Below are positions 1 to 64,000 of a stretch of DNA of 64,000 nucleotides, piece after piece. The DNA is from an uncultured Saprospiraceae bacterium (lineage in GTDB: Bacteria; Bacteroidota; Bacteroidia; Chitinophagales; Saprospiraceae), in the NCBI GenBank assembly GCA_938002665.1, contig CALLAE010000009.1, positions 62,001 to 126,000 on the forward strand, read 5' to 3'. Position numbers and translations under genes: made by a program. Below the pieces are notes generated by a model. The model was not told the DNA's origin. It did no database searches and saw nothing but the letters and a program-made list of their open reading frames with translations. The stretch's first letter is position 1; every line of letters starts with the position of its first letter.

Positions 1-315
1 ACTAAGACACAGGCCTTTTATAATTATAATCCCTTCCTAGAAGGCACTGCAACAGAGTACGAAACTGATAACCCTGATAATGTGGGCATCATATATTCTG
101 ATGAAAGAAATGGTGGACGATTGCCTTACTATCACAGATTAGATGCTTCTGTGCAGAAAACTTTCTATCTAGGAGATAGAGCAAATGTAGAGGTGGTTGC
201 CAGTGTAACCAATGTATATGATAGACCTAATATTTTCTATTTTGATAGAGTAGAATTTGATAGGGTAGATCAGCTACCTATTATGCCTTCTCTTGCTGTA
301 AGGTTTAACTTTTAG
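1..315 (+). CDS. TonB-dependent receptor, C-terminal fragment (truncated by window start)
   Basis: Frame 1 is open from base 1; C-terminal beta-barrel pattern (RLDASVQKTF...VVASVTNVYDRPNIFYFDR...PSLAVRFNF) ending in aromatic F. Confidence 0.8.
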   Translation, partial: TKTQAFYNYNPFLEGTATEYETDNPDNVGIIYSDERNGGRLPYYHRLDASVQKTFYLGDRANVEVVASVTNVYDRPNIFYFDRVEFDRVDQLPIMPSLAVRFNF

Positions 316-392
316 GTAATTTTGAACTTTAAGAATTAGTTCTAAATATTAATAATTTCGGTTTTTTTTAAGCTTGGAAATAGGAGAGAATA

Positions 393-884
393 ATGATACC
401 AGGATTCGGAAAATTAAGTGAAAGTCAATTTCAGATTACCAAAGATGCGATAGCGTGGATAGCCGTCCTTATTGCAGGAGCTGATGGAAAAATAGATGAG
501 GAAGAAAAAGAATGGGCTGCCAAAGTTGCTCACATAAGATCTTATCATAATCCTAATGAATTGACGCCATACTATGAAGAAGTAGGTAAAGAATTCGATA
601 CTAAGCTCACTCAGCTCTTGGCTAATATTCCTAGTGATACAAAGGAAAGAACGGCTATACTAAGCAGGAAATTAGAACAACTAAATGACATACTGCCTCA
701 GTTAGAAAATAATCTTGGCTACCATCTAGTCAAAAGCTACAGATCATTCGCTGCACACATTGCTAAAGCCTCTGGTGGTTTCTTAGGCTTCTTCAGTGTA
801 AGTTCTGAAGAAAGCAAACTTATCAGCCTACCTATGATCAATGAGATAGAATGGGTAGAACAAGATGTAACTGAGGAAGAATAA
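393..884 (+). CDS. TerB-like domain protein
   Basis: 163 aa ORF with AWIAVLIAGADGKIDEEEKEWA, typical of the TerB/tellurite-resistance helical fold. Confidence 0.55.
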   Translation: MIPGFGKLSESQFQITKDAIAWIAVLIAGADGKIDEEEKEWAAKVAHIRSYHNPNELTPYYEEVGKEFDTKLTQLLANIPSDTKERTAILSRKLEQLNDILPQLENNLGYHLVKSYRSFAAHIAKASGGFLGFFSVSSEESKLISLPMINEIEWVEQDVTEEE

Positions 885-1003
885 GCTTAGTTCCAGTTAG
901 AGTATACGATGATTTATTATCCATACTCTGTGGATAACTTGATGCTATATCTACGTGTACAGGCTGTAAATTCGTTCTTTTTTCAAAGCAAAGAATAAGA
1001 AGA

Positions 1004-2041
1004 ATGATAAACTACGTCAGTACGAGACTCAGCCCCTTATCCATACATTACATAGGTAGACAAGCAGATGAGGAGGAACTATATCTCAGTGAGACGGATG
1101 TAGAAATCCAGGAGGATTACCTAATGGAGATGATCCTCAAATATTTCTTGCAAGGTTTTAAAGAACCAGCATTCCATGCTTTCACCTCTTTTAGTGGAGA
1201 GTTAGAAGACAATCCTATCTACACTTATGCAAAAGAGATCTTTAATGATAAGGCGACCCTGCATAAAAATTCTCAAGCCATAGCTCAATTCCTTTATAAC
1301 AACTCTAAGCACCCCAATATCAAAGCTGGAGAACTGATGGTCTGCTATTTAGAAGATATTATGGTGGATGATGAATTACTAAATGCTATAGGCATATTCA
1401 AATCTGAATCAAAAGATGCTTTCCTGCAACTTATTCGTAATCAAGCTAACTACTCTGTATCACACGATAAAGGAATATCCCTAACTGGTCTAGATAAGGG
1501 CTGCCTTATCCTTGAAACAGAACAAGAATCAGGTTATAAATTATGTGTCTTGGACAAGGCTAATAAGTCTGAAGCACATTTCTGGACCAAAGAATTTCTG
1601 AACATAAAGGAGAAAGATGATGAGTATCATTTTACTAAGCACTATATCAATCTCACTAAAGACTACATAGAGGATAGATTAAAACCTGCTAATGGTATCA
1701 AAAAAGATGAGGAGTTTGCTATTATGAATGCCTCGGAAAAATTTTTCCAGCATAACGAAGTATTCAATGAACAAGAGTACGTGGCAGATGTATTTGGTGG
1801 GGAAGCTCTAGATGATTTTAATGATTACAAACGGGAGCAACAGAGAAATGGTGGGATGGCACTCAGTCCAGAATTTGATATTAATTATACTGCGGTTAAG
1901 AACAGTAGTAAAGTATTCAAGTCAGTATTGAAATTAGACAAGAACTTCAGTGTCTATGTTCATGGAGATAGAAAAAAAATCATGAGGGGAGAAGATGACC
2001 AAGGTAAGTTCTATAAGTTGTATTACGAAGAAGAGAAATAG
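1004..2041 (+). CDS. Nucleoid-associated protein (NdpA/YejK, NA37 family)
   Basis: 345 aa; resembles the Bacteroidota nucleoid-associated family (SIHYIGRQADEEELYLSE..., ITLxxLDKGCLILE). Confidence 0.65.
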   Translation: MINYVSTRLSPLSIHYIGRQADEEELYLSETDVEIQEDYLMEMILKYFLQGFKEPAFHAFTSFSGELEDNPIYTYAKEIFNDKATLHKNSQAIAQFLYNNSKHPNIKAGELMVCYLEDIMVDDELLNAIGIFKSESKDAFLQLIRNQANYSVSHDKGISLTGLDKGCLILETEQESGYKLCVLDKANKSEAHFWTKEFLNIKEKDDEYHFTKHYINLTKDYIEDRLKPANGIKKDEEFAIMNASEKFFQHNEVFNEQEYVADVFGGEALDDFNDYKREQQRNGGMALSPEFDINYTAVKNSSKVFKSVLKLDKNFSVYVHGDRKKIMRGEDDQGKFYKLYYEEEK

Positions 2042-2043
2042 GT

Positions 2044-3036
2044 CTAACAGAAGTGAAAGATATTTTCATGGGTTATTCCTTTGGTAATCTCTGCTATTTC
2101 TGAACCATAGCCCTCTTGGCTGATCGCTAAGATGAGCTGAAACATTGTAAGACTACTCATTACATCTATACTTTCTAGTTGCACCTCATAGATCTCTTTG
2201 CCTATTTTCTTTGGATTATTACAGAGCCATCTGAAGGGTATATTATGGTTGCTCAATTCTTTGGCCAGCGCTTTCCCTTTCTTTCCCGCCCCCCAAAGTA
2301 CTAAGCTTGTATCTGGATTATAATCCTGTCCAAGAAAATGATGGATCTTAAGTACTGAAAATTTATTGTCAGAGTAATTAGCGTCCGTACGAGAGGTCCT
2401 AGTCGGGTAGTCTCTCCAGTAATGTGTAAGGCTCTGCACGTTCTTAAGTTTCAGGCCTGCTCTCTTAAATCGGAAACAGAGATCATAATCTTCAGGATAA
2501 ATGTCTGAGCGGAAAGCACCACATCTCTCAAAGTCAGACCTATGTAACATCCAGTTGGGTGAGGCTATAGAGCACTCTTTGTAGATATCTGAGAAATTGG
2601 CCTCCCGCAAGCTTAGTTCATTGAGCCATGCTTCATAGCGCTGGTAACCATCACCCAGGTTATCCTCTGAGATATACTTTACCAGCCCTGTTGTGAGATG
2701 GCCTTTGCCTGCGTCCATGAGCACTTGCACAAAGAGCTCTAGCTTTTGCGGTGACATAAGATCATCACTATCCATTCTAGTGATGTAAGAGCCTTTACTA
2801 GTGGTATAGGCTTGGCTAAGAGCAGCTATTATGCCTTGACCATTGGAATCTATGGCAGTGATTCTAGAGTCTTGAGAAGTGTAAGCTCTAAGAATTTCTA
2901 GAGAGTTATCAGTACTGTTATCATTTATAGCTATGAGCTCCCAGTCTGAGTGGGTTTGTTTAAGAATAGAGTCTATGCACTGCCTGAGATACTGAGCAGT
3001 ATTTTTGACTGGCATCAAGATGCTAACTGTAGACAT
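2044..3036 (-). CDS. Glycosyltransferase family 2 with C-terminal Rossmann-like domain
   Basis: VSILMPVKNTAQYLRQCIDSILKQTHSDWELIAINDNSTDNS ... RMDSDD; C-terminus LVLWGAGKKGKALAKEL. Confidence 0.85.
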   Translation of the reverse strand: MSTVSILMPVKNTAQYLRQCIDSILKQTHSDWELIAINDNSTDNSLEILRAYTSQDSRITAIDSNGQGIIAALSQAYTTSKGSYITRMDSDDLMSPQKLELFVQVLMDAGKGHLTTGLVKYISEDNLGDGYQRYEAWLNELSLREANFSDIYKECSIASPNWMLHRSDFERCGAFRSDIYPEDYDLCFRFKRAGLKLKNVQSLTHYWRDYPTRTSRTDANYSDNKFSVLKIHHFLGQDYNPDTSLVLWGAGKKGKALAKELSNHNIPFRWLCNNPKKIGKEIYEVQLESIDVMSSLTMFQLILAISQEGYGSEIAEITKGITHENIFHFC

Positions 3037-3427
3037 AGTATCGGAATAGAGGGAAGCTAACGCAGATCCCTATAAGGAAAGCAATAAGGACTTTGGAGAT
3101 CATGTACTGGAACTGGAAATACTCCGTGAAGAAATAGATACCTGCCATATTCAGCAAAAGTATAAGTAAGCTCACCAGACCATACTTAACGGCCTGATAG
3201 CCCCAGGCCTTGTCTGTTCTTTTGAAGGCCCAGTTTCGTTGTACCACAAATCCTACCACAGCACCTATCCCGCTAGCAATTCCTGAAGAGATTACATAGT
3301 ATATGCCTGCCCATTCAGTAAGAATATAAAGACTACAAAAATCGAAGGCCGTAGCTAGGAACGAACCGAGCTGTGATTTGACTAAGGATTGAAGAAAGGG
3401 AACCTTATGGGATGATTGCTCAGCCAC
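3023..3427 (-). CDS. GtrA family membrane protein
   Basis: 134 aa, four predicted TM helices, FLATAFDFCSLYILTEW... AVVGFVVQRNWAFK typical of GtrA; overlaps the GT2 start by 14 nt. Confidence 0.8.
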   Translation of the reverse strand: MAEQSSHKVPFLQSLVKSQLGSFLATAFDFCSLYILTEWAGIYYVISSGIASGIGAVVGFVVQRNWAFKRTDKAWGYQAVKYGLVSLLILLLNMAGIYFFTEYFQFQYMISKVLIAFLIGICVSFPLFRYYVYS

Positions 3428-3899
3428 TGATTAGAGGTTCTAGATATAAGATATAGAGATGCAGCACAACGCAGGCATAGACACCAGCCAGTACATCATC
3501 CATCATCACTCCCAGGCCACCCTTAAGGTTTTTGTCTAGATATCTGACACCTAGAGGCTTGAGGATATCAAAGAATCTAAAAAGCACAAAGCCTATAAGC
3601 ATATACTTAAACGAAATGGGTACTAAGATCATCGTTATGAGATATCCTACAAACTCATCCATAACGACTCTAGAGGGATCATCTCCCCAGACTGGGATTA
3701 CTTGATCCGTGCTCCATATGCCTATAACAGCAAAAAGAAATGACATTCCTATAAGTGGAACCAATGCTACACTATCTGGATAGTAATGGCTAAGACAGGC
3801 ATAGAAAATGACAGCGCCTATTGTCCCAAATGTTCCAGGGGCAATAGGCGCATATCCTAAGCCCATAACAGTTGTTATGGCTTTATGAATATTGATCAT
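3420..3899 (-). CDS. pgpA: PgpA-like phosphatase (phosphatidylglycerophosphatase A family; candidate phosphatidylinositol-phosphate phosphatase)
   Basis: PIAPGTFGTIGAV, VVMDEFVGYLITM and MMDDVLAGVYA motifs of PgpA; PI role inferred from neighbours. Confidence 0.85.
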   Translation of the reverse strand: MINIHKAITTVMGLGYAPIAPGTFGTIGAVIFYACLSHYYPDSVALVPLIGMSFLFAVIGIWSTDQVIPVWGDDPSRVVMDEFVGYLITMILVPISFKYMLIGFVLFRFFDILKPLGVRYLDKNLKGGLGVMMDDVLAGVYACVVLHLYILYLEPLISG

Positions 3900-3902
3900 A
3901 GA

Positions 3903-5297
3903 TTACTCTTCGTAATCTTGACCAAGATGATTTATAAGCTCGTGTCCTCCTATATATCTTAAGGTGTTTTCTAGCTTGGCTAGTTGCTTAAAGATATCAT
4001 GGATAGGGTAGCGTCCTTCTGGTGCTTGTGGGGATTTTAGATAGAAAGATAACCACTCTTGTATGCCAGACATACCTGCTCTTTTAGCAAGATCTAAAAA
4101 GATGGCCAAGTCTAAAACAATAGGTGCAGCCAATATAGAATCTCTACATAGGAAGTCCACCTTGATTTGCATCTTGTAATCTAACCATCCTTTGATGTCT
4201 ATATTATCCCATCCTTCTTTATTATCACCTCGTGGTGGATAGTAATTGATTCTGACCTTGTGGTAGAAGTCTTTGTATAATTCAGGATAGAGTTTTGGTT
4301 CTAGTATTTGTTCTAAGACGCCTAGCTTAGAAACCTCCTTAGTCTTGAAGTTATCTGGATCATCTAGTACCTCTCCATCTCTATTCCCTAATATATTAGT
4401 AGAGAACCATCCTTCTACTCCTAATGCTCTCGCCTTAAATCCTGGAGCAAGTATAGTCTTCATGAGGGTCTGTCCTGTCTTGAAATCTTTTCCTATAATA
4501 GGCGTACCCGTTTTCTTTGCTAGCTCTACCATTGCTGGCACATCGCAAGAGAGGTTAGGCGCTCCATTAGCATATGGGATACCCATCTTGATTGCTGCAT
4601 AAGCATAGATCATACTGGGTGCTATCAGCTTAGAGTTTTTCTCTAAGCCTTTTTCGAAGGCAGCAAGCGTCTTGTGTACAGGAGATTCCTCTATATAGAT
4701 TTCAGTAGATCCACACCAGACCATTACTAATCTATCACACTTGTTTGCTTTTTTAAATCTTCTTATATCAGCCATGACTGCTTTGGCAAGATCCATTTTG
4801 CTCTTCGCTTTTTTGACATGGGTGCCATTTAGTTTTTTGACATACTTTTTGTCAAAAACAGCTTTCATTGGCTTTATCTTAGAAAGAGGTGCTTTTAGTT
4901 TGTCTAGTAATTCTTTGTCAAGTACATCAGCATGGACAGCTGCTTCATACATGTTGTCCTTGAAAATATCCCAACCACCAAACTTTATTTTAGACAAGTC
5001 ATGCAAAGGCACAACCTCACTCATGAACGGCAATTTTTTCTTAGAGGTTCTCTTTCCGATTCTCATTCTACCCATTTGAGTAAGTGATCCTACTGGATTA
5101 GAAAGTCCTTTATTTACCGCCATCACACCTGCTATAAAGGTGGTTGCTACTGCTCCCATTCCTGGAGTCAGTATGCCTAGATTACCAGTAGCTGGAGAGG
5201 CTAGTCCTTTTTGGCTAGTTGCTCTTTTAGCTGGTTTTTTTACAACTTTTTTAGTTGATTTCTTTTTCGATTTCACTGCTGCTTTTTTAGCTGCCAT
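3903..5297 (-). CDS. myo-inositol-1-phosphate synthase with basic N-terminal extension
   Basis: LGILTPGMGAVATTFIAGV Rossmann start; VWCGSTEIYIEES; NGAPNLSCDVPAMVELAKKTGTPIIGKDFKTGQT; NILGNRDGEVLDDPDNFKTKEVSK. Confidence 0.93.
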   Translation of the reverse strand: MAAKKAAVKSKKKSTKKVVKKPAKRATSQKGLASPATGNLGILTPGMGAVATTFIAGVMAVNKGLSNPVGSLTQMGRMRIGKRTSKKKLPFMSEVVPLHDLSKIKFGGWDIFKDNMYEAAVHADVLDKELLDKLKAPLSKIKPMKAVFDKKYVKKLNGTHVKKAKSKMDLAKAVMADIRRFKKANKCDRLVMVWCGSTEIYIEESPVHKTLAAFEKGLEKNSKLIAPSMIYAYAAIKMGIPYANGAPNLSCDVPAMVELAKKTGTPIIGKDFKTGQTLMKTILAPGFKARALGVEGWFSTNILGNRDGEVLDDPDNFKTKEVSKLGVLEQILEPKLYPELYKDFYHKVRINYYPPRGDNKEGWDNIDIKGWLDYKMQIKVDFLCRDSILAAPIVLDLAIFLDLAKRAGMSGIQEWLSFYLKSPQAPEGRYPIHDIFKQLAKLENTLRYIGGHELINHLGQDYEE

Positions 5298-5307
5298 GTT
5301 TCTTTGT

Positions 5308-6300
5308 TTATAGTAAGTTATTTGCTTGGCACCAAGCGATTGTTTTCACCAGACCTTTCTTGAGATCGTATGCGGGTGCGAAGTTAAAATCTTTTTTTAA
5401 GTCCTGAGTATCAATGGCAAACGACCTTGCAAAATATTCTTTGACCTTATTTCTATTAAGTGTGGGGACGACCCCTCTTATTCTACCTATTTTTTCGCTC
5501 AAAAAGGCGACTATCTTCATTATTGTGAATGGAATAGTAAGATTGATAGCCTTTTTACCCAAAATTTCTTGGAGGTAGCCATTCAGCTGGTCTATAGGAT
5601 AGATAGCTCCGTCACCTACAAAATAGGACTTATTCACCACAGGATTGTTCAGTGTAGAAATGATGAGTCCTGCTAGGTCCTCTACATAGATAAAAGTGGC
5701 ATCCATATCTCCTGCTCCTATTTTGGGAGCGATGCCCATTTTCACTGTTTTGTATATAGAGACCATTTCTGTATCTCGAGGACCATATACTGCAGTAGGT
5801 CTTAAGATAATATGTGGGATCTGCGGGAAGCTTAGAATGAATTGCTCCGCTTGCAGCTTAGATTCTCCATACCAGGTAGTGGGGTGCGGTGTGCTCTCGT
5901 GGTCTAGAATTTGTTTTACCTGCTGGTCTGCAGGGCCGTAAGAAGCGAGGCTACTGACATACACCAGTTTCTTCGGGATGACGTTTTCTTCTATTAGTAG
6001 CTTACAGAATTTTCTAGTGTAGCCAGCATTTATTTTGAAATAGGCTTCCTTGTTTTTTGCTGAAGTAACACCAGCATTGAGAATGATATAATCAAAGAAT
6101 TCGGTTCTTAATTGTTCTCTTAGTTTGTCCTCTTTGTCAAAGCTGTAGTAGAAGAACTGGATTCTCGGGTCTGTAAGGTATTGTAGATTACTAGTTTTTC
6201 TGACACCGGCATACACATGGAATCCGGCTTTGATAGCTGCTTCTACTATCCAACTTCCTACAAAACCATTAGCACCGGTTATCAGCAGTTTTTTACTCAC
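5308..6300 (-). CDS. NAD(P)-dependent epimerase/dehydratase (extended SDR), candidate CerR-type 3-ketoceramide reductase
   Basis: LLITGANGFVGSWIVEAA, YxxxK motif (WYGESKLQAE), RPTAVYGPRD; adjacent to SPT and GNAT genes. Confidence 0.75.
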   Translation of the reverse strand: MSKKLLITGANGFVGSWIVEAAIKAGFHVYAGVRKTSNLQYLTDPRIQFFYYSFDKEDKLREQLRTEFFDYIILNAGVTSAKNKEAYFKINAGYTRKFCKLLIEENVIPKKLVYVSSLASYGPADQQVKQILDHESTPHPTTWYGESKLQAEQFILSFPQIPHIILRPTAVYGPRDTEMVSIYKTVKMGIAPKIGAGDMDATFIYVEDLAGLIISTLNNPVVNKSYFVGDGAIYPIDQLNGYLQEILGKKAINLTIPFTIMKIVAFLSEKIGRIRGVVPTLNRNKVKEYFARSFAIDTQDLKKDFNFAPAYDLKKGLVKTIAWCQANNLL

Positions 6301-6304
6301 GGTG

Positions 6305-7429
6305 TTAGCTTTTGGTTGTGTATAATCTGTAAGTCTTATACCTCTTACCGTTGAGCTTTTCGGCTGCTTTTATCATTTCGGTATTAGATTCTAAGATCCA
6401 AGATGCTTCACCACCATCCAGTCCTCTTTCTCTTGCTGCCAGAATATTTTTTGCAAAGAAAATCGCTTCTATGCCTTTTTTGCGGTATTCTTCTAGGACA
6501 CCTGTAGTTATAATTCTGACTGATTTGTACTTTCTTCTATTGAGTAATAGTTTGAATATATTGAAAGGGAACAGTCTGCCTTTTTTAAAACCTATGGTGA
6601 TTTCATTGACATTAGGTAGAGAGACAGAGAAGCCTATCGGCTCACCATTTTGTTCTGCTATATACGCAAATGCAGGATCAGCTATAAGCTTGAGATCAGC
6701 AACAAGGTGGTCTACTTCTTCTTTACTCATAGGTACAAAACCCCAATTATTTTCCCATGCCGTATTATAGATTTTGAAGATTGCAGGTACCTCAGATTTG
6801 ATATTTTTGATATCCATATTTCGGATAGTGATACCTTGTCTTTTCAGTCTTTCCTCTATCATAGCAGATAGCTTGATGGACTTATCAGAGACAGAATCTG
6901 TCGGAATCATATAGGCATACAAATCCATTTCTTTGACCATACCCAGCTCTGTTTGGATTTTATCATAGTACGGCTTATTGTAGGTCATCATGATTTTGGG
7001 AGGAGAATCATAACCTTCTACTAGGGTTCCAGCTGTTTCGTTAGTAGAGAAATTTACTGGCCCCATCAGTTTATCATACTTTTCTGGTGCGAGATGTTCT
7101 CTTACTTTATTAATCAGTGCCTCAGCAACTTCTCTAGAATCTACATAGTCGTAAAAGCCAAAAAAGCCAATATTGGAATTGTGGTGATCGTTATAGACTG
7201 GATTTTTTATGGCAGCTATTCTCCCTACTTGTCGGCCATCTTTGAACGCCATAAAACAAGTTACTGTCCTTAGTTTATGGAATGGATGTTTCTTAGCATT
7301 GAAGAGATCTTTTTGCGCTAAAAATAATTCAGGCACATAATTAGGATCACCCTCATAGAGCTCGTGCTGAAAATCTATAAATTGGTATAGCTCTTTTTTA
7401 TTTGTTGTCTCTTTTACTTCGAGACTCAT
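6305..7429 (-). CDS. GNAT-superfamily protein, candidate bacterial ceramide synthase (bCerS-like)
   Basis: 374 aa GNAT-like C-terminal half (AYIAEQNGEPIGFSVSLPNVNE...ITTGVLEEYRKKGIEAIFF); ATGA overlap with the SPT gene. Confidence 0.65.
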   Translation of the reverse strand: MSLEVKETTNKKELYQFIDFQHELYEGDPNYVPELFLAQKDLFNAKKHPFHKLRTVTCFMAFKDGRQVGRIAAIKNPVYNDHHNSNIGFFGFYDYVDSREVAEALINKVREHLAPEKYDKLMGPVNFSTNETAGTLVEGYDSPPKIMMTYNKPYYDKIQTELGMVKEMDLYAYMIPTDSVSDKSIKLSAMIEERLKRQGITIRNMDIKNIKSEVPAIFKIYNTAWENNWGFVPMSKEEVDHLVADLKLIADPAFAYIAEQNGEPIGFSVSLPNVNEITIGFKKGRLFPFNIFKLLLNRRKYKSVRIITTGVLEEYRKKGIEAIFFAKNILAARERGLDGGEASWILESNTEMIKAAEKLNGKRYKTYRLYTTKS

Positions 7430-8646
7430 GCAGGCGTTTTGATCTCATTTCCATCAAATACTCCGATCTTTTTTGAGATAGTATAGATCTTATCTATGGA
7501 TTCTTCTATCTGAGATTTTGTATGGGTAGCCATCAGAGAGTAACGAATAAGAGAAGACGAACTAGGTACTGCTGGAGAGACAACTGGATTGACAAAAACA
7601 CCATTTTCTAGCAGCAACTTTGTCAAATTAAAAGTCTTGAAGTCATCTCTTATCATAATCGGAATGATAGGTGTCTCAGAATGTCCTGTATCGAAACCTA
7701 AGTCATTGAGCAATTTCATTGCATAATGTGTATTCTCCCAGAGCTTATCTATTCTTTCGGGCTCTTCTTGTATAAGATCTAGAGCAGCTATAACAGAAGC
7801 TGCATTAGCTGGAGCAATGCTGGCACTAAAGATTAGAGACCTGGCATTATGCTTTAGATAATTGATTGTTTCATTATTAGCAGCTACAAAACCACCTATA
7901 GATGCGAGTGACTTACTGAACGTTCCCATTATCATATCTACATCATCAGTAACTCCAAAATGGTCAGCGGTTCCTCTACCACCTTTACCCATGACACCTA
8001 GACTATGCGCATCATCTAAGAAAATGCAGCCATTGTATTTTTTTGCTAGTGCAACGATTTCAGGCAACTTGCAGAGATCTCCTTCCATACTGAATACTCC
8101 ATCCACTGCGATAAGCTTTATTTTATCTGGGTCTGCCTTTGCTAGAAGCTTTTCTAGACCCTCCATATCATTGTGCTTGTACTTCCATACTTTGTTAGCA
8201 AAGGAAAGTCTAGCACCATCTATGATACAAGCATGATCTAGATCATCTATAATGACATAATCATGTCTGCCTGGAATAGAAGATATAACACCGAGATTGA
8301 CTTGGAACCCTGTACTGAAAACCAGTGCACCATCTTTACCGACGAACTTTGCTAGCTTATCTTCTAGTTCTAGATGTATGTCTAGAGTACCATTCAAAAA
8401 TCTAGAACCAGCACAACCTGATCCGTACTTATCTATAGCCTTTTTTGAAGCTTCTTTGAGCTTAGGGTGATTAGTCAGTCCTAAGTAACTATTAGAGCCA
8501 AACATCAGGACATCCTTTCCTTGGATTTTTACTACTGTATCCTGCTCAGATTCTATCGTTCTGAAATATGGGTATAGACCCATTGCCTGGACTTTCTGGG
8601 GCTGAGTATAGGCAGCCATCTTTTTTTGAAGAGGTGTCATAATCAA
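7426..8646 (-). CDS. spt: Serine palmitoyltransferase-like alpha-oxoamine synthase
   Basis: GSNSYLGLTNHPKLKEA, YGSGCAGSRFLNGTLDIHLELE, DDAHSLGVMGKGGRGTADHF, PLP-lysine motif GTFSKSLASIGGF. Confidence 0.85.
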   Translation of the reverse strand: MIMTPLQKKMAAYTQPQKVQAMGLYPYFRTIESEQDTVVKIQGKDVLMFGSNSYLGLTNHPKLKEASKKAIDKYGSGCAGSRFLNGTLDIHLELEDKLAKFVGKDGALVFSTGFQVNLGVISSIPGRHDYVIIDDLDHACIIDGARLSFANKVWKYKHNDMEGLEKLLAKADPDKIKLIAVDGVFSMEGDLCKLPEIVALAKKYNGCIFLDDAHSLGVMGKGGRGTADHFGVTDDVDMIMGTFSKSLASIGGFVAANNETINYLKHNARSLIFSASIAPANAASVIAALDLIQEEPERIDKLWENTHYAMKLLNDLGFDTGHSETPIIPIMIRDDFKTFNLTKLLLENGVFVNPVVSPAVPSSSSLIRYSLMATHTKSQIEESIDKIYTISKKIGVFDGNEIKTPA

Positions 8647-8656
8647 TTAGTTAGAT

Positions 8657-9514
8657 TCAGCTGATGTTTTTAATAGTATTATGGTACCAAGAAGGCACAA
8701 AGTTACCATTTACCGTCTTTTCAGTTAGAAAAATACCAATAATCCCACAACCAATCCCCATCAATACGTCGATTAAATAGTGGTGATTACTATAAATAGC
8801 CCCAAACCATATAGCTAACAAGCTTATTACAAATAAGGTTGTAAGAACTTTATTACCATATTTTAGGCTATAATAGCTTAAAACCAGTGGGAAAGCGGCA
8901 TGCATGGAAGGGAGTGCACCGAAGGTATTAGTCCCTTGACTGTACATTCCATGATATATAGGGATGCCTATCATTTCGTCAAATCTGGCTAAGCCTGCAG
9001 GCTCTCCCATGGCTGTGATGAGAATTTCACTCCCATACTTGAGGTAGTACCATGGTGGTGCAGCAGGTAGCAGTATATATATGATAAAACCAAATATGTT
9101 AGTAATCAAAAAGCATAGCCAAAAGTCGAAAACAAGTTTCCTTCTTTTCTTGAAAAATATGAGCAGCCCGAAAAGAATAGGAAAGGGTGCCCAAGTGATA
9201 TAAAAACAACCAGAGATTATATCGAAAATGGGATGGATATGGGCATTGAAGTATTCGCAAAGAGTGACTCTCACACCATCTAGTTGTACGCCAAACCAAC
9301 TCACCTCCCAGTCGTATAATTTTTTATTTAAGATAGGGAAAGGATTATAGTTATGTAAGATCTTTAAGGAACTGTAGCAAATGAGATACAAGAATAGGGG
9401 AGTGAAACTAAGGCCTAGTTTTCTAGTAGTGGCAGTGGCAAAAAATAAACCCACTGCAAGAAAATAAAAAGCGACAGCAAAAGCATCTAGCCCTACCACT
9501 AAGCCAAACCACAA
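8657..9514 (-). CDS. PAP2-superfamily Aur1-like membrane enzyme, candidate inositol phosphorylceramide synthase; reading frame extends upstream to about 9598
   Basis: Multi-TM; FGALPSMHAAFPL and SNHHYLIDVLMG correspond to the PAP2/Aur1 C2 and C3 motifs. Track start is TTG inside a probable TM helix. Confidence 0.75.
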   Translation of the reverse strand: MWFGLVVGLDAFAVAFYFLAVGLFFATATTRKLGLSFTPLFLYLICYSSLKILHNYNPFPILNKKLYDWEVSWFGVQLDGVRVTLCEYFNAHIHPIFDIISGCFYITWAPFPILFGLLIFFKKRRKLVFDFWLCFLITNIFGFIIYILLPAAPPWYYLKYGSEILITAMGEPAGLARFDEMIGIPIYHGMYSQGTNTFGALPSMHAAFPLVLSYYSLKYGNKVLTTLFVISLLAIWFGAIYSNHHYLIDVLMGIGCGIIGIFLTEKTVNGNFVPSWYHNTIKNIS

Positions 9515-9601
9515 CCAATAGACGACTGAGAGTATAATACCCGATGTTAGCCAGGTTTTAGAAAACCTATCGAATTCAATATTAACAGGAGCAGTAATGA
9601 C

Positions 9602-10153
9602 TTAGAATTCTATTTTTTGATAAACGGGGAAATTGTCAGTGACACTAGTCCCAAAAAACTCGATAAACTTAATCTGAGGAAAGACGCCAAATTCTTCTGC
9701 ATAGACAAAGATGTTAGAGACAACCGACATCTTGTTTTGTAACATCGAAAACACTTTGTATTTGTTGTTATCATCTTTAGCAAGAAAGAAATCCTGCTGG
9801 TCATAAGACACAAAATTGAACTTGTATGTTTCTCGGTTTATCTTATTGAATTTACATCCGAAAGCTAGCTTTTTCTGAATACTGTTCAGTGCTTTCTTTT
9901 TAATCTTATGTTCGTAATTCATCCAGAAAACATCTATAGGAGAGTCTTCATTCATAATGCCGTCAGCTCCTACATTAAGTGTATATACGATTGTGTTAGT
10001 ATTGAGATTTCTTTGGATGTAGAATAATAGATTTTTGTTCTTAGGTGTAGGGTAGTGTTCCGGCAGACCCACCTGACCAGTGTAATTGAATTTGAACTTT
10101 AGTCTATTGAAATTATCTAACATAATAATGTGGACGGTATGCAATATTACCAC
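9602..10153 (-). CDS. DUF4833-like protein of the inositol-lipid cluster
   Basis: LLFYIQRNLNTNTIVYTLNVGADGIMNEDSPIDVFWMNYEHKIKKKALNSIQKKLAFG resembles DUF4833 as I recall it; true start may be the internal M of MLDNFNRLKF. Confidence 0.5.
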   Translation of the reverse strand: MVILHTVHIIMLDNFNRLKFKFNYTGQVGLPEHYPTPKNKNLLFYIQRNLNTNTIVYTLNVGADGIMNEDSPIDVFWMNYEHKIKKKALNSIQKKLAFGCKFNKINRETYKFNFVSYDQQDFFLAKDDNNKYKVFSMLQNKMSVVSNIFVYAEEFGVFPQIKFIEFFGTSVTDNFPVYQKIEF

Positions 10154-10168
10154 TTATACTAACCACGA

Positions 10169-10870
10169 CTAGTATTTCTCTAGCAATTTTGTCCTAGAAT
10201 AGTATAGACGGCGCAGAGCAGTAATATTTGCTGATATTGCTAAAATAAAGATAGGCCAGCTAAATATAGATATTGTTTCGAATATCGGTTGGCTGAGCCA
10301 ATCTACGCTGTAAGTATAGTCACCTCCTATCTGCTTAGAAATGAGAAAGGTCAGAAGACTGGAAACAGCCACCAGAACTATGCGCTCTGGTCTCTGCATA
10401 ATTCCTACACTAGCATTGACCCCTAGTCCTTCAGCCCTCGCTCTAGTGTAACTTACCATTATGGAGCCTATCATAGCTATAAAGCAAAATATCGAAGTAA
10501 GAAGGTAATTCTGAGTCACTGTATAATAACAAAAGCCAAAAAACATGACTAATTCACTGTATCTATCTAACACTGAGTCATAGAGCGCACCATAGGGATG
10601 ATCTGTACCACTCACTCTTGCTAATCTGCCATCTACCATATCCATGGCACCAGCGAGAAGAATTATAAGGCCTGCATAGCCTAGATACCTATGATCGTCT
10701 CTGTCACCTACTTCGGCACCATAGATGAGGACACCAGTCGAAACTATATTAAGAACAAAGCCAAAAAAAGTGACCATGTTAGGTGTAATCCCTACTTTCA
10801 TAAGAATCTTGATCAGTGGGCTGAGTATGGCGTAAACTAGCTGCTGGAGACTTTTCTTGATAGGATTCAA
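10169..10870 (-). CDS. CDP-alcohol phosphatidyltransferase, candidate phosphatidylinositol-phosphate synthase
   Basis: Signature DG-x2-AR-x8-G-x3-D-x3-D present as DGRLARVSGTDHPYGALYDSVLD; multiple TM helices. Confidence 0.88.
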   Translation of the reverse strand: MNPIKKSLQQLVYAILSPLIKILMKVGITPNMVTFFGFVLNIVSTGVLIYGAEVGDRDDHRYLGYAGLIILLAGAMDMVDGRLARVSGTDHPYGALYDSVLDRYSELVMFFGFCYYTVTQNYLLTSIFCFIAMIGSIMVSYTRARAEGLGVNASVGIMQRPERIVLVAVSSLLTFLISKQIGGDYTYSVDWLSQPIFETISIFSWPIFILAISANITALRRLYYSRTKLLEKY

Positions 10871-10901
10871 ATAAATATCGCTTTTGGTGATTGTATTGCC
10901 T

Positions 10902-10933
10902 CAAAGCTAGTAAAACTTGGGTTAAGCTATCAA
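10902..10933 (-). promoter_or_regulatory. Bacteroidota-type promoter of the lipid operon
   Basis: Minus strand TTG-N21-TAGCTTTG, matching the TTTG(-33)/TAnnTTTG(-7) consensus; about 32 nt upstream of the ATG at 10870. Confidence 0.55.
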
Positions 10934-11013
10934 CATACGTTCCTAGGATATTCTGAGAGATTAGCACTGAGTATGTCAAAATTTCGTTTTATTTGTTAAA
11001 AATGTGACTACTT

Positions 11014-12063
11014 ATGAATGCCAAAATAGCTGGTGTGGGTTACTATGTTCCTGAGAATGTTTTCACTAATGAAGACCTTACTCAGTATATGGATACTTCT
11101 GATGAATGGATACAAGAAAGAACTGGGATTAAGGAAAGAAGATTTGCGACCAAGCATAAAGAAACTCCTACAACTATGGGTGCGGCTGCTGCCCGCATAG
11201 CAATAGATCGGGCAGGCATCAGCCCAGAAGATGTAGATTTTATAATTTTTGCCACTCTCAGTCCAGACTACTACTTCCCTGGCTGTGGCGTTTTGCTGCA
11301 GAGGGAATTAGGTATTACCAAAACAGAGATAGGCGCACTAGATGTCAGAAATCAGTGCTCAGGATTTATTTACGGTCTTTCTGTTGCTGATCAGTTTATC
11401 AGGTCAGGAATGTACAAGAATATTCTTTTGGTAGGATCTGAAATGCATTCGATGGGCTTAGATTTTAGTACTAAGGGTCGTGGCGTATCTGTCATCTTTG
11501 GAGATGGTGCTGGAGCAGTGGTGCTGCAGCCTACAGAAGGAGAAGGTATCCTTACCACTAAGCTTCATTCTGATGGGAGTTACGCAGAAGAGTTAGCCCT
11601 GATAAATTTTGGCTCTCACGGAGGATATCATGATGAGGTAGATTACGGCTATCCTGATCCTAAGATTCCAGGGGGTCTTTTTGCTACTGAGAAGATGGTT
11701 ACCGAGGGCATGATGTATCCTTATATGAATGGACAAAAGGTATTTAAAAAAGCAGTAGTCAAATTTGTAGAAGTAATAAATGAAGCGCTGGGCTCGACTG
11801 GTCTTGATAAGAAAGATATAGACATGATGATCCCTCACCAGGCCAATCTAAGAATCAGCCAGTTTGTGCAGCAGAGTATGGGGCTCCCTGATGAGAAGAT
11901 ATTTAATAATATCCAGAAGTATGGCAATACGACTGCTGCTTCTATTCCTATTGCGTTATGTGAAGCATGGGAAGCGGGAAAGATTAAGTCTGGAGACTTG
12001 GTATGTCTAGCGGCATTTGGGAGTGGCTTTACTTGGGGCAGTGCGCTGGTCAGGTGGAACTGA
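11014..12063 (+). CDS. fabH: 3-oxoacyl-ACP synthase III (FabH family)
   Basis: AKIAGVGYYVPENVFTNEDL...TSDEWIQERTGIKERRFA; active-site Cys in RNQCSGFIYGL; IPHQANLRI; YGNTTAASIPIAL. Confidence 0.92.
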   Translation: MNAKIAGVGYYVPENVFTNEDLTQYMDTSDEWIQERTGIKERRFATKHKETPTTMGAAAARIAIDRAGISPEDVDFIIFATLSPDYYFPGCGVLLQRELGITKTEIGALDVRNQCSGFIYGLSVADQFIRSGMYKNILLVGSEMHSMGLDFSTKGRGVSVIFGDGAGAVVLQPTEGEGILTTKLHSDGSYAEELALINFGSHGGYHDEVDYGYPDPKIPGGLFATEKMVTEGMMYPYMNGQKVFKKAVVKFVEVINEALGSTGLDKKDIDMMIPHQANLRISQFVQQSMGLPDEKIFNNIQKYGNTTAASIPIALCEAWEAGKIKSGDLVCLAAFGSGFTWGSALVRWN

Positions 12064-12131
12064 TGATGAATGATTAATTCAGAATGAAAATTTATGAATT
12101 ATGAATTAAGAATGATGAATTAGAGAATTTA

Positions 12132-12168
12132 ACTTATCACTTATCACTTATCACTAATCACTAATCAC
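12132..12168. repeat. Short tandem repeat, 7-bp unit (acttatc x3, actaatc x2)
   Basis: acttatcacttatcacttatcactaatcactaatcacc in the fabH-bshB1 intergenic region. Confidence 0.9.
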
Positions 12169-12192
12169 CAACAATTAATCTCTAACTAAAAG

Positions 12193-12918
12193 ATGACAAA
12201 AAACAAACTGGATATATTAGCAATAGGAGTACATCCTGATGATGTGGAGTTAGGCTGTGGTGCGACGCTAGTGAAGCAAGTGAGCCTAGGATATAGAGTG
12301 GGGATAGTGGATCTTACTAAAGGAGAGTTAGGGACGAGGGGTAGTGCAGCGCTAAGAAAAAAAGAGGCGGAGGCAGCTAGGAAATATTGTGGTGCACTAG
12401 TCAGAGAGAACCTCGGCATGGCGGATGGTTTTTTTGAGAATACGAAAGTCAATAAATTAAAAATAATCAAGGCTGTAAGAAAGTATCAGCCGGATATCGT
12501 TTTATCTAATGCAACTTCTGATAGGCATCCTGATCATAGTCGTGCTTCTCTTATGATCAGTGAAGCTTGTTTTTTGGCTGGACTCCAAAAGATAAAAACC
12601 TCAGCCAATAGAAAAGCGCAAGCTAAATGGAGACCAAGAAAAGTATTCAACTATATACAAGATCATCACATAGAACCTGATATCGTCGTAGATGTTACAG
12701 GCTATATAGAGAAGAAAATAAAGCTGGTGCAGTGCTTCAGCTCACAGTTCTACAGTCCCAAACAGAAAGGAGTGAGTACACCTATCTCTTCCAAAGCTTT
12801 TCTAGATAACCTCACAGGCAGAGCCTTAGCGCACGGCCGACGTATAGGGGTAGAGCATGGGGAAGGTTTTACTTGTGCAGAGTATGTGGGTACTGGTGAT
12901 CTTATGAAAATACTTTAA
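12193..12918 (+). CDS. bshB1: Bacillithiol biosynthesis deacetylase BshB1
   Basis: PIG-L/LmbE motif GVHPDDVELGCGATL; DLTKGELGTRG; SDRHPDHSRAS; family-typical C-terminus. Confidence 0.9.
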   Translation: MTKNKLDILAIGVHPDDVELGCGATLVKQVSLGYRVGIVDLTKGELGTRGSAALRKKEAEAARKYCGALVRENLGMADGFFENTKVNKLKIIKAVRKYQPDIVLSNATSDRHPDHSRASLMISEACFLAGLQKIKTSANRKAQAKWRPRKVFNYIQDHHIEPDIVVDVTGYIEKKIKLVQCFSSQFYSPKQKGVSTPISSKAFLDNLTGRALAHGRRIGVEHGEGFTCAEYVGTGDLMKIL

Positions 12919-12953
12919 GGAATACTTTAAGCTATACTTTCACTTCTGACATT

Positions 12954-13538
12954 CTAGTCTTCTGAGTCAAACCAAAATGGTATACTGAAGGACACGTGTG
13001 GCTGTTCAGGACTTTCCATTTTGCTTATAGACAGTATATTTTTTCCATGAAGAAAGTTGTCAGTGGGGATATGCGTAAGGGCTCCTCTTTCTCTTTTGTG
13101 TGAAAATCGATGGACATCATAATCTAGATCTACTGGTTGGCCATTGATACTTACCTTGAGATATTTTGAGTAACAGTCACTATTGAATGCCCATTTAGCC
13201 ATCTGGTTTGCAGCAGAGCCTAATGAATCTACTCTAGAAAACTGGCCACATAAGTCTTTTTGATACTTTTTTTCTGAAGCAAAAATTGGAATGAAAAGTC
13301 TCATGAAAGGACCTTTGATAATTTCACTTGGGATCACAGGGTGGACTGCTTTGCCATGAGTTTTGAGCTGGTCCAGATAGAAATAACTATATATGACATC
13401 TTCTGATTCTAGTTTTTGGAAGTGCTCTTCACCGTCTACTAGCAAACTGACATTCGATTTTTGGAAGAGAGTAAAAGAATAAAACGAAGCTAGAATAATG
13501 ATTAGAAAAGCAACCAGTATTTCTTTCCCTTTCTTCAT
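12954..13538 (-). CDS. Hypothetical membrane-anchored/periplasmic protein
   Basis: N-terminal TM (EILVAFLIIILASFYSFTLF); no recognisable family; ATGA overlap with the upstream gene. Confidence 0.55.
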   Translation of the reverse strand: MKKGKEILVAFLIIILASFYSFTLFQKSNVSLLVDGEEHFQKLESEDVIYSYFYLDQLKTHGKAVHPVIPSEIIKGPFMRLFIPIFASEKKYQKDLCGQFSRVDSLGSAANQMAKWAFNSDCYSKYLKVSINGQPVDLDYDVHRFSHKRERGALTHIPTDNFLHGKNILSISKMESPEQPHVSFSIPFWFDSED

Positions 13539-14317
13539 ATGGGAATAGAAAGTGTATAGGATCTGTATAGGATCTGGTTGAGTGGTTTGTGTAAGCCAGG
13601 GGTTATGAATGGACTAAAAGTCTTGACGATTTTAGCATACCGTGTCTGTAAAGATGCATTGGCTTTCAGCTTTTTGGAATTGAATAGCATTCCAGATACA
13701 CCTTGAATAATTAATATACCTATCCATAGATATAGTGGAACCAGAGAAAGTTGATTGCTCACATAATCATCTAAAAGGCTCGCGAGGAAAAGTAAAACAG
13801 CTAGGACGATGGCAAAACTGAAGTAGACCATTACACCTGAACAGGCACTAGCAAAAAGAGTACTGCATTTGTTGTCTATCTCACCAATGGTTGTCTTGAT
13901 ACTGGGTAGATCTTTTGTCATCTCTTTCATAAAGGCAGCTGAATAGTAGCCATCTTCTAGCTTGTAGCCATCAGGAAAAACAGAATTGAGCCCGATCAAC
14001 CCTATCCAATATCCTCTAAGTATAAAATGAATGATAAAGATGGTTGTCAATAAACTAGCACCAAGTATAAGCAGGTAGGAAAGCCAATAGCCTAAGTAGT
14101 ACTGCTCTAGAGAAAGATGACTAATAAGAAAGTCGATCAATCCGAAAATGATTTCTGGAATTTTTAGTGACCCATAGATTGCAAGACCTGAAATAATGAG
14201 CTCCGCTTGCCAGCTTTCCCTTTCTAGTCGCCTTAGCCATTTGGGCTGCTTGGAAGCTGTCGTCGTATCTGGACTTGTATCAGTTGATTCTATAATAGAT
14301 GTTGTTGCTATAGACAA
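13535..14317 (-). CDS. Hypothetical multi-TM membrane protein (TTG start)
   Basis: 260 aa with about four hydrophobic segments; coupled to the downstream ORF. Confidence 0.55.
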   Translation of the reverse strand: MSIATTSIIESTDTSPDTTTASKQPKWLRRLERESWQAELIISGLAIYGSLKIPEIIFGLIDFLISHLSLEQYYLGYWLSYLLILGASLLTTIFIIHFILRGYWIGLIGLNSVFPDGYKLEDGYYSAAFMKEMTKDLPSIKTTIGEIDNKCSTLFASACSGVMVYFSFAIVLAVLLFLASLLDDYVSNQLSLVPLYLWIGILIIQGVSGMLFNSKKLKANASLQTRYAKIVKTFSPFITPGLHKPLNQILYRSYTLSIPI

Positions 14318-14373
14318 TTTACAACCTTGTCATGGATTTATGACCTAATATTTCGACTAAATCCCTCTGATTA

Positions 14374-14694
14374 TCAGTCAGGAAGGGGTGGTGTATTTTT
14401 TTGTTCTAGTCTGTCTACATACTCCAGTGAGCCTAGGCGCATTCTTAACTGGACTGGTGCATGCTTTGAGGCTTTGTTTTCAACCTTGCAAAAGAAACCT
14501 AAGCTGTTATGATAATTCTTGGAATAATCAAATTTTTGGAACATCAGAGATCGGGGCGATATGATAGAGTCTAATTGGAGAAAATCTCTTTTATAGTCAG
14601 GTTTAATGTGTTGTGAGAGAACATCAGTAGACTGTCCACTAACTAAGCCCACCAGCATAAAAAGGAATACACTACTCAGACTCTTTTTCATTCT
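14374..14694 (-). CDS. Hypothetical secreted protein
   Basis: Internal start MKKSLSSVFLFMLVGLVSGQS gives a signal peptide; the longer track ORF starts inside the neighbouring methyltransferase gene. Confidence 0.45.
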   Translation of the reverse strand, partial: RMKKSLSSVFLFMLVGLVSGQSTDVLSQHIKPDYKRDFLQLDSIISPRSLMFQKFDYSKNYHNSLGFFCKVENKASKHAPVQLRMRLGSLEYVDRLEQKNTPPLPD

Positions 14695-15826
14695 TGACAG
14701 GTTTTCTTGTTCCTTTATACATTTCGTACTTATAGAATTTAGCGGGGATACCACCATTATCTACATTGATCTTCGCACTAGGCTTTAATCTAAACGATTT
14801 CATAGCCTGATTATTTCCTGAAAGGATCCAAGCGTCTGAGTCTTGCCAGCCATTCTTCAGTGTATCTGAAATCAGTTTGTAGAATTCTTTGACATTATTT
14901 ATCTGGACTCTTTTATCATAAGGAGGGTTAAGATAGACTACGCTACCTGGTATCCCTCTAGACTCCAGGAAATCCGCTTCTTTGATATTTATTTGTTCTT
15001 TATAGGGTAGTTTTTGGAGATTCTTTCTTAAGTCTCTGACTGCATATCTGTTTATATCTCCAGCAAACATTTCTGCCTCGGGAGGCTGTATAGCTGCTTC
15101 TGCTGCACCTTTGACTCCTTCCCATATTTCGGGATAGAACTCAGGCCAATTCTCAAAGCTAAACCTCTCCACAAACTTTCCAGAAGGAATATTGGCTGCC
15201 ATCATTAGTGCTTCTGTGGTGAAAGTTCCAGACCCACACATGGGATCGTAGAAACGTTGCTTGCCATCCCATCCAGATAGTTTTATGAGCCCAGCTGCAA
15301 AGACTTCATTGAGTGGTGCCTTATAAGATCGTTCCTTGTAATTTCTTAAGTGCAAAGATTTCCCAGAGCTATCTAGCGCTATGGACAGACTTGTTTTATG
15401 CAGATGCACATTGATCACAATATCTGGCTGTTCTAAATCTACATTAGGCCTGTAATCATGCTCTCCGCTTAGCTGATCTACGATGGCATCTTTGCAGCGA
15501 TAGGTGACAAAGAGAGAGTTACTGAATATCTCACCGAAAATTGTCGACCGCACAGCAAAAGTCTGGCCTTCTGCTATATAATTAGACCAGCGTATAGTCC
15601 TTACAGCATCGTAAAACTCATCTTGCGTTTCTATCTCAAAAGTCTTAAGAGGCACTAGTACTCTCACTGCTGTTCTGACCTGATAATTGCACCTATATAG
15701 CTGTGCCCAATTGCCTTCGCACTCCACGCCTCTTTTCAGAAGGTTGATATTAGTGAGTTGGAGATCTCTCAGCTCTTGAGCCAAGACTTCTTCCAGCCCT
15801 TCCATTGTTTTGATGATAATTTTCAT
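14672..15826 (-). CDS. THUMP-domain class I SAM-dependent RNA methyltransferase (RlmL-N/YpsC-like)
   Basis: THUMP N-terminus; FYDPMCGSGTFTTEALMMA; VVYLNPPYDKRV. Confidence 0.88.
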   Translation of the reverse strand: MKIIIKTMEGLEEVLAQELRDLQLTNINLLKRGVECEGNWAQLYRCNYQVRTAVRVLVPLKTFEIETQDEFYDAVRTIRWSNYIAEGQTFAVRSTIFGEIFSNSLFVTYRCKDAIVDQLSGEHDYRPNVDLEQPDIVINVHLHKTSLSIALDSSGKSLHLRNYKERSYKAPLNEVFAAGLIKLSGWDGKQRFYDPMCGSGTFTTEALMMAANIPSGKFVERFSFENWPEFYPEIWEGVKGAAEAAIQPPEAEMFAGDINRYAVRDLRKNLQKLPYKEQINIKEADFLESRGIPGSVVYLNPPYDKRVQINNVKEFYKLISDTLKNGWQDSDAWILSGNNQAMKSFRLKPSAKINVDNGGIPAKFYKYEMYKGTRKPVKNEKESE

Positions 15827-15869
15827 GGGCTAGTCAGATACGTTGCTATAGTTTCTTGTGAAGGTATAT

Positions 15870-15903
15870 AAAAAAAGCACCTACTGGTGTAAGTGCTTTT
15901 TTA
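15870..15903 (-). terminator. Intrinsic terminator-like hairpin
   Basis: aaaaaagcac-ctactggtgta-agtgctttttt downstream of the EGF lipoprotein gene. Confidence 0.65.
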
Positions 15904-15920
15904 TCTAAGCTTTTTCTCAG

Positions 15921-16676
15921 TTATATCTTAGTAAAGACAGGCATGCAATTGCTGTTCAGATCAATGCCACTAGCATTAAATACTATATCTAGTGTAAGTT
16001 GTAGCTGATTAGGATCATCAAACATTCCAGTTCCTCCTCCAGTGATAGAAACACTATTTCCTGCTATATCTACATCTTGAGAAAACTCAGGTATAATAAA
16101 ATTAGGCTCTCTGATATCATAATCTAAACCTATCCCTAGTACATCACTGGTAGAACTCACCCATAAGTGTTGGATGCCTACTGTAGATGCTGACACCTCA
16201 AGTTCTGTGACCTGAAGAGTCTCTAGCTCATCATCTGGAATAAGCAGGGCAACAAAAGCTGGAATACATGGTGTCATATCTCCTTGGAATACTCCATAGT
16301 ATTGAGATCTCGTTTCCACATCACAGTTCGTCCCTTCGTAGCCTTCATCACAGATACATTCTCCTGTTGCTGTGTCACAATTACCATTTCCGCAATCTAT
16401 ACCATCGCAAACATTGATTTCACAGTTTGCCCCAGAATAGCCTTCGTTACAATTACAATCTCCTGTGGCAGGATCACAAGAACCATTAGGTCCACAATCT
16501 ACAGTATCACAAATACTGGTGGAACAGTTAGTTCCCGACCAGCCATTATCACAAACACAAGTTCCATCTACGCATGTTCCATTCGCACCACAATCCACAT
16601 CATCACAAGCATCTTTACATCCGCCTATGGCGAGTGCCAATAGAGATAGAAAACATAAATTTTTTAATAGTCTCAT
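15921..16676 (-). CDS. Lipoprotein with three tandem EGF-like repeats
   Basis: MRLLKNLCFLSLLALAIGGC lipobox; repeats of CDxVDCGxNGxC...GxCxCxxGxxGxxC; track ORF start is 24 nt upstream. Confidence 0.85.
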   Translation of the reverse strand: MRLLKNLCFLSLLALAIGGCKDACDDVDCGANGTCVDGTCVCDNGWSGTNCSTSICDTVDCGPNGSCDPATGDCNCNEGYSGANCEINVCDGIDCGNGNCDTATGECICDEGYEGTNCDVETRSQYYGVFQGDMTPCIPAFVALLIPDDELETLQVTELEVSASTVGIQHLWVSSTSDVLGIGLDYDIREPNFIIPEFSQDVDIAGNSVSITGGGTGMFDDPNQLQLTLDIVFNASGIDLNSNCMPVFTKI

Positions 16677-16704
16677 AGTGTTAAGTTTATCGTTATACAA
16701 TGAA

Positions 16705-17679
16705 TTATATAAAACCGTTGCTTTTCATCCATTCGTCATTGTACATTTTACCTATGTAACGTGTACCATGATCATGGATGATTACAACAACTAATGAGTT
16801 TTCATTAAGGTTTTCTTTGAGTTGTATAAGACCAGCTACTGCTGATCCCGCAGAATATCCAAACATAAGACCTTCTTCTCTAGCCATTCTTCTACACATT
16901 ACTGCGCCATCTTTGTCGGTGACTTTTTCCATTCTGTCTATAATGTCAAAATCGATATTAAGGGGTATAATATCTTCACCTATACCTTCAGTAATATAAG
17001 GATATATTTCATTTTCGTCCATTTCTCCTGTCTCATGATATTTTTTGAGTGCGGAGCCGTAAGTATCTATACCCCAAATCTGAATGTCAGGATTTTGCTC
17101 TTTGAGATATTTTCCTGTTCCAGAGATAGTGCCCCCTGTTCCTACACCTGCCACAAGATGTGTAATCTTACCCTGTGTCTGCTCCCATATTTCAGGTCCT
17201 GTAGAAAGGTAATGCGCTTTTCTATTAGAAAGATTATCATATTGATTACACCAGAAAGAGTTAGGGGTTTCTTTGGACAGACGTTCTGCTACAGAGTAAT
17301 AGGATCTTGGGTCATCAGAGGCGACATTGGTAGGGCAGACAATCACCTCAGCTCCTACTGCTCTGAGTATGTCAAATTTTTCTGGTGATTGCTTATCAGT
17401 TGTGGTAAATATACAGTTGTATCCTTTCACACATGCTGCTAGAGCTATTCCCATACCTGTATTACCTGAAGTACATTCTATAATGGTTCCTCCGGGCTGC
17501 AGCTTGCCTTCTTTTTCCGCATCCTCTACCATCATTAGTGCCATTCTATCCTTAATAGAATGACCAGGATTAAAGGTCTCCACCTTGGCTAATATTGTAC
17601 CTGGAAGGTCCTTTACAACTTTATTCAGCCTTATAAGTGGAGTATTTCCTATAGATTCTAGGACATTTTTAAAGTACAT
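16705..17679 (-). CDS. PLP-dependent cysteine synthase/cystathionine beta-synthase family
   Basis: IGNTPLIRLNKV, HSIKDRMAL PLP Lys, CTSGNTGMGIALAA, GVGTGGTISGTGKYLKEQNP. Confidence 0.9.
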   Translation of the reverse strand: MYFKNVLESIGNTPLIRLNKVVKDLPGTILAKVETFNPGHSIKDRMALMMVEDAEKEGKLQPGGTIIECTSGNTGMGIALAACVKGYNCIFTTTDKQSPEKFDILRAVGAEVIVCPTNVASDDPRSYYSVAERLSKETPNSFWCNQYDNLSNRKAHYLSTGPEIWEQTQGKITHLVAGVGTGGTISGTGKYLKEQNPDIQIWGIDTYGSALKKYHETGEMDENEIYPYITEGIGEDIIPLNIDFDIIDRMEKVTDKDGAVMCRRMAREEGLMFGYSAGSAVAGLIQLKENLNENSLVVVIIHDHGTRYIGKMYNDEWMKSNGFI

Positions 17680-17711
17680 TCTCTAAGTTTCTGAGGACAA
17701 AGAAAGAAATT

Positions 17712-18674
17712 CTATTTGTAATAGTGCATTTGAATTTGAAATCTGCTGTCCAAAGCACCTAGAGCATTAGCTACTGCAGGAGATATAACGATAGATATAT
17801 CATCAGCAAATACATTTTTTGGAATAGGACAGAGTACCTGTGCTGTGACTTCTTTTCCTGTGAGGGGATACCTCAATTTGATATAGGAATTTGGTTTTGC
17901 CGCACTGTGCATGACGAAAAGGTTTTCTCTATCATTTCCAGCCTTATCCCATGAGGCTATTCCTGTTGTATAATTTATATCTGCTTCCTCTATGATTCCT
18001 ATCGAATCAGTCTGTACTTCTGCCTCATCTTCTAAGACGATTTCTGACAGAATAGAATCTATCTCTTCCTCTATTTGTTGCTCTACGACTTCTATTCTTA
18101 CAGGTCTTTCAGATGGATTACTATTTGTATCAGTAGTCTTTCTAGATTGCAGCTTTTTCTTTATCTGATCTTTAATTCTTTCTGAAATATCTGAATGTAC
18201 CTTTGATTCTTGCTGCTCTCCCCAATAACCCACAATGAGTTTCCTTCCACGAGAGAGTGCAAAACTGGATATGTTATTTCTCGAAATTAAGTCTTCTATT
18301 TTTTGCGGAAAGTAGACATTGGATATTCTGTAAAGCGTCTCTTTATTCTTAACTACATATACAAGTGGCTTCCACTTCGCATCTTTCTTACTTATGCTGG
18401 TATGTATCTCAGATGTTTTTATCGGAATGACAATGGTTGTACCCAGAGGAACATTATCCCCTTTTCTCATATCGTTTACAAGTAAAAGATCGGACAGGGG
18501 TACCTTGAAATATTTGGCTAAGCTATATAGCGTCTCATTTTTTTGGATGCGATGTTCGTAGTAGGCCTGGTTATATTTATTGACCTTGATTTCTATGCTT
18601 TCGGACAAGTCAGTTTGACTTAGACCTGTGTATGCAAAGATTGTAGCTAAAAAAAAGGTAATGAAGTATTTCAC
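17712..18674 (-). CDS. Secreted LysM-domain protein
   Basis: Signal peptide, then YEHRIQKNETLYSLAKYFKVPLSDLLLVNDM...GTTIVIP LysM pattern. Confidence 0.8.
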   Translation of the reverse strand: MKYFITFFLATIFAYTGLSQTDLSESIEIKVNKYNQAYYEHRIQKNETLYSLAKYFKVPLSDLLLVNDMRKGDNVPLGTTIVIPIKTSEIHTSISKKDAKWKPLVYVVKNKETLYRISNVYFPQKIEDLISRNNISSFALSRGRKLIVGYWGEQQESKVHSDISERIKDQIKKKLQSRKTTDTNSNPSERPVRIEVVEQQIEEEIDSILSEIVLEDEAEVQTDSIGIIEEADINYTTGIASWDKAGNDRENLFVMHSAAKPNSYIKLRYPLTGKEVTAQVLCPIPKNVFADDISIVISPAVANALGALDSRFQIQMHYYK

Positions 18675-18758
18675 AGTAATTGAGTTAGTATATAGATATC
18701 AAAGATATTCTTAATATATACGAATTGCTCAGTGAAATGTTAATTAAGATATCCTTAA

Positions 18759-19529
18759 TTAGTTAGGTTTTTCGATTTTAAAGGAGGCTGATTTGACTAC
18801 TGGATCAGCATTTAGATAGGCTAGAAACTCATCCGGATTATGCTTTTTTGTATTGTAAGTTATCAGCCAAGAATCTCCTCCACTACTTAGTTTCTCTAAA
18901 ATTTGAACACCATATTCATCTTTCATTTTATTGAACCATCTAGCTAGTTGATTACCTAGTCCCACGTTGACTATGATTTGCGCTTTGTTTGTTTTTAACT
19001 CGATTTTATCAGCTGTTTTATCACTGATATAAGTCCATCCTTCCTTATTCTCAGCTATCTGCTCTAGTCTGAACTGTACCTTATGGACCCCTTCTGGTCT
19101 TTCCCTTTTACCTGTGATAGTCTTTGTGATTCCATCTATTTGCTGGGCAATATTTATGAGAGGTAGGTCTGCGATTTCGCTTGGGTAATTGTCATTATAG
19201 CTTGAGAATTTTTCTTTCTCAAAAGACTCTTTGACTACTCGATATTCTTCCTTGGAAAGAAACTTTCCATAAGTGCCTATTCTATCTGTATTTCTTTTGC
19301 CCATAAATTGAACAAACCTGTTCTTGTATATACTCAGTTTATATTCAGGGCAGCTACCGAAGCAAGCACCTTTTTTGAGCATATAGACTAGATCTTCAGG
19401 ATTGACTTTTACCTTTTTTATATCAGCTTCAGAAACGGTAGCTTCTTTAGCAGTTTTACAGGAAAAAATCACAAGAAGGATAGCAATAAGTAATAATATT
19501 CTCATCTCACATTGAATTATGATGCGCAA
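18759..19529 (-). CDS. DUF6438-like lipoprotein
   Basis: Lipobox LLIAILLVIFSC; GACFGSCPEYKLSIYKNRFVQFMGKRNTDRIGTYGKFLSKEEY. Confidence 0.6.
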   Translation of the reverse strand: MRIIIQCEMRILLLIAILLVIFSCKTAKEATVSEADIKKVKVNPEDLVYMLKKGACFGSCPEYKLSIYKNRFVQFMGKRNTDRIGTYGKFLSKEEYRVVKESFEKEKFSSYNDNYPSEIADLPLINIAQQIDGITKTITGKRERPEGVHKVQFRLEQIAENKEGWTYISDKTADKIELKTNKAQIIVNVGLGNQLARWFNKMKDEYGVQILEKLSSGGDSWLITYNTKKHNPDEFLAYLNADPVVKSASFKIEKPN

Positions 19530-19589
19530 AAGTAACGAATCAATGCAAGAAAAGATTTCCTTTAGTAGTGATAATCTGCTGAGGCGTAA

Positions 19590-20660
19590 TTACAATACTT
19601 CTCCACCACAACTGCTTCCGGCACCAGCAGTACAGCCATAGCAGTGCTGATTTAGTACAATTTTCCTACTTAATAATTCTTCCATGTTAAGGTTGTTGAT
19701 ATGCTGGTTTTTTGCTGCGACCTTAAGCTCTAGCATCTGATTAAAATCACAATCATGGATATAACCGTCCCAGCTAATAGATAAAGTATTTCTACACATA
19801 AGACCAGCTAGTGTTGCTGGATTGAAAGCATTAGAAAGTTCATTCATGTAGTCAACATAATTATCTGTCTCTATGAGATAGTCCAGAAACCTACTCACAG
19901 GAAGATTAGTAATGGCATATAGTGCATTGAACTCTATATCGTATTTTCTTTTTAATTGTCGTTTGAATTCCGCTTCCAGTTCAGCTTGATCGCCAGGAAG
20001 AAAAGCACCAGAAGGATTGTGGACTAGGTCTAAGATGAGACCAGTTCCAGATTTTCCGTAGCCTACATCATTAAGTTTTTGGAGAGCTGCAATCGAATCT
20101 TCAAATACACCATCGCCTCTCTGAGAGTCCGTCCTGTTCTTACTAAAGTAGGGTAAAGACGAGACTACTTTTACGCCATTATTTTTGTAGAACTGAGGTA
20201 AATCATGATACTTTTTGTTGGCCATTATGATAGTCAGATTACATCTGACAATTACCTGCTTGTTAGCAGCATAACAGGATTCTACAAACCATTTGAAATG
20301 TGGATTCATTTCTGGAGCTCCTCCAGTTATATCTACTACAGGAATGTTATGTTTTATAATTATTTCCAGACAACGTTCTAGAGTAGATCTGTCCATGTTC
20401 TCAGTCTTCTTGTCAGGCCCAGCGTCTACGTGACAATGTGCGCAAGTCTGATTGCATAATTTGCCAATATTGATTTGGAAAATTTCCACTTCTTTAGGTT
20501 GGATACCTTCCTTTAGTCCAGAAGAAGTCACTCTTTCCTGGAAGACTGGAATTTCTGACCTCACCTCTGCTCTGTTAGATAAAACCTTAAGCTGAAAGTT
20601 AGAATCAGCGAACTCACTACCTCTGGCTTTAAGACTTTTAGTCCTTTGCTTTATGGACAT
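19590..20660 (-). CDS. arsS: Radical SAM protein, ArsS-like (arsenosugar biosynthesis)
   Basis: CNQTCAHC CX3CX2C motif, VDITGGAPEMNPHF, C-terminal HCYGCTAGAGSSCGG. Confidence 0.82.
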   Translation of the reverse strand: MSIKQRTKSLKARGSEFADSNFQLKVLSNRAEVRSEIPVFQERVTSSGLKEGIQPKEVEIFQINIGKLCNQTCAHCHVDAGPDKKTENMDRSTLERCLEIIIKHNIPVVDITGGAPEMNPHFKWFVESCYAANKQVIVRCNLTIIMANKKYHDLPQFYKNNGVKVVSSLPYFSKNRTDSQRGDGVFEDSIAALQKLNDVGYGKSGTGLILDLVHNPSGAFLPGDQAELEAEFKRQLKRKYDIEFNALYAITNLPVSRFLDYLIETDNYVDYMNELSNAFNPATLAGLMCRNTLSISWDGYIHDCDFNQMLELKVAAKNQHINNLNMEELLSRKIVLNQHCYGCTAGAGSSCGGEVL

Positions 20661-20996
20661 TTACATTAATTTTTTATTGACTTGATTCATCATCTGCACG
20701 CTGTTTACTAACGTTGCTCCTCCTTTGATTGCGGCGGCCACATGCACAGCTTCCATCATTTGTTCTTCGTCAGCACCTTTCTTAAGGCAAGTGGAGGTAT
20801 AAGCGTCCATGCAATAGGGACAGTTTATAGCATGAGCGACTGCCAGCGCGATAAGAGATTTTTCTCTTGCAGTCAGTGCACCTTCCTGGAAGACACTTCC
20901 ATACCAATCGAAAAATTTGTCCCCATACTCTTTTTTGAAGTCAGTAATAGAAGAGAACTTCTTGAGATCTTCAGGTTTGTAGTATGATTCGCTCAT
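20661..20996 (-). CDS. AhpD/carboxymuconolactone decarboxylase-family peroxidase-like protein, ArsS-associated
   Basis: KSLIALAVAHAINCPYCMDAYTSTCLKKGADEEQMMEAVHVAAAIKGGATLVN; immediately abuts arsS. Confidence 0.85.
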   Translation of the reverse strand: MSESYYKPEDLKKFSSITDFKKEYGDKFFDWYGSVFQEGALTAREKSLIALAVAHAINCPYCMDAYTSTCLKKGADEEQMMEAVHVAAAIKGGATLVNSVQMMNQVNKKLM

Positions 20997-21122
20997 GACT
21001 TATTTTTTGCAAAGCTATAATAATGGATAACTACTGAATATTAATGTTCGAGAATTGTTTTATCTCGGACAATCAGTCTCCTTAAATATATTCCGTATAA
21101 TTGGTTATTCAATAACTCCCCG

Positions 21123-21635
21123 ATGCATACTCCATTGAAAATCATCTGTTTAACTTGTTTTGTCCTCATCTTTATGGCATGTTCTGGAAAGAATGAAGAA
21201 AAGACTAGTCCCCAAGAATCTGAAGGACTTATATCAACTAGAGTAATTATCCCCGCAGGAGATATCTATCCTGATTTTTCAAACCTCGGAATTCCTACTT
21301 TCTTCAATGTAGGTACTGTAGAACAAAAAATGAAGCCTAGTGTTGCTTATAAGTCTATTATATTAGGCAAAAGATTAGACAAAGGCCACACAATATCAGT
21401 TAATCCCATAGCCCTGTTTAGCTTTAATCAGGATACAATTAAGCATAATTATCTACTATCTACCCATAAGCAAAGAAGTAATGCTAGGATAGGAAAAGAG
21501 TATATAGATTTTATGAGTAAGAATAATGAGTTGCAAGTAACAATAGAAAACTGGTTCAGAGCCCAATGTGGTTTTTCTTCATGTGACTCGTATATGTGGT
21601 CCGACACTTACAGAGCCTTTCTTAATTTAGAATAG
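21123..21635 (+). CDS. Hypothetical lipoprotein
   Basis: MHTPLKIICLTCFVLIFMACSGKNEEK signal peptide/lipobox. Confidence 0.5.
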   Translation: MHTPLKIICLTCFVLIFMACSGKNEEKTSPQESEGLISTRVIIPAGDIYPDFSNLGIPTFFNVGTVEQKMKPSVAYKSIILGKRLDKGHTISVNPIALFSFNQDTIKHNYLLSTHKQRSNARIGKEYIDFMSKNNELQVTIENWFRAQCGFSSCDSYMWSDTYRAFLNLE

Positions 21636-21641
21636 ACCAAT

Positions 21642-22859
21642 TTGAGCACTGAGAAGTTAATGGGGAGTTCTAAAATATCTGTGCCTGTAAAGCAAATGCA
21701 GGGACTCACAGTCAGTATATCAGAAAGCATAAGCACTACAGCAAAGCAGTGGGACGAACACTGTGGTGACAATGTCTATGTGCGCTCTGCTTATCTACAA
21801 TTGCTAGAAGAGTCAGGTCCTATCGGTTATTCCTATTATTATCTGACTCTAGAACTAAAAGGTGAAAATGTAGGTCTAGTTTATTGTCAGCACAAATCTC
21901 TCAATCTCTATGAAGACTATAGAGTACATGCACATTCTGATTCCGCGTGGGAAAAATTCAAGGTGGCTTGTACTAAGTTTCTTTTTAAACGGGTCAAGCA
22001 AGAAATGCTCATCTGTGGTAATGTCCTGCTCACGGGAGAGTTTGGAATTAGGTTAGCAGAATCTGTTGATAAATACTCTTCAGAAATAATCCCTGCTGTA
22101 CTAGATCAACTAAGGGCATACATCAAGGAAAAACATAATAAAAAAATACACAGTGTCTTACTGAAAGACTTCTACATAGATAGTCCCTTGAAGCAGATGA
22201 GCTTCCGAGCTGAGAGCTATGCTAAATTCGAAGTACAGCCTGATATGGTTATGACTCTAGATAAAGAATGGAACACTTACTCAGATTATTTAACTTCTGT
22301 AAAGTCAAAATATCGTGTCAAGTTTAAGAAGATAAAAAAGAAGGGCAAGGATCTCTCCTTTAGAGTGCTGGATAAAGATGAAGCAGTGCATTATAACTCT
22401 GAGATGTATAAGATGTATAAGGACACTGCTGATAGAGCCACCTTTAGTCTCTTTTTACTTGATGAAAATTATTTTTCCAGCTTAAAAAGAGTATTTGAGG
22501 ACGAGATTATTTTGACAGGTGTATTCCTAGGCGAGCAAATGGTTGCTTTTTTCACTTTTGTAAAAAATGGTGTTCAGGGGGATGCCCATTTTTTGGGCTA
22601 CAATGTAAAGCTGAATGCCAAGCACCAAATCTATTTTAATATCCTTCTGAAGTTAGTACAGACAGCCATAGAAGAAAAGAGCACTTACCTTAATCTCTCA
22701 AGGACTGCACTAGAAATCAAAAGCTCAGTCGGCGCAGAGCCTCATCCTATGGAGGTACAACTGATGTATCATATACCTTTTATCAATAAGCTAGTACCTA
22801 AGCTAATCAGTCCTTTTATACCACCAAACGACTGGCAACCCCGCAGTCCATTTAAGTAA
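21642..22859 (+). CDS. FemAB/GNAT-like (peptidogalycan biosynthesis-type) acyltransferase
   Basis: Resembles the Bacteroidota GNAT/FemAB-like family (KSKYRVKFKKIKKKGKDL, ...HFLGYNVKLNAKHQIYFNILLKLVQTAIEE); TTG or internal ATG start. Confidence 0.5.
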   Translation: MSTEKLMGSSKISVPVKQMQGLTVSISESISTTAKQWDEHCGDNVYVRSAYLQLLEESGPIGYSYYYLTLELKGENVGLVYCQHKSLNLYEDYRVHAHSDSAWEKFKVACTKFLFKRVKQEMLICGNVLLTGEFGIRLAESVDKYSSEIIPAVLDQLRAYIKEKHNKKIHSVLLKDFYIDSPLKQMSFRAESYAKFEVQPDMVMTLDKEWNTYSDYLTSVKSKYRVKFKKIKKKGKDLSFRVLDKDEAVHYNSEMYKMYKDTADRATFSLFLLDENYFSSLKRVFEDEIILTGVFLGEQMVAFFTFVKNGVQGDAHFLGYNVKLNAKHQIYFNILLKLVQTAIEEKSTYLNLSRTALEIKSSVGAEPHPMEVQLMYHIPFINKLVPKLISPFIPPNDWQPRSPFK

Positions 22860-22869
22860 CTATAAGATA

Positions 22870-23196
22870 TTAAGACTTATAAGCTTCTGTCAAGGAGTGA
22901 ATACGTGTAATATTATAATGATTGTCTAAGGGAGTACCTAATTCTTCCCACTCAGCTATATTGCCTTTGCTCACCTCTAGGTCTTGTTGTGTTTCTTGAT
23001 AGATAAAAACACAAACTATAAGAATAGCAAATGCTGCAGCTATATTTATTAAGCCACTAAATAGTTTGCGCTTCTTTCTTTCTGCTAGTTTTAGGTCTGC
23101 ATCTAGCTTATCTTCTAACTTCCCCCAGGCGCCATGAGGAGGCTTAATTCTAGACTGTTCTGCAACAGCTTTGATATCTTGATTGTTATTAGCCAA
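22870..23196 (-). CDS. Putative small anti-sigma-factor-like membrane protein
   Basis: Single central TM helix (LINIAAAFAILIVCVFIY); overlaps the ECF sigma gene by 8 nt. Confidence 0.45.
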   Translation of the reverse strand: MANNNQDIKAVAEQSRIKPPHGAWGKLEDKLDADLKLAERKKRKLFSGLINIAAAFAILIVCVFIYQETQQDLEVSKGNIAEWEELGTPLDNHYNITRIHSLTEAYKS

Positions 23197-23752
23197 TTTC
23201 TTCTTTATTATTAGTTAACTGGATGTCATGTTTTTTTTTATATAGTTCTCTCATCCTCTTTTTCGCTAGTATAAGTTGTGATTTACTTGTATTGATACTG
23301 ATACCTAATTTTTCAGCAATTTCTCTGTGCTTGTATCCCTCTATCACATATAGATTGAAAATTGTTCGGTAGCCTATTGGAAGGTCATTTAGCAATGCTA
23401 GTATCTCTTGGTATTGTAAACCCGTGACAGCCTTTGCATCTTCCTTGACTTCTTTAGCTTTGTCTATTTCTACGTAGAGATTTAGATTATTTCGCTTTCT
23501 TAGTTTCATTAGGCATTCGTTGATAACGATGCGCTTCATCCATCCTTCAAAGCTGCCCTCACCCTTGTACTGATCTATTTTGCTAAATATTTTATAAAAA
23601 CTCTCTACCAGTAAATCTTCTGCCTGTGTGGCTTCTTTCATATATCTCAGACAGATACTATAAAAGAGGGGAGAGTATTTGTTGTAGAGTGCCTTCTGAG
23701 CGACCCTGTCCTTTCTCCTGCATCTTGTTATAAGGTTTGCTTCTGATCGCAT
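23189..23752 (-). CDS. ECF RNA polymerase sigma factor
   Basis: LFYSICLRYMKEATQAEDLLVESFYKIFSKIDQYKGEGSFEGWMKRIVINECL; GYKHREIAEKLGISINTSKSQL. Confidence 0.9.
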   Translation of the reverse strand: MRSEANLITRCRRKDRVAQKALYNKYSPLFYSICLRYMKEATQAEDLLVESFYKIFSKIDQYKGEGSFEGWMKRIVINECLMKLRKRNNLNLYVEIDKAKEVKEDAKAVTGLQYQEILALLNDLPIGYRTIFNLYVIEGYKHREIAEKLGISINTSKSQLILAKKRMRELYKKKHDIQLTNNKEEIG

Positions 23753-23878
23753 ATGAAAAATATTAGCTAGTCGTAACTGTTAGATGAAAGATAAGTGCTT
23801 TTTGGTGTATAGTAAAGCAGTTTTATTTCTCAGCTACATATAAAAGCTTCCTATATATGTAATTCGTATCTTTGCAAG

Positions 23879-26521
23879 ATGGAAATAAGTAGCAAATACA
23901 GTCCCAAAGAGGTAGAGGATAAGTGGTATAAGCACTGGGAAGAGAATGGATATTTTAGATCCCTCCCAGATGATAGAGAGCCATACACTATAGTCATTCC
24001 ACCCCCTAATGTCACAGGAGTCCTGCACATGGGACATATGCTAAATAATACGATACAGGATGTGTTGATACGAAAAGCGAGACTAGAAGGCAAGAATGCT
24101 TGCTGGGTGCCGGGTACAGACCATGCCTCCATAGCAACTGAAGCCAAGGTAGTCCGAAAACTCAGAGAACAGGGCATCAAGAAATCAGATCTGACCAGAG
24201 AAGAATTTCTAAAGCATGCTTGGGAATGGACAGATACTTATGGGGGTATCATCCTTCAGCAACTGAAGAAACTCGGAGCTTCTTGTGACTGGGAAAGGAC
24301 TTCCTTTACCATGGATGATACGAGATATAAAGCGGTTATAAAAGTCTTTGTGGATCTCTACAAGAAAGGTAAGCTCTATAGAGGTAATAGAATGGTCAAC
24401 TGGGACCCAGAGGCACAGACTGTATTATCTAATGAAGAAGTACTGTATAAAGAGGTCTCAGCAAAGCTCTATCATGTCCGCTACAAATTAGAAGGTGAGG
24501 AGAATTACATCACTATCGCAACCACCAGACCAGAGACCATACTTGGAGATTCTGGTATCGCAGTGCATCCAGATGATGAACGTTATGCTAGTTATAAAGG
24601 GAAGAAGGCCATCGTCCCACTGATAGGAAGAGCTATCCCTATCATCTATGATAAGTATGTAGATATAGAATTCGGTACAGGAGCGCTCAAAGTGACACCA
24701 GCACATGATGTGAATGACTACGAGCTAGGAAAAAAACATAAGCTAGAAGTCATAGATGTACTCAATGATAACGGTACTATAAGTGAGGCTGGTCAGTTGT
24801 ATGTAGGCGAGGATAGATTTAAAGCTAGAAAATCGATTGTCAAAGATCTAGAGGAAAAAGGTCACCTGGTAGAAATTACTGACCTCGTGCATAATGTAGG
24901 TCGTTCCGAAAGAACTAATGCGGTCGTAGAGCCTAAGCTTTCCCTGCAATGGTACGTAGATATGGAATCCTTAGCTGGTCCAGCACTGGATAATGTGATG
25001 AATGATACCATCCAGTTCTTCCCAGAGAAATATAAGAATACCTATAGCCACTGGATGTCCAATATCCGTGACTGGTGTATATCGAGACAGCTATGGTGGG
25101 GACAGCGTATCCCTGCCTATTATTATGAGGATAAGGTTTTTGTGGGAGAGACAGCAGAGGAGGCACTTGCAGATGCTCGAAAAGAATTAGCTAAGCCAGA
25201 CCTCAGTCTTTCTGATCTCAGGCAGGATGAAGATGTGCTGGACACCTGGTTTTCTTCATGGCTATGGCCTATTAGTGTTTTCAATGGTTTTGAGAGTAGA
25301 GAAGAGGTAGACTATTATTATCCGACTACTGTACTGGTGACAGGATGGGATATCATCTTTCTGTGGGTAGCACGGATGGTAATGGCAGGCTATGAGTGGG
25401 AAGGGAAGTTTCCTTATAAGGATGTTTACTTTACGGGGATGGTCCGTGATAAGCAACGAAGAAAGATGAGTAAGTCGCTGGGTAATTCTCCAGATGCGCT
25501 GAAGCTGATAGAAGACTATGGGGCTGATGGCGTAAGATTTGGAATGCTCTCTTGTTCTCCGGCCGGAGGGGATTTGCTTTTCGATAATAAGCTGGTAGAG
25601 ACAGGTCAGAAGTTTTCTAATAAATTATGGAATGCGACTAGATTGATAAAAGGCTGGGAGATAGATGACTCTCTTAAGATTCCAGAAAAGAATGAGCTCG
25701 CTATAGCCTGGATAGAACAATTGCTAGATAGAAATATAGAACAGCTCCAAAAGTCATTTTCAGAGTATCGTCTCTCAGAAGCCATGATGAATCTCTATTC
25801 TTTCATCTGGAATGATTTCTTCTCTTGGTACCTGGAAATCATCAAGCCAGAGTATCAGCAGCCAATAGACACAACAACAATAGCTAAGACAATAGATATC
25901 TACGAAAAGATCTGCTTGCTTCTGCATCCCTTCATGCCTTTCATTACGGAAGAGATATGGCATGTACTCAGAGAAAGAAAAGAAGGAGATGACTGTATCG
26001 TCTCCACCTACCCGACAGCTGATTCTGCTGTAGATAAGGCGCTCTTACTAGATTTAGAGTTACTCAAGTCTATTATCTCTAACATCAGGGATATCAAGAA
26101 CAAAAACCAAGTCTCGCCTAAAGAAAAGATTCAGTTATCTGTCATTACTAATAATGAAATAGCAGCTTGTCTAGCCAGAGCTGGATCTGTAGATATCATT
26201 AAGGGGATGGGCTTTGTGAGTGAGGTGGCTGTAGTGGACAAGGATGAGGACTTAGATGGTATTTCTTTTATCTGTGGAAAGACCAAGCTGTTTGCACATC
26301 TAGACTTAGAAGTAAATGTAGCAGAGGAGCTAGCCAAAGCTGAGGCTGATCTGAAATATCAGGAGGGCTTTGTAGGAAGTATCAATAAGAAGCTAAGTAA
26401 TGAGCGCTTTGTATCAGGAGCACCACAAGCGGTCGTGGCTAATGAGCGCAAGAAACTAGCAGATGGTGAAGCGCGGATGGTAGCCTTGAGAGAGAGAATA
26501 GAGCAACTGAAGAAAATGTAA
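23879..26521 (+). CDS. valS: Valine--tRNA ligase
   Basis: PPPNVTGVLHMGHMLNNTIQD and KMSKSLGNSPDAL motifs; GTDHASIATE; 880 aa. Confidence 0.97.
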   Translation: MEISSKYSPKEVEDKWYKHWEENGYFRSLPDDREPYTIVIPPPNVTGVLHMGHMLNNTIQDVLIRKARLEGKNACWVPGTDHASIATEAKVVRKLREQGIKKSDLTREEFLKHAWEWTDTYGGIILQQLKKLGASCDWERTSFTMDDTRYKAVIKVFVDLYKKGKLYRGNRMVNWDPEAQTVLSNEEVLYKEVSAKLYHVRYKLEGEENYITIATTRPETILGDSGIAVHPDDERYASYKGKKAIVPLIGRAIPIIYDKYVDIEFGTGALKVTPAHDVNDYELGKKHKLEVIDVLNDNGTISEAGQLYVGEDRFKARKSIVKDLEEKGHLVEITDLVHNVGRSERTNAVVEPKLSLQWYVDMESLAGPALDNVMNDTIQFFPEKYKNTYSHWMSNIRDWCISRQLWWGQRIPAYYYEDKVFVGETAEEALADARKELAKPDLSLSDLRQDEDVLDTWFSSWLWPISVFNGFESREEVDYYYPTTVLVTGWDIIFLWVARMVMAGYEWEGKFPYKDVYFTGMVRDKQRRKMSKSLGNSPDALKLIEDYGADGVRFGMLSCSPAGGDLLFDNKLVETGQKFSNKLWNATRLIKGWEIDDSLKIPEKNELAIAWIEQLLDRNIEQLQKSFSEYRLSEAMMNLYSFIWNDFFSWYLEIIKPEYQQPIDTTTIAKTIDIYEKICLLLHPFMPFITEEIWHVLRERKEGDDCIVSTYPTADSAVDKALLLDLELLKSIISNIRDIKNKNQVSPKEKIQLSVITNNEIAACLARAGSVDIIKGMGFVSEVAVVDKDEDLDGISFICGKTKLFAHLDLEVNVAEELAKAEADLKYQEGFVGSINKKLSNERFVSGAPQAVVANERKKLADGEARMVALRERIEQLKKM

Positions 26522-26547
26522 AGAGTAAAGACAGACTTAGAAATATG

Positions 26548-26582
26548 AAAGAGCTCGCTAGATTATCCTTGCGAGCTCTTTT
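26548..26582. terminator. Bidirectional intrinsic terminator
   Basis: aaagagctcgc-tagattatcctt-gcgagctcttt between the convergent valS and PA-domain gene. Confidence 0.8.
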
Positions 26583-26590
26583 TGATTCTG

Positions 26591-29179
26591 TTACTTGGCG
26601 ATGGTTACTTTTTCGGTGATTATTCCATGATCGGTTTTTACTCTAAGGGTATAGAGGCCAGCTGGAATCTGGCTTACATCCATCTCGTAGGTTCCTTTTA
26701 TTACTCCAGTTTCATTCTTCCTTTTTAAGATTTGTCCACTGCTGTTAATTAGTTCAAAGCTGAGGGTTGATGTCGGATGTTGCTGATTTAGATTAATGTA
26801 GAACTTGTCTCTAGTAGGATTTGGATAAATCTCTACACTAAGATCTGTCTCTGCTAGATTTTCTGAGGAGGAAGTAAAGGAACAATAACCGCCATGTAAA
26901 GAATTACTGAAGGACATTTCTACCCAGACGTTATTGTTATTAAAACTGCTGACTAGCGTTACCTGAGATAATTCTGATTCAAAATCTCCACCATTTTGAA
27001 GACCTGAGTAGCAAGTTCCTGCTCTGTATGGCTTTCCTAGTTTATCCATGGCGACATTGTAACCAAAGCGGTCATTAATGCTGCCTGGCGGAGCTGCCCC
27101 AGCAAGCATCTCCAAAAAATATGGCTCGCTGGGATTATAGACAAAAACAAGTGCATATAACTGATCATCAAATAGGGGTAATTGGAATATGTTTTTATCC
27201 TCATCTAATCTGGGCTGGCCAGTAGTAGGATCAGCTATTGCCATCTTTATGGTCATGTCAGTTTTGTCATCAAGTATGAGTAGAAGAGCACTTAAAGGTT
27301 GGCTATTTTCTCTGCTGCCAAAAGTATTTTGACCCATACAACCTATAAGAAGCCTGTCGTCTGGATGAATAGTATACTCCCCAGCTTCTCTATCACTAGC
27401 GAAAGAATTTCCTTCCGTAGGATTCCATAGGTATAAATAGACTCTGACATCACCGCTGTTTGTCACTCTTTCATTTACTCCAAAACGAACACAGTCAAGA
27501 AAATACTTGTCTCCTGCAGGCAGATAGAATGGGTAGGCCACTGCATACGCATAGCTAGATGCCTCCTCTCTATTAAAAGCACCACCAGTAAATATATTTC
27601 GATATCCGCCATACCGTGTATCATCCGTATTGGGTAGGGGCCTGTCTACAGAGACCCAAGGCTCGTTATTGTCTACAATAGTATGTGGAAAGGAAAGCGT
27701 ATCATTTTCAGTCACAGAATCGCCATCGGTCACATTAACATATGTGATACTCTGCTTACCGATAGTCTGAGGAACGTGGGTCTGCGAAAAAGGGAGGAGA
27801 TGATCTTGGTAACAAAGTACAGGTAGGTCAGGATAAGTGGGACCTTCATATGTGGCTTCCAGCACCGCATTGGCATCAAAGGCATGTGCTTCTATTTTTG
27901 TATTACTTGCTAGAATGTTTCCCTTGTTGCTTACATCCACAAGGAGAGGTATTTCTTGTCTTTGGTCGAAAGGAATGCGTCGTGCAGGGGCTTGCGCATA
28001 AATATTTCTTCTTAGCTCAATGTCGAGGTGTCTCTTGTTTATGAGGGTGACATCATCTATAGTTGCATAATAGTATGCGCCTAGGTGTCGGAACTGTAAC
28101 TTAATAGTGGATTGGCCTTGGTAGTTGGGAACAGGAATCTGGAGGTATTCATTGATGCCTTGGTTGGCAGGGGAGCTAGGATCTATACAGTCAGGATTAT
28201 TTCCTACTTCTGGATTAGCTTCACCAGCAGCATCTACGCCTGAACTTATGACTATGGAGTCTGGCCAAGTAAGTCCATCATCATAACTTACAATAAGGGA
28301 GGTAGAACCATTGAGCCAGTAGCGCACATCATGTCGTATGCCTACAAAAAGCCCATCTAGAGTTAGTCCAGCTAAGTCTATGTTAGGGCTGATCAGTGAG
28401 CCTGAGCAGAATTGCGTACCATTGCTGATACAAAGAGGTATTCCATCTCCACCAGCCAGTGTCGCATAATAATCTGAAGGGAAAGACATATAACCATTAC
28501 AAGCTGAGCCACCTGGAGCAGCATCGCCATATTCGCCTGGAATAATGGGTCTATCTGTCCAAGCCCAGGTGGTATCAGAACCTATGTCATTGACCACTGT
28601 CCAGCCATTCAGCCCGCCCTCAAAATCCCCTTGGCCTGGAAGGTCTCCCCATATAACTTCAGAATCATATGCAGCTTGCTCGCATAGGAAATTTAGCTCT
28701 ACTGCTGTTTCATCAGATTCTAGTACTGTTCTAATCTTTTTGCAACTAGTATAAGGCATTAAAAAGGCAGGGATATTGAGGTCAGAAATATTACCCTCCA
28801 GTGCTCCCACATAATGCCCTGCTACATCTTCTTGTTTGTTACAGACTATAATGGCTATAGCACCGGCAGATTGCACATTGAGTGCCTGAGAAAGAAAATT
28901 ACAAGTATCCTTATCCACAAAAGCAATTCTATCTGTGAGGCCCTGAAGGTTAGGGGTGCAGGCAGTAATTTCTCCAGTCGTCTCATCAGCTGCAAAAGTT
29001 GCTGTCCCTGTAACAATTGGAGATGCCACTGATCCTAAGTCAAGCTGGAGGGCAGGATAGTTGCCAGCAATTTCGGGAGGGGTGGCAATATGGAGATTAT
29101 TGATGTACTGGGCTGTGCAGAGGCTGGAACACAGAACTAGCATTGCAAAAATTAAGCACTTTGGAAGTAATAAGTTCAT
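26591..29179 (-). CDS. PA-domain secreted protein with T9SS type A sorting domain (paralog 1)
   Basis: Signal peptide, PA-like segment (DRIAFVDKDTCNFLSQALNVQSAGAIAIIVCN), C-terminal VEIYPNPTRDKFYINL...GLYTLRVKTDHG. Confidence 0.85.
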   Translation of the reverse strand: MNLLLPKCLIFAMLVLCSSLCTAQYINNLHIATPPEIAGNYPALQLDLGSVASPIVTGTATFAADETTGEITACTPNLQGLTDRIAFVDKDTCNFLSQALNVQSAGAIAIIVCNKQEDVAGHYVGALEGNISDLNIPAFLMPYTSCKKIRTVLESDETAVELNFLCEQAAYDSEVIWGDLPGQGDFEGGLNGWTVVNDIGSDTTWAWTDRPIIPGEYGDAAPGGSACNGYMSFPSDYYATLAGGDGIPLCISNGTQFCSGSLISPNIDLAGLTLDGLFVGIRHDVRYWLNGSTSLIVSYDDGLTWPDSIVISSGVDAAGEANPEVGNNPDCIDPSSPANQGINEYLQIPVPNYQGQSTIKLQFRHLGAYYYATIDDVTLINKRHLDIELRRNIYAQAPARRIPFDQRQEIPLLVDVSNKGNILASNTKIEAHAFDANAVLEATYEGPTYPDLPVLCYQDHLLPFSQTHVPQTIGKQSITYVNVTDGDSVTENDTLSFPHTIVDNNEPWVSVDRPLPNTDDTRYGGYRNIFTGGAFNREEASSYAYAVAYPFYLPAGDKYFLDCVRFGVNERVTNSGDVRVYLYLWNPTEGNSFASDREAGEYTIHPDDRLLIGCMGQNTFGSRENSQPLSALLLILDDKTDMTIKMAIADPTTGQPRLDEDKNIFQLPLFDDQLYALVFVYNPSEPYFLEMLAGAAPPGSINDRFGYNVAMDKLGKPYRAGTCYSGLQNGGDFESELSQVTLVSSFNNNNVWVEMSFSNSLHGGYCSFTSSSENLAETDLSVEIYPNPTRDKFYINLNQQHPTSTLSFELINSSGQILKRKNETGVIKGTYEMDVSQIPAGLYTLRVKTDHGIITEKVTIAK

Positions 29180-29271
29180 AATGGTGATTCTGTTTGATTT
29201 ACGTCCATAAATTACTGAAGTTGTTTTTACTGCTCCAAAGGCTCATGTATTGGTCATGACATTAGGACATA

Positions 29272-29311
29272 AAAAAATAGCCTGCCAGACAATCATCCGA
29301 CAGGCTATTTT
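29272..29311 (-). terminator. Intrinsic terminator
   Basis: aaaatagcctg...caggctatttt inverted repeat downstream of paralog 2. Confidence 0.8.
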
Positions 29312-29330
29312 ATTATCTAAAAGAAGTAGC

Positions 29331-31919
29331 TTACTTAGTAAGAATTACTTTCTTAGAAGCAAAACCTTCATCACTTCTTACATTTAGAGTATATGCTCCA
29401 GCAGGAAGTTCGTTCACTGCCATTACATATTGTCCTTTTCTAACATTAGTTTCTTTCATAGACTTCACTAGTTCTCCATTGATATTCATTAGCTCAAAAG
29501 AGACAACAGAAGATACTTGCTTTAAGTCTACATCTATGTTGATCTTGTTAGTAGCTGGATTAGGAAATACATCCACACCAGTAGCAACATTATCTGATAA
29601 GTCTTCAGTGCTTACAATAGAAGAATCAGAGATATCCATTTCTATCCATGCATTATTAGGACCCCAGTATCCTGGGAAAGTTAGAGCAGAAAGTTCGTTA
29701 GTGAAATCTCCACCTGCTGTAAGAGGGGCAATAGATGTACCAGCTCTATATGGCTTTCCTAAGTTATCCATAGCTAAGTTATATCCAGAAAGATCATAGA
29801 CACTTCCATCAGGAGAATCAGCTGCAAGCATTTCCAGTTCATCCTCTTGATTAGGATTCATAACGAAAACTAAAGCATACATCTGATCATCTTGTAATTG
29901 TAGAGGAATAAGTCCTCCGTCGCTATCAAAACGCGGTTGACCTGTACTTGGGTCAGCGACTGCCATTGTTATGGTCATGTCTGCAGGGTCTTGCTGAGCG
30001 ATAAGGAGAGAGTTCATTGGCTGGCTGTTTTCTAGCGTACCAAAAGTATTGGCACCCATACATCCCAATAATCTTCTATCATTAGGTGGTATAGTATATT
30101 GTCCAGCAAATCTATCAGCAGGGAAAGATTCTCCTTCTGTAGGATCCCATAGGTACAAGTATACTTTCACATCACCTGAGTTACCTTGCTTTGCATTAAT
30201 TCCAAAACGAACAGTGTTTAGGTAGAGTCCTTCACCATTTGGTATATAGAAAGTATAAGCAACAGCATATTCATAACCAGGGAAATTTGGATTAGAAGGA
30301 TCATTAGTTGTTAATCCAGTCCATAAGTTGTTGTACTCTCCATCCCATCTTGCATCTCCTGAGCCAGGTGCAGGTCTATCTGCAGAGACCCATGGACTAT
30401 CATTATCTACTATGAGATAAGGGAAAGAAAGTGTATCGTTTTCTGATACAGCATCCCCGTCTGTTACATTAGCGTATCTGATTCTATGACTTCCTATGTC
30501 TGATGGTGTATGTGTATCACCAAATGATAAATTCTCATTTAGGAAACAGTTAGGTGGTTGTACCTGAAAACCATCATTCGTATAAGTTGCTTCTAAAGCA
30601 CCTGCAGGATTAATCGCTTGTGCTTCGATTATAACGTCAGTTGCATTTACATTACCTGTGTTATTGATATCTACGTGTAATGGAATTTCTTGAGCTTGAG
30701 AAAGTGGTATTCTTCTAGCCGGTGCTTGCGCATAGAATGATCTTCCAACAGAGATATCGAAAAATTGTCTATTGATCAATGTAACATCATCTATAGAGGC
30801 CCAGTAATAAGCACCTAAATGTCTGAATTGTAGTTTTATTGATCCCTGGTTGTCATAATTTGGAATTCCAATATTTAGATATCTATTGAATCCTTGGTTT
30901 GCAGGTGAACTTACAACACTACAGTTAGGATCAGTACCTACTTCTGGGTTACCAGCACCAGCAGCAGAAACTCCTGAGCTTATAGTAATAGAATCTGGCC
31001 AAGTAGCACCATCATCATAACTAACGATAAGCTGAGTAGAACCATTTATCCAATATCTTACACCATGGTGTACTCCTACAAAGAGACCATCTACGTCCTG
31101 ATTTGATAGATCTATAGTTGGGCTGAAAATAGAACCAGCGCAGAATGAGCTTGTGGTATTAGGGCATTCGCCACTACCTCCACCCATCTGATCACCAGCA
31201 GTATCGTAAAAATCTGAAGGGAATCCTGCGTAGCCATTACAAGCAGTTCCACCTGGCGCACCTTGACCCCAAGCTCCTGGCATGTTAGCATCTTGCCATT
31301 CCCATCCTTTAGCAGAAGTGGCATCATTTACAACTGTCCAGTCATTCAGTCCTCCGTCAAAATCTCCTTCTCCCGCGACATCTCCCCAGATAACCTCGTC
31401 TCCATAGGTAGGAACGCCACAGTAGTAGTTCATTAATACTTCCGCTTCGCCTCCTTCTAAGACCATTCTTATTCTCTGGCAAGACTCGAATGACACGAAA
31501 AATACAGGAATGGTAACCTGCGCAGCAACGTCACCAGCGGCTCCAATAAATCCTTCCACTCCTGGTTCGTTGTTACAAATTACAATCGCAGAAGCTCCTC
31601 CATTCTGTGCATTGAGTGCTTTGGCACTGAACTGACAAGATCCTCTATCTACAAAAGCCACTTTGTCTGTAACATTTTCAATAGGTGACTGACATGCATC
31701 AGTTTCTGGTGCGACTCCATCCGAAGCAAATGTTCCAGTTCCACTAAAAGTTTGGTTGGCAGGGAATATTTGCCCCCAGTCTGGTTGACCTGCAGGATAA
31801 TTACCCGCTATCTCAGGCGGAGAAGTTATACTGATATTGTTTATCACTTGGCCCGTAACAAGACTAGAAGTGAAGATAAAAGCCATAAAAGCTAATAATC
31901 GTGTAAAATTCAATTTCAT
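29331..31919 (-). CDS. PA-domain secreted protein with T9SS type A sorting domain (paralog 2)
   Basis: Full-length similarity to neighbours; PA segment DKVAFVDRGSCQFSAKALNAQNGGASAIVICN; C-terminal VDVFPNPATNKINIDV. Confidence 0.85.
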   Translation of the reverse strand: MKLNFTRLLAFMAFIFTSSLVTGQVINNISITSPPEIAGNYPAGQPDWGQIFPANQTFSGTGTFASDGVAPETDACQSPIENVTDKVAFVDRGSCQFSAKALNAQNGGASAIVICNNEPGVEGFIGAAGDVAAQVTIPVFFVSFESCQRIRMVLEGGEAEVLMNYYCGVPTYGDEVIWGDVAGEGDFDGGLNDWTVVNDATSAKGWEWQDANMPGAWGQGAPGGTACNGYAGFPSDFYDTAGDQMGGGSGECPNTTSSFCAGSIFSPTIDLSNQDVDGLFVGVHHGVRYWINGSTQLIVSYDDGATWPDSITISSGVSAAGAGNPEVGTDPNCSVVSSPANQGFNRYLNIGIPNYDNQGSIKLQFRHLGAYYWASIDDVTLINRQFFDISVGRSFYAQAPARRIPLSQAQEIPLHVDINNTGNVNATDVIIEAQAINPAGALEATYTNDGFQVQPPNCFLNENLSFGDTHTPSDIGSHRIRYANVTDGDAVSENDTLSFPYLIVDNDSPWVSADRPAPGSGDARWDGEYNNLWTGLTTNDPSNPNFPGYEYAVAYTFYIPNGEGLYLNTVRFGINAKQGNSGDVKVYLYLWDPTEGESFPADRFAGQYTIPPNDRRLLGCMGANTFGTLENSQPMNSLLIAQQDPADMTITMAVADPSTGQPRFDSDGGLIPLQLQDDQMYALVFVMNPNQEDELEMLAADSPDGSVYDLSGYNLAMDNLGKPYRAGTSIAPLTAGGDFTNELSALTFPGYWGPNNAWIEMDISDSSIVSTEDLSDNVATGVDVFPNPATNKINIDVDLKQVSSVVSFELMNINGELVKSMKETNVRKGQYVMAVNELPAGAYTLNVRSDEGFASKKVILTK

Positions 31920-31988
31920 ATCTATGGTTTAGTTTTTTAATCAATGTGGATGTCCACAATGGCAAATAATAGGATTATGAATAAAAAA

Positions 31989-32006
31989 GCTAATTTAATA
32001 AAAGAA
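31989..32006 (-). promoter_or_regulatory. Shared 18-bp upstream element, copy 1
   Basis: gctaatttaataaaagaa, identical to 34783-34800, upstream of paralog 2. Confidence 0.5.
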
Positions 32007-32092
32007 TTTCATGCTGTAATGTCCGCTCAGGCCTTACATTCCTATAAAAATTAGCCTTTTAGCGACTCGAAACGATAAGTGGTCATAAAAAA

Positions 32093-32114
32093 AGCGGCTT
32101 GATGTTTCAAGCCG
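32093..32114 (-). terminator. Intrinsic terminator
   Basis: gcggcttga-tgtt-tcaagccgc with adjacent A tract (U tract on minus transcript) downstream of paralog 3. Confidence 0.8.
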
Positions 32115-32147
32115 CCCCATTATAAATCTTTTATATCGTTTTCGTAT

Positions 32148-34742
32148 TTACTTAGCCAGAATGATTTTTTCAGTCATAAAACCAGCTTGTGTTCTCACAT
32201 TAAGCGTATAGATGCCACTCGGTAAGTCATTGGTATCCATAGCATAGGTACCTATTTTAACGTCAGAATGCTGTACTCTTTTGACAATCTCTCCATTTAC
32301 ATTCATAAGCTCAAAAGAAGCTTTAGGAGAAAAATCTTCCAGACTTATTTTTACATAGATGACGTCTGAAGTAGGATTGGGATAGACATCAAGGCTGGCC
32401 ACTGATGGATCCGCTAAATCTTCAGTGCTTACATCATTTGGAAGAATTTCCATTTCTATCCAAGGCTGGTTAGCATTGAAGTATCCTCCTGTCCAATCTA
32501 GACTGGATAATTCCGTGACATAGTCTCCGCCATTATTAAGACTAGATGTAGATGCCCCATATCTTTGCTTATAGCCTAGAGTATCTAGAGCAAAGTTAGT
32601 TGCTGAAAGATCTGCCGCTTCACCTGCCCCTGATGATCTAGCAAGAAATTCGAGTTTGTTTTCCTGAGAAGGATTCATAACAAAAACAAGTGCATACATC
32701 TGATCATCCTGTAAGATTAATCTTTGAACTTTGCCATCTGCGTCGAGTTTAGGTGTACCTGTCGCGGAATCAGCTATCCCCATTCTTATGGTCATGTCAG
32801 TCTGATCGATGGAAGACTGGAGAAGAGCATTTACTGGCTGAGTATTTACTTTTTCGCCAAAACTATTTTCTGCCATACATCCTAGTAAAATCATATCTGA
32901 ACTTGCAATGACATATTCGCCAGCGTTTCTGTCCGCAGGGAAAGACTCTCCTTCTTCAGGATTCCAGAGGAATAAGTAGGCTTTGATATCTCCAGAGTTT
33001 CCTGGTAAGGCATTTATTCCAAATCGGACTGTATTCAAGAAATTACCATCGCCTTCTGGAAGATAGAAAGTATAGGCCATCGCCCACTTGTAGCCTATGA
33101 AATTAGCATCGTCTGGGTCATTAGCAAGCAAGCCATCATACATTTGGTTATATAGACCCTCATCATCTATCAACGGTCTTCTCACTGGTGCCCAGATGTT
33201 TTCTGTCAGTTCCCAAGAAAATGAAAGTGTATCATTTCTTTCCGAGTTATCATCAGGAGTAAGATTAGTATATCTAGCGCGATAACCGCCTTCGTTTTCA
33301 GGTAAGAATACATCCTGAAAAGAGTTGTTTTCATTAAGGAAGCAGAATGGTGGCTGATCTCTGTAGGTATCATTTGTAGTTTCCCACACTAAGTCACCAC
33401 CTGGTCCGAAAACCTCAGCTTTTATTGCTACATCTGTAGCAGTTGTATTTCCAGTGTTGTATACATCTACGTGGAAAGGAATATTATTTGCTTGGCTTGC
33501 TGGAATTCTGCCTGCTGGCGCTCTTCCTACAAAGCTTCTCTCCACACTGACATCTACTGTCTTACCACTGATGAGGACGACATCATCTATTGTAGCGTGA
33601 TAGTAGCCTCCATAATGTCTGAATTGTAACTGTACTGAAGATGCACCATCATAATTCAATAGTGGGATGGTATAGGTGCCTTCGCCTCTTTCATTTACAG
33701 AAGCAGTTGCCACCTGACATTCTCCATCTATAGTTACTTCTGGATTAAGTCCTGCAGCGAGCTCTCCTAGCGTAATATATGTAGAATCAGGCCAAGTAAC
33801 GCCACCATCATAACTTGCTATAAGTGTAGTAGATCCTCCATAGTAGTAACCCCAATCATGGTAAAACCTGCAGAATAAGCCTTCTACATCTTGCCCTGTG
33901 AGGTCTATGACTGGACTATATAAGGAACCGACACAGAAAGATCCAGTATTACCACTATTGCTACAAAGACCAGCGCCAAATATTGGTTGGCCAGTAGCAT
34001 CTGTCATGTTGTTGTTATCGTAATAATCAGAAGGGAAAAGCATATAGCCGTTGCAAGCTGTACCTTCTACGATATATCTGTTCATCGAGTAAGCACCTTG
34101 TATAACTCGGTCTGCTGTCCACTGCCATGTTGTATCTGAGCCATCATCCTTAATCACATACCAGTCTCCCAGACCATTAGAAAAATCTCCCTGTCCGGGT
34201 TCATTACCCCATAATACCTCAGGGTCTGGTGTCGCCTCGCAATAGTAGCCTAGGCTTGCCTCTATCTCCCCACCTTCAGCATGCACTCTGATTGCCTGAC
34301 AGTCATAGAATGACATAGCAAAAACAGGAATGGTCACTTGGTCAGTGATCGTAGCATCTTCTTGATGCATGTTTTGGATTCCTAAGGCAGGTCTGTCATT
34401 ACAGATTATAGCAAGCGCAGCACCAGATTGTTGTGCATTTAAGGCTTGTTCAGCCATGTCACAACTAGATCTGTCCATAAAAGCAATTTTGCCTTGAACG
34501 TTCTCTATTGGAATACTACATCCGTCAGCTGGAGCACCTTCTCCATCTATAACAAAGGTTGCTGCTGTAGCCGGGTAATCTTCTACTTCCATGCCCCAGA
34601 TAGGTGTGGATTGGTATGCACTGTAGACACCTGCTATATCAGCTGGAGCATCTATAAACAGGGCATTTGCTTGCTGTCCTGAAAGATTAAAACCGCAAAA
34701 GAGAATTGCAATAATTCCCCATAGTGTAAAGTTTCGATTCAT
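32148..34742 (-). CDS. PA-domain secreted protein with T9SS type A sorting domain (paralog 3)
   Basis: Full-length similarity; PA segment GKIAFMDRSSCDMAEQALNAQQSGAALAIICN; C-terminal LDVYPNPTSDVIYVKI; start placed at MNRNFTLWGIIAILFCG. Confidence 0.85.
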   Translation of the reverse strand: MNRNFTLWGIIAILFCGFNLSGQQANALFIDAPADIAGVYSAYQSTPIWGMEVEDYPATAATFVIDGEGAPADGCSIPIENVQGKIAFMDRSSCDMAEQALNAQQSGAALAIICNDRPALGIQNMHQEDATITDQVTIPVFAMSFYDCQAIRVHAEGGEIEASLGYYCEATPDPEVLWGNEPGQGDFSNGLGDWYVIKDDGSDTTWQWTADRVIQGAYSMNRYIVEGTACNGYMLFPSDYYDNNNMTDATGQPIFGAGLCSNSGNTGSFCVGSLYSPVIDLTGQDVEGLFCRFYHDWGYYYGGSTTLIASYDGGVTWPDSTYITLGELAAGLNPEVTIDGECQVATASVNERGEGTYTIPLLNYDGASSVQLQFRHYGGYYHATIDDVVLISGKTVDVSVERSFVGRAPAGRIPASQANNIPFHVDVYNTGNTTATDVAIKAEVFGPGGDLVWETTNDTYRDQPPFCFLNENNSFQDVFLPENEGGYRARYTNLTPDDNSERNDTLSFSWELTENIWAPVRRPLIDDEGLYNQMYDGLLANDPDDANFIGYKWAMAYTFYLPEGDGNFLNTVRFGINALPGNSGDIKAYLFLWNPEEGESFPADRNAGEYVIASSDMILLGCMAENSFGEKVNTQPVNALLQSSIDQTDMTIRMGIADSATGTPKLDADGKVQRLILQDDQMYALVFVMNPSQENKLEFLARSSGAGEAADLSATNFALDTLGYKQRYGASTSSLNNGGDYVTELSSLDWTGGYFNANQPWIEMEILPNDVSTEDLADPSVASLDVYPNPTSDVIYVKISLEDFSPKASFELMNVNGEIVKRVQHSDVKIGTYAMDTNDLPSGIYTLNVRTQAGFMTEKIILAK

Positions 34743-34782
34743 AATTTTAATTTTTGATTGATACAATCTGAAATGATACTAG

Positions 34783-34800
34783 GCTAATTTAATAAAAGAA
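34783..34800 (-). promoter_or_regulatory. Shared 18-bp upstream element, copy 2
   Basis: gctaatttaataaaagaa, identical to 31989-32006, upstream of paralog 3. Confidence 0.5.
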
Positions 34801-34861
34801 ATCCAGCAATTATGCCCATTGTGGACGCCTTCAAGCCTTTAGCTAGTCAAATTTTAGTGAT

Positions 34862-35755
34862 TTAGAGCTCAAGATCAGTAAGTGTTATTCTACTTACCCC
34901 TTTTTTTGAGCAAACACTTGCGCCAGCCTTATTAGCCATCTCAGCCATTTGTATTGCATTGGTACTCAGAAGGTAAGCATATACTAAAGCAGAAAGTACT
35001 GTATCCCCGGCACCAGAAACATCAGCTTCAGATACCGATAAGCCTGGAATGTGACCATTCACCTCGTTAACTGCATCCTTGTAATAGATGCCTTTATCTC
35101 CTAGGGTAACAAAAAGCAGTTTTTTGAACGCTGAATAAGAGTTAAGGACTTCATCAAGCTTCGTCTCGTCTAAATTTTGGATGCCCTTGTTGATTAGTAA
35201 TTCTTTTAGATTTGGTTTGAACACTGTTGCTTTAGTTAATAATTCAAAGTTCTTGTGTTTTGGATCAGCGAACGAAGGGATGTTGTTGGTATTACAAAAA
35301 TCTAGGGTTGCGCTGATTATGGATGCAGTCATGAGACCCTTATTATAATCTTGTAATACTACTGCCTCTATGTTTCTATTAAGCTGCTGCATTAGCACAG
35401 AATGGACTCGGTCTTCTATAGCCTCTTGCAGATACTCAGTTGTCTCATAATCTACCCTTAGATATTGCTTATAAGCCACATCTACTATTCTTTGTTTTAG
35501 TGTTGTAGGTCTATCAGGCAGCTGGATGAACTCATGCGAAATCTGATTTTCTGTACATAATCGGATAAGGTTTTTCCCGGCTTCATCATCTCCTACTATA
35601 GAAACTAAAATGGGTTCCATTCCAAGACTTTTTAGATTGAGCGCCACATTAGCTGCACCTCCTAGCCTCTGCTCTTTGTAGGAATAGTTGATAATGGGCA
35701 CCTCTGCCTCTGGAGAGTTTCTGATATAATCACCTATCAGATATTCATCGAGCAT
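34862..35755 (-). CDS. PfkB-family heptose-7-phosphate kinase (RfaE1/HldE N-domain type); homologous frame extends to about 35797
   Basis: GGAANVALNLKSLG, DYNKGLMT, PNLKELL, SGAGDTVLSALVYAY; upstream in-frame KKILVLGDV completes the first strand. Confidence 0.85.
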   Translation of the reverse strand: MLDEYLIGDYIRNSPEAEVPIINYSYKEQRLGGAANVALNLKSLGMEPILVSIVGDDEAGKNLIRLCTENQISHEFIQLPDRPTTLKQRIVDVAYKQYLRVDYETTEYLQEAIEDRVHSVLMQQLNRNIEAVVLQDYNKGLMTASIISATLDFCNTNNIPSFADPKHKNFELLTKATVFKPNLKELLINKGIQNLDETKLDEVLNSYSAFKKLLFVTLGDKGIYYKDAVNEVNGHIPGLSVSEADVSGAGDTVLSALVYAYLLSTNAIQMAEMANKAGASVCSKKGVSRITLTDLEL

Positions 35756-35832
35756 GACATCTCCTAGAACTAATATTTTTTTTGCTGAGTCTGAGATAGG
35801 GTACCTTTTTCGTCAGGCGAAGGTACTTATTT

Positions 35833-37041
35833 CTAAGAGCACAACTCCTTAATGAGCCCATCAAGATTATCTGGATAAGCTGAGAAAAATTGAGACGTTT
35901 TCGATTTGAACTCAGAGAGGTCCTTTTCTACCATTTCGATAAGCTTAGTTTCTACCTCTTCTAGTCGATTGGCGATGGAGAGCATAGCCTTGGAAGCAAG
36001 AAATTGAGCCATGGGAAATTTTTCTATGTTAGGGCCACATAGTGTAGGTAAGCCATACACGAGGGGCTCTAGCACATTGTGAGGCCCCTTCTCAAAGCCT
36101 GCACCAACATAAGCCACATCACAAAATTTATATAGATATCTCAAATCTCCTATGGTATCTAGTATCACTACATCTTTCTGTGGTTTTTTTTCTTTTGAAT
36201 ATAAGGATACCTTCTCTTTTAGTAGAGACTGGAGTTTGGTTATCGTTTCTTTGTCTATGTCATGAGGTGCGAGGAGGAAGGACCAGTCTGGTTTACTGTT
36301 GATAAGTTGAGCACACATGGCAAATTCGGAAGGAATTATGGATCCTAATGCTATTCTTTTCTTTTTGCTGGTGGGCCAAGCAAAATTGTAGGCGTTCTGA
36401 GCTTTGTTGTGAAGAGTCTGCACCACTCTGGTATCTCCTAAAACCTCCGTGTTACCAAAGCCATTGTCATCGAGAATTTTATTAGAATTTTCATTGTGAC
36501 AATAGATGATTTTGCTTTTTTTAAGTAGGCTTAAGAAAGGGCGGAAGGGGGATTTGAAAAGATAGGAGTTGGGGTTGAGGTGGAGGCTCGTATAATAGTA
36601 AGGGATCTTTCTTTGACCTAGTTCCGTGAGCAGATTAAACCAGAATTCGTATTTAATAAAAATGACTTTTGAGGGCTTGATCAGATCGAGCATTTTCGCT
36701 TGATCACGGCGGGTATCTAGGGGCAGATAGATCTTTAAGAATCTAGGATCTTCAAGTTCTGTATGTGCAAATCCAGATGGGGAATGAAAACTGATAACAA
36801 ACTTGAATTCTTTTTCCTTTTTGAGTTTATCAATGATGGGCTTGGCCATTTCATATTCACCATAGGAAGCGGCATGTAGCCATATGATTTTGCTAGAACC
36901 CCAGTTATCCACAGTCGACTTGATCTTTGGATATTGCTGTTTTCTACCAGTATAAAGTTGCCTGGCTTTAGGATAGAAAGGGGAAATAAGAGCTATCAGA
37001 AAACCATATGTTCTCATTAGCCAACTGTACAGTAGGAACAT
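35833..37041 (-). CDS. waaA: 3-deoxy-D-manno-octulosonic acid transferase
   Basis: IWLHAASYGEYEMAKPII, YEFWFNLL, LGDTRV, GAGFEKGPHNVLEPLVYGLPTLCGP; start set at MFLLYSWLMRTYG rather than the track M at 37101. Confidence 0.92.
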   Translation of the reverse strand: MFLLYSWLMRTYGFLIALISPFYPKARQLYTGRKQQYPKIKSTVDNWGSSKIIWLHAASYGEYEMAKPIIDKLKKEKEFKFVISFHSPSGFAHTELEDPRFLKIYLPLDTRRDQAKMLDLIKPSKVIFIKYEFWFNLLTELGQRKIPYYYTSLHLNPNSYLFKSPFRPFLSLLKKSKIIYCHNENSNKILDDNGFGNTEVLGDTRVVQTLHNKAQNAYNFAWPTSKKKRIALGSIIPSEFAMCAQLINSKPDWSFLLAPHDIDKETITKLQSLLKEKVSLYSKEKKPQKDVVILDTIGDLRYLYKFCDVAYVGAGFEKGPHNVLEPLVYGLPTLCGPNIEKFPMAQFLASKAMLSIANRLEEVETKLIEMVEKDLSEFKSKTSQFFSAYPDNLDGLIKELCS

Positions 37042-37049
37042 AGAGGATT

Positions 37050-37868
37050 CTAATAAAATATTTCTTGAGGAGCGCCATAACTCTTTACAGGTAGATACCA
37101 CTTAGCTTCTAACCCTATAAGTATATCTAGTCTTCCCGTATCTCCTGCTAGGCCCGTGTCAAAGTTGATAGCTCTTACACTATTTGTAAAAGCCTCAGTA
37201 ATGGAAAGACCCAGAGAAAAGTTCATGGACCTGTTATTTCCTATCCGCTGATAAGTAAGTGTTTGTTTTAGGGCTGGCCCTCGGGTGCTTCTATCATAGC
37301 CTTTGAGATAATCTCCATTTAGCTGGCCAGCATTATTGGTATCATTAAGTATTCTCAGGTTGTGTTGTAGTATTCCTACACCGAGTCCTAGCGTCAATCC
37401 AGATAAGTTATTATGCTTGAATGGTAGTACTGTTTTATTGGCGTAGATACCGACATAGATACCTCTTCTCCTAAGAAACAATGTGGCAGGTGCTCCATCA
37501 TTACCTAGTACTGCTCCATTGCTTATTCTTAATGGGGCTAGCACATCTTCTTTGACTTTGTTACCAAATTGGAAATTGGATTCTAGACCTAGGAATCCTT
37601 TCATCTTGATACTGTAGAGATCTAAAGAAATGGCTGCATGGAAGTTTTGTCCAAATCTATCAGCTAAGTCTCCAGCAGGAAAGTCTATCCCATAATTGAT
37701 GCCTACAGCTAGAAAGTTATCCTGCCTTTCGATTTCTTCCTGACCATAAGAAATATGTGAGCTTAAAACTAGAAAGCCTATAAGCGAAAAAAGGATTCTC
37801 AAATGAGTAGTCAGGTGCATATGATAAATTGTTGGATGCGTTTTCTTCAGGATAAAATTAAGCATCAT
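37050..37868 (-). CDS. Hypothetical outer-membrane-type protein
   Basis: Signal peptide FSLIGFLVLSSHISYGQ and alternating beta-strand composition. Confidence 0.5.
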   Translation of the reverse strand: MMLNFILKKTHPTIYHMHLTTHLRILFSLIGFLVLSSHISYGQEEIERQDNFLAVGINYGIDFPAGDLADRFGQNFHAAISLDLYSIKMKGFLGLESNFQFGNKVKEDVLAPLRISNGAVLGNDGAPATLFLRRRGIYVGIYANKTVLPFKHNNLSGLTLGLGVGILQHNLRILNDTNNAGQLNGDYLKGYDRSTRGPALKQTLTYQRIGNNRSMNFSLGLSITEAFTNSVRAINFDTGLAGDTGRLDILIGLEAKWYLPVKSYGAPQEIFY

Positions 37869-38043
37869 ATTAACGAATTAAAATAATATATAGTCTAGCC
37901 AAGCTTTCTACCATAAGAACTTAATTGTAAAGGTTTCACTAATTCAGGAGAACTGTAAGAGAATTAGGGATTGTGAGACAATATTTCACTAATAAAACAC
38001 ATTTTTGTCTCGACGAGGAATATACCAACTAAAGGAATAGCGC

Positions 38044-39168
38044 ATGGAAATCAGAATGGTAGATCTGCAAGGGCAGTACCAGAATATCAAGGGTGAGATG
38101 GATAAGGCCATTCAGAATGTAATTAACGACTCAGCATTTATCAAGGGTAAGTATGTAAAGAGTTTCAAGGAAAATCTTGAGAAATATCTTCAAGTGAAAC
38201 ATGTGATACCTTGTGGAAATGGCACTGATGCCCTCCAGCTCGCTCTCATGGCTATGGATTATGAAAAAGGCTCGGAAGTCATTACCTCTTCATTTACTTT
38301 TGTAGCCACAGTCGAGGTGATCTGTCTCCTAGGTCTTAAGCCTGTCTTTGTGGATATAGACCCACAGACCTTCAATCTAGATGCAAGGCTCATAGAACAA
38401 GCAATTACAGAAAAAACCAAATGTATTTTACCGGTGCACCTCTTTGGCCAAGCTGCTGACATGTCCGCCATTATGGAACTTGCAAGTAGAAGAAAAATAC
38501 ATGTAATAGAAGATACTGCACAAGCTATCTCCGCTACCTACATTCATGACAACACTAGTTCTTATTGCGGAACCATAGGTGATATAGGCACCTTGTCTTT
38601 TTTTCCCTCTAAAAATCTAGGGTGCTACGGAGATGGTGGCGCTGTACTCACTAACAATGATGACCTAGCTTACAAGATGAACCTCTATGCTAATCATGGG
38701 TCACTTAAGAAGTACTATTATGAATCCATAGGAATCAATAGCCGTCTGGATGGAATGCAAGCAGCCATATTAGATGTCAAACTCAGGCATCTAGATACTT
38801 ATGTTTCTCAGAGACAAAAAGCAGCAGCTCTTTATGATGAGCTGCTAAAAGAAACAAGTCAGGTCATCACTCCTCATCGAATAGAGGCTGGCAACCATGT
38901 GTTCCATCAGTATACGATCAGGATACATGACCATAGAGATAAAATAACTGCTGCCTTCAAAGAGAAAGGCATACCATTTGGAATTTATTATCCTGAACCC
39001 CTTCATAAACAAGGTATTTACACAAAATTTGCAAGAGATACCACTGCTCTTCCTGAAACTGATAGAGCATGCAAAGAAGTACTTTCCTTACCTATGCACA
39101 CTGAATTGACTGCGGAAATGCAGGGTTTTGTCTGTGACACTATCAAAAATACCCTTCAGGACTGTTAA
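38044..39168 (+). CDS. DegT/DnrJ/EryC1/StrS aminotransferase family
   Basis: VIPCGNGTDALQLALMAM, EDTAQAISATY, SFFPSKNLGCYGDGGAV, NSRLDGMQAAIL. Confidence 0.93.
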   Translation: MEIRMVDLQGQYQNIKGEMDKAIQNVINDSAFIKGKYVKSFKENLEKYLQVKHVIPCGNGTDALQLALMAMDYEKGSEVITSSFTFVATVEVICLLGLKPVFVDIDPQTFNLDARLIEQAITEKTKCILPVHLFGQAADMSAIMELASRRKIHVIEDTAQAISATYIHDNTSSYCGTIGDIGTLSFFPSKNLGCYGDGGAVLTNNDDLAYKMNLYANHGSLKKYYYESIGINSRLDGMQAAILDVKLRHLDTYVSQRQKAAALYDELLKETSQVITPHRIEAGNHVFHQYTIRIHDHRDKITAAFKEKGIPFGIYYPEPLHKQGIYTKFARDTTALPETDRACKEVLSLPMHTELTAEMQGFVCDTIKNTLQDC

Positions 39169-39267
39169 CATTCTTCATCGAGGGTACAAAGAGTATCTAT
39201 ATTATTTGTAGTCTCCGCACTATAGCTTAGTTTTACATATTAAATTTTTTTTAATGTGATAAGTTAT

Positions 39268-42000
39268 ATGCGTATCAGGTTACTATTCATATTCTCCCTT
39301 TTATGTTTGTTCATAGCTCCTGAGCTAGTGGCTCAAAATGTTTTTATCAACAAGGAGAAGATTATGGAAGAGCTAGACAAGAGAGGTCTAGAATACAGCA
39401 AGGTAGAAGCTGCTCTAAATGAGAAGGGTATAGATCTTAAGTTTATAGATCAGTCTAATATTACCCAAGAGCAAATCAATGTCATCCAGGAGGTTATACT
39501 AGAGATGGAAGCAGAGCAAGCAAAGTTAGAAGATGAGGAAGACGAGGAAGGAGAAAAATCTGATGACGAAAAAGAACTTGACGAAGATGAAATGGAAAAG
39601 GATAGTCTTGATCTAGAGGGTGAGCTAGATGAGGAGCTCAAAGAGGAGGAACTACCAGAGATTACCATCTTTGGACAGGGACTATTCAGAAATAAAGTCC
39701 TACAAGTACAACCAAGATCAGAAGAGCTCAAGGCACCGGATTCTTATGTAATAGGGCCTGGTGACGATCTGGCTATTTCTGCGTGGGGTAGATCACAGTT
39801 TGATCATGAGTATAGGGTAGGTAGTGATGGTTATATCCGTATTCTAGAAGATCGAAAACGCGTTTTTGTAAAAGGACTCACTTTAGGTTCTGCAAGAGAA
39901 AAACTCTTCAAAGTTTTTTCTAAATCTTATTACTTTAATTCTGGAGAATTTGATGTTTCTCTTAACTATTCCAGAACAGTCAAAGTCAGTATATACGGCG
40001 AGGTAGCAGGCACTCAAGGAACCTTTGCCATTCCAGCTTTCAATTCTGCCTTTAATGCCCTGGCAGCCGTCCATGGAACTAATGATATAGGGAGTCTTAG
40101 GAAAATACAATTGAGAAAAGCCAGTGGTGACACCAAGCTGATGGATATCTATGCTTTCATGGCTAATCCTGCTATAGCTAGTAACTATTATCTAGAGGAA
40201 AATGATATCATCGTTGTACCAGTTGCGGAAAAAATTATAAATCTGGAGGGTGCTGTAAGACGACCTTATAAGTATGAACTTATAGATAGAGAAGGCTTGC
40301 GAGAGCTATTGACTTATTCTGGAGGCTTTGCAGAAAATGCTTTTCAGAAGAAGATTCAGATACATCGTTTTGAAGACGATGGAAAGAAAATTCTAGATGT
40401 AGACTGGAGAGAATATGAGAGGGCTAATAGGAACTTTGAGTTATTCCACGGAGATCATGTTATCGTAGAAGAAATAGAAACAGAGTACAATAACTTTGTG
40501 GAGATAATAGGAGAGGTATCTAAACCGGGTATCTTTCAGAGAAGCACTGGTATGAAAATCGCAGATCTCATCAAAAAAGCTGGGGTGACTGAATTATCTA
40601 GTACTGGCATCGTGTATCTGACTAGAGATAATTATGATGGTACCTTTGAGTACAAGAAATTGAATCTGGAAGCTATTCTTAATAACAAAAGTAGTACGGA
40701 AAATTTATTGCTTAAGGATAGGGATAAGATAGAGATATGGGCCAAGGGGAGATTTAAAGACGAGATAGAAATAGCGATAGATGGTGCAGTGAGATTTCCA
40801 GGGAAGTTTCCTTATGATACTGGTAAGACAATGAAAGTCAGAGATGCCATAACTCTGGCTGGAGGACTGCGAAGAGATGCTTCTAACTTTGCTATTATCC
40901 ATAGAAATGATCCGCTTAATCCTAAAGTCAAATCATATAAGACCATCAATAATCTAGAAGAGCTTTTAGATGGGACTGATATGGAAGGTAATTTCATACT
41001 GGACCCCTATGACAGTCTTGTGGTGAAATCCAAGAATACTTTTTTAGAAGAGAGCTATGTCAGGATAGAAGGAGCTGTAAATGCACCTGGAGAATACCAA
41101 TATGGGCAGAATATGAGCATCAAAGATCTGATGACTCTAGCGGGAGGATTTAAGATGGCAGCGTCTACAAACAATATAGAAATATCTAGAGTTATAATAC
41201 ATAATAACGAACCTACCACTACTGTAGTTGCGAACTTAGAAATGGATAGAAATTTCGATGTAATCAGTAGTGGGGCAGATGGTGATTACAGACTGGAGCC
41301 TTATGATAATATTGCCGTCCGATATATAAAAGAATTTGAGCTACAACGTAGGGTCTTTCTAGAAGGAGAAGTACACTTTCCAGGTCCATATGCGATCTCC
41401 AAAGAGAATGAAAAAATCTTATCGATCTTAGAAAGGGCAGGAGGCCTAACAGATGAGGCCTTCCCCTCTGGCGCTACTCTAGAGCGGAACGATCAGGAAT
41501 ATGGAAATGTTGTAATCAAACTGGAAGAGATAATTAAGAATCCTATCTCAGAATTTAATTTTCATGTCAAAAACGGGGATAGAATCTTTGTACCAAAGAT
41601 TAAAGAATTTGTTACTGTCAGGGGTGCAACTAGGGCTTATGAGGCTGTAGGCGAGGATAAGATAAATGAAGGAAATGAAATACATGTACCTTTCCATAGA
41701 AATAAGGATGCCATGTACTATATCAATGAGTACGCTGGCGGACTGCATGAGTCTGCTGATAAGGCAAAGATCTTTGTAGAACATGCTAATGGAGAAATCA
41801 AAAGACCTACTCAAGGCTTTCTGAGAAAACGATTCCCAAAGGTCTACAGAGGCTCAGAAATAACAGTAGGCTTTAAGTCCTTCGATAAAAACGAAGAAGA
41901 TCAAAAGTCCAATGTAGACTGGACCAAAGTATTAGGAGACTCTGTGGCACAAGCCATGAGTATTTTGACCTTGATCCTACTGATAGGAAGAATAGAGTAA
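39268..42000 (+). CDS. Large multi-SLBB polysaccharide export-like protein (Wza/OtnA-type)
   Basis: YVIGPGDDLAISAWGRSQFDHEYRVGSDGYI; repeated VxxxGxVxxPGxxxY/F SLBB motifs; C-terminal TM. Confidence 0.85.
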   Translation: MRIRLLFIFSLLCLFIAPELVAQNVFINKEKIMEELDKRGLEYSKVEAALNEKGIDLKFIDQSNITQEQINVIQEVILEMEAEQAKLEDEEDEEGEKSDDEKELDEDEMEKDSLDLEGELDEELKEEELPEITIFGQGLFRNKVLQVQPRSEELKAPDSYVIGPGDDLAISAWGRSQFDHEYRVGSDGYIRILEDRKRVFVKGLTLGSAREKLFKVFSKSYYFNSGEFDVSLNYSRTVKVSIYGEVAGTQGTFAIPAFNSAFNALAAVHGTNDIGSLRKIQLRKASGDTKLMDIYAFMANPAIASNYYLEENDIIVVPVAEKIINLEGAVRRPYKYELIDREGLRELLTYSGGFAENAFQKKIQIHRFEDDGKKILDVDWREYERANRNFELFHGDHVIVEEIETEYNNFVEIIGEVSKPGIFQRSTGMKIADLIKKAGVTELSSTGIVYLTRDNYDGTFEYKKLNLEAILNNKSSTENLLLKDRDKIEIWAKGRFKDEIEIAIDGAVRFPGKFPYDTGKTMKVRDAITLAGGLRRDASNFAIIHRNDPLNPKVKSYKTINNLEELLDGTDMEGNFILDPYDSLVVKSKNTFLEESYVRIEGAVNAPGEYQYGQNMSIKDLMTLAGGFKMAASTNNIEISRVIIHNNEPTTTVVANLEMDRNFDVISSGADGDYRLEPYDNIAVRYIKEFELQRRVFLEGEVHFPGPYAISKENEKILSILERAGGLTDEAFPSGATLERNDQEYGNVVIKLEEIIKNPISEFNFHVKNGDRIFVPKIKEFVTVRGATRAYEAVGEDKINEGNEIHVPFHRNKDAMYYINEYAGGLHESADKAKIFVEHANGEIKRPTQGFLRKRFPKVYRGSEITVGFKSFDKNEEDQKSNVDWTKVLGDSVAQAMSILTLILLIGRIE

Positions 42001-42021
42001 GGTAAGCAGATCGATAAAGAT

Positions 42022-43221
42022 CTAGCTCACTGCAGCTATCCCAGGCAATTTTTTTCCTTCTAAAAATTCTAGGAGGGCTCCACCACCAGTAGAGATAAAA
42101 CTAACATCTTCTGCTAGACCTGACTTGTTAATCGCAGAGACGGAATCACCACCACCGATCAAAGTAAAAGCACCAGTCTTAGTTGTGTCCGCTACAGCCT
42201 GAGCTATACTAAAAGTCCCTTTGGCAAAGTTCTCAAACTCAAATACACCTAAAGGTCCATTCCACAGAACTGTACTGGATTCTAAGATCACTTTCTTATA
42301 TGTTTCTATTGCTTCTGGCCCTACATCTAGTCCCATCCACCCATCTGGTATCTCCATGGTAGGACAGACTTTCCTTTCTGCATCATTAGCAAAACCACTG
42401 GCAATCGTTGTATCTTGAGGTAGGTACAAGTCCACATTTCTTTCCCGCGCCTTCTCTATCAGTTCTCGTGCTAGGTCTAGATAGTCTAGCTCTACTAAAG
42501 AATCTCCTATAGTTCCATGCTTGGCTTTAGCAAAGGTGTAAGTCATGCCCCCGCCGATAAGGATGTTATCACAGAAGTCTAGCAGTTTTTCTATGAGTTG
42601 GATTTTATCTGAGACTTTTGCACCGCCGAGTATAGCCGTGAATGGCCTAGCTGGGCTATTGAGAACTTTCTTGGCATTATTTATTTCCGTCTCCATCAGC
42701 AAGCCTAGCCCTTTCTCGTCAGCTTCGAAGTGCTTAGCTACAGTAGTGGTGGAGGCATGCGCTCTGTGAGCAGCACCAAAGGCATCATTGATAAAGACAT
42801 CAGCAAGTTTAGCCAGCTTAGCGCCTAGCTCTTCGTCACCACTTTTTTCTCCTTTTTCAAATCTAGTATTCTCCAGCACTAAGACCTGTCCAGGCATGAG
42901 GGCAAGTGCCTTATCAAAAGCGTCAGGCCCTACGGTGTCAGAAGCAAATATTACTTCTTGGTCTAGTAAGTCTGACAGATGTTTTACTAGATGTCTAAGG
43001 CTGAATTTTTCAACATTGATACTGCCGTCTTCCTTCTTTTTCTTCTGCGGTCTGCCTAGGTGAGACATTAGAATTACAGAAGCACCTTCTGACAATACTT
43101 GCTGTATAGTAGGTAGTGCTTTTTGCATTCTAGTATCATCGGTTATCTCATGTTCTTTATTCAGTGGAACATTAAAATCAACTCTTATCAGTACCTTTTT
43201 GCCCTTCAGATCTTTGACCAT
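42022..43221 (-). CDS. pgk: Phosphoglycerate kinase
   Basis: KKVLIRVDFNVPL, SHLGRP, LENTRFEKGEKSGD, AILGGAKVSDKI, GGGDSVSAI. Confidence 0.97.
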   Translation of the reverse strand: MVKDLKGKKVLIRVDFNVPLNKEHEITDDTRMQKALPTIQQVLSEGASVILMSHLGRPQKKKKEDGSINVEKFSLRHLVKHLSDLLDQEVIFASDTVGPDAFDKALALMPGQVLVLENTRFEKGEKSGDEELGAKLAKLADVFINDAFGAAHRAHASTTTVAKHFEADEKGLGLLMETEINNAKKVLNSPARPFTAILGGAKVSDKIQLIEKLLDFCDNILIGGGMTYTFAKAKHGTIGDSLVELDYLDLARELIEKARERNVDLYLPQDTTIASGFANDAERKVCPTMEIPDGWMGLDVGPEAIETYKKVILESSTVLWNGPLGVFEFENFAKGTFSIAQAVADTTKTGAFTLIGGGDSVSAINKSGLAEDVSFISTGGGALLEFLEGKKLPGIAAVS

Positions 43222-43239
43222 TTTATCTTTTTGAATGAA

Positions 43240-43266
43240 AAAAAGCCGACTACTTAGTCGGCTTTT
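43240..43266 (-). terminator. Intrinsic terminator downstream of gap
   Basis: aaaagccgacta-ct-tagtcggctttt. Confidence 0.8.
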
Positions 43267-43288
43267 AATGGAATATTTTGATTTTTTA

Positions 43289-44284
43289 CTACTTCACTTT
43301 GGTTGCCAGCTCTGCTAACCTAGCTGAGAAGCCTGCCTCATTATCATACCATGAGACTAATTTGATTAATCTACCATTGACCTTAGTTAGACCAGAATCA
43401 AAGATGGATGAGTGCTGGTTTCCGATAATATCTGAAGAAACGATAGGGTCTTCTACATATTCTAGGATACCTTTCAAGGCTTTTTTAGAATACTTTTTGA
43501 AAGTGTTATTCACTTTTTCTACAGTGACATCTTTGTTGACTAAGATATTTAACTCTACTAGGGAACCCGTTATAACAGGTACTCTGAGAGCCATCGCGAA
43601 TAGCTTGCCCTCTAGTCCATCTACAACTTTTGTTACTGCGACAGCTGCACCTGTAGAAGTAGGAATGATATTAACTGCGGCTGCTCTCGCTCTTCTAAGA
43701 TCCGCATGAGGAGCATCCTGTAATCTCTGGTCGCCAGTATAACCATGTATGGTTGTCATAGACCCTTGGACTAGCCCCCAGTTTTCTTGCACAACTTTCA
43801 TCAGTGGCGCTAGGCAGTTAGTAGTACAAGACGCATTAGATATGATTTTGTCTTTTTTTGTTATGACAGAATCATTAACTCCTAGTACGACTGTTTTTAT
43901 GCCATCTCCTTTTCCTGGTGCGGAGATAAGTACCTTTTTAGCTCCTGCCTTGAGGTGGAGTCCTGCACTTTCTTTATTTCTAAATATCCCTGTGCATTCT
44001 AGCACCACGTCCACTTTGTTCTTTTTCCAAGGAAGATCTTTAGGATTTCTGATGGCTGTCGCTAGAATTTTCTTTCTACCTACTATCAGATGCGTATCTG
44101 TGGCAGCTACCTTACCATCAAAGGCACCGTGAGCAGTATCATACTTTAGTAGGTGAGCAAGGGTTTGATTGTCTGTGAGGTCATTGATTGCAACAACTTC
44201 TACTCTTCGGTCTTTAAGAAGATTCCTGAAAGTTAATCTGCCTATTCTTCCAAAGCCATTAATTGCTATTCTGGTCTTAGCCAT
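43289..44284 (-). CDS. gap: Type I glyceraldehyde-3-phosphate dehydrogenase
   Basis: IAINGFGRIGRLTFRN; SNASCTTNCLAPL; active-site Cys. Confidence 0.97.
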   Translation of the reverse strand: MAKTRIAINGFGRIGRLTFRNLLKDRRVEVVAINDLTDNQTLAHLLKYDTAHGAFDGKVAATDTHLIVGRKKILATAIRNPKDLPWKKNKVDVVLECTGIFRNKESAGLHLKAGAKKVLISAPGKGDGIKTVVLGVNDSVITKKDKIISNASCTTNCLAPLMKVVQENWGLVQGSMTTIHGYTGDQRLQDAPHADLRRARAAAVNIIPTSTGAAVAVTKVVDGLEGKLFAMALRVPVITGSLVELNILVNKDVTVEKVNNTFKKYSKKALKGILEYVEDPIVSSDIIGNQHSSIFDSGLTKVNGRLIKLVSWYDNEAGFSARLAELATKVK

Positions 44285-44382
44285 ATTAGTGATTTGTTAA
44301 TTAAAATTTTGGCAAAAATAAGAAAGGCATGGGAATAATGTTTTCCACAAGGTAAGTCACTTCTGTTTTAGCTATCTTACTG

Positions 44383-45048
44383 TTACATCTTTAGTTGCTC
44401 AAAGGAATGAAAAGCGGTATAAGATTTACCTAAGCTGTTGTCAGTATAGCTAGAGGGTCCCTCTGGTAGATAATACAATACATCCATTTTTGCTTTTATA
44501 GCAGCCTCCACGCCATGGATTGTGTCTTCTATGACGATGCATCGGTTAGCTGAGGTATTCATTTTCTTTGCGGCCATTAAGAATAGATCTGGCTCAGGCT
44601 TCCACTTCTGGATATCCCAGGCCGAGAACATGTTATCATTTTGGAAATGCTTAAGGAGTCCTGTGATACGCAGAGTCTCTAGCATCTTTTCTCTAGGGCC
44701 ATTGGAGGCAACACAGATTGGGGCGGTGGTTTTTTCTAAGAATTGAGGGACACCAGCAATAGGCTTGAGGTGTTTTTCAAATTCGACCAGTACTCGTTTT
44801 CTGAATGACTTTTCAAAATCGAAGTCAAGACTTCTACCTAGCGCTTTTTCGATATATGTTGTTATGTATCCAAAAGAAGTACCTACAAACTCTGAAAAAG
44901 CTGCTTCATTAGTAATAGCAATGCCCAGCTCTCTGATCATTTCTGCTATTGTGGTATTGGACAATTTCTCGCTATCCACTAAGGTGCCATCACAATCCAA
45001 GATAATTAGTTGGTAACTACTGATATCTATTTCTTCTTTTGTCTCCAT
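44383..45048 (-). CDS. HAD-superfamily hydrolase (beta-phosphoglucomutase-like)
   Basis: IILDCDGTLVDSEKLSNTT; VIEDTIHGVEAA. Confidence 0.88.
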   Translation of the reverse strand: METKEEIDISSYQLIILDCDGTLVDSEKLSNTTIAEMIRELGIAITNEAAFSEFVGTSFGYITTYIEKALGRSLDFDFEKSFRKRVLVEFEKHLKPIAGVPQFLEKTTAPICVASNGPREKMLETLRITGLLKHFQNDNMFSAWDIQKWKPEPDLFLMAAKKMNTSANRCIVIEDTIHGVEAAIKAKMDVLYYLPEGPSSYTDNSLGKSYTAFHSFEQLKM

Positions 45049-45119
45049 GACGATGAGTTGGTAAAGTGCAAAGTTGGCAAATAAACTAACTTTGAGCCCA
45101 TAGTTACTAATCTATAAAG

Positions 45120-46130
45120 ATGAAGAATACATTAATTCTCCTGTTAATCATGTTGGCTCTATTAGCTGGTTATTTTTTAATGGGGGAGAAAGAGGAGACA
45201 AAGAGCTCTGTCAGGATAGAAGATAGGGAGTTTATACTGAAAGATCCTGATGCGGCAAAAACAATAACTATAGAGACAAAGGGAAGACCCATTGTTCATC
45301 TTTCGGAAACAAAGGATGGATGGTACATTAATAATAGGCACAAAGCCAATCAAAGGATAGTGCAGAATATGCTCACTACACTTAGTAAAATGACCATACT
45401 GTATATCCCTACCAAAGCGGCGGCTGAAACTGCTAAGAACAGAATGCAGATGCATGGAATAGAGATTAAGACTTTTGATAAAAATGGGGAAGTACTTACG
45501 GAATTCACTTTGGGCACTAACACTTCGATAGAAAATGGCACCTTTTGTCTGAAAAAAGGAGCAGACCAGGTCTATGTGATGAGCCTGCCTGCAATGGAAG
45601 GCGGTATTAGAAATTTCTTCACTCAGAATCATGAGGAGCTGAGGGATATGACCATTTTCGCCTACAAGCCTAATAACATTCGGAAAGTAACCGTGGACTA
45701 CCCAAAAGATGTCAAAAACTCATTCTCTATAAAACGTAATGGTACTGCACTGGAATTATCTTCGCCTACGCAGATGAGTGGCCAGGTAGCTAATCAGAAT
45801 ATCATGGATGCCTACCTCAAAGATTTCCATAACTTACAATCAGAGTTTATTCAGAATGATCATATCTTCAAGGATACCATCTCTACCTTCATTCCTTTTA
45901 TGGAGCTCACCATTGAGACTCTTGAAAATCCACCTTTGAAGTGTCAGATATACCCTACAAGAGATATGATGAATAGTAGAATAAATACCAGATCAGTAGA
46001 CGATCTGACACTACAGCATGAAGGATATTTTCTCAACACAAATAGGGGAGATTTCTACATGGTTCAGGGTAGATTGTTCAATAAGTTTTTGAAAAAAGTA
46101 TCTTACTTTTACGAAAAACCTACTGGTTGA
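45120..46130 (+). CDS. DUF4340-like membrane-anchored protein
   Basis: N-terminal TM LILLLIMLALLAGYFL; DAAKTITIETKGRPIVHLSETKDGWYINNRHKANQRIVQNML. Confidence 0.6.
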   Translation: MKNTLILLLIMLALLAGYFLMGEKEETKSSVRIEDREFILKDPDAAKTITIETKGRPIVHLSETKDGWYINNRHKANQRIVQNMLTTLSKMTILYIPTKAAAETAKNRMQMHGIEIKTFDKNGEVLTEFTLGTNTSIENGTFCLKKGADQVYVMSLPAMEGGIRNFFTQNHEELRDMTIFAYKPNNIRKVTVDYPKDVKNSFSIKRNGTALELSSPTQMSGQVANQNIMDAYLKDFHNLQSEFIQNDHIFKDTISTFIPFMELTIETLENPPLKCQIYPTRDMMNSRINTRSVDDLTLQHEGYFLNTNRGDFYMVQGRLFNKFLKKVSYFYEKPTG

Positions 46131-47296
46131 AAACCAAGCAACTAAAAGCCTTATTCCTTTTCATTGCCTTTTTGCTGTCCGCACAGTACCTCATCTCGCA
46201 TCATGTTGTATGGGGCTTCTTTGGACATAGGTTAATCAATAAGATGGCGGTGTTCACCCTGCCACAAGAAATGCTAGGGCTGTACAAAAAGCACATTCAT
46301 TTTATAAGTGTCCATGCTGTAGATCCAGATAAGAGAAGATATGCACTAAAGAATGAAGCCTATCGCCATTATATAGACTTAGATCACTGGGGTACTTATC
46401 CTTTTGAGAATATACCCAGAGAGCTGGACGAGGCCATACTTAAGCATGGAAACTTAGTAGGTGTAAAGGATAAGGATACCTTAAATCTGAATCGCAGTAT
46501 CATCGATATTGAAAGTTTCTACGATGATTTCATCTTCTTAGATAGATATTCTACATCTATAAGTTTGGAGCAGCTAGAAGTCAAGTCTCACTTAAGGGAT
46601 AATACTACAACCTACGAAGAGCTCATCTTTCAGAATGATTTTGTGAGTTACGGAGTTCTTCCATACTTTCTTGAAGATTACTATAGGATACTTGTAAAGG
46701 TGATAACAAAGGGAGAACTGGAAAGCATATTGAAAGTCAGTGCTGATATTGGACATTATATAGGTGATGCTCACGTCCCCTTACATACCACTGAAAATTA
46801 TAATGGCCAGTTAACGAATCAGTTGGGCATTCATGCCTTCTGGGAAAGCCGCTTACCAGAGTTGTTTGCCCATGATGAATATGATATGCTGGTGGGCAAG
46901 GCCGAATACATCACAGATAAAAAAGCTTACTTCTGGAAAATAGTTATGGATAGTCACTTTTTGCTAGAAGAAGTATTAAAAGATGAATTAGAAATCAAAT
47001 CCACTTTTCCGGAAGACAAGCAATTTTGCTTTGACAACAGAAATGAATCTACAGTCAGAACCCAATGTCCAGAATATTCTGCAGCCTATCACAAAGCTCT
47101 GGACGGTATGGTGGAGCGGAGGATGCAAGATGCAATTTTATCTATAGGGAGTATTTGGTTTTCAGCATGGGTAGATGCTGGGCAGCCAGACCTGAGTTCA
47201 CTGGTAGATAATCTTGATCAAGAAGCCCTACGAAAAGAACAAGAGCGCCTAGACCAGGCAAGAAATGGAAATGAGTCACAAGGCAGAGGCCATTAA
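46127..47296 (+). CDS. Zinc-dependent phospholipase C / S1-P1 nuclease-fold protein
   Basis: WGFFGHRLINKMAV, YRHYIDLDHWG, DIGHYIGDAHVPLHTTENYNGQLTNQLGIHAFWES; TTG start in TTGA overlap with the previous stop. Confidence 0.78.
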   Translation: MKTKQLKALFLFIAFLLSAQYLISHHVVWGFFGHRLINKMAVFTLPQEMLGLYKKHIHFISVHAVDPDKRRYALKNEAYRHYIDLDHWGTYPFENIPRELDEAILKHGNLVGVKDKDTLNLNRSIIDIESFYDDFIFLDRYSTSISLEQLEVKSHLRDNTTTYEELIFQNDFVSYGVLPYFLEDYYRILVKVITKGELESILKVSADIGHYIGDAHVPLHTTENYNGQLTNQLGIHAFWESRLPELFAHDEYDMLVGKAEYITDKKAYFWKIVMDSHFLLEEVLKDELEIKSTFPEDKQFCFDNRNESTVRTQCPEYSAAYHKALDGMVERRMQDAILSIGSIWFSAWVDAGQPDLSSLVDNLDQEALRKEQERLDQARNGNESQGRGH

Positions 47297-47311
47297 TAAG
47301 TAAAAGAAAGT

Positions 47312-48307
47312 ATGAATTTTTCAAAGTTAGGATTGATATTAAGAGGTATGGCGATGGGAGTGGCAGAGGTTATTCCAGGTGTTTCGGGTGGGACAATAGC
47401 TTTTATTACAGGCATCTATAAGGCTTTACTAGACTCCATAAAGGCTGTAGATCATAATTTTATAGGTCTACTACTGGGGTTTAGAATTAAGGAGATGTGG
47501 GCTAAGATCAATGGGAACTTCTTGCTATGGCTCATCGGCGGTATGCTGGGCGGGATCTTGGTAGGAGTCTTTGGAGTGACTTATTTGTTAGAGCAATACC
47601 CAGAAGTCCTTTGGGGCTTGTTCTTTGGACTTATTCTAGCTTCTGTGCCACTCATGTTGTCCCAGATGAAAAACAAATCTGGTAATGCCATATTGCTCTT
47701 TGTTCTCGGAGCTATCATAGCTTATGGAGTAACCAGTCTGAGCCCTTCTGAAGGCTCCACTAACTATCTATATGTATTTGCTGCTGGAGTGATAGCTATT
47801 AGCGCTTTGGTGTTGCCAGGCATTTCTGGAAGTTTTATTCTCTTACTGATGGGCTTATATACGACTATCATACCTACCTTAAAGAATTTTCTTAAAACAC
47901 AGGATTTATCTGACTTCATTTTATTAGCGGTATTTGGTATGGGATGTTTGACTGGGCTGCTAGGCTTTTCTAGATTAGTATCAGCTGCCTTCGAAAAATA
48001 TCATGATGCGACTATAGCTGTTTTGTCTGGCTTTATGCTTGGCTCACTTAATAAGATATGGCCATGGAGAAATCCAGTAACTATACTCAATAAGGACAAG
48101 GCCTCATTTATTTCTCTAGATAAGACCAGTATTTCCGACTATGACTTGCTAGATGATGGGATCAAAATTGTGAAAGAAGACAATGTCTTCCCTTCAGATT
48201 ACTTTTTTGAGCCACGTATACTTTTGGTTATGCTGGCTTTTTTATTAGGTCTTTTCCTCATTTTTCTTCTTTCCCGCTCTAACCTTAGTAAAGTGGACTC
48301 TGTCTAA
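47312..48307 (+). CDS. DUF368-family membrane protein (polyprenyl-phosphate transporter family)
   Basis: GMAMGVAEVIPGVSGGTIAFITGIY and ISALVLPGISGSFILLLMGLY repeats typical of DUF368. Confidence 0.9.
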   Translation: MNFSKLGLILRGMAMGVAEVIPGVSGGTIAFITGIYKALLDSIKAVDHNFIGLLLGFRIKEMWAKINGNFLLWLIGGMLGGILVGVFGVTYLLEQYPEVLWGLFFGLILASVPLMLSQMKNKSGNAILLFVLGAIIAYGVTSLSPSEGSTNYLYVFAAGVIAISALVLPGISGSFILLLMGLYTTIIPTLKNFLKTQDLSDFILLAVFGMGCLTGLLGFSRLVSAAFEKYHDATIAVLSGFMLGSLNKIWPWRNPVTILNKDKASFISLDKTSISDYDLLDDGIKIVKEDNVFPSDYFFEPRILLVMLAFLLGLFLIFLLSRSNLSKVDSV

Positions 48308-48474
48308 TTACCTACTTAGGAGCCTTGTAATTTAGGAATCAAAAAACTACCCGTATCCCCAATTTGTGATAACATATGGTAATATTATATAATATAAGTA
48401 TGTATTATTCCCTTGTTTACAATGAGATTCATATATTTGTTATTTATAATATGTAATTAACCAAAACGCGTCTC

Positions 48475-50625
48475 ATGCAATTCACAAGGAATTTCTTTGC
48501 AATTGTCCTTTTGATAACTATCCCTTTGACACTTATTACTGCACAAAAGCATCTGATCAAGGCCGAGAGGCAATTTGAACTAAAAGCTTTTAATCTAGCC
48601 ATCGAAAATGCAAAGAAGGCTATAGAGAAAGACCCTGCATGTATAGATTGTCACCGTCTTGTTGCTGAATCATTCAGAATGATGAATAATAACGTGGATG
48701 CAGCAATTTGGTACCGAAAAATGGAGAGATTTCCCAACCTTCCTAGTGACTACGCTTTTAATTATGGCCTTCTTTTAAAAAGAATGGGGCAATATGACAA
48801 GGCAAAAAAGTACTTCAATGAGTACAGGATAATTAGTCCTGAGACAGGTGAATATTTCGCTCAAAGCTGCGATTTCGCTAAGGAAACTTTATCTTCTAAA
48901 AAGAATTTTGAGCTAAACCTTTTTGGTGTAAGTTCCAAGAATACTGATTTTGGTCCAGCGATTTTCGAAGACAAGATTGTCTTTTCTTCATTCAGACCGG
49001 ATCTCGCCAGATCAAAAAAGAATACTAGCCTTATTCAAGATCAGAAGTGTCAGTTTTTTATAGCTGATAATGATTTTAAAAGTACCAAAGATGATATCAA
49101 TTATCTCCTGCCAGAAAACAAAGAATCCTTTGACATGGGAGCGATTCACTACGCTGCTGCTGCTCCTATCTGTGCAGTTACCAGACATAATTTCAAGGAT
49201 GGTGAAAAGCAGATATTCTCTAACGATCTAGAACTGACTCTGTATCTAGCTACGGTTAACTATAATGGTTCTTTCAAGGATTTAGAGCCTTTTCCACATA
49301 ATGAGGTAGGTTATGCAACAGGTTTTGGAACTCTGAACCCAGCAGGTAATATTCTTTATTTCTCGTCTAACAGACCTGGAGGTGAAGGTGGATTCGATAT
49401 TTATGCAAGCTATCTGAAAAACGGAGAATGGACTTATCCAGAAAATCTAGGTAAAAAAGTCAATTCTCCTGGTAACGAGATAACACCATTTTTTGATGGG
49501 GAGACATTGTACTATTCTTCTGATTACACTACAGGGCTCGGAGGCTTTGATGTATTTAGTACCTCAGTAAATACTGGAAAATGGAAGACTCCCACTAATA
49601 TGGGTAACGGCGTCAATTCTCCAGAAGATGATTATTACTTTACTAAGCATCCAGTTTCTGAAAGTTACTATCTGACTTCTAATAGACTAGGAGGACGAGG
49701 AAGTCATGATATTTATCTTGTACACAGCATAGAGACACATGATGTAGAGCTAGAGTTTGCTTATGAAGAAACGGTCCCTAGGGCAGTAAACATAGATCAA
49801 GACGTTGTAAGTAGTGAAATTATACCTACTGCAAAAGCTGTAAACTTAGAACAAGATACTGATATATCAATCGCACCTATTCCAGAAAATATTATTACTG
49901 GAACTACCCAAGATGACGTGAATGAAACCACAGAGAATGTAGAAACGGAAAGCGAACTTATAGACTTCAATAAACTATTACCTCCTAAAGCAGTAGACCT
50001 TAATAGCACTAACTCTAGATCTATATCTCTAGCTGGTGCTAAAAGAGTTGCTTTCGGTGAAGTTATCAGGTCTAGTTCTAATGTTTACTTTATTCAGTTA
50101 GCCGCACTTTTTAGAAGTGAAGCAAATTTGAATGAATTCAGTTCATTGTCAGAATATGGCAGTATCTATAAGGTTAAGCATTCTAATGCTACCAAAGTGA
50201 AGCTAGGATATTTCCTAGATGAATATCAAGCTAAAGAAGTGCTGAGACAGGTGAAAGCAAGTGGTCATTCTGATGCCTTTATCACTTATGAAGTACTTAA
50301 TACCTCCCGCATGGAACTAGTCACTGTCTCAGAAACTACTGTGGATAATTACAGTAATTCTAGCTTCAGTACAGCTACCACGACAGGTGATAATTATAAG
50401 ATTAGATTAGCCTCTTACGAAGACCCCATATGGTTTGATATTTCCAAGGTGAATGACATAGGTGTTATAGAGCAATGGAGCAAAGGGGAGTGGACCATTT
50501 TTGTACTGAGCGGCTACAAGAGCATGCAAGAAGCTGAAGTTGCTAGAGTGGCAGCTATGAATAGAGGCTTTGCTGATGCAGAAGTAGTCTTAGATAGAAA
50601 TGGGATACTGGAAAAATTAAAATAA
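48475..50625 (+). CDS. TPR - PD40/WD40-like propeller - SPOR protein, outer envelope
   Basis: TPR-like N-terminus; LYFSSNRPGGEGGFDIYAS and LYYSSDYTTGLGGFDVFST propeller motifs; C-terminal SPOR-like VYFIQLAALFRSEANLNEF and WTIFVLSGYKSMQEAEVARVAA. Confidence 0.75.
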   Translation: MQFTRNFFAIVLLITIPLTLITAQKHLIKAERQFELKAFNLAIENAKKAIEKDPACIDCHRLVAESFRMMNNNVDAAIWYRKMERFPNLPSDYAFNYGLLLKRMGQYDKAKKYFNEYRIISPETGEYFAQSCDFAKETLSSKKNFELNLFGVSSKNTDFGPAIFEDKIVFSSFRPDLARSKKNTSLIQDQKCQFFIADNDFKSTKDDINYLLPENKESFDMGAIHYAAAAPICAVTRHNFKDGEKQIFSNDLELTLYLATVNYNGSFKDLEPFPHNEVGYATGFGTLNPAGNILYFSSNRPGGEGGFDIYASYLKNGEWTYPENLGKKVNSPGNEITPFFDGETLYYSSDYTTGLGGFDVFSTSVNTGKWKTPTNMGNGVNSPEDDYYFTKHPVSESYYLTSNRLGGRGSHDIYLVHSIETHDVELEFAYEETVPRAVNIDQDVVSSEIIPTAKAVNLEQDTDISIAPIPENIITGTTQDDVNETTENVETESELIDFNKLLPPKAVDLNSTNSRSISLAGAKRVAFGEVIRSSSNVYFIQLAALFRSEANLNEFSSLSEYGSIYKVKHSNATKVKLGYFLDEYQAKEVLRQVKASGHSDAFITYEVLNTSRMELVTVSETTVDNYSNSSFSTATTTGDNYKIRLASYEDPIWFDISKVNDIGVIEQWSKGEWTIFVLSGYKSMQEAEVARVAAMNRGFADAEVVLDRNGILEKLK

Positions 50626-50649
50626 AACGATTCAGATTTTATTCTAGAA

Positions 50650-50677
50650 GGCTGCCCTTAGGGTGGCCATTTTTTTT
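50650..50677 (+). terminator. Intrinsic terminator
   Basis: ggctgccc-tta-gggtggcc followed by a T tract. Confidence 0.75.
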
Positions 50678-50685
50678 GTCCCTAA

Positions 50686-51312
50686 CTATAGTTTACCCCA
50701 ACCATAATTAAAGCTGACACTGATGCGATCGTCTTCTGACATATTCATGGGGACCTCATGCCTTAGCCAGCTTTCCCACAGTAAAACTTCACCCGCTTTG
50801 GGTTTTAGATAAATGAATTGCTTCATCTCATTCCGCGCTTGTTCTTTGCGCATAGGTGCAGCCATCATCATTGCTAGACGTGGATCTTCAAATTTTATAG
50901 CACTGGTACCAGTTGGCATTTTGACGTAGGTCGTTCCGCTGATTACACTATGAGGATGTATGTGCGACGTATGTATGCCCGCCTCTGGAAGGATATTTAT
51001 CCAGATGGAATCCAACTTTAAGGCCTTACCATCTAAATCGAATTCTAGGTCCTCTGCAAAAGCCTGAGCATGTTTGTCCAATACTTTTATTAAGTCTTTG
51101 AATATGGGAAAACGCCAATCTAGGTCATTGAGAGAGGCATAGCTGGTGTAGCCTAGATAATCATTCTCATCACACCAGGCCTGCCCGGCTTCATCATCCG
51201 TAGCGATGGCATAACATGACTTTTCCAGTTCCTCTATTCCGACCGCATCATCTAACTCAGCTAGTGCTGCTTGGTATATCCGAGTAGCAAAGAAGGACTT
51301 AACTTTTGCCAT
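50686..51312 (-). CDS. Putative 2OG-Fe(II) oxygenase (TIGR02466 family-like)
   Basis: HTSHIHPHSVISGTTYVKMPTGTSAIKFEDPRL; GEVLLWESWLRHEVPMNMSEDDRISVSFNY. Confidence 0.75.
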   Translation of the reverse strand: MAKVKSFFATRIYQAALAELDDAVGIEELEKSCYAIATDDEAGQAWCDENDYLGYTSYASLNDLDWRFPIFKDLIKVLDKHAQAFAEDLEFDLDGKALKLDSIWINILPEAGIHTSHIHPHSVISGTTYVKMPTGTSAIKFEDPRLAMMMAAPMRKEQARNEMKQFIYLKPKAGEVLLWESWLRHEVPMNMSEDDRISVSFNYGWGKL

Positions 51313-51315
51313 ATA

Positions 51316-52494
51316 CTATACTGCTTTTACTAATAGTGCAGAAGCACCTCCACCTCCGTTGCATATGGCTGCGATGCCTGTTTTTCCTTTTTTGGAATTC
51401 AGAACATTGATAAGAGTAACCACAATTCTTGCCCCTGAAGCACCTAAGGGATGACCAAGAGATACAGAACCACCTAGCACGTTTACTTTTTCTTCTGGAA
51501 CCTTGAGTAGTTTTTGGTAGGCTAAAGTAACTACGCTGAATGCCTCATTCACCTCAAAGAAATCTACTTCATCTAAGCTAATATTGGCTTGGCTGATCAA
51601 CTTCTCAGTGGCCTTAGTAGGAGCAGTCGTAAACCATTCAGGCGCATGAGCAGCATCTGAAAAATCTGCTATCTCAGCAATCGGAGTAAGACTATATTTT
51701 TCCAAGGCTGCTTGACTAACCAAGATGAGCGCAGCTGCTCCATCATTAATAGTAGAAGCATTAGCTGCTGTGACAGTGCCTTCTTTTGAGAAGGCTGGTC
51801 TTAGCTTAGGAATCTTATCAAACTTCACTTTTTTAAATTCTTCATCCTCATCCATGAGTATAGGATCTGCTTTACGCTGAGGTATTTCGACAGGGACTAT
51901 TTCATTTTTGAATATACCATGGCTGGTGCTATCAGCAGATTTCTTGTAAGATCCTATTGCAAAAGCATCTTGTTCTTCTCTTGTGATTTTATACTTAGTA
52001 GCTGTATTGTCTGCGCATACCCCCATGATACATTCGTTGTAGACATCTGTAAGACCATCCTTTTGTAAGCCATCCACTAGGCTGCCACTACCATATTTAT
52101 AACCATATCTCGCATTAGGAAGGTAATAAGGTATCTGAGACATATTTTCCATGCCACCCGCAACAACCACGTCTTTCTGCCCTAGCATTATAGCCTGTGC
52201 AGCCAGCATGATAGATTTAGCTCCCGAGGAGCAGACTTTATTTATAGTCGTACAAGGTACAGTGTCTGGGATTCCTGCAAAGATAGAAGCCTGTCTAGCA
52301 GGGGCTTGGCCCAGGTTTGCTGATACTACATTACCCATGTAGACTTCTTCTACAGCAGCTGGATCTAGCTTGGCTCTATTAAGAGCGCCAGAAATAGCTT
52401 TTGCACCTAATTGTGTAGCAGATATACCTGATAGCATCCCTCCGAAACTTCCTATTGGTGTTCTGACAGCGGCGACAACATACACTTTATTCAT
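51316..52494 (-). CDS. Acetyl-CoA C-acetyltransferase (thiolase)
   Basis: VAAVRTPIGSFGG; NKVCSSGAKSIMLAAQAI; GGSVSLGHPLGASGARI; AICNGGGGASALL; start set at MNKVYVVAAVRTP. Confidence 0.95.
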   Translation of the reverse strand: MNKVYVVAAVRTPIGSFGGMLSGISATQLGAKAISGALNRAKLDPAAVEEVYMGNVVSANLGQAPARQASIFAGIPDTVPCTTINKVCSSGAKSIMLAAQAIMLGQKDVVVAGGMENMSQIPYYLPNARYGYKYGSGSLVDGLQKDGLTDVYNECIMGVCADNTATKYKITREEQDAFAIGSYKKSADSTSHGIFKNEIVPVEIPQRKADPILMDEDEEFKKVKFDKIPKLRPAFSKEGTVTAANASTINDGAAALILVSQAALEKYSLTPIAEIADFSDAAHAPEWFTTAPTKATEKLISQANISLDEVDFFEVNEAFSVVTLAYQKLLKVPEEKVNVLGGSVSLGHPLGASGARIVVTLINVLNSKKGKTGIAAICNGGGGASALLVKAV

Positions 52495-52607
52495 AATTCT
52501 CTTTCTTTTGTTAGGCAAGTTGGTAAAATCTTTGTTAAAATAACTAGTACTAAGAATTAATGTTTGCAAAAACGCGTCTTGATAACGTGGCCTAAACTAA
52601 AAAAGAT

Positions 52608-53090
52608 ATGAGACTAATTACTTCTTTACTTTTTCTTCTCCTTTGTTCCTCAATAATTGCACAATCTGTTGCTAGAGATCAGAGCCCAGAAGCCATAGCT
52701 TTCCAAAAAGAATATGAAAAGAATATCAAGCTGACAAAGATAAATGGTGTCTACATTCCGGGTACATTGAAAGAAGCTCATAGACGTATCAGCAAGCTGA
52801 CACCTAAAGCTTCCATTGCTAAATTCAAATCAGCACCTGAGAAAGAGGTCTGTAAGAAGTTGCACTTTGGGATAGGTAAGTGGCTGATTTCCAACTGGAA
52901 TTTCTATAATGGTTCTCGTATATCACATTTGCTAAAAGGGAAAGGCGTGCTCCACCCAGATGATATGGCACAGTTCCTTTTAAGGACATATCATAGAAGT
53001 TTGAATGACCTAGAATTAGACGAAGAAGCGCTCGCGGAAGAGTTAGCAGTAGAAAGAAAAAGAAAGGCAGCAGAAGCCTTCGGGTTCTAG
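52608..53090 (+). CDS. Hypothetical secreted protein
   Basis: Signal peptide MRLITSLLFLLLCSSIIAQS; no recognised family. Confidence 0.55.
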   Translation: MRLITSLLFLLLCSSIIAQSVARDQSPEAIAFQKEYEKNIKLTKINGVYIPGTLKEAHRRISKLTPKASIAKFKSAPEKEVCKKLHFGIGKWLISNWNFYNGSRISHLLKGKGVLHPDDMAQFLLRTYHRSLNDLELDEEALAEELAVERKRKAAEAFGF

Positions 53091-53289
53091 CTTATTTGAA
53101 AAGTTTCCGCATTGATTTATAAAGTTATTCTACATTTGCGGCACAAATGTTAATGTTTTTAATCTATCTAGCCTTAGATTTCAAGCAATCTGAACGAACA
53201 GGTTAATTGACATTGTGAAGTTAAAAAGTTTGAATTTTTGAGACTTAATTAAGGTAGAAAGAGCTTCTATCTTACCTAGATTATACTGA

Positions 53290-55878
53290 ATGGCAACAAA
53301 ATTATTGATTGTTGAGTCCCCGGCCAAAGCCAAAACTATCAACAAATATTTAGGTGATGACTTTATAGTTAAGTCTAGTGTCGGACATATCAGAGACCTT
53401 GACAAAGGAAAGAAAGGAATAGATATAGAAAATAATTTTGCGCTGTCATATGTCGTATCTGAAGGCAAGCAAAAGGTTGTGAGAGATCTAAAGTCTGCAG
53501 CCAAGAAAGTAAAAGAAGTATGGTTAGCAACGGATGAGGACCGTGAAGGAGAGGCGATCTCATGGCACTTGTGTAAAGTTTTAGACCTAGACGAAAAGAC
53601 AACTAAGAGAATCGTTTTCCGGGAAATTACTGAGTCTGCTATACAGAATGCTATCAAGGAACCGAGAAACGTAGACCTTAATATAGTTAATGCCCAGCAG
53701 GCTAGAAGAGTAATAGATAGGTTAGTAGGATTTGAATTATCTGAAACCTTATGGAGAAAAATAAAACCTAAGTTGTCAGGTGGTAGAGTACAGTCAGTAA
53801 CGCTTAAGCTAGTAGTAGAGAGAGAACGTGAGATAGAAGCACATGAAGCAAGACCATTCTATAAAGTCCTTGCTCTATTCAAAGTAAAGAATGAAGCAGG
53901 CAAATTAGTCGAGCTCAAGTCCGAACTCAAGAATAGACTGAGTACTTATGAAGAAGCAGAAGCTTTTCTTACAGCTCTTCAGGGATCAGACTACTCCATC
54001 AGTAATATAACTGTCAAGCCCTCAAAAAGAAAGCCGCCTGCGCCATTTACAACCTCTACTCTACAACAGGAGGCTAGTAGAAAACTCTATTTCAGTGTCA
54101 GCCGTACAATGCAGGTCGCACAGAGGCTCTATGAGGGTGGGAACATCTCTTATATGAGAACCGATTCCACTAAACTGAGTGAGCAGGCACTAGCAGCCAT
54201 AGAAACACAGGTGACATCTAAATATGGTGAGAAATATTCTGAGGTCAGAAGATTTAAGACTAAAGGAGATAGCGCGCAAGAAGCGCACGAGGCCATACGT
54301 CCCACATATTTCGACAAAGATTCTCTACCCTTATCTAAGGAAGTAGATGAAGATATGCGAAAGCTCTATGGACTTATCTGGCAAAGAACTATGGCTTGTC
54401 AGATGTCAGATGCTCTATTAGAAAGAACCAAAGTAGATATCAGCACTCAGACAGATGCCGTTTTCCAAGCTAATGGAGAGGTGCTGAAATTTGATGGTTT
54501 TCTAAAAGTATATATGGAAGCCAAGCATGATGACGATGACTCGGAAGCAGCAGGCATCTTGCCTCCGCTTACAGTAGGGCAGAAATTGGATATGGATAAT
54601 ATTCAAGCCATAGAAAGATTTACGAGACCACCTTCTAGATATACTGAAGCAACTTTGGTGAAGAAATTAGAGGAGCTAGGCATCGGAAGACCTTCTACTT
54701 ATGCGCCGACCATCTCCAAAATTATGGAGAAGAGCAGAGGTTATGTGTCCAAGGAAAAGAAGGATGGTGTAGAACGGAAGTATAATATTCTGACACTGAA
54801 AGCTGACAAGGTAGCCAACGAGGTACATTCTGAAATTACTGGAGCTGTAAGTAACAGATTGTATCCCACTGATATGGGCAAGATGGTAAGTGATTTTCTC
54901 TCTGAACATTTCAAGGAGGTGATGACCTACAGCTTCACCAAGGAGATAGAAGATAAGCTAGATGAAATAGCCAAAGGGGCAGAAGACTGGCTAGGAATGA
55001 TAGAAAATTTCTATGGACCTTTTCATGAGACGGTAGAAGAAACGATAAAGACAGCGGCAAGAGTTAAGGGAAGAAGAGACCTAGGAATCGACGAAAAAAC
55101 AGGCCATACTATATTGGCTCAGATGAGTAGATATGGGCCAGTAGTGCAGATAGGTACAGTAGAAGAAGTAGGAGAGGAGGGCAAGCCACGGTTTGCCAGC
55201 CTGAAAAGAGGGCAGTCTTTAGAAACGATAACTCTAGAGGATGCGATAGAACTCTTTAAGTTACCTATAGACCTCGGGCCTTATGAGGGGAGTAATGTAG
55301 TGGTGAAGTCTGGAAGATTTGGACCATATATCAATCACAACGAGAAGAATATTACTATTCCCAAAGGTGAAGATCCGCTTACTCTGACTTTTGCTCGAGG
55401 AGTAGAACTGATAGAAGATAGGAAGATCCTCGATGCCCCTATAGCAACTTATAAAGGAGAAGAAGTCACAAAAGGTAAAGGGAGATTTGGTCCTTTCCTT
55501 AAGTACAAAGAATTCTTTATCAATATTCCTAGAAGATACGATCACGAAAACCTAAAGCAGGAAGAGATCTTTGAGTTGATAGAGGCGAAAATAGAAAAAG
55601 AAGCAAACCGATATATCATGCAATGGCCAGAGGATAACATTGCTCTAGAGAATGGTAGATGGGGACCTTTTATCAGATACAAAAAGAAGTCTTTCAAGAT
55701 TGGGAAAAAAGAGGATGGAGAACGCTATACTTCTGAGGAAGCTAAGGAGTTATTTACCCTTGAAAAGATAAAAGATATCCTCACTGATGAAGGTGTCAAG
55801 CTGCCTAAAAAGAAAGCCCCTAAGAAAAAGGCTGCTCCAAAAAAGAAAGCAGCACCCAAGAAAAAGCCTAAGAAATAG
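53290..55878 (+). CDS. topA: DNA topoisomerase I with lysine-rich C-terminal tail
   Basis: KLLIVESPAKAKTINKYLG; ATDEDREGEAISWHL; ISYMRTDSTKLS; tail KKKAPKKKAAPKKKAAPKKKPKK. Confidence 0.96.
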   Translation: MATKLLIVESPAKAKTINKYLGDDFIVKSSVGHIRDLDKGKKGIDIENNFALSYVVSEGKQKVVRDLKSAAKKVKEVWLATDEDREGEAISWHLCKVLDLDEKTTKRIVFREITESAIQNAIKEPRNVDLNIVNAQQARRVIDRLVGFELSETLWRKIKPKLSGGRVQSVTLKLVVEREREIEAHEARPFYKVLALFKVKNEAGKLVELKSELKNRLSTYEEAEAFLTALQGSDYSISNITVKPSKRKPPAPFTTSTLQQEASRKLYFSVSRTMQVAQRLYEGGNISYMRTDSTKLSEQALAAIETQVTSKYGEKYSEVRRFKTKGDSAQEAHEAIRPTYFDKDSLPLSKEVDEDMRKLYGLIWQRTMACQMSDALLERTKVDISTQTDAVFQANGEVLKFDGFLKVYMEAKHDDDDSEAAGILPPLTVGQKLDMDNIQAIERFTRPPSRYTEATLVKKLEELGIGRPSTYAPTISKIMEKSRGYVSKEKKDGVERKYNILTLKADKVANEVHSEITGAVSNRLYPTDMGKMVSDFLSEHFKEVMTYSFTKEIEDKLDEIAKGAEDWLGMIENFYGPFHETVEETIKTAARVKGRRDLGIDEKTGHTILAQMSRYGPVVQIGTVEEVGEEGKPRFASLKRGQSLETITLEDAIELFKLPIDLGPYEGSNVVVKSGRFGPYINHNEKNITIPKGEDPLTLTFARGVELIEDRKILDAPIATYKGEEVTKGKGRFGPFLKYKEFFINIPRRYDHENLKQEEIFELIEAKIEKEANRYIMQWPEDNIALENGRWGPFIRYKKKSFKIGKKEDGERYTSEEAKELFTLEKIKDILTDEGVKLPKKKAPKKKAAPKKKAAPKKKPKK

Positions 55879-56977
55879 GACTCTGAGGACTTTGTAAATA
55901 GGAAACGAGATCTTGGGCGATGATGGCGGAGCTATTTCCCTGACCTAAGTCTTTTCTGATGTCTTGATAGATGGCGATTGTACTCAGACGCGTCTCATAA
56001 TCACTATATCTTTCAAAATATGTTTCTAAAGCCAGCTCATTAAAAGCATCTTGTAGCAGTTCTGGTACCACTTCTTTTTGGGCAATCAGATTGACAAGAG
56101 ATATATATTCAGTCTTCACGAGTCTTTTACCTATCATAAAGGAAATATTGCTCGTCTTGTAGATTACAATTTGAGGCACCTGAAAAAGAGCCAGTTCTAA
56201 AGTTGCCGTTCCGCTACTAGAAATGGCAAAATCCACTTCTCTCATCACCTCGTAAGCTGCATCGTATCTGATATCTATATTGGCAGCATACTGGTCCATG
56301 TGCTCTACATAATAAGCCTTGGGAATGTGACTTACGCCAGCGATAACAAAGTGGTATTCTGGTTTGTCTACAGCAAAGGCTAACATCACTTTTAAGTGCT
56401 TAGCTATTTCTTGTTTTCTACTCCCAGGGAATAGTCCTATTTTACCCACCTTTATGGGTACTACTTTCTTACTCTCAGAAATCACTTCTAATAGAGGGTG
56501 GCCTACATAATGACATTCTGTATCCAGATTGGTATAAAATTCTTTTTCGAAAGGAAGTATGACATAGAATCTGTCTATGTAATCTCTTAGAATTTTATGT
56601 CTTTTTTCTTTCCATGCCCATAGTTGCGGAGAGATATAGTAAGCAGTTTTGTAACCTTTCTGTTTTGCCCAGGTAGCCATCCTTAGGTTGAAGCCAGGGT
56701 AGTCTATGAAGAGAACAAGATCAGGCTCGTATTGCTGAATACTATATTTAGCAAAGGCAAAGAACTCCCTGATTTTGAAGGCGTTTTTTGCAACTTCATA
56801 GAAGCCCATAAAGGAGGTTTCTTTTATAGATTTTAGTTGACCTGTTGATACTGCTTTCATCTTGGGACCACCCCAATATTTAAATTCAGCTTCTGCATCC
56901 AATAACTTGATTTGTTGCATAAGTAAGCTGCCATAAAGATCGCCTGAAGATTCTCCTGCTATGAGATAGTATTTCAT
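55868..56977 (-). CDS. lpxB: Lipid-A-disaccharide synthase
   Basis: YYLIAGESSGDLYGSLLMQQI; FIDYPGFNLRMA; YISPQLWAWKEKR; GHPLLE; LFPGSRKQEI. Confidence 0.95.
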   Translation of the reverse strand: MKYYLIAGESSGDLYGSLLMQQIKLLDAEAEFKYWGGPKMKAVSTGQLKSIKETSFMGFYEVAKNAFKIREFFAFAKYSIQQYEPDLVLFIDYPGFNLRMATWAKQKGYKTAYYISPQLWAWKEKRHKILRDYIDRFYVILPFEKEFYTNLDTECHYVGHPLLEVISESKKVVPIKVGKIGLFPGSRKQEIAKHLKVMLAFAVDKPEYHFVIAGVSHIPKAYYVEHMDQYAANIDIRYDAAYEVMREVDFAISSSGTATLELALFQVPQIVIYKTSNISFMIGKRLVKTEYISLVNLIAQKEVVPELLQDAFNELALETYFERYSDYETRLSTIAIYQDIRKDLGQGNSSAIIAQDLVSYLQSPQSPIS

Positions 56978-56984
56978 CTAGTTG

Positions 56985-57299
56985 CTAGAAACTGATCCCT
57001 AAAAAGAAATGTGCCGCCCACATACCTGCATATATGAAGGTAGCAAGTACACAGCCACGAAGTATGTTTGTATAACGCATATTGCTGGCCAGTTGGGTAG
57101 GGATGATATTGCAACAGATGGCGAGTAAGGCCAGAGTCTTTAATCTCTTGGTGATAGTACTGCCTGTCACACTATCCATAACTCCTGCATCTGTGAGCAT
57201 AGTAAAAACCTGGTCTATAACCCAGTATCCTATGACTGGTACGGTTGCACCCAGCATAAATCCTATCCAAAAATTGTCGTTCTTTTTTTCGCGCATCAT
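56985..57299 (-). CDS. Small hypothetical membrane protein between surE and lpxB
   Basis: 104 aa, two to three TM segments, co-directional and tightly spaced. Confidence 0.6.
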   Translation of the reverse strand: MMREKKNDNFWIGFMLGATVPVIGYWVIDQVFTMLTDAGVMDSVTGSTITKRLKTLALLAICCNIIPTQLASNMRYTNILRGCVLATFIYAGMWAAHFFLGISF

Positions 57300-58070
57300 T
57301 TAAATGTTTTCAAGATATTTCATCTCTTCCAATACTGCATAATGAGTTAGGTCATGTTGAGAAGGCACTACTGATACATAACCATTCTGCAGAGCCATTA
57401 GGTCAGAGTTAGGATCTTTAGCATCTATCTTAAAGTTTCCAGCTAACCAGTAATACGGTCGTTCCCTCGGGTCTTTATTCTCAAGAAAATCTTCTTCCCA
57501 TGAGCCCTTGCCCTGCTTACATACTTTGATACCTTTTATTTCACTAAGAGGTAGATTAGGAAAATTGACATTCAATAATTTACTTTCTGTTACATCAGAT
57601 TGGAGAACTGACTCCATTATTTTTTTTGCATAATGTTTTCCTGCACTCATATCTACTTTGTACGAAAAACTGTCCAAGGAAAAACCAATAGATCTGATAC
57701 CTTCTATGCTGGCTTCCATAGCTGCAGACATGGTTCCAGAATAGATAATATTGATGGAGGCATTTGAACCATGATTGATACCAGAGACACAGAGGTCTAT
57801 TTGCTTGTTTTTGAGCAGGACATTCTTAGCCAGTTTGACACAATCTGCAGGTGTGCCTGAGCACTCATAGGCAGTAATACCTTCAAAGATGTCTACTTCC
57901 TTGAGTCTGATAGGTTTGGAAATAGTAATAGCATGGCCTTGGCCTGACTGAGGTGAATCAGGGGCTACCACAAATGGTGTACCCAGTTCTGACGCAGCTT
58001 CTATGAGGGCTCGGATACCAGGGGAGGTAATACCATCATCATTGGTAACTAAGATTAAAGGCCTGCTCAT
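57300..58070 (-). CDS. surE: 5'/3'-nucleotidase SurE
   Basis: ILVTNDDGITSPGIRALIEA; APDSPQSGQGHAIT; SGINHGSNASINIIYSGTMSAAMEA. Confidence 0.95.
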   Translation of the reverse strand: MSRPLILVTNDDGITSPGIRALIEAASELGTPFVVAPDSPQSGQGHAITISKPIRLKEVDIFEGITAYECSGTPADCVKLAKNVLLKNKQIDLCVSGINHGSNASINIIYSGTMSAAMEASIEGIRSIGFSLDSFSYKVDMSAGKHYAKKIMESVLQSDVTESKLLNVNFPNLPLSEIKGIKVCKQGKGSWEEDFLENKDPRERPYYWLAGNFKIDAKDPNSDLMALQNGYVSVVPSQHDLTHYAVLEEMKYLENI

Positions 58071-58205
58071 GTAAATATTTTAGGTAAAAGATGGCAAGAT
58101 ACTTTAATCATCTCTTAGTTAGGAGTAGCTTTTACTGAATTTAGTCCAACCATTTTATGTTCTTTGTGTTCTATATTTTTTTATTCATTAAAGCGATTTT
58201 TATTA

Positions 58206-59222
58206 ATGGGGAAAACGGGCATTTTATTAGTTAATCTAGGGACACCAGACGATCCCTCCACGGGCTCAGTTAGGAGATACCTCAGACAATTCCTGTTAGA
58301 TGGTAGAGTTATAGATATCAATCCTGTTTTGAGGAATATTCTTGTCCGATTGATTATAGCACCCTTTAGAGCTCGATCATCTGGAAAGCTTTACAAAGAA
58401 TTGTGGACAGAGGATGGCTCTCCTCTAAAGCACTACGGCTATAAGGTTAAGGAAATGCTTCAGCAAAAAATGGGACAGGATTATCTAGTAGAGCTAGGTA
58501 TGCGCTATCAGAACCCTTCCATAGAATCTGCCGCAAAGTCTTTACAGGCTGCCAATGTAGATAAGATAGTCATCTTTCCTATGTTCCCACATTATGCCTC
58601 TGCTAGCTCAGGCTCGGCTATAGAAGAGACTATGAAGGTTATTACTAGTTGGCTAACCATACCTGAGTTAGCTTGCATCAGTTCTTATCATGACCATCCT
58701 AAGCTGATACAGGTGTTTGCTGATAATGCCAGAAAATATGATATGTCAGATTATGACCATTTTCTGTTCTCTTTCCACGGTATTCCGCAGCGCCAACTCA
58801 GAAAATCTGATACGAATAACCATTGCCTGAAAACTAAGGATTGCTGTCAGAAGATCTGTGAATCTAATAAAATGTGTTACTCAGCTCAGTGCTACGATAC
58901 GGCATTTAAGATTGCAGATAATTTAGGCTTGAGCAAAGAGCAATATTCTATCGGTTTCCAGTCTCGTTTGGGTAAAGACCCTTGGACTGAGCCTTTTACA
59001 CCAGATGTACTGAAAAAATTATCCAAGGAGGGCATAAAAAAGTTGCTTGTCTTTTCTCCATCTTTCGTTTCTGATTGTCTAGAGACAACCATAGAGATAG
59101 GCGATGAATATCACGAAGAATTTTTGGAGATGGGAGGAGAGAAATTAGATCTGGTAGAAAGTCTTAATGACAGTGAACTATGGGTGGAGGCTATAGAAGA
59201 TATATTAAAACCCTACTTGTAA
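58206..59222 (+). CDS. hemH: Ferrochelatase
   Basis: GILLVNLGTPDDPSTGSVRRYLRQFL; FPMFPHYASASSGSA; FSFHGIPQRQLRK; FQSRLGKDPWTEP; start set at MGKTGILL. Confidence 0.94.
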   Translation: MGKTGILLVNLGTPDDPSTGSVRRYLRQFLLDGRVIDINPVLRNILVRLIIAPFRARSSGKLYKELWTEDGSPLKHYGYKVKEMLQQKMGQDYLVELGMRYQNPSIESAAKSLQAANVDKIVIFPMFPHYASASSGSAIEETMKVITSWLTIPELACISSYHDHPKLIQVFADNARKYDMSDYDHFLFSFHGIPQRQLRKSDTNNHCLKTKDCCQKICESNKMCYSAQCYDTAFKIADNLGLSKEQYSIGFQSRLGKDPWTEPFTPDVLKKLSKEGIKKLLVFSPSFVSDCLETTIEIGDEYHEEFLEMGGEKLDLVESLNDSELWVEAIEDILKPYL

Positions 59223-59230
59223 AAAACTGC

Positions 59231-59884
59231 TTATTTTAATTCTGCTATTACATCTAACGGTGATTTCACTACCTGATCCATTTTGACTTTTATCTCAGCG
59301 CTGAGAGGTAGAAAGATGTCTACTCTAGATCCGAATTTTATAAAACCCATTTCCTGACTCTGCTTGACAGCTTGCCCTTCTTTGAGATTGTTTACAATTC
59401 TTCTAGCCAGCGCACCTGCTATCTGTCTGATAAGTACTTTACCATTTTTGGTTTCATAAGAGGTTGTGAATCTTTCATTCTCAGTAGAGGACTTGGGATG
59501 CCATGCAACAAGGTATTTACCAGAATGATATTTGAGATATTCTACTGTTCCTGAGACAGGGTTTCTGTTGATATGCACATTAAGAGGAGACATAAATACA
59601 GATACTTGCCAGCATTCTGTTTTAAGGAATTCTGGTTCGAAAGTTTTTTCTATAACTACAACTTTTCCATCAGCAGGCGTATAAACTAGAGAATCGTTCT
59701 CTGGATGAATTTTTCTATTCGGACTTCTAAAAAACTGTAACACTATTATTAGAATCACTAAGCAAATCAAGGCTGATAAAAGCATCAGCCACTGAGGGAA
59801 CCACACATTCGAGCTTACCAGAAATAAAGCTGAGAAAACAAGGGTTGCAAATAATGTAGGGTAACCTTCTTTATGAAACTTCAT
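59231..59884 (-). CDS. psd: Phosphatidylserine decarboxylase family protein
   Basis: FFRSPNRKIHPENDSLVYTPADGKVVVIE; SVFMSPLNVHINRNPVSG; MGFIKFGSRVDIFLP. Confidence 0.93.
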   Translation of the reverse strand: MKFHKEGYPTLFATLVFSALFLVSSNVWFPQWLMLLSALICLVILIIVLQFFRSPNRKIHPENDSLVYTPADGKVVVIEKTFEPEFLKTECWQVSVFMSPLNVHINRNPVSGTVEYLKYHSGKYLVAWHPKSSTENERFTTSYETKNGKVLIRQIAGALARRIVNNLKEGQAVKQSQEMGFIKFGSRVDIFLPLSAEIKVKMDQVVKSPLDVIAELK

Positions 59885-59888
59885 CTAT

Positions 59889-60692
59889 CTATTTTGAAAT
59901 AAAATATACGAATGCACTTACCGCTGGCAAGCAAAATATAAATCCATCAAAGCGATCTAAGAAACCACCATGTCCAGGAAATATATTACTAGAGTCCTTG
60001 ATATTGAGTTGTCTTTTCATTTTGGATTCTACCAGATCACCTGCTGATCCTATGAGCCACACAAGTAAAGCTATTATTGCCCATTCGCGCATGCTAAACT
60101 GCCCAAAGACATTGTAAATAAAATAAGAACACAAAATTGTAATCATCCCAGCTCCAAAAAAACCCTCTCGCGTTTTGCCGGGAGAAATAGTAGGCATCAG
60201 CTTATGCTTGCCTATACTCTTGCCCACCATATATGCCGAGATATCACTTATCCATACAAGAAACAAAGAACCAATAAGTAGCGCTTTGAAGTAAGGTTGG
60301 TCATGAAAGATAAGCAAACAACAAAGTGGAACCGAAGTGTACACTAGTGCATATAACCAGGCAGAACTTGTTGTTCTAGACACAATAGAACTAAATAATA
60401 AATCTGTAAGTAACAGAACAGTAGCAAGACAACCCAGAATAACAATAATATTTGGCGCTAGTCCCTCATATGATACAAATGATAGCCCTAAAGCCGTTGC
60501 AAGACTTATTAGCAGTGCAACTAGATATTTTGATATTGGTTTGTAATGCAGGCCAAAAAACTCCAGAAGTGTAGCAAGAATCAACAGTAGGAGAAAAAGT
60601 ACCCTAGTGAAATTATTAAAAAAGATGAGGAATAAGATTGGGAATCCCATCAGTAATCCTGTAATAGTTCTTTCTTTTAGTCCTTCTGACAA
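59889..60692 (-). CDS. cdsA: Phosphatidate cytidylyltransferase
   Basis: VWISDISAYMVGKSIGKHKLMPTISPGKTREGFFGA; GDLVESKMKRQLNIKDSSNIFPGHGGFLDRFDGFIF. Confidence 0.95.
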   Translation of the reverse strand: MSEGLKERTITGLLMGFPILFLIFFNNFTRVLFLLLLILATLLEFFGLHYKPISKYLVALLISLATALGLSFVSYEGLAPNIIVILGCLATVLLLTDLLFSSIVSRTTSSAWLYALVYTSVPLCCLLIFHDQPYFKALLIGSLFLVWISDISAYMVGKSIGKHKLMPTISPGKTREGFFGAGMITILCSYFIYNVFGQFSMREWAIIALLVWLIGSAGDLVESKMKRQLNIKDSSNIFPGHGGFLDRFDGFIFCLPAVSAFVYFISK

Positions 60693-60763
60693 CTCCTTCT
60701 TTTAAATTTGAGGCATTTATGCGTGGCTTACCGTCGTGATTGCACAAAATACAATAACTAGAA

Positions 60764-61489
60764 ATGGCTAAGACAAGACTCAGTGTAAATATTAACAAGG
60801 TAGCCTTGATAAGGAACGCTAGAGGAGAGAGCAGACCGGATCTTATTCAGTTTGCTATGGATTGTGAAGAGTTTGGTGCTCAAGGTATTACTGTGCATCC
60901 CAGACCAGATGAAAGACACATAAGGTATGACGATCTTCCTAGACTGAAAGAGGTTGTAACTACCGAGTTCAATATTGAAGGCTATCCCAATAGAAAATTC
61001 ATAGATAATGTATGTCGAGTCTGTCCGCACCAGGTGACTTTAGTCCCTGATCCTCCAGGGGTATTGACCTCCAGTGAGGGATGGGATGCCCTAGCTAACA
61101 AGTCCTTACTAAAAGAAGTTATAGACGAATTTCATGCTCATAAGATCAGAGTCTCTATTTTTCTTAATGCAGCGATCTCTGATGTAGCAGCTGCAGCAGA
61201 GACAGGTACTGACAGAATAGAGTTTTATACAGGAACTTATGCGAAAAATTACTTTCAGGATAAAGAGACAGCTGTTCATCCCCATATTGAGGCTGCAAAA
61301 GAGGCAGTAAAGCTAAGCCTAGGAGTGAATGCTGGGCACGATTTAGATTTAGATAACCTCCATTATTATGTGAGTCAGGTTCCTGATGTTCTTGAAGTTT
61401 CTATAGGCCATGCTCTGATTTCTGATGCGCTATATTTTGGGATTCAAAACACAGTTTCCATGTATCTACATCAGATCGCCAAGAAATAA
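60764..61489 (+). CDS. pdxJ: Pyridoxine 5'-phosphate synthase
   Basis: RLSVNINKVALIRNARG; GITVHPRPDERHIRYDDL; VTLVPDPPGVLTSSEGWD; SIGHALISDAL. Confidence 0.95.
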   Translation: MAKTRLSVNINKVALIRNARGESRPDLIQFAMDCEEFGAQGITVHPRPDERHIRYDDLPRLKEVVTTEFNIEGYPNRKFIDNVCRVCPHQVTLVPDPPGVLTSSEGWDALANKSLLKEVIDEFHAHKIRVSIFLNAAISDVAAAAETGTDRIEFYTGTYAKNYFQDKETAVHPHIEAAKEAVKLSLGVNAGHDLDLDNLHYYVSQVPDVLEVSIGHALISDALYFGIQNTVSMYLHQIAKK

Positions 61490-61699
61490 TTCCATATTAA
61501 AGTCGGTAGATATTAGATTTTCAAAATAATATTTGCCAAACATATCTTTACCCAACCAAAGTTCTAATACCGCAGTCTAAGTAAATAGATGTTAACCCCA
61601 TGTTAAAAAATTACGCATTTTTTAATGTGGTGTATCATATAATTTATACTTTAGGCGATTAAAGCGAGTCCTTTTAGTAGGATTGAAAGACGAATCAGT

Positions 61700-61737
61700 A
61701 TGAAAAAACTACTTATCTAGACAATTCTGTCTAGATA
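61700..61737 (+). promoter_or_regulatory. Mini-ORF (MKKLLI*) running into a 10-bp perfect hairpin upstream of susC-like gene
   Basis: atgaaaaaactacttatctag at 61700-61720; inverted repeat tatctagaca-attc-tgtctagata at 61714-61737. Confidence 0.5.
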
Positions 61738-61803
61738 TTTCATTGATACGCCTTTCCATTTCGCTTATTATTTTTTTGAATCTTTTTAATCAAATCAGAT
61801 AAT

Positions 61804-64000
61804 ATGAAAAAAGTATTAGGGCTGCTATTCTTTGCAGTTATGTTCACAGTGTCCTTATCGGCACAAAGGACAGTAAGTGGTACTGTTATAGATGATACAG
61901 GTCTTCCTGTCATCGGTGCCAGTGTCCTTGTCAAAGGTCAAGACATAGGTACTATCACCGACATTGATGGTACTTACCAACTTTCAGTTCCTGAGGGAGC
62001 TGAGAAAATTGTCATTTCTTACACTGGGTATGGTACTCAGGAAATAGACGTGATGAATGGTAATGTCTTCGATATTACGATGGCAGAAGGAGCGGTTTTA
62101 GATGAAATCGTTGTAACTGGTCTCGGTATCAAGAAAGAAAAGAAAGCATTGGGTTATGGGGTTTCCACTATTGGGGCCGATGGAATAGCCGAAAGAGGTG
62201 AAACCGATGTCGCCAGAATTCTTAATGGAAAAGCCACTGGTGTCAATATTCAGCAAACGTCAGGAATGGCAGGGTCTGGTACTAACATCATTATTAGAGG
62301 ATATTCATCTATTACTGGGTCTAACCAGCCATTATTCGTAGTGGACGGTGTTCCTTTTAATACTGATACCAATACAGACGCCTCTAATTTTACTCAAGGT
62401 TCTGCAACTGCATCTTCAAGATTTTTGGATTTAGATCCAAATAACATAGCAGATATCAGTATCCTGAAAGGTCTTTCTGCTACTGTTCTTTATGGCGAAG
62501 CAGGAAGAAACGGAGTAATCCTAGTTACGACGAAAACAGGTGAAGGTGCAAGTAAGGAGAATGAAGATTTAGGTATAAGTGTAACTCAAGGGTTCTCTGT
62601 ATCTAGAATCGCTAATATTCCAAATTACCAAAACACTTATGGAAATGGATTCTCTGGAAATTATGGAGCATTCTTCTCTAACTGGGGACCATCTTTTGAT
62701 GTGAGAGGAAGCAATGGCGTAGCTGAAGATGGTACAATCCCACATCCGTATGACAATAGTAGAAATGTACCAAGAAATGATGACGGGACTGTTGCAGCAG
62801 ATGCAAGATTACCTCAGTTTGCTGATAGACGTTACGAGTATAGACCTTATGAATCAGTAGAGAATTTCTTTGAGGATGGAACTGGTTCTAATACCTCAAT
62901 ATTTGTAGACAAAAAACTAGGTAAAACATCTTTTGCGGCATCCTACAGTTATGCTAAAGATGGTGGGTTTACGCCTAAAAGAGGAAAAGTTAGAGCAACG
63001 GAAGGAGCTGAAGGAGAGTTACCTACATATCAGTACATTCCAGATGGTGAAGAAACTAATGTTTACAAAAAGCATAACATTGCTTTAGGAGCTTCTACAG
63101 ATTTAGGAAGAGGATGGACAATGAGAGGTTCATTCAATTATCTTACTTCAAATAGAGTAAATCCACCTGCAGCTTCTGCTGGATTTTTATCAACCGTACC
63201 AGGTGGTAATGCTTCTTTATTTTCTGACGTATTATATACTCCAAGGTCTGTTGATTTACTGCACCTTCCATATGAAGCTGCTGATGGTTCTATGGTTTAC
63301 TATCGAGGTGGTTCTCCAATTCAGAACCCACTTTGGACTTTGAATAATACTAAAGAAGAAGAAAACATTGATAGATTTTTCGGACGATTGGAATTTGGAT
63401 ACAAAATTAATGATAACCTAAGTTTGCAAGTAAGAGGTGGAGCTGATCAGTATACTCAAGCAAATGCTTCTCAAGTTAACAAGGGTGGCTCGCAAATTCC
63501 AGATGGTCAATATTTCACATCTACAAGAGTAAACAAGATTTACGACCACGTAGCAAACTTGATGTATAACTTCCCACTAGGGATCAATGAAGATTTCTCT
63601 ATTGATGGTTTGATAGGTGTTAACTTTAGAGGAGAGTCTAATGATTATAGTTTACTATCTAGTACTGAACAGTTTGTATTCGATTTGTTTGCGCATCAAA
63701 ATTTTGCAACTCAGGAATCTTTCTCATTCATAACTAGAGAAAAGACTAATGGTCTATATGGTACAGCCACTCTAGGTTATAAGAACTTCCTTTATGTTGG
63801 ATTGCAGGCTAGAAATGATTGGACTTCTACACTTCCAGAAGCAAATAGATCTGTATTCTATCCATCTGCGAGTATCTCTTTCATACCGAGTGAGCTTGGA
63901 ATTTTTGGAGGATCTGCAATTGAATACTTGAAATTCAGATTAGGATATGGAACTTCTGCTGGTTATCCGGATCCTTATGTAACATCTAGTATTTTAGCAA
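61804..64000 (+). CDS. SusC/RagA-family TonB-linked outer membrane protein (truncated by window end)
   Basis: MKKVLGLLFFAVMFTVSLSAQRTVSGTVIDDTGLPVIGASVLVKGQDIGTITDIDGTY; plug NIIIRGYSSITGSNQPLFVVDGVPFN; open to window end. Confidence 0.93.
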   Translation, partial: MKKVLGLLFFAVMFTVSLSAQRTVSGTVIDDTGLPVIGASVLVKGQDIGTITDIDGTYQLSVPEGAEKIVISYTGYGTQEIDVMNGNVFDITMAEGAVLDEIVVTGLGIKKEKKALGYGVSTIGADGIAERGETDVARILNGKATGVNIQQTSGMAGSGTNIIIRGYSSITGSNQPLFVVDGVPFNTDTNTDASNFTQGSATASSRFLDLDPNNIADISILKGLSATVLYGEAGRNGVILVTTKTGEGASKENEDLGISVTQGFSVSRIANIPNYQNTYGNGFSGNYGAFFSNWGPSFDVRGSNGVAEDGTIPHPYDNSRNVPRNDDGTVAADARLPQFADRRYEYRPYESVENFFEDGTGSNTSIFVDKKLGKTSFAASYSYAKDGGFTPKRGKVRATEGAEGELPTYQYIPDGEETNVYKKHNIALGASTDLGRGWTMRGSFNYLTSNRVNPPAASAGFLSTVPGGNASLFSDVLYTPRSVDLLHLPYEAADGSMVYYRGGSPIQNPLWTLNNTKEEENIDRFFGRLEFGYKINDNLSLQVRGGADQYTQANASQVNKGGSQIPDGQYFTSTRVNKIYDHVANLMYNFPLGINEDFSIDGLIGVNFRGESNDYSLLSSTEQFVFDLFAHQNFATQESFSFITREKTNGLYGTATLGYKNFLYVGLQARNDWTSTLPEANRSVFYPSASISFIPSELGIFGGSAIEYLKFRLGYGTSAGYPDPYVTSSILA

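Follow-up and report, generated by a model that had tools for sequence, protein, structure and literature searches.

The closest described systems are the inositol-lipid cluster of Bacteroides thetaiotaomicron and the ceramide genes of Caulobacter. In B. thetaiotaomicron, genetics back the roles of the AUR1-like enzyme, the phosphatidylinositol-phosphate synthase (PIPS), the PgpA-like phosphatase and myo-inositol-1-phosphate synthase (MIPS), and the inositol-lipid genes lie far from the serine palmitoyltransferase (SPT) gene (PMC9246714). Caulobacter CC_1154 is a ceramide N-acyltransferase with Escherichia coli YghO as an orthologue (PMC9386255), and the Caulobacter reductase CerR is periplasmic (PMC11087976). 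According to a 2024 paper, sphingolipid-producing Bacteroidota do not have their genes for SPT, the bacterial ceramide synthase (bCerS) and CerR close to one another (PMC11334938).

The locus described here lies in a window of 64,000 nucleotides, the whole stretch of DNA that was analysed, from a metagenome-assembled genome (MAG) of a free-living member of the Bacteroidota, family Saprospiraceae. The draft genome measures 3.76 Mb and is 87.5% complete, and the closest named loci in a scan with an alignment of the GNAT protein all belong to Saprospiraceae MAGs. Positions 2044-10870 of the minus strand are filled by ten open, co-directional reading frames, as a sequence-only reading had proposed, and it is highly probable that these constitute a single operon for a predicted phosphoinositol dihydroceramide. 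The features, in transcription order, are as follows:

10871-11013, no strand assigned: presumed promoter region, the 143-nt divergent intergenic region with fabH; contains a 10/12 sigma-70-like minus-strand match at 10979-10950, such matches being no more numerous than in shuffled sequence
10169-10870, minus: CDP-alcohol phosphatidyltransferase, predicted PIPS, BT_1523-like; TTG start; NF052561 and PF01066
9602-10153, minus: DUF4833 protein; likely true start ATG 10123; PF16117, 119 bits
8657-9601, minus: AUR1-like PAP2 protein; phosphoinositol dihydroceramide (IPC) synthase by prediction; start annotated at TTG 9514, frame extending upstream to about 9596
7426-8646, minus: serine palmitoyltransferase; first ATG 8640; NF047600 and 3a2b
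6305-7429, minus: tandem-GNAT acyltransferase, predicted bCerS; YghO homology
5308-6300, minus: extended SDR, predicted ketosphinganine/ceramide reductase (CerR-like); CC_1164-type homology
3903-5297, minus: MIPS with a Lys-rich N-terminal tail; PF07994, 344 bits
3420-3899, minus: PgpA-like phosphatase, predicted PIP phosphatase, BT_1525-like; PF04608, 141 bits
3023-3427, minus: GtrA-family membrane protein, BT_1524 family; PF04138, 61 bits
2044-3036, minus: GT2 glycosyltransferase, an operon member in this clade alone (the window and loci L076-L079); PF00535, 112 bits

Successive genes are separated by 15, 87, 10, -4, 4, 10, 3, -8 and -14 nt. Upstream, the row ends 143 nt from a divergent fabH gene (11014-12063, plus strand), which recurs in this position in many relatives, and downstream it meets a convergent gene for a 37-kD nucleoid-associated protein (PF04245) that ends at 2041, 2 nt from the last stop codon; these two neighbours give the ten-gene unit clean boundaries. 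Spacing and conservation suggest that the ten genes are co-transcribed. The promoter scan was uninformative, with 24 sites found against 26.4 expected in shuffles, and terminator-like sites numbered 10 against 5.5 in shuffles, mostly on the opposite strand.

The pathway predicted from these genes very likely starts from primary metabolites, serine and glucose-6-phosphate. SPT would join serine and an acyl thioester to give 3-ketosphinganine, which the tandem-GNAT protein would N-acylate and the SDR would reduce at the keto group, in either order. In the inositol branch, PIPS would use inositol-phosphate and CDP-diacylglycerol to make PIP-DAG, and the PgpA-like phosphatase would convert this to PI-DAG. 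The AUR1-like PAP2 protein would then transfer phosphoinositol from PI-DAG to dihydroceramide with release of diacylglycerol (DAG), which a DAG-kinase-family gene next in the row of many relatives might recycle, and GtrA and DUF4833 would be accessory. Every catalytic step in the host, and likewise the product, is predicted from sequence, while gene order, its conservation, family membership and key motifs were observed directly.

Scanning genome contigs once with the alignment of the GNAT protein yielded 80 loci. SPT is present in 70 of these, SPT with MIPS in 42, and SPT with both PIPS and AUR1 in 41. The exact order PIPS-DUF4833-AUR1-SPT-GNAT-SDR-MIPS-PgpA-GtrA is repeated in 21 named loci, and the gene order is therefore far beyond chance. 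Nine further loci, of Chitinophagaceae type, contain the full set of nine, but permuted to SPT-GNAT-SDR-MIPS-PgpA-GtrA-PIPS-DUF4833-AUR1. Two loci of Chitinophagaceae type that were examined in detail, L136 (with no MIPS match in its row) and L148 (from the cultured strain Foetidibacter luteolus YG09), have a DUF5686/carboxypeptidase-regulatory-like gene after GtrA and a fatty-acid hydroxylase gene (PF04116) before AUR1. In an evenly drawn sample of 396 Bacteroidota genomes, SPT exceeded its cut-off in 18, of which 15 also possess MIPS; SPT and MIPS are no more than 5 kb apart in eight of these 15 and unlinked in the other seven. The eight linked genomes are that of the window, two of family f21, which share its order, and five from another family of the class, f23. 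Around SPT in Bacteroides finegoldii and Parabacteroides distasonis there is neither a GNAT gene nor an inositol-lipid cluster, which together with the unlinked genomes agrees with the published statement on known Bacteroidota (PMC11334938). The proposed union of a ceramide and an inositol module in one transcription-unit-like row is supported, and it is a conserved trait of several families, not one confined to the window.

Profile and structure matches support the enzyme assignments of the inositol-lipid module. MIPS contains both of its Pfam domains, its nearest solved structure is inositol-3-phosphate synthase 7nwr (E 7e-165), and it is BT_1526-like and single-copy in the genome, where paralogues were sought family by family. 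PIPS scores 297 bits against NF052561 (PIPSynBT1523), below the cut-off of 350; its nearest solved structures are PIPS/AF2299 (E 1e-17), and its active-site motif D2DG2AR-G3D3D is intact (DMVDGRLARVSGTDHPYGALYDSVLD). The AUR1-like protein scores 256 bits against NF052609 and misses the cut-off of 480, making it homologous but not an NCBI equivalog; it possesses the PAP2 motifs SMHA and NHHYLID, and fungal AUR1 9ivc is its nearest solved structure (E 4e-17). PIPS and the AUR1-like protein are therefore clear homologues with intact motifs, yet both fall under the NCBI equivalog cut-offs, and PgpA, GtrA and GT2 are assigned at the family level.

The start of the AUR1-like gene was compared with those of its relatives, where an ATG lies 5-10 codons ahead of a conserved D/N-R-F motif. 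In the window, this motif (ITAPVNIEFDRFS) directly follows the DUF4833 stop codon, inside the 87-nt stretch. The AUR1-like and DUF4833 genes share a frame with one TAA between them, and the frame is open from that TAA onward. The 87-nt stretch contains no ATG, GTG or TTG, only ATT, which could be explained by an ATT start, by a TAA that is read through or by an erroneous base in the MAG sequence. ATT start codons have a precedent in infC. The true start lies upstream of the annotated TTG, probably at an ATT codon near 9596, so that the protein is about 30 residues longer than annotated and the 87 nt are no genuine intergenic gap. The sequence-only reading had put the gap down to a mis-set start, which holds in substance given the open frame and the starts of relatives, although an unusual start, readthrough or a base error has to be accepted with it.

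The failure of the AUR1-like protein to reach the cut-off for phosphoinositol dihydroceramide synthase also bears on what the operon makes, since PI-DAG and dihydroceramide might be separate end products, with the AUR1-like enzyme using another donor, such as phosphatidylethanolamine (PE) or phosphatidylglycerol (PG), to make a different phosphosphingolipid. Two loci (L111 and L118) fit such a separation in having PIPS, SPT, GNAT and SDR with no AUR1 match, as do four (L102, L104, L112 and L117) in which an AUR1-family gene lies beside SPT-GNAT with no inositol genes. However, the solved structures closest to the protein are those of IPC synthases, AUR1 and PIPS lie together in nearly all complete loci, and genetics have proven the B. 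thetaiotaomicron homologue to be a phosphoinositol dihydroceramide synthase (PMC9246714), so that separate products are unlikely.

An improbable elaboration of comparable standing is that the operon leads to a glycosylated inositol phosphoceramide, similar to the GIPC of plants and fungi, in which GT2, together with GtrA, adds a headgroup sugar. GT2 carries an intact GT-A DSDD motif, overlaps GtrA by 14 nt and keeps its slot in L076-L079. However, relatives with no AUR1 match (G100, G102-G105, G107 and G108) have GT2 orthologues too, at 41-56% identity, and the orthologue in G129, of the same genus, lies outside the operon, so that tailoring by GT2, which had been proposed from the sequence, is poorly supported; as a dedicated tailoring enzyme, GT2 was largely rejected on this distribution. 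The slot after GtrA is occupied by a diacylglycerol-kinase-family gene in 19 loci and by GT2 in the window and L076-L079, and the kinase orthologue of the window genome is on another contig (L185). Given that AUR1 would release DAG, a kinase returning it to phosphatidate would be a natural partner for the operon, and GT2 would be a late arrival, probably unrelated to the pathway. A GtrB-type polyprenyl-sugar system of GtrA and GT2 was also considered unlikely, as no C-terminal membrane helices stand out in GT2 on inspection by eye. GtrA had been taken for a new extension of the pathway, but it is already present in the B. thetaiotaomicron cluster, where deletion of BT_1524 leaves inositol lipids unchanged by TLC (PMC9246714); GtrA is therefore a usual passenger.

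In the ceramide module, SPT reaches 679 bits with the Bacteroidota SPT model NF047600 (SerpalmtaseCFB), above the cut-off of 640, and its nearest solved structure is Sphingobacterium SPT 3a2b (E 1e-153). The genome encodes two other full-length AOS enzymes, KBL (681 bits, cut-off 493) and a BioF-like protein. They match other models or have far lower scores, and in a phylogenetic tree both lie at a great distance from SPT. The deep branching of this tree is poorly resolved, and so the SPT assignment rests on the model score and a residue test. SPT does not group with KBL or BioF, which would have undermined the assignment. Sulfonolipids occur in Bacteroidota, and among AOS enzymes the cysteate acyltransferase SulA is closely related to SPT (PMC9304779), which raises the possibility that the SPT-like protein is SulA and the row makes sulfonolipids. 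SulA possesses a lysine (Lys281) 30 residues after the PLP-binding lysine, whereas the window protein has alanine at this site (PLP-Lys245+30), as do 71 of 71 readable relatives; the SPT model exceeded its cut-off, and a sulfonolipid row would have no place for AUR1, MIPS or PIPS. This reading is very improbable and was rejected on the Lys281/Ala test. Equally far-fetched is a 1-deoxy sphingoid base from an alanine- or glycine-using SPT, giving a deoxyceramide with no headgroup: 1-deoxyceramides are known from Bacteroidota (PMC11334938) and the substrate choice of SPT is not readable from sequence, but AUR1 would find no hydroxyl on a 1-deoxy base, leaving the AUR1 gene of the row without a use.

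The two enzymes downstream of SPT differ in the strength of their assignment. The tandem-GNAT protein is 33% identical to E. coli YghO over 376 aa, the full length (E 8e-68), and is the sole match to a YghO query in the genome; its AlphaFold model has a tandem-GNAT fold (5kf1, E 1e-13). On this full-length homology, for which YghO rather than CC_1154 itself was the reference, the protein is assigned to the bCerS (CC_1154/YghO) family and N-acylation is predicted. The SDR resembles the CC_1164-type reductase of E. coli modestly, with 24% identity over 321 aa (E 7e-30); it is the best match to that protein in the genome, and it contains TGANGFVG and YGESK. Its N-terminus (MSKKLLITGANG) has no evident signal peptide by eye. 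The predicted CerR assignment is weaker than those of the other enzymes.

The least explained part of the operon is DUF4833. The protein scores 119 bits against PF16117, above the gathering cut-off of 23.1, and its predicted model is all-beta (pLDDT 88) with no significant fold match in the PDB or viral model libraries; a literature search found no paper on DUF4833. Its gene lies between PIPS and AUR1 in 21 of 21 same-order loci. A signal peptide is absent in the window and in the Saprospiraceae loci of the scan and present in most Chitinophagaceae loci. In genomes of family f25, DUF4833 adjoins a CDP-alcohol phosphatidyltransferase-like gene and GtrA with no SPT or MIPS, and elsewhere it stands alone; it is therefore linked, though not exclusively, to inositol sphingolipid genes. 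The sequence-only reading placed DUF4833 in the B. thetaiotaomicron locus, but that cluster is AUR1-PIPS-GtrA-PgpA-MIPS (PMC9246714). It is an even call whether DUF4833 represents a hitherto undescribed accessory, with a novel fold, in the bacterial synthesis of inositol sphingolipids, located in the cytosol in Saprospiraceae but exported in Chitinophagaceae. If so, the nine genes would form a complete, self-contained inositol-sphingolipid cassette that has spread over Saprospiraceae, Chitinophagaceae and one more family of the same class.

With all genes in one conserved row, a laboratory host could be given the entire route as a cassette, which could settle the order of acylation and reduction, the roles of DUF4833 and GtrA, and whether a DAG kinase recycles the DAG from the AUR1 reaction. 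Inositol sphingolipids are thereby predicted in environmental Saprospiraceae and Chitinophagaceae, which are absent from the genera surveyed in PMC9246714; a literature search on Saprospiraceae or Chitinophagaceae lipids found no report of inositol phosphoceramide.

The window row resembles the B. thetaiotaomicron cluster BT_1522-BT_1526 in bringing together the AUR1-like, PIPS, GtrA, PgpA-like and MIPS families, and the carboxypeptidase-regulatory-like (DUF5686) protein of the Chitinophagaceae-type loci resembles the description of BT_1527 (PMC9246714). In B. thetaiotaomicron, however, SPT (BT_0870) and the ketosphinganine reductase (BT_0972) are encoded elsewhere, and the cluster lacks SPT, bCerS, CerR and DUF4833 (PMC9246714). 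With spt, cerS/bcerS (CC_1154) and cerR (CC_1164) of Caulobacter crescentus and Rhodobacteria (PMC9386255, PMC11324152), the row has in common SPT, a CC_1154/YghO-type N-acyltransferase and an extended-SDR reductase, but it contains no specialised ACP or acyl-ACP synthetase, its SPT belongs to the Bacteroidota (CFB) type, and the inositol genes are joined to it. The predicted PAP2-fold transfer of phosphoinositol to ceramide and the SMHA and NHHYLID motifs are shared with the fungal AUR1 IPC synthase, whereas the window protein is bacterial and operon-encoded and its predicted PI source is PIP-DAG made from inositol-phosphate, not free inositol. The PLP-dependent AOS fold is shared with Alistipes SulA (PMC9304779), with alanine in the window in place of the SulA-specific Lys281. 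The enzymes are of known kinds, and the new parts are DUF4833 and the joined arrangement, which appears to be undescribed.

Within 9514-9601 of the window, no ATG, GTG or TTG is present at the point where relatives begin the AUR1-like gene, and one of three alternatives would apply to the start there: an ATT start, readthrough of a TAA, or a base error. The MIPS of the window carries a Lys/Ala-rich N-terminal tail, which is present in shorter forms in L076-L079 (loci sharing the GT2 after GtrA) and is mostly missing from the other loci.

Window 5205-5297: Lys/Ala-rich N-terminal tail of MIPS, ~30 residues, MAAKKAAVKSKKKSTKKVVKKPAKRATSQKG
L136 16788-17480: fatty-acid hydroxylase (PF04116), between DUF4833 and AUR1
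L148 18554-19225: fatty-acid hydroxylase (PF04116), between DUF4833 and AUR1
L157 4735-8564: SPT, bCerS-type protein and oxidoreductase, Aureispira anguillae plasmid pAUEa
L088 14352-15248: diacylglycerol-kinase-family gene, after GtrA

The hydroxylase of the Chitinophagaceae loci possibly acts in ceramide hydroxylation, and in some Saprospiraceae (L053, L056, L059) the bCerS slot is taken by a second GNAT type, ~27% identical. The ceramide set of A. anguillae is borne on a plasmid.

In L111 and L118, SPT-GNAT-SDR is adjoined by PIPS; neither AUR1 nor DUF4833 has a match within these loci, and AUR1 may be located elsewhere or replaced. A CDP-alcohol phosphatidyltransferase-like gene and GtrA adjoin DUF4833 in L169-L171 and L178, from genomes without SPT or MIPS matches.

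GtrA is followed by the diacylglycerol-kinase-family gene in 19 loci (L088 and 18 more), and its product may recycle the DAG set free by AUR1.
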